Source of the DNA: a virus
IMG/VR virus record: IMGVR_UViG_3300032287_001569
Location: 1 to 26,999 of that record
Strand: one strand, 5' to 3'
Length of the DNA: 26,999 nucleotides
Part shown: one piece after another, positions 1-26,999 of the stretch
Position numbering within the stretch: position 1 is the first letter of the stretch
Layout of the letters: the number at the start of each line of letters is the position of its first letter
Translations under genes and position numbers: made by a program
Notes under the pieces: generated by a model
Databases searched by the model: none
Told to the model about the DNA's origin: nothing
What the model saw: only the letters and a program-made list of their open reading frames with translations

Positions 1-59
1 CCGACCACTGTGCCTGCTTGCCCTGATGGCAGGGCGGCACTGGTATATAAATCTGGCAT
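1..59 (-). CDS. N-terminus of probable major capsid protein (partial, runs off left edge)
   Basis: An ATG at 57-59 on the minus strand opens a reading frame that stays open to the window edge; its first residues read MPDLYTSAALPSGQAGTVV. An AAGGA Shine-Dalgarno lies about nine bases upstream, and the gene follows the scaffold-like gene by 32 bases. In the usual head-gene order the major capsid protein follows the scaffold, which is the main reason for the call. Nineteen residues are too few to identify a family, so the name rests on position. It could instead be another head protein. Confidence 0.5.
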   Translation of the reverse strand, partial: MPDLYTSAALPSGQAGTVV

Positions 60-91
60 TTAAGCAGATCCTTTCGGTTAGTTTGAAATTA

Positions 92-577
92 CTACGATTG
101 TGAACCGTAGATTAGGTTTAGAAGATCATCAGCAGATTGTGCAGATTGAATTTTTATACTCATATCTTCTGCCTTATCGGGGGATAAAGCACCAGTTGTT
201 ACATTATCCATTTGTCGCAGAGATGCGACATCTCTAGAATCTATCTCTTTCTTTGGTTGTAATTGAATACCGAATACATCAGCATTCTGTTCTAACCAAC
301 CTGAGATCGCTTCTTCAGAAGCATCTAGATCATTTGGTATGAATGTGGCAACCTTTGGGTTTACGCCACGGGATGCAAAGACATCCTTCAAAACCCGCTC
401 TCTTTGGGACTTAGTGAGTTCTCCTAAAGAGGACTCCAGTTCCTTGTTTCTCTTTTGCTCGACCTTTAGGGCCTTGCGTAGTTTCTTTACAAGGTCTGTG
501 TCTGAATCAAATGTTGTCATATCGACATCATCTTCTTCTTCGTTTTCATCCCAGTAGTTATCGCGGTTGTTGCTCAT
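92..577 (-). CDS. Scaffold-like capsid assembly protein
   Basis: A 161-residue acidic protein. Residues 1-25 are rich in Asp and Glu, residues about 28-65 are a charged heptad-like segment that should form a coiled coil, and the middle carries a motif around NPKVATFIPNDLDASEEAI followed by WLEQNADVFG, which I recognise from scaffold proteins of actinophages. Scaffolds guide shell assembly and then leave the prohead. The start has a strong GGGAGAGG Shine-Dalgarno five bases upstream. It sits just before the probable major capsid gene and downstream of the portal and peptidase genes, the expected place, although four other genes lie in between. Function is inferred from shape, motif and position; no enzymatic residues are seen. 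Confidence 0.72.
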   Translation of the reverse strand: MSNNRDNYWDENEEEDDVDMTTFDSDTDLVKKLRKALKVEQKRNKELESSLGELTKSQRERVLKDVFASRGVNPKVATFIPNDLDASEEAISGWLEQNADVFGIQLQPKKEIDSRDVASLRQMDNVTTGALSPDKAEDMSIKIQSAQSADDLLNLIYGSQS

Positions 578-700
578 AGCAACCTCTCCCTTTTCTTAGT
601 AGTTGGCGTACGCCGCAATATAAATAGGGGAATCTATATTGGCTCGTACTATCGGTCTAATACGCCGCATGGGGCCGATGGATCCATGTCGGGATTCTAG

Positions 701-2071
701 TTATATTATTCCTGAAATACTTCCAGTACTTAGGCTTTGTGAGGTTAATCCAGATTGTCCTTGGAATGCTCTTACATTCTGTTCGGAAAGACGCTTACGA
801 CGTTGTGATTCAAGTCCTTTAAATTGTTCTTCCTCAAGTTCTTCTTGAATACTTTTAGCAGGTTTAGCAGTAGCACCTTCATAAATACCTGAGTACTTAG
901 TTAAAGGTTCTAACTGTTGAGATATTGTTTCGTATCCTTGAGAAGCGAGAGCAGTTACTTGTGATTCAGTTAATCCTTGCGCAGTTAATCCAGCAGCGAT
1001 TTGTTTAGTCCTGCTAGTATCAAGTGGTGTTAACATATTTGCTCTACGTACTGCTTCTGTAGTAAAGGCTGCAGCATTTATATTCTGCTTCATTACCTCA
1101 GCACCCACATTTGGATCAAAGTAAAAATCTGTTAAATCTTGTTCAGCACTAATAGCACCTATAGCACGTAAAGAAGCAACATAGTTAGGGTCTGCTGATA
1201 TAGCCTTTAACCTAGCAGTATTAGCATATGTATCTAGGTCAGCAACGCTTCTCTTATTCTTTAGATACTTTTGAATATAATCTGTACTAGCAAATTTAGC
1301 ATTTACATTGTACTTGTTAACAACACTCTTATATCCCTCAACTGTATTAAACAATGTAGAAGCATCATACTTCTCAGTTAAAGCATCATTATAAAAACCA
1401 TACTTTGTATAGAATGGGGACTTAACTGTTGTTCCACCTTTAGTGGTAAAATCTTTGTTGTTTAAATAGATAGTGATAGCAGACTCTGCATCAATTCCAT
1501 CTTTTAATAATGTTTGTAAAAATGATACTGAATCATCTACTAAATCAGCAGGTAATCCTTTGGCTAGTAATATACCTTTTAGAACCTGTACGTTTGTAGT
1601 ACCTTTAGTATCTTCTTCTTCCTGGCCATAAGCAGGGTTTGGTTCAAATCCAGTAGTTCCATCACTATAAATTAAATCATAACCAATTACTTTACCTTTA
1701 GAATCTAATCTAGGTATACGGCTTACTACTGTTTTAGTAGTAGGAGTAGTAGTAGTATATGTATTTGTTGCTCGATCAAATCCAATTTTTTTATCATAAG
1801 CAGCATCAGCACCACCAGGAACTCCAAAAGCAGTAGTGCCACCAGCAGTACTACCGACAGTACTACCGCCAGTTTTTGTTGTACTTACTGGTTTAGTAGT
1901 TGCTGGAATACCACTGTAACCACCAGTAGTAGTTGTTGCCTTAGTTGTTGTTGGTATACCAGAATATCCACCTGAAACCTGTGTAGATTTAGCAACAGGA
2001 GTGGCTATAGGTTTTGCCGCTGTTACTGTTTTAGTTGCTGCTTTTCCAACTGGAATAGGTCCGACTGCCAT
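701..2071 (-). CDS. Probable virion protein with Thr/Gly-rich repeated N-terminus
   Basis: A 456-residue protein of unknown function. The first 100 residues are low complexity, rich in Thr, Gly, Ala and Lys, with two near-identical copies of GGYSGIP(T/A)TTK and flanking TTK runs. The rest is predicted helical, with no transmembrane segment and no catalytic motif I can name; the last 60 residues are Gln/Ser-rich after an EELEEEQ stretch. The ATG overlaps the stop of the upstream 388-residue gene as TAATG, implying translational coupling. The position between the giant virion-like protein and the scaffold suggests a minor head or internal protein; the repeated N-terminus could be a flexible linker or anchor. 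A 123-base gap with a GGCGTACGCC palindrome at 605-614 separates it from the scaffold gene. Confidence 0.6.
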   Translation of the reverse strand: MAVGPIPVGKAATKTVTAAKPIATPVAKSTQVSGGYSGIPTTTKATTTTGGYSGIPATTKPVSTTKTGGSTVGSTAGGTTAFGVPGGADAAYDKKIGFDRATNTYTTTTPTTKTVVSRIPRLDSKGKVIGYDLIYSDGTTGFEPNPAYGQEEEDTKGTTNVQVLKGILLAKGLPADLVDDSVSFLQTLLKDGIDAESAITIYLNNKDFTTKGGTTVKSPFYTKYGFYNDALTEKYDASTLFNTVEGYKSVVNKYNVNAKFASTDYIQKYLKNKRSVADLDTYANTARLKAISADPNYVASLRAIGAISAEQDLTDFYFDPNVGAEVMKQNINAAAFTTEAVRRANMLTPLDTSRTKQIAAGLTAQGLTESQVTALASQGYETISQQLEPLTKYSGIYEGATAKPAKSIQEELEEEQFKGLESQRRKRLSEQNVRAFQGQSGLTSQSLSTGSISGII

Positions 2072-3237
2072 TATCTACCTAATTTCTGTGTTAGACGATC
2101 ACCGATACTTGCTGCTTCAGAGATAGCCATTGGGCTTGTAGAATAACGTGGGTCATTCATAATTAAATTATTTAACTCTATTTCATTCATAGGTCTATAG
2201 TTTCCTTTGTCATCTTTATAGTTCAAAGCAGAAACTATAAGTTTGTCGTTATTGGCTATAGTGCGTCCAAATGATTTTCTTAATACTTCTTGTAAAGGAG
2301 ATATGAAAGTCATTACATCATCACCAGCAAGTAATTGATTCTGTACCCCTAGATACTGAGTGGCTGCAACTCTTCTTTGTTTGGCAAAGTAATCATTTAG
2401 TTTCTGAGTAGCAACAGTATCATCTGACGATCTTAATACGTCCTTAATTACATTTGCTACAGCAGGTAGGTCGGGTTCTGCTAGAAGATTATTTCTGTGA
2501 ACTCCTACAATTTGGTCATACAGACCTTTTGCTTGACCACCTAGATTTTCACTAGTTGCAACATCAAAGTTTTTAACGAGATAGTTAGCAAGGAACTGTT
2601 GTTGTTCTTGCTCTGTAAATCCTTCACCTAATGTCTTAGTTAGTGAACTAGTAACATCACCCCGTGTGGTCATTGAGGTTGTAGTTTTAGCCTTTTGTTT
2701 TTCAGCCTCTTTGTTGTATGCCTTTTGGAAATTCTCTATTTGAACCTGTGAAGGATATGCTCCAAATGCCTGATAGTATGCATTAGATAGTTGAGACTTA
2801 GCATCTGTCAAATCAAGCAACTTAATAGATGTAGCAATGTTCTTACTAAACTTTACTGTATTGTTAAGATTTTTATTAGCATATAGTTCTTTAAGAGTTT
2901 CTAAAAACGGAACATTGTTTTGAATGGCTATTCTAGATACTTGCTGCATAGCCTTGGCATCGTCATTTCCAATAATACCACGAGGACTTGTATCTTTAGA
3001 TGCTCCACTTCCACGAAGAAGTGCTTGAATATAATCTAATTTATTAGCATATCCAGTAGGATGATCTGTACTAGCCCGCCAGTTATTTAATTCATTTCTA
3101 ATTGCGTAAGCATAAGCAGTAAGATCGGCATAAAGATTCGACTTTAACTCAAATGAACCTTCAAAATTTATGAGAGGTCTAGTAGAGGTATTTGATGAAA
3201 AAGATGGTCCTGTATTTTGTGACAATTTATTCCTCAA
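2071..3237 (-). CDS. Probable minor head or internal virion protein, function unknown
   Basis: A 388-residue soluble protein without a recognised domain. It is Asn/Gln-rich and mostly predicted helical. Residues about 190-215 form a charged, Lys/Thr-rich linker between two helical halves. No signal peptide, membrane segment or catalytic triad is visible. Its start overlaps the end of the 1931-residue gene by 11 bases, and its stop overlaps the next start by one base, so the three genes are translated as a block. That tight packing with a giant protein and the scaffold gene supports a structural or ejected internal protein. I cannot name a family. Confidence 0.6.
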   Translation of the reverse strand: MRNKLSQNTGPSFSSNTSTRPLINFEGSFELKSNLYADLTAYAYAIRNELNNWRASTDHPTGYANKLDYIQALLRGSGASKDTSPRGIIGNDDAKAMQQVSRIAIQNNVPFLETLKELYANKNLNNTVKFSKNIATSIKLLDLTDAKSQLSNAYYQAFGAYPSQVQIENFQKAYNKEAEKQKAKTTTSMTTRGDVTSSLTKTLGEGFTEQEQQQFLANYLVKNFDVATSENLGGQAKGLYDQIVGVHRNNLLAEPDLPAVANVIKDVLRSSDDTVATQKLNDYFAKQRRVAATQYLGVQNQLLAGDDVMTFISPLQEVLRKSFGRTIANNDKLIVSALNYKDDKGNYRPMNEIELNNLIMNDPRYSTSPMAISEAASIGDRLTQKLGR

Positions 3238-6200
3238 CCTTCAGTTTTGATGCAAACACTCCATAGTACATACGAGCAAATGCTGGATTATTAACCATTA
3301 ATTGGGTAGCCAAAATGTCTAGTTCTTTTGATTTTTCTCTAGCATACCAATTTCCCCCACCCATTTGTGGGGTAGCAGTAGTTCCTACTTCTTGTAAAAA
3401 TTTATTTAATTCTTCATATGCTGCATAAAATTGAGCAGTTTCCTTATAAATAGGAGACTCTTGGAAGGCTGGATCTTTTAATGCTTTTCCAACATTCTTT
3501 ATTTTATCTTCAGCAGAACCAATATCAACTGACAAAACAGGAGCATTACCACCAAATTGATCGTTTAGTTGAATTAACTTATCTGTATACCAAACATCAC
3601 TATAACCCATGGCTGCTTGTTCCTCAGATATCTGAGACTTAGCCATTGAGTAAACAATGTTTTCAGCATATTGTTCTAACTCTTCAGGACGTAGATTACG
3701 ACGACGACCTGTAGCCTTTTGCCAGTTATAGTATGCAGTTGCTGCTTCTCCACCAGGGAAGAAGTAAGGAACTATATCTCCTGATTTAGTAGCATACTTA
3801 TCTGCAACCTCTGGATTCTTATTTAAGAATGACCAGGCATCACCAGTACCACGAACACTCCGTGTAGAACCAGCAAGAACAGGTAATAGATTCTTAATAC
3901 CAAAGGTATCTGAAAACTCACCTATAGCACCAAAATAATCACCAGGATATTTCTCGGCTATTTGTTCATATGCATTGTAAAGGAAAGTTTGAGTTCTTAA
4001 AGCACCATTCTTATCCTTAGCAAATACTTCTTGAGAAGGTGTTGCTGGAGCAATAGACTGGAAAAACGCAGTATATAATTGAGTCCAACGAGATAAACCT
4101 CTAGCATCGTTGAATAACTGATTTCTTGCTTCATCATTGGCTAATGGATTATCTCCATAATCACCACTAGATGCTAGATAACCAGCCCAATCCTTAACGC
4201 CACGTTCTACTGCAGCATCATTATTTAATAAACCTAATAGTACTGTTTTCTTTAACCATGATGGGAATATTAAATCTTGAATACCCTCTGGCTCACCAAA
4301 TGGGAATATGATCTGACGCATTGCATCCCATTCAGGACCAAATGCTTTAGACTTACCACTTGCAGCATAGATAATTTGACCCATAGGTCCAATTCCAGGA
4401 ACTGCAGGATTAACTGCACCAAATGCAAGGTTTAAAGATTGAACAGGAGCAGTAATCTGTAATGCTTGGGCAGCATCTATATTCTTACCAGCCAATGCAC
4501 CAATAATATTTCCTGCTAATGGATAACGGAAACGAGTCTCACCAAATTCATCTTTATAGAAGAAACCTTGGTTTTCATCATACTCAACACCAGTCAAATC
4601 GTATATTGCACTAGAGTCTTTTTGAGTTACTGCATTATATGCACGGCCTAGTTTGTAGAATTGCACTGGTTGTTGGGTGAATAAACTGCCCCATTTATAC
4701 ACAGTATTAAACTGAGCCTGTATGAATGGAAATACTGATCTTAAAGCAGCAGCATGTTGACGTTGTTTAGCAGCATCATAGAATAAATTCTTAGTGTACT
4801 CAGTTGCTTTAGTAGAAGCCATTTCATTCATGGTATGTAAATCAATTCCATCTGAAACAGATTTACCTTTTTTACGAGCAGCAATTTCTTTATTAATAGC
4901 ACGTAGAGAAGGATGACGACGCATACTTATACTTCTACCTTTAACAGTTAATGGCGCCAATGACTTTTTAGCATTAACTAGTAAGTCATTTAAAGCATCG
5001 TCATTAACCATTCCAACATATCTTCCAACATGATCCCAGTAAGACATACGGAATTCAGGGCTAAAGTTTACAACATTTTCAATCTTTGTTGATAGATCAA
5101 AGAATTTCTCGATAGCATTATTAAGAAATCCAAATTGTTTTAATCCTACTTTTTCTGATCTAGAGGTTAGCGCAGTAGATCCTGTCATATCCTCAGATTT
5201 AAAATTGCGGTATAGGAATGAAGTGAAAGCATTCTCTTGGTCAGGTAAAGAATTAATATTATCAAGTTCTTTATAACCAGGAATCTTTATAGTTTTTCCA
5301 TTAACAGTAGCAAATTCATCTGTCAACATCTTGCGAACAGCAATAGAATTTGGGCCAATACCAGCAAGACTGTCTATTTGCTTTATAACAGAAAAAGCAT
5401 CTGCATCTCTGCTAAATAGATATGATTTAAGATTTTCAGTTACAATGTTGTCTTTAGTTACTTTAAATCTGCCATCCGCTGCTTTGGTTAAATCTTTTAG
5501 CATTCCTTGAGCAAATATATTACCCTCAACACCGTATCTGCCACCTTGGATCATTGCTTCTAGTACAGGTAGTTTTTTATCTAGAATAAACTGTACGACT
5601 TCATCCTCAGTGCCTTCAACTGTATTCGCTACTAAAGGTATTAACTCATCAGATCTCCATCTGATAATAGTGTTTGCTAAACCTCTATGATACTTATCGC
5701 TTTCAGGGCCTACTTTTTCCCAAATATTTTCTACATAAGAAAATCTAGCATCACCAGAGTAGGAGTTTCTGGACATCATATCCATATGACCTTCAACGAA
5801 TGGTGATACTGCAGCGTCTGCTTCTTTATCTAATTTTATTAAAGTATTACCTTCAACATCATTCTGATATTTTGCAATTTTAGAAAGGAACTGTTTAGCG
5901 GCATTTCCATTTGGATCAGCCATTATCATAGCCACATAACCTAGTGGATGATTAAATAACGAATCATGTCCTGAGAAGTATTGACGAAACTGCATTTCAC
6001 CAATATTGCGCATGATATATGCAATACGAAATGCTAACTGAGCAGTTCTCCAACGCTCACCAAATTCATTATTGAATACAGCAAGAGCATTCTTAACCCC
6101 ACCAAGTGTCTTGTTCTTGTTGTATTTATTTAATAGTTTAGTTATATCTTGGGTATCTGGAAGTTTGATTACATCATCTAAGAATTGATGCTCTAACATA

Positions 6201-9022
6201 GCAGTATCTTTACCAATAGGTAACTTCTTGCCATCAAACAAGTTCCAAGTAGGAACTGCATTATCTACAGTTTTAATAACTGAATACTCTTTAATTAAAG
6301 AACTATCCCTAGCAGAAGCCCTATAGATTTGCTTAATACTATCAAGTAAATCTTTATCGCCAGGAGCAATTCTTTCTGCAAGTGCAATCTGAACATTTTC
6401 TATTTCACGGAATACAATTCCAGAACGTTCTTGTGTACTAGTAGCAGCAGCAATCTTATTAACAGTAGAGGCAATTATATCATCTGGAATTTGAGCAGAG
6501 GACATCCAGTCTTCCATGCCATTTACTAATCTATTTAAATCATCTAGAGGTAATATAACTGATCTAGTAAAATATCTACCAAAGTTTCTTTCAACTTTTT
6601 CAACATATTTAATTGCTTCTTTAGGAATCGGAGGAACAACTTTAAATAAATGACTTTTAGCCATTCCTGCTGCTTCATTTTTCAATGCTAAAGAACGATA
6701 GATCTTAGGATCAGATGTAGGTGCTGCTAAATTCTTTAAGAATATAGATAAAACCTCATCTGAGGTTGTAGCATCAACTAGTTCTTTGGTCATTTCAGCA
6801 TCAAGTTTACGACCAAATAGATTATGTAAACGTGAGAAATCTTTTTCTCTTGCAACAATTTCTGCTACCTGGGCAAAGTTTTTTCCTAGTAAATATGTAG
6901 CAGCCTTGTCAAGGTCACCTTTAACTGATCCACCAAAACGATCAACTAATCCAACTTCTGATCTATAAAACTCTTTTAGATATTGAGTATCTGCAATTTC
7001 CATTTCTAAGTCTAATAACTTAGCAATACCAATATTCTCGGGATCATTAAGGATCTGCTTAATTAAATCTGGATCCTGTGCTGCATAATCACGCAAAATT
7101 TCAATTTCTTTTAATCTACCATCAATTCCTGCTTTAGCAACCTTAGCATTTTCTAAGGCAGTACTTGCTTCTAAAATCTCTTGTTGAGCATCTTTAACTG
7201 AGGCAACTAGTTTAGCGCCAAGAGCAGTACCCATTTCTGCTTTACCAGATAGTGATGTTATTACATCAGTAACACCTACTCGACGTGCTCCAACTTTAGC
7301 ACCATTAACAACTACAACTCCACCCATGCCACCATTGATAGCACGGACATTGCTATAAGCATCAGCAAGCCATTGATTTTTAACAGCATCTTCTACAACG
7401 TTTATTAACTCATCATTCTTAGTGGCTATAGCCCTACCAATTAAAGTAGCAACGCTTTCTACACCACCATCAAATGCAATATCATCTACAGATGATTGAA
7501 TAGCATTCTTGCCATTAGCACCTTTTTGAATATAGGTAGTTAATACTGTTCTTAATTCATCACTAATATCATCTTGTAATCTTAATTGTAAATCATCCCA
7601 AAAGTTAGTACGACGCTCTAGTTCAATAGCACGTTCATCCATTGAAACGCCTTTATAGGTCTGTGCTAAGTCGTATACCTCTAAGGGTTCTTTTGCGGAA
7701 GCAGTAACAATATATTCACCATTGTCAAATGCACCAAACTGTAACTTACCAGCCTTAGGTAATTCTTCTAAATATATACCAGTAAATGTTCTACCAGTAT
7801 TAATATAATCTGCCTCTAATTGGGCAATAGAATCAATTACACCTTCTGGATTCTTCTCAGCAATACTTTTAACTACAAAGTCGCCAATACTTCCATCAGC
7901 AATTGCGGCTACTGTATCAGGATCTCCTGCTACCTTTTCGCCACGTCCAATACCAAAAGTTAATGCTTTCTCTAGTTTTTTAACAATTGCATCACTCTTA
8001 GATTGAGAAACCTTTGTTAAATCTCTTTCAGCCTTCATATAGGTATTATCTATATTGCGACGTATTTTCTTTTCAGCACCTGCTCTTTGTTTAGCCAAAG
8101 TATTTGCTTCTTTTGTAAGTTCCTTAATTTCAGAAACTTTTAATTCATCGACAGCACTTAAAACTCTTTGAGAAGCACCTTTTGCTTTTTGTATTTCTTT
8201 TCCACCTTGGATAACTTTGGTAATTGATCCAGGGCCAACCCACAAAGAAGGATCAGTACCTATTGCAAGAGTAGCATCAATAACACCAGACATTACACGA
8301 TATGGTGTGCTATTTGGATCTGCACCTAAACTATTCATTGTTGAACGGCCAAGAGTAAATGATTTACCATTTATACGGCCATAAGCAGACATAGCCTTAG
8401 CCTGTGCAGCGCCTACTTTACTTTCAGGATTAACAAAAAAACCTGAACCAGTATCAACTGGTCCTTTACCCGTTACAACTCCAGCAGTAGCACGGAGTAA
8501 CTGTCCTAGATTTGTTTCTTCTCCTACTAATTCTGATAATTGAGTATTCTGAATTAACTGTCCTGTGCTTATTTCACCCTTAGATCTAGCATAGATATTT
8601 CTACCTATGTTAGTTACGTATTGATAAGGTGCTTGTAATGCAGCAAATGTTACACGAGTTGCACCTTTTAGAACCCCATAGATGCCTTCTCTAAAACCTT
8701 TATCTTTATCTGCCTCGCTTTTAATGCTATCTAAATTGATTAAGTCTTGCTTTAGTTGAGCAATACCATCATGTGCAGATAATTTCTCTATACCTTTAGT
8801 GTTAGCATTTAAACCTATTTTAGCAGCACTTAATAAATAATCTTTACTTTGATTAGGAAATTTTGTAAGTAATGAATTATAGTTTTGTACAATATCAGGA
8901 TTAAGCCCAGCAACCTGTTGTTCTACCTGCTTAGACATAGGTACTTGTATACCTGGAGCGTTAAACAAATCAGTGTATTTGTATTTACTCCAGTAAGATA
9001 ATAGAGGATCTTTTGCAGCCAT
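3227..9022 (-). CDS. Giant 1931-residue protein, probable internal or ejected virion protein
   Basis: By far the largest gene in the window. An early part (residues about 110-270) has a hydrophobic patch and a VIDATLAIGTDPSLW motif of a type seen in very large phage internal proteins. Residues about 280-350 are Lys/Ala/Glu-rich and probably coiled coil. The last third has aromatic- and proline-rich stretches such as FPFIQAQFNTVYKWG and NPAVPGIGPMGQI that could be membrane-active. I see no polymerase, peptidase or lysozyme catalytic motif. The start has GAAGG six bases upstream and shares one base with the preceding stop (TAATG). It lies between the peptidase and scaffold genes, where giant proteins are unusual for a siphovirus; ejection proteins of podoviruses or a capsid-interior protein are the closest analogies. 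It is not an obvious tape measure, since no tail genes adjoin it. Confidence 0.6.
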   Translation of the reverse strand: MAAKDPLLSYWSKYKYTDLFNAPGIQVPMSKQVEQQVAGLNPDIVQNYNSLLTKFPNQSKDYLLSAAKIGLNANTKGIEKLSAHDGIAQLKQDLINLDSIKSEADKDKGFREGIYGVLKGATRVTFAALQAPYQYVTNIGRNIYARSKGEISTGQLIQNTQLSELVGEETNLGQLLRATAGVVTGKGPVDTGSGFFVNPESKVGAAQAKAMSAYGRINGKSFTLGRSTMNSLGADPNSTPYRVMSGVIDATLAIGTDPSLWVGPGSITKVIQGGKEIQKAKGASQRVLSAVDELKVSEIKELTKEANTLAKQRAGAEKKIRRNIDNTYMKAERDLTKVSQSKSDAIVKKLEKALTFGIGRGEKVAGDPDTVAAIADGSIGDFVVKSIAEKNPEGVIDSIAQLEADYINTGRTFTGIYLEELPKAGKLQFGAFDNGEYIVTASAKEPLEVYDLAQTYKGVSMDERAIELERRTNFWDDLQLRLQDDISDELRTVLTTYIQKGANGKNAIQSSVDDIAFDGGVESVATLIGRAIATKNDELINVVEDAVKNQWLADAYSNVRAINGGMGGVVVVNGAKVGARRVGVTDVITSLSGKAEMGTALGAKLVASVKDAQQEILEASTALENAKVAKAGIDGRLKEIEILRDYAAQDPDLIKQILNDPENIGIAKLLDLEMEIADTQYLKEFYRSEVGLVDRFGGSVKGDLDKAATYLLGKNFAQVAEIVAREKDFSRLHNLFGRKLDAEMTKELVDATTSDEVLSIFLKNLAAPTSDPKIYRSLALKNEAAGMAKSHLFKVVPPIPKEAIKYVEKVERNFGRYFTRSVILPLDDLNRLVNGMEDWMSSAQIPDDIIASTVNKIAAATSTQERSGIVFREIENVQIALAERIAPGDKDLLDSIKQIYRASARDSSLIKEYSVIKTVDNAVPTWNLFDGKKLPIGKDTAMLEHQFLDDVIKLPDTQDITKLLNKYNKNKTLGGVKNALAVFNNEFGERWRTAQLAFRIAYIMRNIGEMQFRQYFSGHDSLFNHPLGYVAMIMADPNGNAAKQFLSKIAKYQNDVEGNTLIKLDKEADAAVSPFVEGHMDMMSRNSYSGDARFSYVENIWEKVGPESDKYHRGLANTIIRWRSDELIPLVANTVEGTEDEVVQFILDKKLPVLEAMIQGGRYGVEGNIFAQGMLKDLTKAADGRFKVTKDNIVTENLKSYLFSRDADAFSVIKQIDSLAGIGPNSIAVRKMLTDEFATVNGKTIKIPGYKELDNINSLPDQENAFTSFLYRNFKSEDMTGSTALTSRSEKVGLKQFGFLNNAIEKFFDLSTKIENVVNFSPEFRMSYWDHVGRYVGMVNDDALNDLLVNAKKSLAPLTVKGRSISMRRHPSLRAINKEIAARKKGKSVSDGIDLHTMNEMASTKATEYTKNLFYDAAKQRQHAAALRSVFPFIQAQFNTVYKWGSLFTQQPVQFYKLGRAYNAVTQKDSSAIYDLTGVEYDENQGFFYKDEFGETRFRYPLAGNIIGALAGKNIDAAQALQITAPVQSLNLAFGAVNPAVPGIGPMGQIIYAASGKSKAFGPEWDAMRQIIFPFGEPEGIQDLIFPSWLKKTVLLGLLNNDAAVERGVKDWAGYLASSGDYGDNPLANDEARNQLFNDARGLSRWTQLYTAFFQSIAPATPSQEVFAKDKNGALRTQTFLYNAYEQIAEKYPGDYFGAIGEFSDTFGIKNLLPVLAGSTRSVRGTGDAWSFLNKNPEVADKYATKSGDIVPYFFPGGEAATAYYNWQKATGRRRNLRPEELEQYAENIVYSMAKSQISEEQAAMGYSDVWYTDKLIQLNDQFGGNAPVLSVDIGSAEDKIKNVGKALKDPAFQESPIYKETAQFYAAYEELNKFLQEVGTTATPQMGGGNWYAREKSKELDILATQLMVNNPAFARMYYGVFASKLKVEE

Positions 9023-9459
9023 TAACGACCTTCTTGTGCAAATGACTCCACGAGTCTACGGTTCTGAGGTGTAGGATCTATAGCATAAATAGCACGTGCT
9101 AAAGCAGCATTATTATCAATAGCATCAACTGGGGCAGGTAATTCTTCAGGTTGACGGCCTGGAGTGTTTCCAGGAGCACCATCAGTCATGATAACTGGGT
9201 TTGGATTAACAGTATCTAGGAATGATGTGTCTACATTAGTAGCAACTGTATTTACTCGGGCAGGTGCTACAACAGCAGAAGGTACTTCAGTAGACGCACC
9301 TGATGCTATGCTTTGTAATTGAGTTGCTTGGCTATAAGTTCCGCCAGTAGCATTCTGAATTTTTGCTTCTCTTTGAACTTTGGCTACTCTTTCAGAAATA
9401 TTTCTATCAGTGCGCTTGGAATCTTTACCAACGCCACTTACAACTTGATTAATTGACAC
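9022..9459 (-). CDS. Small Ala/Pro-rich head-region protein, unknown
   Basis: A 145-residue protein starting with GTG; an AGGAG Shine-Dalgarno lies five bases upstream. Residues 10-40 are charged and helical, residues 45-115 are Ala/Val/Pro-rich and probably disordered, and the C-terminus (about 115-145) is a short helical segment ending in ESFAQEGR. There are no cysteines and no membrane segment. It lies eight bases downstream of the proteasome-like peptidase and is translationally coupled to the giant gene. A linker, chaperone or cargo-tether role for the giant protein would fit the arrangement, but nothing in the sequence proves it. Confidence 0.55.
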   Translation of the reverse strand: MSINQVVSGVGKDSKRTDRNISERVAKVQREAKIQNATGGTYSQATQLQSIASGASTEVPSAVVAPARVNTVATNVDTSFLDTVNPNPVIMTDGAPGNTPGRQPEELPAPVDAIDNNAALARAIYAIDPTPQNRRLVESFAQEGR

Positions 9460-9467
9460 TATATCTC

Positions 9468-10037
9468 CTACTTAGTAAATTGAGTTTTGATATTTACGGG
9501 TCCACCGCACCATACGTTGTATTGAATTGCAACATTAACTGCTTTTTTAGCAGCACTTGCTGCTTTGGCATGTGTCTTTGTCTCTGTATCCATTGTTGCT
9601 AACGCACCAAGGGCTATAGATCCACCAGAACCTATGCCATATAAACCTTTATCGTCACGCATATACCCATAGTCATCAGTAACTTGGTATATTTTTCCAT
9701 TAAAACAGATTAATGCATCCCATCCAGCATCATCATCACTCTTATTCTTCGGATTAGGGTCATAACCTGCTTCTGTAAGCACTTGCCTTATAGAAGGAAG
9801 CACTCTAATCATCATAAAGCGATCTGAATCTTGTGTTTTAATTACTTTAGGTGGTTGCCACACATTGTAAAGTATATCTCCAGCGGTTGCATCACCTGCA
9901 ACTGCTACTAAATACTCACCAACTTTAACTATTTTGTCGCACCCTTTGGCAACATAGGGTTTATCTGTAAAGGTAGTCATTGAGTCTGCACCTAGTACAG
10001 CCCAACCTTTACCTTGAATACCAACTATTGCAGTCAT
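9468..10037 (-). CDS. Proteasome-like Ntn-hydrolase, candidate prohead protease
   Basis: A 189-residue protein with the fold signature of proteasome beta/HslV subunits. The second residue is Thr (MTAIVG), which would become the N-terminal nucleophile after Met removal. An Asp follows in LGADSMTT, a Lys in KIVKVGEYLVAVAGD corresponds to the usual catalytic Lys33 region, and GIGSGGSIALGAL matches the family's conserved Gly-Ser-Gly loop. No propeptide is needed because Thr2 directly follows Met1. A TAGGGGAC Shine-Dalgarno precedes the ATG. It sits directly after the portal gene, where a capsid maturation protease is normally encoded, so it may cleave scaffold or head proteins. An alternative is interference with or mimicry of the host 20S proteasome, which many actinobacteria possess. 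The fold is well supported; the role is inferred. Confidence 0.8.
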   Translation of the reverse strand: MTAIVGIQGKGWAVLGADSMTTFTDKPYVAKGCDKIVKVGEYLVAVAGDATAGDILYNVWQPPKVIKTQDSDRFMMIRVLPSIRQVLTEAGYDPNPKNKSDDDAGWDALICFNGKIYQVTDDYGYMRDDKGLYGIGSGGSIALGALATMDTETKTHAKAASAAKKAVNVAIQYNVWCGGPVNIKTQFTK

Positions 10038-10051
10038 TGTCCCCTACTTAA

Positions 10052-11815
10052 CTATGCTTGTCCTTGTAAACCTGCCAAAATTGTCATTAGATCTGGTGCG
10101 CCTTGTTGTGGGGTTCCACCAGAAGCGGATCCAGGAGGGGCTGGGGACAGGGGAGCCTGCTCAACTGGGGCTTGTGAACCTGGTGGAACCATTCCAGACT
10201 GCGCTTGTGCCATTGCTTGTTCCTGCGGATTAGGTGCAGGAGGAGTAAATACGGCTAACGCAGCATTCTCTATGCTTTCCCCATTGCGTGTACGTGTAAT
10301 CACATCAGCAATGTTTTTAATCATTGGAGATGGATCTTGTCCTTGAGCCGCCATAGCAGGAATTGCTTGTGCAGTTGCTGTAATAGCAGCGGTTAAGTTT
10401 GCACGCATTTTTTCAATTTCAATTTTTTGTTCTTCCATAGAAACATTAACTGACCAAGGAAGTTCTCTTCGAATGAAATCTTTAGATACTAACTCGGCAC
10501 CTAATGCTTGTAAAGAGAAAATTAGAGCGCGTGATGGGTCAAGACCAGCCATCAATCCATAGCGTACTTCAATTGAAGAGTCGCCCTTGATGTCTTTGCT
10601 TGGTATGTACTTTAACTCGTACGGAGTACCCTGTGCTATACCTCTAACTGATTTCTCTACGTTGAACACCATCTCGTCAACTTCGAAGCAAGACTTAATG
10701 ACTTCTTCAAAAATTTCGGCGAGAATCGTTTGCCCAGCCTTGATTTGAGAATCAAAGGCTCCTAGAAGCGCTTGAACACCTTGACCAGTGATAACACTAG
10801 CATCAATTGTTCCAGATCTACCTTCAGGATAACGAGCACCAAGACGCATTTCAGATTGAAGTGCGGCTTGTTCTTGGAAGGCAGCATTAGGTATATCGAG
10901 TTGTACTCGACCTACGCCTTGCGGTTGGGATGTGCGAATAATCGCATCAGGACCCATAGGCAAATCTATAACATCAGTAGGAACAACTAGAGGTGCTTGA
11001 ATAGCCTTCTCTGCTGCTTCCATACTTAGATTAGCAAAACGTGCTCTTGCTAATTGTACATATAAAACATCGTCAAACTGTCCACGAGGTTCTTCATCTA
11101 TGCCAGGTTTACGAGCAACGTAAACAAGCATTTTACCCATAGGGTTCTTTGCTTCGTTTAGTATTAAGTTACCACGGCTAGGTACATAAAGAACGATATT
11201 GTTTTTATCTGTATAACGGATAAGTTCTACAATAGCGTTAGTGTTTTGGTTATATCCAAGTTGTCCAAGTATTGCACCAGCATACTCAGGGTATTCACTT
11301 GCTAATTCCCCAAGTGTTTTCATGTATCGTTTAGCGTATGCTACGCAACGACCAAATCTATCAAATTCAGGATATGCACCAATTGGATCTTCTACTCTGA
11401 TACGAGGAAGTTGTGCTTCAAAATCTAATTCAATATGGATAGGTAGGAAACCATAGGTAAAGTACCAGTCAGCACCCCAGTACATTTGTGACTGTAAACG
11501 TGAATGATAAACATAGTTATTAGCAATCATGCCACGCTTATCAGCAAATGTTCTAGCACGATCTGATACTGTGTTAGTTGTAGAACAGTTAAATGAAGGA
11601 AGTGGAGCAAGTACCTCTGCAAGGTCTCTGGCTGCAACATCTACAAAGTTAGCGACCATCGCTGAGTTCATTCCCTCTGGGAATAAGTCAGGAAATACTT
11701 CGGTCATCTTACCTTTGCGAACAGCAAGGATATCTGCCATACGAGCATCTCTTGAAGAATATCGTAATTTTAGATTATCAACGCGTTGCGCAATAGTCTC
11801 AATATTAACTGCCAT
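10052..11815 (-). CDS. Portal protein
   Basis: A 587-residue protein directly downstream of the large terminase, the standard portal position. The portal forms the dodecameric ring at one capsid vertex through which DNA is packaged and ejected. Visible features agree: an N-terminal helical segment (VDNLKLRYSSRDARMADILAV), a wing-like region with NFVDVAARDLAEVLAP, a central helix and stem part with SVITGQGVQALLG and a following amphipathic helix, and a C-terminal disordered tail rich in Pro, Gln and Ala (about 520-587). Length fits the family (400-700). The start has AGGAA four bases upstream and lies seven bases after the terminase stop. No frameshift is apparent. Confidence 0.85.
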   Translation of the reverse strand: MAVNIETIAQRVDNLKLRYSSRDARMADILAVRKGKMTEVFPDLFPEGMNSAMVANFVDVAARDLAEVLAPLPSFNCSTTNTVSDRARTFADKRGMIANNYVYHSRLQSQMYWGADWYFTYGFLPIHIELDFEAQLPRIRVEDPIGAYPEFDRFGRCVAYAKRYMKTLGELASEYPEYAGAILGQLGYNQNTNAIVELIRYTDKNNIVLYVPSRGNLILNEAKNPMGKMLVYVARKPGIDEEPRGQFDDVLYVQLARARFANLSMEAAEKAIQAPLVVPTDVIDLPMGPDAIIRTSQPQGVGRVQLDIPNAAFQEQAALQSEMRLGARYPEGRSGTIDASVITGQGVQALLGAFDSQIKAGQTILAEIFEEVIKSCFEVDEMVFNVEKSVRGIAQGTPYELKYIPSKDIKGDSSIEVRYGLMAGLDPSRALIFSLQALGAELVSKDFIRRELPWSVNVSMEEQKIEIEKMRANLTAAITATAQAIPAMAAQGQDPSPMIKNIADVITRTRNGESIENAALAVFTPPAPNPQEQAMAQAQSGMVPPGSQAPVEQAPLSPAPPGSASGGTPQQGAPDLMTILAGLQGQA

Positions 11816-11822
11816 TAGTTTC

Positions 11823-13694
11823 CTATTCGTAACTGGACATCTCGTAGTCGTTTACATTTACAGTAAATCGATGATCGAGTTGCTTTCGAGTAGCCCATCT
11901 ATTTTTAATGTGGGTCTGATTTATATTTCCATTATTAACTATTTCACGTGCTCTTAGTTCACAGAACCATAAAGCCATAACGCAGTCAGTAGGACCACGA
12001 GTATCAGGTTTCCAAGTAATCAATTGCTGTATTAAAGCCTTGATACCTTCAGAGCCTTCCTGAGAAGGAAGTTCTATTAGGTTATTATCCTGATGTAGGT
12101 TATTTCGCATAGTGCCAAATAGACCTGACATAGCGGCTACACCAAAAGATGTGTCCCACTTGTTCTTACCTGTGAATTGACTTGAGAATCTAATGCCTCT
12201 AGAGGCTAGGTATGAATTTAGATCTGCGTCTAAGGCGTAAGCCTTCTGATGAGCATTAGTCTCAATTCTTAGTTCTTGAGGATTGTACTTAGTACACCAG
12301 TCCTCAATTAACTCTTGTATCTTTGCAGGTGTTGGATCTTTCATATTCTCAACATCTAGCACATACCGTTTACGTGATACACGATCTACGGTCATAATTA
12401 CTGCTGCAGTTCTACCACTCATTGCTGGGTCTAATCCCATTATGGTGTAATAAGAACCTGCTTCTTTAGGATGTCCTGGGACTCCTGGTTTTAACGGTCC
12501 TCGTTTTCGCATCCCGTTGATTGAACCTTGCACACAACCAGGGGAAAAAATAGAATCTTCTTGGATGTCTTGCTGTTGATAAACCAAAGCCCAGGCAGAG
12601 GCCGATACTTCACTTCGGCGCCTAAATAGAGCGGGGCCATTCCATTTCGGGTATAACCCATCTTCATCAGGTTGAACCTCTTCCTCAGAACCTTCCCATG
12701 GTATATGGGACTTAGGCCATAATGTAACCCAGTCTTCGGGGTCATCACCAAATTCAAGTACCGCTGGCATGTTCATGTAGGTAAAAGGAGTTTTACCACC
12801 AGACCAATGCTCAGGGTTTCTTATCTCTCGATAGAGATCATTTGCTGCAATTCGTGTTCCTACAATAAGTAACTTACCAGCATCACCAAGACGAGTAATA
12901 ACTTCTCGTTGTAGCCAGAGTAGTTGCTTCTCCCACTCATGAGCGTTGGTAGTAGTCACAACGTCATCAAGGATAATTAGATCAGAACGAGCACCAGTAA
13001 TCTGACCACCAATACCTAGGGCCTGTACAGTAGGATCTTTTTCGGTGGAATCACGTGCTACATAGATTCGATCAGCCTTCCAAGAATCTGAGTCCTCTTT
13101 CCAACCACCAGCGCTTCCATAGATGGCTTGCATCTTAGACCAGCGTTCATGGTTGAGTCTTTGCTTTATAGAGTACAGGTACTCCTTAGCACGTTCTTGG
13201 GTTTTAGAGACAATAGTAATTTTAACATTCGGATTCATCGCTATCCGATATACACAGTAGTTGACTGTGATGACTGTAGACTTAGCGTGCTCAGGTGGTA
13301 CATTGATTAAAAGTCTTTTAGATGAGGCTGGCTCATAGACCATAGTATCATGCAGCCAGGAAGGTGTCCTACCTTCAAGGATGTCAATCCAATTCTGATG
13401 ATGTGGGAAGATTGGGCTATCTAAGAACTCTCTTGAGAACTCTTCAAAGCCTATCTTAAACTTAGCATCACCTGAGACAATGGAGATAGCCTTCTGGCCC
13501 TCATCCTTTGCCTTCTCTAGTTCAGCCATGAACTTAGAGTCTTTCTTCCAGTCCTTCAGGACATCTGGTTTGCGACCAGCCCTGACAATGGCATCTTGAA
13601 TGGATAGACCTTGCCTAGCATAGTCAATAACCTTGGCCTTGGCCTCACGTAGGGCTACAACGCTGTGGTGTTCTCCACCCGCTTTAAACCCCAT
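11823..13694 (-). CDS. Terminase large subunit with N-terminal helix-turn-helix
   Basis: The DNA packaging motor and nuclease. With the start at 13694 it is 623 residues. The ATPase has a Walker A-like NVPPEHAKST (131-140), Walker B LIILDD (239-244) and coupling motif IVGTR (277-281). The nuclease has its first Asp in MGLDPAMSG (Asp422), a Glu in LRIETNAHQKA and a late Asp in GPTDCVMALWF. Residues about 21-65, with GLSIQDAIVRAGRKPDVLKDW, resemble the helix-turn-helix normally found in small terminases. The chosen ATG has GGAGG six bases upstream; an in-frame start at 13745 would lie inside a leader hairpin and lacks a site. No separate small terminase is recognisable. The downstream portal gene is seven bases away. 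Confidence 0.93.
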   Translation of the reverse strand: MGFKAGGEHHSVVALREAKAKVIDYARQGLSIQDAIVRAGRKPDVLKDWKKDSKFMAELEKAKDEGQKAISIVSGDAKFKIGFEEFSREFLDSPIFPHHQNWIDILEGRTPSWLHDTMVYEPASSKRLLINVPPEHAKSTVITVNYCVYRIAMNPNVKITIVSKTQERAKEYLYSIKQRLNHERWSKMQAIYGSAGGWKEDSDSWKADRIYVARDSTEKDPTVQALGIGGQITGARSDLIILDDVVTTTNAHEWEKQLLWLQREVITRLGDAGKLLIVGTRIAANDLYREIRNPEHWSGGKTPFTYMNMPAVLEFGDDPEDWVTLWPKSHIPWEGSEEEVQPDEDGLYPKWNGPALFRRRSEVSASAWALVYQQQDIQEDSIFSPGCVQGSINGMRKRGPLKPGVPGHPKEAGSYYTIMGLDPAMSGRTAAVIMTVDRVSRKRYVLDVENMKDPTPAKIQELIEDWCTKYNPQELRIETNAHQKAYALDADLNSYLASRGIRFSSQFTGKNKWDTSFGVAAMSGLFGTMRNNLHQDNNLIELPSQEGSEGIKALIQQLITWKPDTRGPTDCVMALWFCELRAREIVNNGNINQTHIKNRWATRKQLDHRFTVNVNDYEMSSYE

Positions 13695-13725
13695 ATATAA
13701 CCTCCATAAAGATCCCCCTTCGTTC

Positions 13726-13778
13726 GGCGTCTTCAGACGCCTCACTACCCCCTAAACGAGGAGCGCAATAAGCGCTCC
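13726..13778. promoter_or_regulatory. Two leader hairpins before terminase
   Basis: Two perfect inverted repeats lie between the candidate promoter and the terminase start. GGCGTCT/AGACGCC spans 13726-13741 with a two-base centre, giving a practical six-base stem and four-base loop. GGAGCGC/GCGCTCC spans 13760-13778 with a five-base loop. On the minus strand both would fold in the mRNA leader, the first about 20 bases upstream of the Shine-Dalgarno (13701-13705). Neither is followed by a T run, so they are not terminators. They could affect translation or stability, or form part of a packaging site. Confidence 0.5.
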
Positions 13779-13818
13779 GAGAAACTCGCTATTTACTTCA
13801 CGCTCGTTTACGGTTACA

Positions 13819-13847
13819 TATATACTAACCCGTTCAACTAGGGTAAA
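13819..13847 (-). promoter_or_regulatory. Candidate late promoter for the head operon
   Basis: On the minus strand, TTTACC (47-42 of 138xx) and TATATA (24-19) are separated by exactly 17 bases, a sigma-70-like arrangement with four of six consensus bases in each box. Transcription would begin near 13812, giving a leader of about 118 bases before terminase. The match is moderate. The phage sigma factor at 19165-19878 may recognise a different sequence. Confidence 0.4.
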
Positions 13848-13928
13848 CCGAACGCACTATGTTTAAAAGTAGTATAAATTACTGACTTCATATGATGCCA
13901 AAAAAATATAAACTGATAGTGTATACAT

Positions 13929-14044
13929 CCGCCGCAGGCGGTTTAAAGCACTGGGGTCGCGTAGCGACACCTTGTGCGCCCGAAAAAGGCGCGATAGCGC
14001 CTTATCCCCGAGCGCCGAAGGCGCGAGGCGAAAAAATTTCGGGC
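13929..14044. other. GC-rich hairpin array with a three-way-junction fold
   Basis: Four compact hairpins and one closing stem occupy about 115 bases: CCGCC/GGCGG (13929-13941), GTCGC/GCGAC (13956-13968), AAGGCGC/GCGCCTT with a four-base loop (13986-14003) and GCGCC/GGCGC with a three-base loop (14012-14024). The last two are enclosed by an eight-base perfect outer stem, GCCCGAAA at 13978-13985 with TTTCGGGC at 14037-14044, which makes a three-way junction. The surrounding DNA is AT-rich, so the GC-rich arms stand out. There is no coding evidence. Being next to terminase, it may be a packaging site, a replication origin or a structured RNA. It is not a tRNA: the arm sizes do not fit and no CCA or T-loop is present. 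Confidence 0.6.
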
Positions 14045-14046
14045 AT

Positions 14047-14081
14047 TAAATAACCCCGTACACGTTCGCACGCATACGGGG
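14047..14081 (-). terminator. Rho-independent terminator of the 14101-14541 gene
   Basis: On the minus strand a seven-base stem CCCCGTA/TACGGGG (arms 14075-14081 and 14054-14060) with a 14-base loop is followed by TTATTT. It lies 20 bases downstream of the stop of the minus-strand gene 14101-14541, so it should separate that gene from terminase. The loop is long and the T tract interrupted, so strength is uncertain. Confidence 0.6.
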
Positions 14082-14100
14082 CTAAGTTTGTGTCGGGCGA

Positions 14101-14541
14101 CTATCTGCTCGCTGACTTTAGCGCTTGCAATAGCGCTGTGATTATCGCGTCGGGATTTGTTTCAACCTTCACGCTTCCCACGCTGTCGGTCTTGCGTGGC
14201 TTGCGTGGGGATTTAGTAGCAAGGATTTCCTGCGCCTCTGCGCTGTCTGCATCGTGCCAATTTTCACGCTTGGTTTTCTGTGTGGCTGGCTTCTTGTTAT
14301 CAACTGCAACGAGTGAGCAAAACTTAAGGAACGCGCTCATTGTTAGCGCTTCGTTTTGCTCGGTGCTTTCATCGTCTAGCGACTCGGCAAGTTTTGAGAT
14401 TGAAGCGCTTGCCATGTTCAGACGGGAAGACGCGCTACCTGTTTTTGATAGTGCGCTTTCCAAGCGGTTAGCAACTGACTTTTTCGCCTCGCTTGTGAAG
14501 TTCCAAGCGCTTAGCATTTCGTTTATCTCTTGCTTGTTCAT
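14101..14541 (-). CDS. Small helical Ser/Ala-rich protein, unknown
   Basis: A 146-residue protein I do not recognise. It is mainly helical and charged: residues 1-60 are Ser/Ala/Lys/Glu-rich, 60-80 contain the more hydrophobic MSAFLKFCSLVAV, 85-125 are a Lys/Arg/Thr-rich, probably disordered linker, and 126-146 form a short amphipathic helix. AAGGA seven bases upstream of the ATG and a terminator at 14047-14081 favour this strand over the overlapping open frame on the other strand, which starts with GTG and has no ribosome site. Position upstream of terminase would allow a small-terminase or DNA-binding role, but no helix-turn-helix is visible and the two genes are separated by about 400 bases. 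Five AGCGCT palindromes lie inside the gene. Confidence 0.6.
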   Translation of the reverse strand: MNKQEINEMLSAWNFTSEAKKSVANRLESALSKTGSASSRLNMASASISKLAESLDDESTEQNEALTMSAFLKFCSLVAVDNKKPATQKTKRENWHDADSAEAQEILATKSPRKPRKTDSVGSVKVETNPDAIITALLQALKSASR

Positions 14542-14657
14542 TTTGTCCTTCTTTCATTTTGTTGGTCTGCCTATTTGGCATTGAGACAAGCCTACTCTCA
14601 TTTGGTCAATAATTCAAAATTGAGCGTAAAACTGGGGTGTTTTGTCCTATTTTGTCC
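14541..14657. repeat. Three copies of TTTTGTCC upstream of the 146-residue gene
   Basis: TTTTGTCC occurs at 14541-14548, 14640-14647 and 14650-14657; the last two are exactly ten bases apart, one helical turn. On the minus strand the motif is GGACAAAA, and the first copy covers the ribosome-binding site and start of the 14101-14541 gene. This is the layout of a small operator set. No protein can be assigned to it. Confidence 0.35.
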
Positions 14658-14671
14658 AAGCCATAGGTGAG

Positions 14672-14825
14672 GTTTGTGTTGGTCGGTTATCCATGAAGCG
14701 CCAAGCGTATGTCCAAAATGCCCGATTTTACGGATATACCTGAGCGCACACGTGCTACATACATCGCTGTCGTACACACGCACAGGCGTCATCTTGCACG
14801 CACGCACACTACATACCTCGCTGTC
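14672..14825. repeat. Direct repeats in the control region of the plus-strand cassette
   Basis: A 17-base element CTACATAC(A/C)TCGCTGTC occurs at 14755-14771 and 14809-14825, 54 bases apart, each followed closely by CACACGCAC. The preceding GTTTGTGTTGGTC (14672-14684), ATACATCGCTGT (14759-14770) and CGTACACACG (14771-14780) all recur beyond the far end of the cassette at 19028-19085. More TACATAC copies follow near 14840 and 14885. An open minus-strand frame through here has no ribosome site and simply translates the repeats, so I treat the stretch as regulatory or recombinational DNA. Confidence 0.55.
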
Positions 14826-14921
14826 ACACGCACCTACTACGTACATACAAATCGTTTGTGAACCAAATCCTTATCCCAATTCCTTACATACATACAGGTT
14901 TCTTTCTTTCTTTGGGGCTTT

Positions 14922-14950
14922 TTGAAGCCAAAAGAGGGCTGTGCTATGAT
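14922..14950 (+). promoter_or_regulatory. Strong extended -10 promoter of the plus-strand cassette
   Basis: TTGAAG at 14922-14927 and TATGAT at 14945-14950 are separated by 17 bases, and TG at 14942-14943 gives an extended -10 (TGCTATGAT). This is the best sigma-70-type promoter in the window. The start of transcription would be near 14957. It lies about 110 bases upstream of the first cassette gene and just after a CTTTCTTTCTTT tract. Confidence 0.68.
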
Positions 14951-15044
14951 GGTTTTCGGTGGTCAAAGGACTACCAAGAAAATCTCTCTCGAGTGTATTA
15001 CAGGGTTACTTTCATTTCCCTCTCCTTCACTCGGGGGAGTTTTT
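14951..15044 (+). promoter_or_regulatory. Structured leader: 5' hairpin and possible attenuator
   Basis: GGTGGTC (14958-14964) pairs with GACTACC (14969-14975) across an AAAG loop, and the flanking TTTTC/GAAAA can extend the stem past a two-base bulge. The transcript should begin in or just before this hairpin. Further down, CTCTCC (15020-15025) pairs with GGGGAG (15034-15039) and is followed directly by TTTTT, a compact rho-independent terminator shape that ends 25 bases before the first start codon. Together they look like a conditional leader, although the stem is short and no known riboswitch is recognised. Confidence 0.45.
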
Positions 15045-15068
15045 CTATCTCATCACGAAAGGAAACAC

Positions 15069-15200
15069 ATGTATATCGAGATAACAGACGGCATAGCGAT
15101 AATCATTGCGTTGTCGCTAAGTATCACGCTTATCACTACAACTGCACTACAAAATGCTAGACTCACACGTCAAATCCGTGAGATGAACGGAAAGAAATAA
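15069..15200 (+). CDS. 43-residue single-pass membrane protein
   Basis: First gene of the plus-strand cassette. After MYIEITDG a hydrophobic run of about 20 residues (IAIIIALSLSITLITTTAL) should cross the membrane once; the remainder is a short basic tail (RLTRQIREMNGKK), probably cytoplasmic. The ATG has AAAGGA five bases upstream. The same frame extends upstream to 14922, but that part covers the promoter and leader and lacks a site. The stop is two bases before the amidoligase start, so the two are co-translated. A membrane anchor or small toxin-like peptide are possible roles; no family is recognised. Confidence 0.6.
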   Translation: MYIEITDGIAIIIALSLSITLITTTALQNARLTRQIREMNGKK

Positions 15201-15202
15201 CC

Positions 15203-16762
15203 ATGCCTAACACACAGGTACCCCCAGAGGTAGGGGAAGGTACTTTATCCGCGTATTACTCAGAGGTTAGCACCCATGAGTGGTACGAAAAACTCATGCC
15301 CGAACAGAAAATCGGGCTTCGCTCATTGAGCATTGGCACGCCATTATGGGGCGTGTGTGAGTGTGGTCGTGGAAGTAAGTTATACGCTTACACGTACAAA
15401 ATCGGTGACAGAGATATACTCGGACAGATTCGTTGCTTACGTTGCACACGTAATCGAGTGATTACTGGGTTATCTATTTGGTACGATTACTGGCACGAGA
15501 ATCACACGAACCTCACAGGTGGCGAAATAGAGGAGATAATCATGCCTCAACGCTACTTCCCGCAAACCACAGAGGAACGTGATTCATGCGGTAACTGCTC
15601 AAATCTCATCTACGAGCCAAACGATATCAACATAATGTCGAGTAGCGCGTTATGGACTAACGCGTTAGACGCTAATGGCGATATGGTTAAAGCGCATGTA
15701 CGCTGTACTTTCGTGTGTTCATGCGACAAGACTTACCTAACTCGTGGTAGTAACTCCCATTACGTAGATAGAGCGCTCACATGTGCCACTTGCGTGGAAC
15801 AATTACTAGACGCAGACGAAATACGTATGTGCGAACATTGTTCTAACTACACGGCAGATATCCATTGGTCAGAGCAACGCCAAGTGGAGTTGTGTGAAAA
15901 TTGCTACAACGAGGAGTGGGAGTGTAACGATTGTGGTTACGAGATAAGCGAAGGCTACGACCACGAGTGTTATCGTGAGGCTAACAGCAATATCTACGAG
16001 TACAACTACAAGCCCGACCCACAGTTCTACGGGAACGATGATTACTACTTCGGCTTAGAGTTAGAGGTCGAAGACGCAAACGGGTGGGGCTGTGAAGATG
16101 GCGCTCAACTCGTACAAGATGAACTCGGTAGTCGCATATATTGTAAGCGTGATGGCTCACTAAATAACGGCTTCGAGATAGTTACCCACCCTCACTCGTT
16201 CCAAGCACTAAAGACACTCGACTTACGTGTCTTGGAAGTACTACGCAGGAAAGGCTTCCGTTCATGGGATACATCAACATGTGGATTACATGTACACATC
16301 TCACGTACAGCCTTCCGCAAAAATGGAAAGCCCGATAAGGCACACGAACTACGCTTCCAAAAACTCATCTACGACAATGGTGTGCATGTACGTGGCATAG
16401 CAGGGCGTAGTAGTTCCTATGCACGCTTCAACGATAAAGGCAAACTCGTACCTAAAGTAAAGTACGGACAGAGCGAGGATAGGTACGAGGCTATCAACGT
16501 ACAGAACGACCATACGCTAGAGGTTAGAGTGTTTCGTGGTTCACTCAAACCTGAACGTGTGTTATCAGCAGTAGAGTTTCTACACTCTGCGATAGAGTAC
16601 ACACGTGATATGAAAGTAAATCCAAAGGACAACCAGTTATCTTGGATACGCTTCATGGCTTATGTGCTAGACAGCAAGGAAAAATATCAAAACTTTGCGC
16701 AAATCGCGTTAAAGAATCTCGATAATCCGAGAGATACACAGAGTAACGAGGAGGACAACTGA
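15203..16762 (+). CDS. Zinc-ribbon amidoligase (glutamine-synthetase-like fold)
   Basis: A 519-residue two-part protein. Residues 1-260 hold many Cys pairs: 52/54, 78/81, 129/132, 168/172/174, 194/197, 210/213, 231/234 and 241/244, a chain of zinc ribbons likely used to bind nucleic acid or a protein partner. Residues about 280-475 match the amidoligase family related to glutamine synthetase: FGLELEVE (283-290), DGSLNNGFEIVT (317-328), CGLHVHISR (360-368), RYEAINV (427-433) and TLEVRVFRGSL (438-448). Such enzymes are thought to use ATP to join a carboxylate to an amine. The product and target are unknown. The stop overlaps the next start as TGATG, coupling it to the amidotransferase, a pairing known for this family. 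Confidence 0.85.
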   Translation: MPNTQVPPEVGEGTLSAYYSEVSTHEWYEKLMPEQKIGLRSLSIGTPLWGVCECGRGSKLYAYTYKIGDRDILGQIRCLRCTRNRVITGLSIWYDYWHENHTNLTGGEIEEIIMPQRYFPQTTEERDSCGNCSNLIYEPNDINIMSSSALWTNALDANGDMVKAHVRCTFVCSCDKTYLTRGSNSHYVDRALTCATCVEQLLDADEIRMCEHCSNYTADIHWSEQRQVELCENCYNEEWECNDCGYEISEGYDHECYREANSNIYEYNYKPDPQFYGNDDYYFGLELEVEDANGWGCEDGAQLVQDELGSRIYCKRDGSLNNGFEIVTHPHSFQALKTLDLRVLEVLRRKGFRSWDTSTCGLHVHISRTAFRKNGKPDKAHELRFQKLIYDNGVHVRGIAGRSSSYARFNDKGKLVPKVKYGQSEDRYEAINVQNDHTLEVRVFRGSLKPERVLSAVEFLHSAIEYTRDMKVNPKDNQLSWIRFMAYVLDSKEKYQNFAQIALKNLDNPRDTQSNEEDN

Positions 16763-17601
16763 TGTGTATGTTATGTGTAGTTCCACCCAACGTACTACCT
16801 TCGCGTGATAAATTAACTTATTCCGCGATAAATAATCCTGACGGCTTCGGCTTTGCGATAGTAGTTTCCAGCGAGAAACGTATTATCGTTGAGCACACAA
16901 TGAACGCAGACGAGGCGGTCAATCGCTTCCTCGAAATGCGTGCTAAGTATCCTGATGACTACGCCTTATGGCACGCAAGATACGCTACGCATGGTTCAAC
17001 TACCTTGAACAACTGCCACCCGTTTTACGTGGTAGATGAGCAAACTGTACTAGCGCACAATGGCGTGTTACCTGTTGATATTCCAGCAGGAGATACACGT
17101 TCAGATACACGCATATTTACGGAAGATGTTCTTGCGCAAATGGGCGGTGTTAAAGCCTTAGATAATCCTCACATGTATAACATGATAGAGGAATACACGT
17201 CAGGCTCTAAGTTATGCGTACTCACAGTAGACCCCCGTGCTGACTATCAGATGTACTTGATACACGCAGACAAAGGTAGCGAGGACGAGAGCAAGGTGTG
17301 GTGGTCTAACGATAGTTGCAAGGCAGACTACGGCACACGTTGGGCGACTACTCGTTCATACGATAGTTTCTATCCCCCTTACGTATACGATTCATACGAC
17401 CTAAGCACAGACACGGAAGGTGTATTCCAATGTGTGGCTTGCATGGCGTACATAGATGAGGACAGACTAGAGAAAGACGCTATATGCCCAATGTGTGAAA
17501 CGTGCCAATGGTGTGATATGAATACCAACACGTGCATGTGTTACAAACCAGCAAAGAAAACGCATGAGGTAACTGTGCAAAACGCATGGGGGCTAGTATG
17601 A
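16762..17601 (+). CDS. Class II glutamine amidotransferase with zinc-ribbon tail
   Basis: A 279-residue protein. Cys2 would be the N-terminal nucleophile once Met1 is removed. The family motifs follow: NNPDGFGFAI (24-33), WHARYATHG (70-78), the LAHNGVL loop (97-103) and DTRSDT (111-116). It should hydrolyse glutamine to glutamate and ammonia. It carries no synthase domain of its own, so the acceptor enzyme must be a partner, most simply the amidoligase encoded immediately upstream with a one-base overlap. The last 60 residues hold eight Cys (224, 227, 242, 245, 248, 251, 258, 260), a second zinc-ribbon module that echoes the amidoligase. GAGGAG lies eight bases before the start. Confidence 0.85.
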   Translation: MCMLCVVPPNVLPSRDKLTYSAINNPDGFGFAIVVSSEKRIIVEHTMNADEAVNRFLEMRAKYPDDYALWHARYATHGSTTLNNCHPFYVVDEQTVLAHNGVLPVDIPAGDTRSDTRIFTEDVLAQMGGVKALDNPHMYNMIEEYTSGSKLCVLTVDPRADYQMYLIHADKGSEDESKVWWSNDSCKADYGTRWATTRSYDSFYPPYVYDSYDLSTDTEGVFQCVACMAYIDEDRLEKDAICPMCETCQWCDMNTNTCMCYKPAKKTHEVTVQNAWGLV

Positions 17602-17792
17602 AACGTATAGCCAAGCACCCACCACTCAAGGCACACGCCTACATGGCTGAGATGTGTTACAAGCACTACTTAATCGCGCTTGATGAGCGTGATATGGTAA
17701 GTGCAAACATGTGGCTACTCAAGGCTAACACCTATCGTGAGAAGGCTGGTCAGATAGGACACGAACAGGAGTTATCTAATGCGAACAACTAA
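17598..17792 (+). CDS. Small helical protein, unknown
   Basis: A 64-residue basic, all-helical protein (MKRIAKHPPLKAHAYMAEMC onwards) with a helical-hairpin look of the tetratricopeptide type, but too short to assign. The start at 17598 overlaps the amidotransferase stop as ATGA and has a GGGGG stretch six bases upstream; an ATG four codons earlier (17586) is less well placed. It overlaps the next small gene by 14 bases. It may be a small adaptor of the cassette, judged only by position. Confidence 0.55.
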   Translation: MKRIAKHPPLKAHAYMAEMCYKHYLIALDERDMVSANMWLLKANTYREKAGQIGHEQELSNANN

Positions 17793-17940
17793 GTGCATAG
17801 ATACACGCTGTTACAAGTGTGATGTACCGATATGGGTACCCACACATGATTACAACGAGGAACGAAACTACTGCTACGCATGTGGCATGGTCAAACTAAG
17901 TGTGCTACTAGAGCACGCAGGAAGGAACTCAAATGAATAA
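17779..17940 (+). CDS. 53-residue zinc-ribbon protein
   Basis: A short gene with clear coding content. Two Cys pairs, RCYKCDVP (11/14) and YCYACG (32/35), make a four-Cys zinc ribbon, the third zinc-ribbon protein in a row in this cassette. Its ATG lies within the end of the preceding gene and its stop overlaps the start of the WhiB gene by eight bases. A GAGTT stretch is the only weak ribosome site, so translation probably depends on coupling. It could bind nucleic acid or the zinc-ribbon parts of its neighbours. Confidence 0.65.
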   Translation: MRTTKCIDTRCYKCDVPIWVPTHDYNEERNYCYACGMVKLSVLLEHAGRNSNE

Positions 17941-18310
17941 CTCACCTGCGTTTAAGAACGAGGCGCTGTGTGCTGGCGATTCGCGTCCAAACGATTGGTT
18001 CCCTGAGTTTCCCCCATCAGGCGACCCAAGAAAACGTGTAGGTATTCGTTTTGAATACTCATACACACCAGAAGCCACACGTGCTAGAAGTATCTGCTTA
18101 AATTGTCCTGCGTATGATGAGTGTTTAGAATACTCACTACAATGGACAGACCTCGAGGGTATATGGGCAAATCTAGATACCTATGAGCGTAGAGAATATC
18201 AACGCGAGCAAGGCTTGAAAACTACAAGTCTAACTTTCTCATACGAGAATCCGCTTGATATAGCACGTCCACAACCACAAGAAAGCGAGTTCGATAATGA
18301 ACTACAATGA
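17933..18310 (+). CDS. WhiB-family iron-sulfur transcription regulator
   Basis: A 125-residue protein with the four WhiB cysteines: Cys13 (ALCAGDSRPNDWF) and CLNCPAYDEC at 55/58/64. These bind a [4Fe-4S] cluster. The turn GIWAN (76-80) replaces the usual G(V/I)WGG, followed by a basic DNA-contact stretch (YERREYQREQ). WhiB proteins act with the host sigma factor and occur essentially only in actinobacteria and their phages, which makes this the strongest host clue. The extra C-terminal 30 residues are acidic and probably disordered. AGGAA lies eight bases before the ATG. It may control the cassette or host genes; a link to redox state is known for the family but not shown here. Confidence 0.88.
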   Translation: MNNSPAFKNEALCAGDSRPNDWFPEFPPSGDPRKRVGIRFEYSYTPEATRARSICLNCPAYDECLEYSLQWTDLEGIWANLDTYERREYQREQGLKTTSLTFSYENPLDIARPQPQESEFDNELQ

Positions 18311-18413
18311 TGAGTTCACACAAGAAACTGTGTGGGAACAATTACGCATGATAGCGTGGCTATCTTTCGCTACGCTAGGTGTGTTATGCGCAATACTATC
18401 GGTGGCGCTATGA
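18297..18413 (+). CDS. 38-residue single-pass membrane protein
   Basis: A tiny gene whose ATG lies 14 bases before the end of the WhiB gene and whose stop overlaps the next start as ATGA. After a charged, Trp-containing N-terminus (MNYNDEFTQETVWEQLR) comes a hydrophobic stretch of about 20 residues (MIAWLSFATLGVLCAILSVA) that should form one membrane helix. No family is recognised. The overlaps on both sides and the clean hydrophobic segment support coding. It is the second small membrane protein of the cassette. Confidence 0.5.
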   Translation: MNYNDEFTQETVWEQLRMIAWLSFATLGVLCAILSVAL

Positions 18414-18592
18414 GTGGACTACATACTTATCGCGTAAAGGCTAGATGTATGGTAGACCTGTACCAATACGTAACGGCTGATGACGTGGACGTGGCTATTG
18501 AATTAGCACTAGACGCGCACAATGATTGGGAAGTAGAAACTCTAGATGACGCTGAAGTTAAGCGTGTAATACAAATCGAGAGGATAGACTAA
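18410..18592 (+). CDS. 60-residue protein, unknown
   Basis: A small acidic protein starting MSGLHTYRVKARCMVDLYQY and running to ERID. The pattern, a short beta strand, a helix (DDVDVAIELALDAHNDW) and a second strand (WEVETLDDAEVKRVIQIER), is a compact alpha/beta fold of the type common in small phage proteins. The start at 18410 overlaps the preceding stop (ATGA). The frame is open further upstream to 18332 but that part overlaps the membrane-protein gene. The stop shares one base with the next start (TAATG). Confidence 0.55.
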   Translation: MSGLHTYRVKARCMVDLYQYVTADDVDVAIELALDAHNDWEVETLDDAEVKRVIQIERID

Positions 18593-18789
18593 TGAACAGA
18601 AACAGACCACGCGGTAAAGTAATTACTCTGTTGCGTAAAAGCGAGATGAGTGATTTACTTGGGAGAGATATAACCTCGTCTGAGTGGTATCTTGTTCAGA
18701 AAATGGTCGTACGCGATAAAGAACTGTGGGCATGTTTAGATAGCATACTCGCAACAGCAGTAAACCAACTAGGAAAGGAGAAACAATGA
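18592..18789 (+). CDS. 65-residue basic protein, unknown
   Basis: A short protein, basic at its N-terminus (MNRNRPRGKVITLLRKSE) and helical afterwards, with one Cys. No motif is recognised. It is translationally coupled upstream through TAATG, and its stop overlaps the start of the last cassette gene as ATGA. The basic start could indicate nucleic-acid contact, but this is not demonstrated. Confidence 0.55.
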   Translation: MNRNRPRGKVITLLRKSEMSDLLGRDITSSEWYLVQKMVVRDKELWACLDSILATAVNQLGKEKQ

Positions 18790-18938
18790 GTGAGAAATAC
18801 GTACTACGTGTGGAACTTACCACGCGAGATGATGTACATTTTGAGAGTATCAACAATGTGCAAAACCTGTTAGACCACAGATTAAGTTTTTACTTTGACG
18901 TGAAAACTTCTGAGATAAAGCAAGTGGTATCCGCCTAA
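18786..18938 (+). CDS. 50-residue protein, last gene of the cassette
   Basis: A small alpha/beta protein: a strand (KYVLRVELTTRD), a helix (HFESINNVQNLLDHRLSF) and a final strand (YFDVKTSEIKQVVSA). AAAGGAGAAACA provides a strong ribosome site six bases before the ATG, in contrast to its coupled neighbours. The pattern resembles the 60-residue protein two genes upstream, so the two may be distant paralogues. A strong terminator follows after about 11 bases. Function unknown. Confidence 0.6.
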   Translation: MSEKYVLRVELTTRDDVHFESINNVQNLLDHRLSFYFDVKTSEIKQVVSA

Positions 18939-18949
18939 TACCACACACG

Positions 18950-18988
18950 AAATCCCTCACACGAGTCCTTCCGTGTGGGGGATTTTTT
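18950..18988 (+). terminator. Rho-independent terminator ending the plus-strand cassette
   Basis: A 14-base stem AAATCCCTCACACG (18950-18963) with CGTGTGGGGGATTT (18972-18985), one G-T mismatch, an eight-base loop and a T6 tract at 18983-18988. It lies 11 bases after the last cassette stop and is the strongest terminator in the window. The minus strand lacks a T run on the other side, so it should work only on the plus strand. Confidence 0.88.
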
Positions 18989-19022
18989 AATGCCTATTTT
19001 TAATTACACATGCACACGTACA

Positions 19023-19241
19023 TCACGCGTACACACGGGAACCACGCACAGAAAGTTTGTGTTGGTCCTCTCCATACATCGCTGTTACACGGAACATGGT
19101 GAGTTGGCACAGACAAGCCCTACCTAATGCGTCAACTAAATCTTTATCTTGCGATTCAACCCACTCATTGTTCATCAAGTATTTCTGTATCGTCTGGAAC
19201 GCTATCGCTATCTCCCGTGGTGATATCAGTTCCTTGCTCAT
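19023..19241 (-). CDS. Small protein at the end of the early operon, unknown
   Basis: A 72-residue protein overlapping the end of the sigma-factor gene by 77 bases. A strong GAGGAGGAG ribosome site sits six bases before the ATG at 19241, inside the sigma gene. An internal ATG at 19175 would cut the overlap to 11 bases but has no site. The body is helical (REIAIAFQTIQKYLMNNEW, then DKDLVDALGRACLCQLTMF). No family is recognised. The C-terminal codons overlap the short sequences shared with the cassette's upstream flank. A role next to the sigma factor, for example as an anti-sigma partner, is speculation from position. Confidence 0.5.
   Translation of the reverse strand: MSKELISPREIAIAFQTIQKYLMNNEWVESQDKDLVDALGRACLCQLTMFRVTAMYGEDQHKLSVRGSRVYA
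19028..19085. repeat. Downstream copies of the cassette's upstream repeats
   Basis: CGTACACACG (19028-19037), GTTTGTGTTGGTC (19055-19067) and ATACATCGCTGT (19074-19085) are exact copies of sequences at 14771-14780, 14672-14684 and 14759-14770, so they flank the plus-strand cassette on both sides in the same orientation. The order differs between the two sides. One such match would be expected by chance; three within 60 bases is less likely. They lie in the 3' end of the small gene 19023-19241. Confidence 0.45.
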
Positions 19242-19878
19242 TTATCTCCTCCTCTGTGTAATCTCTTTCCTTGCGTGGATAATTACCACCCAAGAAGTTT
19301 AGCATATTCTTTAATGCTCTGTTAACACGCATACGTACCGCGTCCTGAGATATAGATAATTCAGAGGCTATCACGGCTAACTCAAACCCACTCGCGTAAC
19401 GCAAGATTATTATATCTTGCTGTTCCTTGCTTAATTTACTAATCGCTTTTTCAATATCTGAGCATATTGCAGGCCAGTTATTACCCTCAGAAGCAACCTT
19501 TTTTACGTTAGATACGCTAAGATCATTCATCGCTGGCGCCTCTTTATTGCCTGTTAAAACAGCAGGAATAAGCGATTCTAGCATGTTTTTATCGTAATAA
19601 TAGTTATCTTCTACACGAAAACCAACTGATTTAGCCTTCTCTTTTTGACAGTAATCTTTGGCAGTATTACGTAAAGATCGGGCTATAAGTTTAGTTGATT
19701 GTTTCTTGTCGTGTACATCATGCCAGTACTTAACTTTATTTGGGTGAGAAAGAAACCAAACCCATAACTCTTGACGCAGGTCATCTATCTCAACCATGCG
19801 ATACTTACGTGAGAATTCGTATGCTATAGAAGCAACGACACCTTCGTAATCTTCAATAAATCTTTTTACCATCGCCAT
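19165..19878 (-). CDS. Sigma-70-family RNA polymerase sigma factor
   Basis: A 237-residue sigma factor. Region 2 covers about residues 10-80, with IDDLRQELWVWFL at 31-43. Region 4 is clear at about 148-192: LSKEQQDIIILRYASGFELA, then the helix-turn-helix SELSISQDAVRMRVNRALK. Region 1.1 and most of region 3 are missing, as in small ECF-like sigmas. The last 40 residues are acidic and disordered. It lies near the 3' end of the replication operon, overlapping the phosphoesterase gene by 13 bases. The simplest role is to direct polymerase to late promoters such as the one before terminase; which DNA it reads is not known. Confidence 0.85.
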   Translation of the reverse strand: MAMVKRFIEDYEGVVASIAYEFSRKYRMVEIDDLRQELWVWFLSHPNKVKYWHDVHDKKQSTKLIARSLRNTAKDYCQKEKAKSVGFRVEDNYYYDKNMLESLIPAVLTGNKEAPAMNDLSVSNVKKVASEGNNWPAICSDIEKAISKLSKEQQDIIILRYASGFELAVIASELSISQDAVRMRVNRALKNMLNFLGGNYPRKERDYTEEEINEQGTDITTGDSDSVPDDTEILDEQ

Positions 19879-20606
19879 GTCTTGCCCTCAACCGTAAAAC
19901 TATTCTTGATAATAGGTACGATTTGCGGGGTTACATTTTTTCCATCCACATGCAAGATTCCGAACCCTTGTTGCCAAGTGAATAATCCTGCCTTGATGTA
20001 TTTAGCGTGCTTAACATTCATGAGATGTCCGACTTCCATACCCCATACAGCACGAGATCCATTAGCCCATGCTTGAGTGTAATGTGCCAAACCCATACGG
20101 TGAGTGTGTCCACACACGACAGACATGCCACTTCTTTTCGCAAGTCCAAGTGCTGTAGCCCCTGCTGTTGGTTGTACGTTACCTTCATCGCCATGCATAA
20201 GTAACCAACCTGGCGCTATCTCTACAGGTCCATGATAATAAGTAATACCAAGTTCATCTAACTTTAGAAACTTTTCAATTTCTAACTCTGGTAATCCTAA
20301 GAATCCAGGCGCAGATGAACGTATCTTGTTGAACAACCTATCTGAATGGTTGCTACGTACAATAGTATCAATAGTTAATTCTTCTAATAACTTAACAGTT
20401 GTATCTCTATCTTTACCTATTGATCTTTCCCACTCAAGTTCGGTACCCTTTGCCCAACGACTGATACTCTGGAAATCTATTTCATCTCCAACCGATACTA
20501 CTGAATCAGGTTGATAGGCATAGATAAAACGCTTGACGGCTTTGACTGCTTCTACGTCGTGGAACGGGGCTTGCAAATCTGAGATCACGACAATTGCTTT
20601 GCTCAT
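19866..20606 (-). CDS. Calcineurin-like metallophosphoesterase
   Basis: A 246-residue protein with the full set of metal-binding motifs: SDLQAPFHD (9-17, Asp10 and His16), GDEID (40-44), a variant SNHSD (85-89) in place of GNHD, MHGDE (137-141) and GHTHR (166-170). The enzyme should hydrolyse phosphoesters at a two-metal centre. Phage relatives act on nucleic acids, nucleotides or phosphoproteins, and the sequence does not tell which. AAAGGG lies before the ATG. It overlaps the HNH gene by four bases and the sigma gene by 13, within the replication operon, which favours a nucleic-acid or nucleotide role. Confidence 0.85.
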   Translation of the reverse strand: MSKAIVVISDLQAPFHDVEAVKAVKRFIYAYQPDSVVSVGDEIDFQSISRWAKGTELEWERSIGKDRDTTVKLLEELTIDTIVRSNHSDRLFNKIRSSAPGFLGLPELEIEKFLKLDELGITYYHGPVEIAPGWLLMHGDEGNVQPTAGATALGLAKRSGMSVVCGHTHRMGLAHYTQAWANGSRAVWGMEVGHLMNVKHAKYIKAGLFTWQQGFGILHVDGKNVTPQIVPIIKNSFTVEGKTWRW

Positions 20607-20884
20607 TTCCCTTTTGCTCGTCTCTTGTTCTCTAGTCCTACGTTTTTCTTCTTGGACAAGACCCGTAAGTTAGATATCTTGTCGTTGCCTTTACGTCCAC
20701 CATTATCTTTATGGTCAACCTCTTGGTTACGTTTTAACTTCTTACCAGTAGCCTTCTTGTAATCAAGACGTGCTTTATTGGTAGATGTAGTTTCAGTAGT
20801 TCCATCCTTTTTCTTACGTTTAATCACGTAGATAGGACGTCCACCGTTTTGTTTACTTCCTTTATATGGTCCAAATATTTTCAT
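20603..20884 (-). CDS. HNH endonuclease
   Basis: A 93-residue basic protein with a compact HNH motif: VDHKDNGG (Asp57, His58), then ISNLRVL with Asn72 and a terminal KKNVGLEN with Asn81. The N-terminal half is a Lys-rich strand pair with an AP2-like look (YVIKRKKKDG). The chosen ATG at 20884 overlaps the upstream stop as ATGA; a TTG two codons earlier is less likely. HNH proteins in phages may be homing nucleases, nicking enzymes or packaging helpers. Because it sits inside the tightly packed replication operon and does not disrupt a neighbour, I favour a resident DNA-processing nuclease, but homing cannot be excluded. Confidence 0.8.
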   Translation of the reverse strand: MKIFGPYKGSKQNGGRPIYVIKRKKKDGTTETTSTNKARLDYKKATGKKLKRNQEVDHKDNGGRKGNDKISNLRVLSKKKNVGLENKRRAKGK

Positions 20885-21108
20885 CCGCAATCACATCCTG
20901 GTCCAAATTCAATAGAACCATCTCTATATAAGTAATCATCAATTGAAACATCTGTAAAGTCTGCTAGGTATTCCTCACATATGATGTTTAATTCAGATTG
21001 ATTTAAGCAGTACCAGTCTGAGTTCTGGTCAATAGCAAGATGTATTCTGTAGAATACACGCATTAACCACTCAAATGGTTTAGCAATTATGTATCTAAGC
21101 ATGTACAT
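20881..21108 (-). CDS. 75-residue protein, unknown
   Basis: A short protein with an amphipathic, aromatic-rich N-terminus (MLRYIIAKPFEWLMRVFYRI) and an acidic C-terminal half ending in GPGCDCG. No family is recognised. The start overlaps the stop of the upstream Nmad1-like gene (TAATG), and the stop overlaps the HNH start (ATGA). The N-terminal helix could lie along the membrane, and the C-terminal Cys pair could bind metal together with the single Cys in the middle, but neither is certain. Confidence 0.5.
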   Translation of the reverse strand: MYMLRYIIAKPFEWLMRVFYRIHLAIDQNSDWYCLNQSELNIICEEYLADFTDVSIDDYLYRDGSIEFGPGCDCG

Positions 21109-21428
21109 TATTTTTTATCCCATTTACCTTTCAGTACAAGCAATCCGATGATTGCATAGTTCGCCATGTCCTTGAAAGAATCTTCAATGGATTCATGTTG
21201 TGGATCTTTTCCACTATCAAACAAGTTGTTAATACGTGCTAACTTGTCATGCATACGAACCCTGAGTCCATTGATAGCACCGCCTGGTGAATCAGATATA
21301 TTCTTTGGCCCGTAATCCTTGTGCTTAGATATAAGTAGATTAACTAGATCATCTACCTCTTGCCAAATCGCCAACTCAAAATCAGTTGGGTCTGGAATAT
21401 CATTCCTCAGTTTTTTTAGGTTTTTCAT
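21108..21428 (-). CDS. Nmad1/MazG-like protein (DUF1599 type)
   Basis: A 106-residue all-helical protein matching the pattern of the nucleotide-modification-associated domain 1 family: LLISKHKDYGPKNI, then GLRVRMHDKLARINNL, then ESIEDSFKDMANYAIIGLLV. The conserved Asp/Glu/Lys residues are those expected for metal and nucleotide binding in this MazG-like superfamily. Relatives often occur in phages with modified nucleotides, but also in phages without known modification. No other base-modification enzyme is recognised in this window, so a nucleotide-pool role is at least as likely. It overlaps the upstream gene by 29 bases. Family assignment is from memory of the motif order. Confidence 0.7.
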   Translation of the reverse strand: MKNLKKLRNDIPDPTDFELAIWQEVDDLVNLLISKHKDYGPKNISDSPGGAINGLRVRMHDKLARINNLFDSGKDPQHESIEDSFKDMANYAIIGLLVLKGKWDKK

Positions 21429-21768
21429 TCTTAAGCATCTCCTCTATACTCTCTACCATGTCTAGGGCTATTTCTTTAGTTACAGCCTCGTTAACAAATT
21501 TATGGAAGGACTGATCTCCTTCTGAAGAATTAACTAAGGCAAGTGATATTGATTGAACCAGCCTTAAAGCATGGTCCGCTTGGTCATTTTGTAGTAATAA
21601 ATTAATTTCTTGAAGAGCAGGGAATAGGTCAAGTGAGTATCTATTACTTAGTCTAAGACCCCAAGCAAATGAGATATCACAGTGCTCTAAGAACAAGAAA
21701 ATATCTCTGGTTTTGAATTCGCAATCCGCACACTCAAAACCTTTATCGGAAGGAATTAATACTGTCAT
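21400..21768 (-). CDS. Protein with N-terminal zinc-finger-like motif, unknown
   Basis: A 122-residue protein. Residues 11-30 (FECADCEFKTRDIFLFLEHC) place two Cys and a His-Cys at zinc-finger spacing (13/16 and 29/30). The rest is helical with an acidic middle and a Lys/Glu-rich tail. The start overlaps the primase stop as ATGA and the gene ends within the Nmad1-like gene. A DNA-binding accessory of the replication operon is plausible by position, but the family is not recognised. Confidence 0.55.
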   Translation of the reverse strand: MTVLIPSDKGFECADCEFKTRDIFLFLEHCDISFAWGLRLSNRYSLDLFPALQEINLLLQNDQADHALRLVQSISLALVNSSEGDQSFHKFVNEAVTKEIALDMVESIEEMLKNEKPKKTEE

Positions 21769-22388
21769 TGTGAGTTAGCCACCTTTTGTTTAAAGTAATC
21801 TGCACCGTGTTTCAAATACATAGAGTTAACATCTTCGCCCTCTGGCATTTGAACAGTAACTACGTTGCCTAGTTCGCGAGTCAATGACTTAGAGAAATCA
21901 TGACCAGCCTGATCTCCATCTGCAAACATGAATACCTTATCGAAGTCTGCTAATAATTTAGTGTAATGTTTCTTCCAGTTGTTCACTCCAGGAACCCCAA
22001 CCGAATATAAACCACAAACATAATCCAACGTGATGGTGTCAATCTCACCCTCACATATACAAATGTATGACGACGCTTTGAAAAAAGCCCGCGTATTGAA
22101 GAGATGTGTGTTTGCACCAGCCAAGCCCATATACTTCGGTTCTTGCGAATCCATTGATCTGAACCTGAGGTCAACCACGCCCGTACGCGTAATATACGGA
22201 ATAGAGAGACGATTTTCATATTGTTCATGTCCCGTAACTGGATCGAGCACGACGCCCAATCCCACTCTCCGTGCTACTTCCAGAGTGATTCCCCGTTCTC
22301 CGAGGTAATCCTCCGCTTCGTGTATTGCTGCTGCGTAATACTTTGCTGCTTTGCCCAGTGATTCTCTCTGCAAACTTGACTGCTTCAT
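21765..22388 (-). CDS. DNA primase, Toprim catalytic part
   Basis: A 207-residue protein. The Toprim fold is marked by CEGEIDT (112-118) with its Glu, and FADGDQAG (155-162) with the DxD that binds metal. The N-terminus (LGKAAKYYAAAIHEAEDYLGERGI) matches the linker and polymerase start of DnaG-type primases. It should synthesise RNA primers for phage replication. The zinc-binding half is in another frame, encoded by the upstream gene, which overlaps this one by 164 bases. It may be translated from its own ATG, where AAGGA lies about ten bases upstream, or by a +1 frameshift from the upstream gene. Confidence 0.85.
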   Translation of the reverse strand: MKQSSLQRESLGKAAKYYAAAIHEAEDYLGERGITLEVARRVGLGVVLDPVTGHEQYENRLSIPYITRTGVVDLRFRSMDSQEPKYMGLAGANTHLFNTRAFFKASSYICICEGEIDTITLDYVCGLYSVGVPGVNNWKKHYTKLLADFDKVFMFADGDQAGHDFSKSLTRELGNVVTVQMPEGEDVNSMYLKHGADYFKQKVANSQ

Positions 22389-22629
22389 AAAACTTTAGTC
22401 CTTCTCTGTCCATAATAATTCTGTAAGTGTCGCCTTTAACCTGACAGGCGAAACAACAAAATACATTTTCTCTAGTACTGACTGTTGCTGATTTATGATT
22501 GTCGTCGTGGAAGGGACATCTGATGGATGACCATCCACTCCTCTCTGGTACTGTTGCTCCATAATGTTCTAGTACACCCTTAATTGGCAGGGCATCTACA
22601 CGTTGTGACTTTCTTGATCCATTGGTCAA
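22225..22629 (-). CDS. DNA primase, CHC2 zinc-binding part
   Basis: A 134-residue protein with the CHC2 zinc-binding domain: CPFH (38-41) and CFAC (59-62), followed by the usual helical end YEAVKFAERITG. After residue about 93 the sequence turns Ser/Arg/Gly-rich and loses family resemblance, exactly where the plus-one frame becomes primase-like. So the last 40 residues are probably not functional as such, and the two primase parts form one split enzyme. The first codon is TTG with a weak GGAAG site, and the start overlaps the resolvase gene by 50 bases; a later start is possible. The domain recognises the DNA template for priming. Confidence 0.75.
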   Translation of the reverse strand: MTNGSRKSQRVDALPIKGVLEHYGATVPERSGWSSIRCPFHDDNHKSATVSTRENVFCCFACQVKGDTYRIIMDREGLKFYEAVKFAERITGQSSKVLRSSNTRSGGLPRRTGNHSGSSTESGIGRRARSSYGT

Positions 22630-22951
22630 AATCTTCCACCACCCATGCTTGATTTATTCCTGCCATCCTACGTTTAATTATAACATAAGACGGCGGTACC
22701 TCGTTGATAGAACGCGCTGTTGCGTAATTCTTTGCTTCAACTACTGCCTCATTCCAGAACTCAGGCAACTTGAGTGCTTTAGTCGCCTTGAGTTCCAGGA
22801 TATAAGTTTTACCATTGGCCATGACAACAATGTCGCCTTCGTCTTTAGCCCCTGCCTTAGTAAGCCTTTCGGCTACAACACTTTTAGAACGCAACCATTT
22901 TAATACAGTTGTTTCAAATAAAGATCCCTTGCGACCATTCTTGTTAGCCAT
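22580..22951 (-). CDS. Holliday junction resolvase, Hjc-like PD-(D/E)XK nuclease
   Basis: A 123-residue protein with the archaeal Hjc/phage resolvase pattern. GSLFETTVLKWL carries the first Glu, GAKDEGDIVV the catalytic Asp and ILELKATKAL the ELK of the PD-(D/E)XK core. It should cut four-way DNA junctions formed in replication and recombination, preparing branched DNA for packaging. Length fits the family. The ribosome site is weak. It sits between the transglycosylase and primase genes and overlaps the latter by 50 bases. Confidence 0.82.
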   Translation of the reverse strand: MANKNGRKGSLFETTVLKWLRSKSVVAERLTKAGAKDEGDIVVMANGKTYILELKATKALKLPEFWNEAVVEAKNYATARSINEVPPSYVIIKRRMAGINQAWVVEDFDQWIKKVTTCRCPAN

Positions 22952-22958
22952 TTAGTCT

Positions 22959-23381
22959 CTAATACCAACCCTTTCTATCATGATGTTTAAGCGCTAAAGT
23001 AGGCGTTTTATACCGCTTTTTGATATATTTTATGCCTAATTCAACCTGACTGATTAAGGGTGTATCTTCAGGCATGTTGAGCATTTGGGGTATGCCATAT
23101 GCTGTAGATGTAGGATTGTTCGCTGTATAATCCCAGCGAGATTCCCTAGTCCAAAGAGTGAGTAATGATTTCCACTCTCTGTCATTCCAACCTTCTTTTT
23201 TAATTGCAATCTGAGCATATTTCTTAGCAAACTTTTTACTATTGCTAATTGTCATATTCATTTCTATGCATTCAGATTTTATAGGGGTTGGAACCGAAGT
23301 AATCGCAACCGCATTTTGTGGCGATAGAGCCACAAAGACCGCAAAACACATCAATTTGTATCTCAGGTTTTTTTTCTTCAT
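22959..23381 (-). CDS. Secreted lytic transglycosylase (SLT-like)
   Basis: A 140-residue protein with a signal peptide: basic MKKKNLRYK, a hydrophobic core (LMCFAVFVALS) and an AVA cleavage site near residue 26. The mature part has the SLT/lysozyme-like signature with catalytic Glu80 in LWTRESRWDYTANNP, then AYGIPQML, as in actinobacterial wall-acting enzymes. It should cleave glycan strands. GAGGAG precedes the ATG at 23381, and the stop of the upstream gene overlaps it (ATGA), so the earlier in-frame start at 23429 is rejected. Its place in the replication operon, far from the lysis cassette, is unusual. It may help DNA entry or wall remodelling or add to lysis. Confidence 0.78.
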   Translation of the reverse strand: MKKKNLRYKLMCFAVFVALSPQNAVAITSVPTPIKSECIEMNMTISNSKKFAKKYAQIAIKKEGWNDREWKSLLTLWTRESRWDYTANNPTSTAYGIPQMLNMPEDTPLISQVELGIKYIKKRYKTPTLALKHHDRKGWY

Positions 23382-23593
23382 AGTTTCTCCTCTGTTGGGG
23401 CTGTTGCCTTTGTCCCACAGACAGCACACTCCATATCGATAAAGTATGAACTTATTGTATCACTATCGTCATCCCATTCGACGAGTAGTTTCCAGACAAA
23501 AGAACCACATGGGCAAACCTTAGTAGGTTCACCACGTATATCCATGGCTTCTTTATAGTCTGGATTTAATTCCCAGATATCCTTAACACTCAT
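23378..23593 (-). CDS. 71-residue zinc-ribbon protein
   Basis: A small acidic protein with two Cys pairs, KVCPCGSF (27/29) and ECAVCGTK (56/59), separated by about 26 residues, the spacing of a zinc ribbon. It overlaps the helicase stop (ATGA) and the transglycosylase start (ATGA). Small zinc ribbons of this kind are frequent in phage replication operons; the partner is unknown. Confidence 0.6.
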   Translation of the reverse strand: MSVKDIWELNPDYKEAMDIRGEPTKVCPCGSFVWKLLVEWDDDSDTISSYFIDMECAVCGTKATAPTEEKL

Positions 23594-24378
23594 ATTCTTT
23601 CAGGAATATCAGAAACTTCCATCACTTCTGGATTAAATTGTAGCCAGAACGAAGTATCTCCAGTTGGATCTGCTTTACCGTATCTGTTTTTAACAGGCGC
23701 TATAGCAATATATCCAGGAGCATTAGTTCCAACGGTACATATCAAGGCTGGTAATTGTGCAACCATTCCTTGTAATGCTGATCTAGGCTGGCATGGATTG
23801 CCAGGATAAGATTCCTTCGTATGATGAAGGATAAGAACTGCAGCATTAGTATCTCTTGCAAGATATTTCAGTTCTTTAATTGTAGAACGCATTCCTGCGA
23901 ACTCTTCACCACCATCATTAGCGATATCCATTAGGTTATCTACTACGATTAAGGTTGGTGGACAACCCCATAGTTCCTCAAAAGCAGATACTTCCATATC
24001 TAAATCAACCAAAGTAGGGGCTGACTCAAATGACCAGAAGATATGTCCTGAGTTTTCGTTGATTACTTTTCTTGATTCATCAACATTTTCTATGAGCATC
24101 TGTTCAGCCACGGACTGTGTTTGACCAGAAATCATTGATAACAGACGCATAGCCATTGTATGAGCATTAGTATCTGCACTTATATAAAGCGTTGGCACTT
24201 TTGATCTAAGAGCAATCGCAAGGGCAAGTGTTGACTTGCCTGCCCCTGGAGTGCCAGCAATCATAGATACTTCTGCCCGTCTAATGACAATTTTATTGAC
24301 ATCAAAGGTACGAAATACCGTTGGTAATGGTTCACCACCGATATCTTTACTACCTACTGCACGGGCTAAAGTTCTCAT
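23590..24378 (-). CDS. RecA-fold replicative helicase (RepA/DnaB-like ATPase)
   Basis: A 262-residue ATPase. Walker A is GTPGAGKST (42-50), Walker B LIVVDN (143-148), and LILHHTKES (183-191) matches the sensor region of RepA/DnaB-type hexameric helicases. There is no DnaB N-terminal domain, so it is a minimal single-domain helicase. With the primase genes downstream it should form the phage primosome and unwind DNA at the fork. No ribosome site is seen before the ATG, which lies three bases after the upstream stop; coupling is likely. A RecA- or Sak4-like recombinase is the main alternative, made less likely by the HHTK motif and the primase neighbourhood. Confidence 0.8.
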   Translation of the reverse strand: MRTLARAVGSKDIGGEPLPTVFRTFDVNKIVIRRAEVSMIAGTPGAGKSTLALAIALRSKVPTLYISADTNAHTMAMRLLSMISGQTQSVAEQMLIENVDESRKVINENSGHIFWSFESAPTLVDLDMEVSAFEELWGCPPTLIVVDNLMDIANDGGEEFAGMRSTIKELKYLARDTNAAVLILHHTKESYPGNPCQPRSALQGMVAQLPALICTVGTNAPGYIAIAPVKNRYGKADPTGDTSFWLQFNPEVMEVSDIPERI

Positions 24379-24381
24379 GTT

Positions 24382-24804
24382 TTAGAATGAAGTCCATTCT
24401 GCATCACTGCGACGAATCCATACTGGTTCACATTGATCTGGTGTTCCCTTTGGTGAAGGACACATAAATGCCTTCCAAGGCCCCTTAGCACCAGCGCCAG
24501 TACGTTTAGTCATTTCACCATGTTTACAAGACCGTCCTGATGGACCAGTGCTTGCGGTGAAAGTTTGTGTTGGACTTGATACAGGTTTAGCACCTAGTCC
24601 ATGTGCAAGGTTGGCAACCGCTGACTCTATAGTCGTTGGTGCTCCCTCTACAGATGACGCCATGGTTGAGATTAAATTCTCAGCCCCGATGTCACCCAAT
24701 ATATGAGTCAAGTTTTGCTTGAACTCATCGGCTGTGTCTCCTGCGATCACAAATATGCGACCATCATTCAACTTAGAACTAACTTGGAAGTTAGCATTAG
24801 CCAT
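24382..24804 (-). CDS. Protein with C-terminal zinc-ribbon, possible ssDNA-binding partner
   Basis: A 140-residue protein with a short alpha/beta N-terminus (residues 1-50, about FQVSSKLNDGRIFVIAGDT), a flexible Thr/Ser/Pro middle and a C-terminal metal-binding module: SCKHGEM, then FMCPSPKGTPDQCEPVW, giving Cys-His-Cys-Cys. AAGGAG lies seven bases before the ATG. It is encoded between the Cas4-like nuclease and the helicase, where recombination mediators or single-stranded DNA-binding proteins are common. I do not see an OB fold, so the DNA-binding idea comes from context. Confidence 0.6.
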   Translation of the reverse strand: MANANFQVSSKLNDGRIFVIAGDTADEFKQNLTHILGDIGAENLISTMASSVEGAPTTIESAVANLAHGLGAKPVSSPTQTFTASTGPSGRSCKHGEMTKRTGAGAKGPWKAFMCPSPKGTPDQCEPVWIRRSDAEWTSF

Positions 24805-25576
24805 GTTGTTTCTCCTTTTCCGTGTGTTTTCCGTTCATAAACTTACAGTACGATAGTACACCGCAACGTCCACAGTTGCTTAGATTAGGTAAAAATATCT
24901 TAGCCTTACGTGCTCTGTCAAACTCAGTATAGATCTCCTCTACTTCTTCAGTAGCAAGATGTTCCAGACTCCAAGTAGTTACATGACCAGTGCGTGCATC
25001 CCAAAAACCTGCTTTGTTCACTTCAAGGCCATCCATTTTGCGCAAAGCCCACGCATAAGTAGCAAGTTGAAGTGGGTGTCTTTGGGATGACGCCCCTGTC
25101 TTAATATCTAAAAGGACTACATTACCATCATAATCGGTCATCACTCGATCAATGGCCATCTTAACAACAGTATCTACTAAAGGCACTTCATACTGTTTTT
25201 CAATGTAATCCTTATAGATATTCCACCCATTGGAACGAAACTCTATCCAACGATCCAGCATCCATAAGCCTTCGCCATACCACCAAGACATGTCTTCCCT
25301 CTTGATATACTCCCAAGAAAGCATGTCTCCATGTTGTTCTTCATCTTCTTTTACTTGATCGTGCCAAACCTTATTCCATAACATTTCAGAATTTGGAATG
25401 TCTCCAGGAGTTTGAAGATCCCAAAGTTCGGTAGCCCTATGGACAGCAGATCCACCTGTAAACCAAACAGCATGTTTCTCAGGTACGTCTTGTAATTTAG
25501 TTAGATTGTACTTCCATCCACACTCTTGATAAGTTCCAAGAGATGAATAGGATATATGTTTAGGTAATTCGTTCAT
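24797..25576 (-). CDS. Cas4/RecB-like PD-(D/E)XK exonuclease with Fe-S cysteines
   Basis: A 259-residue nuclease. The N-terminus has Cys19 (YQECGWKYNL), the active site runs through His46 (GSAVHRATE), Asp143 (AIDRVM), DIKTG with Asp157 and Lys159, and the QLATYAW motif (170-176), and the end has CGRCGVLSYC (235/238/244). These four Cys are the pattern of the iron-sulfur cluster found in Cas4 and AddB. It should degrade DNA ends and feed recombination. There are no CRISPR genes or arrays nearby, so a recombination or host-DNA role is more likely than adaptation. It is the first gene of the early operon after the terminator at 25785-25830. Confidence 0.85.
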   Translation of the reverse strand: MNELPKHISYSSLGTYQECGWKYNLTKLQDVPEKHAVWFTGGSAVHRATELWDLQTPGDIPNSEMLWNKVWHDQVKEDEEQHGDMLSWEYIKREDMSWWYGEGLWMLDRWIEFRSNGWNIYKDYIEKQYEVPLVDTVVKMAIDRVMTDYDGNVVLLDIKTGASSQRHPLQLATYAWALRKMDGLEVNKAGFWDARTGHVTTWSLEHLATEEVEEIYTEFDRARKAKIFLPNLSNCGRCGVLSYCKFMNGKHTEKEKQHG

Positions 25577-25597
25577 GGTGTAACCCTACCACACCCT

Positions 25598-25660
25598 ATT
25601 GGCTAACGCCAATCGAACCCTGCCTGAACCCTGAAATTAAGAAATGCCCCCCCACCCCCC
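25598..25660. promoter_or_regulatory. Operator-like repeats and hairpins before the early operon
   Basis: In the non-coding 25577-25872 region, GAACCCTG occurs at 25615-25622 and 25626-25633, exactly 11 bases apart, and ATTGGC/GCCAAT forms a hairpin with a four-base loop near 25600-25614. A run of seven C, one A and six C (25647-25660; G on the minus strand) follows, then CCATT/AATGG around 25659-25673. These lie in the leader of the minus-strand early operon and could be an operator or a translational control site. The rest of the gap shows only the promoter and terminator listed. Confidence 0.4.
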
Positions 25661-25756
25661 ATTAAAATAATGGTTGGTCAGGGAGGCTGGTTAGGCTTAT
25701 GCCATCACCCGTCAATTGAAGTTTCTGCCCCACGGTTACCCGCAGGAGCAAGATAT

Positions 25757-25786
25757 ACTATAAAAAATTTCCGTGCAATACGACAA
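25757..25786 (-). promoter_or_regulatory. Candidate promoter of the early replication operon
   Basis: On the minus strand TTGTCG (25786-25781) and TATAGT (25762-25757, five of six consensus) are spaced by 18 bases. The upstream box touches the T tract of the preceding terminator, a common compact arrangement between phage operons. The leader would be about 170 bases. The -35 box is weak. Confidence 0.4.
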
Positions 25787-25830
25787 AAAGCCCCCCTGAC
25801 CCAAGGAGTTACCTTAAGAGGGGGGACTTT
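25785..25830 (-). terminator. Rho-independent terminator of the lysis operon
   Basis: On the minus strand CCCCCCT and AGGGGGG arms (25819-25825 and 25791-25797) close a loop that has its own AAGG/CCTT hairpin, extended by AAAG/CTTT past a one-base bulge, and followed by TTTTT. It lies 43 bases after the holin stop and separates the lysis and replication operons. Confidence 0.8.
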
Positions 25831-25872
25831 GTGTCTAAAAACGGCCTTTAAAGGCTTATTTGAGGTATGTAA

Positions 25873-26064
25873 CTACTTACTTCCACGACCAAATTCTGTG
25901 GCTGAAGAGTCCAAAGCCTTTAGAAGAGGTCCTGCAACTGCTGCGACTCCTGCTAACGCTAATGTTTTTAGGTCAGTTGTACCAGAAAGATACAGAGCAA
26001 TAACTGCTGCTGCTCCAGCACGTACATAGGAGAGTACAATTGCTTTTAGTTTAGTTGTATTCAT
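25873..26064 (-). CDS. Holin-like small membrane protein
   Basis: A 63-residue protein with two hydrophobic segments, YVRAGAAAVIALYLSG and LKTLALAGVAAVAGPLLKAL, and a short charged C-terminus. Size, two-helix layout and place directly after the endolysin fit an actinophage holin, which opens the inner membrane so that endolysin reaches the wall. AAGG six bases before the ATG at 26064 favours this start over one two codons upstream at 26070, which lies directly against the upstream stop. The other small membrane proteins upstream could also be holin or antiholin. Confidence 0.72.
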   Translation of the reverse strand: MNTTKLKAIVLSYVRAGAAAVIALYLSGTTDLKTLALAGVAAVAGPLLKALDSSATEFGRGSK

Positions 26065-26072
26065 ATCCATCC

Positions 26073-26531
26073 TTAAGGGCGAACAACGCCCATTATTAGG
26101 GAGTAAGCGCGTTTCCTAAGATACACACCGTCTCCGTTTGATTGACTTCCCTTATCGCCACTAGAGGTATTACCCTCAATAACTTTAAGGAACTTCTTTC
26201 CGTCGTTGCTTTCGCAAATGCCAACATGGTCAGCCTGTGCGTCGTCATCGAACTGGAAGAATACTATATCACCAGGTTGAGCCTTGCCAACTGGTACTAC
26301 CTTGCCTTTTTTAGTAAACCACTTGAGACCTGCATCACATGATGCGAATCCTTTTTTAGTCTGGGCTGCCACACTAGAAACTTGTCCTACTTGGTCAAAG
26401 CACCATGATACAAACATAGCACACCAAGGGTTATAGTTTAATCCATACCACTTGCCATACATACTATCATTTCTAGTACCAACTTCTTGGTATCCAATTT
26501 GTGACTTTGCTATATCTACTACACTACTCAC
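26073..26531 (-). CDS. CHAP-domain endolysin
   Basis: A 152-residue single-domain peptidoglycan hydrolase. The CHAP catalytic Cys37 lies in NPWCAMFVSWCF, His102 in ADHVGICES and Glu119/Asn121 in VIEGNTSSG, all at normal positions. There is no signal peptide and no wall-binding domain, so it depends on a holin. CHAP enzymes cut amide bonds in the peptide or between sugar and peptide. It starts with GTG, with AAAGGA six bases upstream, and the start overlaps the preceding stop (GTGA). Confidence 0.87.
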   Translation of the reverse strand: MSSVVDIAKSQIGYQEVGTRNDSMYGKWYGLNYNPWCAMFVSWCFDQVGQVSSVAAQTKKGFASCDAGLKWFTKKGKVVPVGKAQPGDIVFFQFDDDAQADHVGICESNDGKKFLKVIEGNTSSGDKGSQSNGDGVYLRKRAYSLIMGVVRP

Positions 26532-26779
26532 TTAGATTCCTTTGCTTTCTTATCAACAGCAGCAAATGCCGCATTGATTTCGGTGACGGTTAGTTTACCA
26601 TCATCAAGGAAACCACGGGCTAAACGCTCAACTACAGTTGCAACTCCCAGAGTACCCGCTAGAATTACAGCCTTCGCTGTGCTTATCCCCACTACTGCAC
26701 CCGCACCTATTATTGATAGTCCCGATGCCGCAAATACGGCAACAATTCTCATCAATATATTCCATATGTTAGTTACCAT
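26528..26779 (-). CDS. Small membrane protein of the lysis cassette
   Basis: An 83-residue protein with two close hydrophobic helices (MRIVAVFAASGLSIIGAGAV and AVILAGTLGVATVV) and a C-terminal soluble helical tail (DDGKLTVTEINAAFAAVDKK). The start at 26779 is the third of three ATG codons in a row; AAAGG lies six bases before it, and the first ATGs overlap the end of the upstream gene. It is directly upstream of the endolysin and could be a holin, an antiholin or a lysis regulator. Confidence 0.65.
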   Translation of the reverse strand: MVTNIWNILMRIVAVFAASGLSIIGAGAVVGISTAKAVILAGTLGVATVVERLARGFLDDGKLTVTEINAAFAAVDKKAKESK

Positions 26780-26945
26780 CATCATCCTTTGGGTTTCGTA
26801 AACGGTATGTAATTGCCCAAGCAATTAAAGTTCCAATGATTGCATAGCCGACTACAGTCTTAGCAGACCCATCAAGAACTACCCAGGCAATAAACATGCC
26901 AAGAAGTGTCCATAATTGGTCGATCATATCTTTTAATATTTTCAA
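26769..26945 (-). CDS. 58-residue membrane protein, possible holin partner
   Basis: A protein with two hydrophobic stretches (LWTLLGMFIAWVVL and TVVGYAIIGTLIAWAI), a short basic turn and an acidic tail (RNPKDDDGN). The most likely start is TTG at 26945: GGAG lies seven bases upstream and it overlaps the preceding stop as TTGA. An ATG at 26927 is the alternative. It overlaps the next gene by 11 bases. With two other small membrane proteins around the endolysin, it is a plausible holin or antiholin. Confidence 0.55.
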   Translation of the reverse strand: MKILKDMIDQLWTLLGMFIAWVVLDGSAKTVVGYAIIGTLIAWAITYRLRNPKDDDGN

Positions 26946-26999
26946 GGTTTTCTCCTTCTTGTTGACTTAGGCTTATCGTTACCAGCCATAGGTCCACCA
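26942..26999 (-). CDS. C-terminus of a gene entering from the right edge
   Basis: The last 18 codons of a minus-strand frame, reading GGPMAGNDKPKSTRRRKP before TGA at 26942-26944. The basic Lys/Arg-rich tail is typical of a phage structural or DNA-contacting protein, but too little is visible to name it. The stop overlaps the TTG start of the next gene, which supports both. Confidence 0.45.
   Translation of the reverse strand, partial: GGPMAGNDKPKSTRRRKP

Follow-up and report, generated by a model that had tools for sequence, protein, structure and literature searches.

A conserved leader RNA candidate and a probable genome end upstream of the terminase gene in a metagenomic phage group

The region upstream of the terminase large subunit gene in a 26,999-base virus contig from IMG/VR (here called the window) is a dense array of GC-rich hairpins, consisting of several adjacent elements rather than one structure (Table 1). 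The conserved structure within it is most readily understood as a 5′ leader RNA with a role in cis on the late operon. We think it probable that the array is the left genome end together with the control region of the late operon, with the leader acting in cis on the transcript. The relatives of this virus are a large phage group in metagenomes, and their nearest isolates infect Ca. Nanopelagicales, which are among the most abundant freshwater bacteria (PMC10202952). A conserved RNA and a genome-end site provide handles on late gene control and packaging, and we found nothing on either in the literature searched. The covariance model of the leader and the genome-end block can also serve as markers to orient and complete the metagenomic contigs of the group. 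The array is described throughout in the minus-strand (terminase) sense.

Table 1. Features of the terminase-proximal region of the window, listed in the direction of the terminase gene; functional names are predictions.
Feature	Coordinates	Strand	Evidence
Small gene, stop codon inside the candidate genome-end block	14101..14541	-	no Pfam or PHROG family
Candidate genome-end (cos-like) block GCAGATAGTCGCCCGACACAAAC	14086..14108	-	invariance and exact contig starts
Intrinsic terminator, GC hairpin and U-rich tail	14044..14084	-	fold, gene co-occurrence
Three-way junction, outer stem 13978-13985/14037-14044, hairpins 13986-14003 and 14012-14024	13978..14044	-	variable cassette
GTCGC-TAC-GCGAC hairpin, then conserved CCCCAGTGC	13956..13968	-	kept in relatives
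Promoter-like TTTAAA, spacer hairpin (13929-13941), TACACTATC	13915..13947	-	covarying spacer
Second promoter-like element CGTTCG...TTGAACGGGTTAGTATATAT	13818..13854	-	recurrence in relatives
Structured leader RNA, ~97 nt, three helical modules	13718..13814	-	covariance model R1, E=2e-23 in window
Helix P1, AAAC-GA-GC ... GC-GA-GUUU, 12-nt loop	13782..13809	-	in 87/87 distinct sequences
Helix P2, GGAGCGC-UUAUU-GCGCUCC	13760..13778	-	6/8 counted pairs change on both sides
Helix P3, GU-GA-hairpin-GA-AC, flanks GGGGGUA and GAAGGGGG	13722..13745	-	7/8 pairs change on both sides
Terminase large subunit, first late-operon gene	11823..13694	-	phrog_38 E=2e-69, Terminase_6C

The hairpin array

An earlier note, made from the sequence of the window, had described a dense group of GC-rich hairpins next to the terminase gene, and the array is real: between 13,721 and 14,085 there are seven GC-rich perfect hairpins (stem of at least 5, loop of 3–8), whereas 500 dinucleotide shuffles had 0.77 on average and never more than 5. 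The array has a GC content of 49%, compared with 39% to its left and 43% to its right, and as a whole it folds better than its shuffles, with z scores of -5.6 as DNA, -5.8 as minus-strand RNA, and -5.7 as plus-strand RNA. It is also non-coding, as the note had stated, because the terminase start is reassigned from the GTG at 13,745 to the ATG at 13,694; the longer reading frame crosses the hairpin at 13,726–13,741. The eight-base-pair outer stem of the proposed three-way junction is exact and has the two hairpins inside it. The junction is thus present, but it is confined to close relatives, and deep conservation is found instead in the terminase-proximal hairpins. The list of hairpins in the note did not include the P1 stem at 13,782–13,809 with its tandem G.A pairs.

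Relatives and probable host

A search with the terminase returned 598 encoded relatives, of which 80 were kept, and pattern searches with the promoter-like motif and with the genome-end block added further loci. By terminase, the closest deposited genomes are those of the Planktophila phages LanE43AprE7 and LanE43AprF5 (OX376640 and OX376641; hereafter E7 and F5), at 58% identity, followed by Streptomyces phages such as Immanuel3 (45%); there are no nucleotide relatives among deposited phages. The host of E7 and F5 is a Ca. Nanopelagicales isolate, and both phages carry whiB and sigma-70 genes (PMC10202952). The window likewise has a WhiB gene (17,933–18,310) and a sigma factor gene (19,165–19,878), and its host is likely to be a freshwater actinobacterium.

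The recognised genes between the terminase and the left end of the window, among them those for the portal, an HslV-like protease, and a scaffold-like protein, all have the minus-strand orientation; the late (terminase-portal-head) operon is 13 kb long. Pfam and PHROG family searches of the window proteins did not identify a terminase small subunit, and the window contains no tRNA or tmRNA genes. To the right of the array, amidoligase-like and class-II glutamine amidotransferase-like genes (15,203–17,601) are present in a fixed order near the right genome end in all of the relatives examined.

A candidate leader RNA with covarying helices

The earlier note had offered a structured RNA as an alternative and had proposed looking for compensating changes in relatives; such changes are found, and they strongly support a structured RNA in the terminase-proximal half of the array. 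In a 39-sequence alignment, 16 of the 20 leader pairs have changes on both sides, with 145 such cells compared with 40 after shuffling, and the covariation score is 0.508 versus 0.172 for shuffled alignments and at most 0.091 with slid partners. RNAalifold, unaided, recovers essentially the same helices. P1 and P3 are both present in every one of 87 distinct sequences, where their first pairs are 99–100% Watson-Crick and use several pair types.

The three helices vary in different ways. P1 retains its stem, the tandem GA/GA, an RC/GY pair, and a loop of 11–12 nt in the relatives, while its inner two base pairs switch between GC/GC (34 sequences) and AC/GU (53 sequences). P2 is a hairpin that sometimes has an extra insert. 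P3 is represented by 53 distinct hairpins in the 87 sequences, and its first four pairs are 100% Watson-Crick. P1 and P3 have a CGARC/GYGAG motif in common, in circularly permuted order. A kink-turn was considered and rejected, as both bases adjoining the G.A pairs take part in covarying base pairs. Tracts of GGGGG at 13,714–13,718 and 13,748–13,752 flank P3 in nearly all relatives, and no pairing partner was found for them.

The leader spans 93–150 nt among the relatives, and P1 starts about 9–14 nt past the -10-like element. Model R1 has a single match in each of 19 of the 22 long contigs, and the P3 module is present at 66 of the 69 terminase loci that have upstream sequence. There is no match to the model in E7, F5, Immanuel3, or relatives at 61% identity, and its absence from E7, F5, and more distant relatives indicates that the leader is not essential to all terminase operons of this type. 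A search of Rfam (4227 families) gave nothing at the gathering score, and the best match of a permissive search had an E value above 1; no papers describing the leader or the genome-end block were found in a non-exhaustive literature search. The leader appears to be a folded RNA, not catalogued before, with which a long terminase-operon message begins.

Counts of G-U versus A-C pairs were too few for choosing the strand, and folding energy was used instead. All 87 sequences have the more stable fold in the terminase sense, with a mean gain of 7 kcal/mol. G-U pairs are almost absent from it, which is unusual for an RNA and leaves room for a role at the DNA level.

Position relative to the terminase start

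The gap between leader and start codon is 24–28 nt in about half of the relatives, a spacing that would suit control of terminase translation by the leader, for example autoregulation by a structural protein. The distance nonetheless varies from 24 to 53 nt, reaching 496 nt at locus L067, and the ribosome-binding site is covered by no helix, and we regard translational control as rather unlikely. At L067 (1771–2412) tRNA-Trp and tRNA-Asn genes and a terminator-like hairpin are positioned between leader and terminase; the leader has stayed with the promoter, some 496 nt from the terminase, and for this reason an effect on the transcript seems more likely than direct control of the terminase start.

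An intact leader separated from the terminase by tRNA genes would also suit a small RNA made independently, one that might serve in packaging as the phi29 pRNA does, as would a single copy per genome and a location at the left end by the terminase. Such an RNA is quite improbable here, however, as the window has no terminator between leader and terminase, the terminase is of the TerL type, no phi29 pRNA match was found in Rfam, and the leader is absent from the related isolates.

Promoter-like elements

Upstream of the leader the relatives have a fixed order of elements: the GTCGC-hairpin, CCCCAGTGC, TTTAAA, a hairpin with a loop of 3 or 4 nt, and TACACTATC. A spacer hairpin of at least 5 bp is present in 49 of 68 relatives, compared with 2.7 in shuffled spacers. 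For 30 spacers with 3-nt-loop hairpins the covariation score is 0.946 versus 0.164 after shuffling, and six of six pairs change on both sides; these sequences were preselected for a 3-nt-loop hairpin, which inflates the percentage paired. Such covariation in a self-complementary promoter spacer whose sequence is not conserved is unusual and open to direct testing. Elsewhere in the loci of the relatives, the TTTAAA-hairpin-TACACTATC combination was not found beyond apparent coding sequence and further copies of the same locus. The second element, with TGAACGGGTTA..TATA, is present in more than 100 relatives, and there is one per long contig in 19 of 22. From their sequence and arrangement we infer that both elements are promoters.

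A search of bacterial genomes with the promoter pattern gave 42 matches, none followed by a leader-like sequence, and these were taken as chance. The 3-nt loops prompted consideration of an N4-type hairpin promoter, which was rejected: no RNA polymerase gene was recognised, and a 1931-aa protein has no confident family.

A candidate genome end

The block GCAGATAGTCGCCCGACACAAAC is positioned directly past the stop codon of the small gene (14,541–14,101). The consensus in the relatives, GCAGATAGTCNNCCRACACAAAC, is nearly invariant in about 70 of them, although the sequences on either side of it are unrelated and many of the relatives lack the upstream gene. In the protein family of the small gene (the window and five relatives) the N-terminal part is conserved and the C-terminal ends are exchanged.

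Seven contigs from different metagenomes have the CACAAAC of the block as their first bases, and another three begin precisely with GTC, 9 nt upstream of it; a contig of 40,761 bases adds an eighth start at CACAAAC, at its terminase-side end. Of the roughly 45 contigs whose starts lie within 600 nt upstream of the promoter, 11 thus begin at one or other of two positions, as expected of a fixed end in a conserved sequence. As at a cos site, the terminase gene is adjacent, with TerL beginning ~400 nt from the block. We consider it quite likely that the genome ends at the block, and we favour cohesive ends over repeat ends. Two start positions 9 nt apart are expected from a short staggered cut after different library treatments; such a cut would be across GTCGCCCGA (14101–14093), with the left end at C 14092. 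Cleavage at the block would presumably be by the terminase, and the overhang polarity is likewise a prediction.

In a search with three protein queries the exact right-hand genome end was not found; right-arm contigs stop mostly before the block or 2–60 nt past it. In two contigs the CACAAAC at the start lies outside the block, and the end overlap of one contig is 123 nt and of the assembly type. The isolate records of E7 and F5 are not cut at the block site but start at unrelated places, as might be seen if the genomes had direct terminal repeats of the T7 type, with the block as the start of the repeat. The ~275-nt direct terminal repeat of Immanuel3, whose terminase is 45% identical and which does not have a cos end, also begins with GTC. 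We think repeat ends possible but doubtful, as the left-end starts are on two positions 9 nt apart, in the manner of a short staggered cut, and no recurring right-hand repeat end is seen.

Related short sequences recur. TTTGTGTYG is found on the plus strand of the window at 14,087, 14,673, 19,056, and 24,564. CCRACACAAAC is repeated in the genomes, always on one strand, with 1–6 copies besides the block clustered ~1.3–1.7 kb upstream of the terminase (recorded at L027, L024, and L047). Copies outside the block are also start points of some contigs.

Terminator and exchangeable hairpins

The hairpin next to the block (14,084–14,051) has 15 pairs, G-U pairs included, on the minus strand only, with a GCGA loop and a U-rich tail following. 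Of 24 relatives that have the upstream gene family, 21 carry a terminator-like hairpin after the block, and it is missing from all 48 that lack the family; in 30 of 30 cases the terminase sense gives the better fold. Functionally it is an ordinary terminator that serves the same-strand gene upstream and is of use only when the genome ends are joined.

Between terminator and GACCCC the relatives differ extensively. The three-way junction recurs in a few close relatives, L003, L005, and L206 among them, with altered outer stem and hairpins, and is not group-wide; elsewhere in the group other GC hairpins are in its place, and the distance from block to GACCCC is mostly 134–156 nt. E7 and F5 are near-identical to each other on both sides of this stretch and differ completely from each other within it. 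The hairpins here have apparently been exchanged as cassettes, and the junction could serve in bidirectional termination or as a spacer beside the cut, both of which are guesses. A palindromic unit, GCTGGGGCTCTGCCCCAGACCCC...CTGGGGGACACCCCCAGACCCCC, is a swapped cassette between block and GACCCC in many relatives (four loci are recorded) and looks like a mobile palindromic repeat.

The earlier note had suggested a packaging site next to the terminase. What stands is the location, as an invariant block is present at the upstream edge of the array and 11 contigs begin in it; what does not is the part given to the hairpins, which are not the invariant part and vary freely among relatives beside the block. 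The note was thus right about the neighbourhood, and right to list a structured RNA. Another reading takes the whole array as a DNA packaging site without any RNA function: its hairpins, in cruciform or single-stranded form, would be recognised by the terminase or by a partner, and the cut would be made next to them. The exact contig starts adjoin the array, hairpins are kept at a conserved overall length despite exchanged sequences, and the covarying helices are almost without G-U pairs. We nevertheless hold this to be unlikely: the deeply conserved helices run from just past the promoter-like element to just before the ribosome site of the terminase, the leader is ~300 nt away from the cut, and one strand is singled out in all sequences by its tandem G.A pairs and its lower folding energy. 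A replication origin, also named in the note, is the most improbable of the alternatives; dense hairpins do adjoin an AT-rich stretch, but most of the elements are accounted for as terminator, promoter region, and leader, and no iterons were found in the array.

A model for the left genome end

In the arrangement that we propose, the genome would be cut at 14,093–14,101, and the terminator and exchangeable hairpins between the cut and the promoters would stop right-end transcripts on circularised or concatemeric DNA. The promoter-like elements at 13,915–13,947 and 13,818–13,854 would drive the late operon, whose transcript would fold over its first ~100 nt into P1, P2, and P3, with the tandem G.A motif, next to two base pairs, occurring twice and one copy circularly permuted. 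Transcription of the leader and its action in cis are both predictions from sequence. The leader would most likely affect elongation in a manner like antitermination, and less likely terminase translation.

Antitermination is our favoured hypothesis: a role of that kind would fit a folded RNA placed where a 13-kb late operon begins, and also the arrangement at L067. The operon has 14 terminator-like sites, counting both strands, compared with 8.3 in shuffles, and among these no signal needing suppression is demonstrated. More speculatively, and only as a tentative suggestion, this could be a new class of actinophage RNA: a leader of repeated, circularly permuted tandem-G.A modules, beside a promoter with a covarying hairpin spacer, that either modifies RNA polymerase for processive antitermination or has a role in packaging at the end of the genome.

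Comparison with known systems

The terminator corresponds to known intrinsic terminators in its GC hairpin and U tract and differs in nothing save its placement just inside the genome end. Known cos phages include lambda, HK97, and actinophages with 3′ overhangs. The candidate genome end resembles the cos sites of tailed phages in having an invariant block upstream of the terminase and exact ends on two positions 9 nt apart; unlike those, the right end is not seen here, no small subunit is identified, and hairpin cassettes are present beside the cut. E7 and F5 have the block, as GATAGTC(A/G)CCT, at the same place, along with the same promoter-like motif, WhiB, and sigma factor, but their leader is a different one with other hairpins and no match to model R1.

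The phi29 packaging RNA is similarly encoded at the left genome end near a packaging gene. It differs in that the leader has no Rfam match (the phi29 pRNA model was not among the matches of the permissive search), the motor is of a different type, and nothing points to a free RNA here. The putL and putR antiterminator RNAs of the lambdoid phage HK022 are ~70 nt long, with two stem-loops, and are located in its early operons, putL directly downstream of its promoter; put RNA acts in cis, binding the zinc-binding domain of the RNA polymerase beta′ subunit and suppressing termination (PMC9378689). The leader would share with put, as judged here from sequence and position, a structured nascent RNA near a phage promoter that acts in cis over a long operon, whereas it is 93–150 nt long, has three modules with tandem G.A motifs, and heads the terminase operon. 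The put RNAs are the closest working precedent, with contact between leader and polymerase hypothetical.
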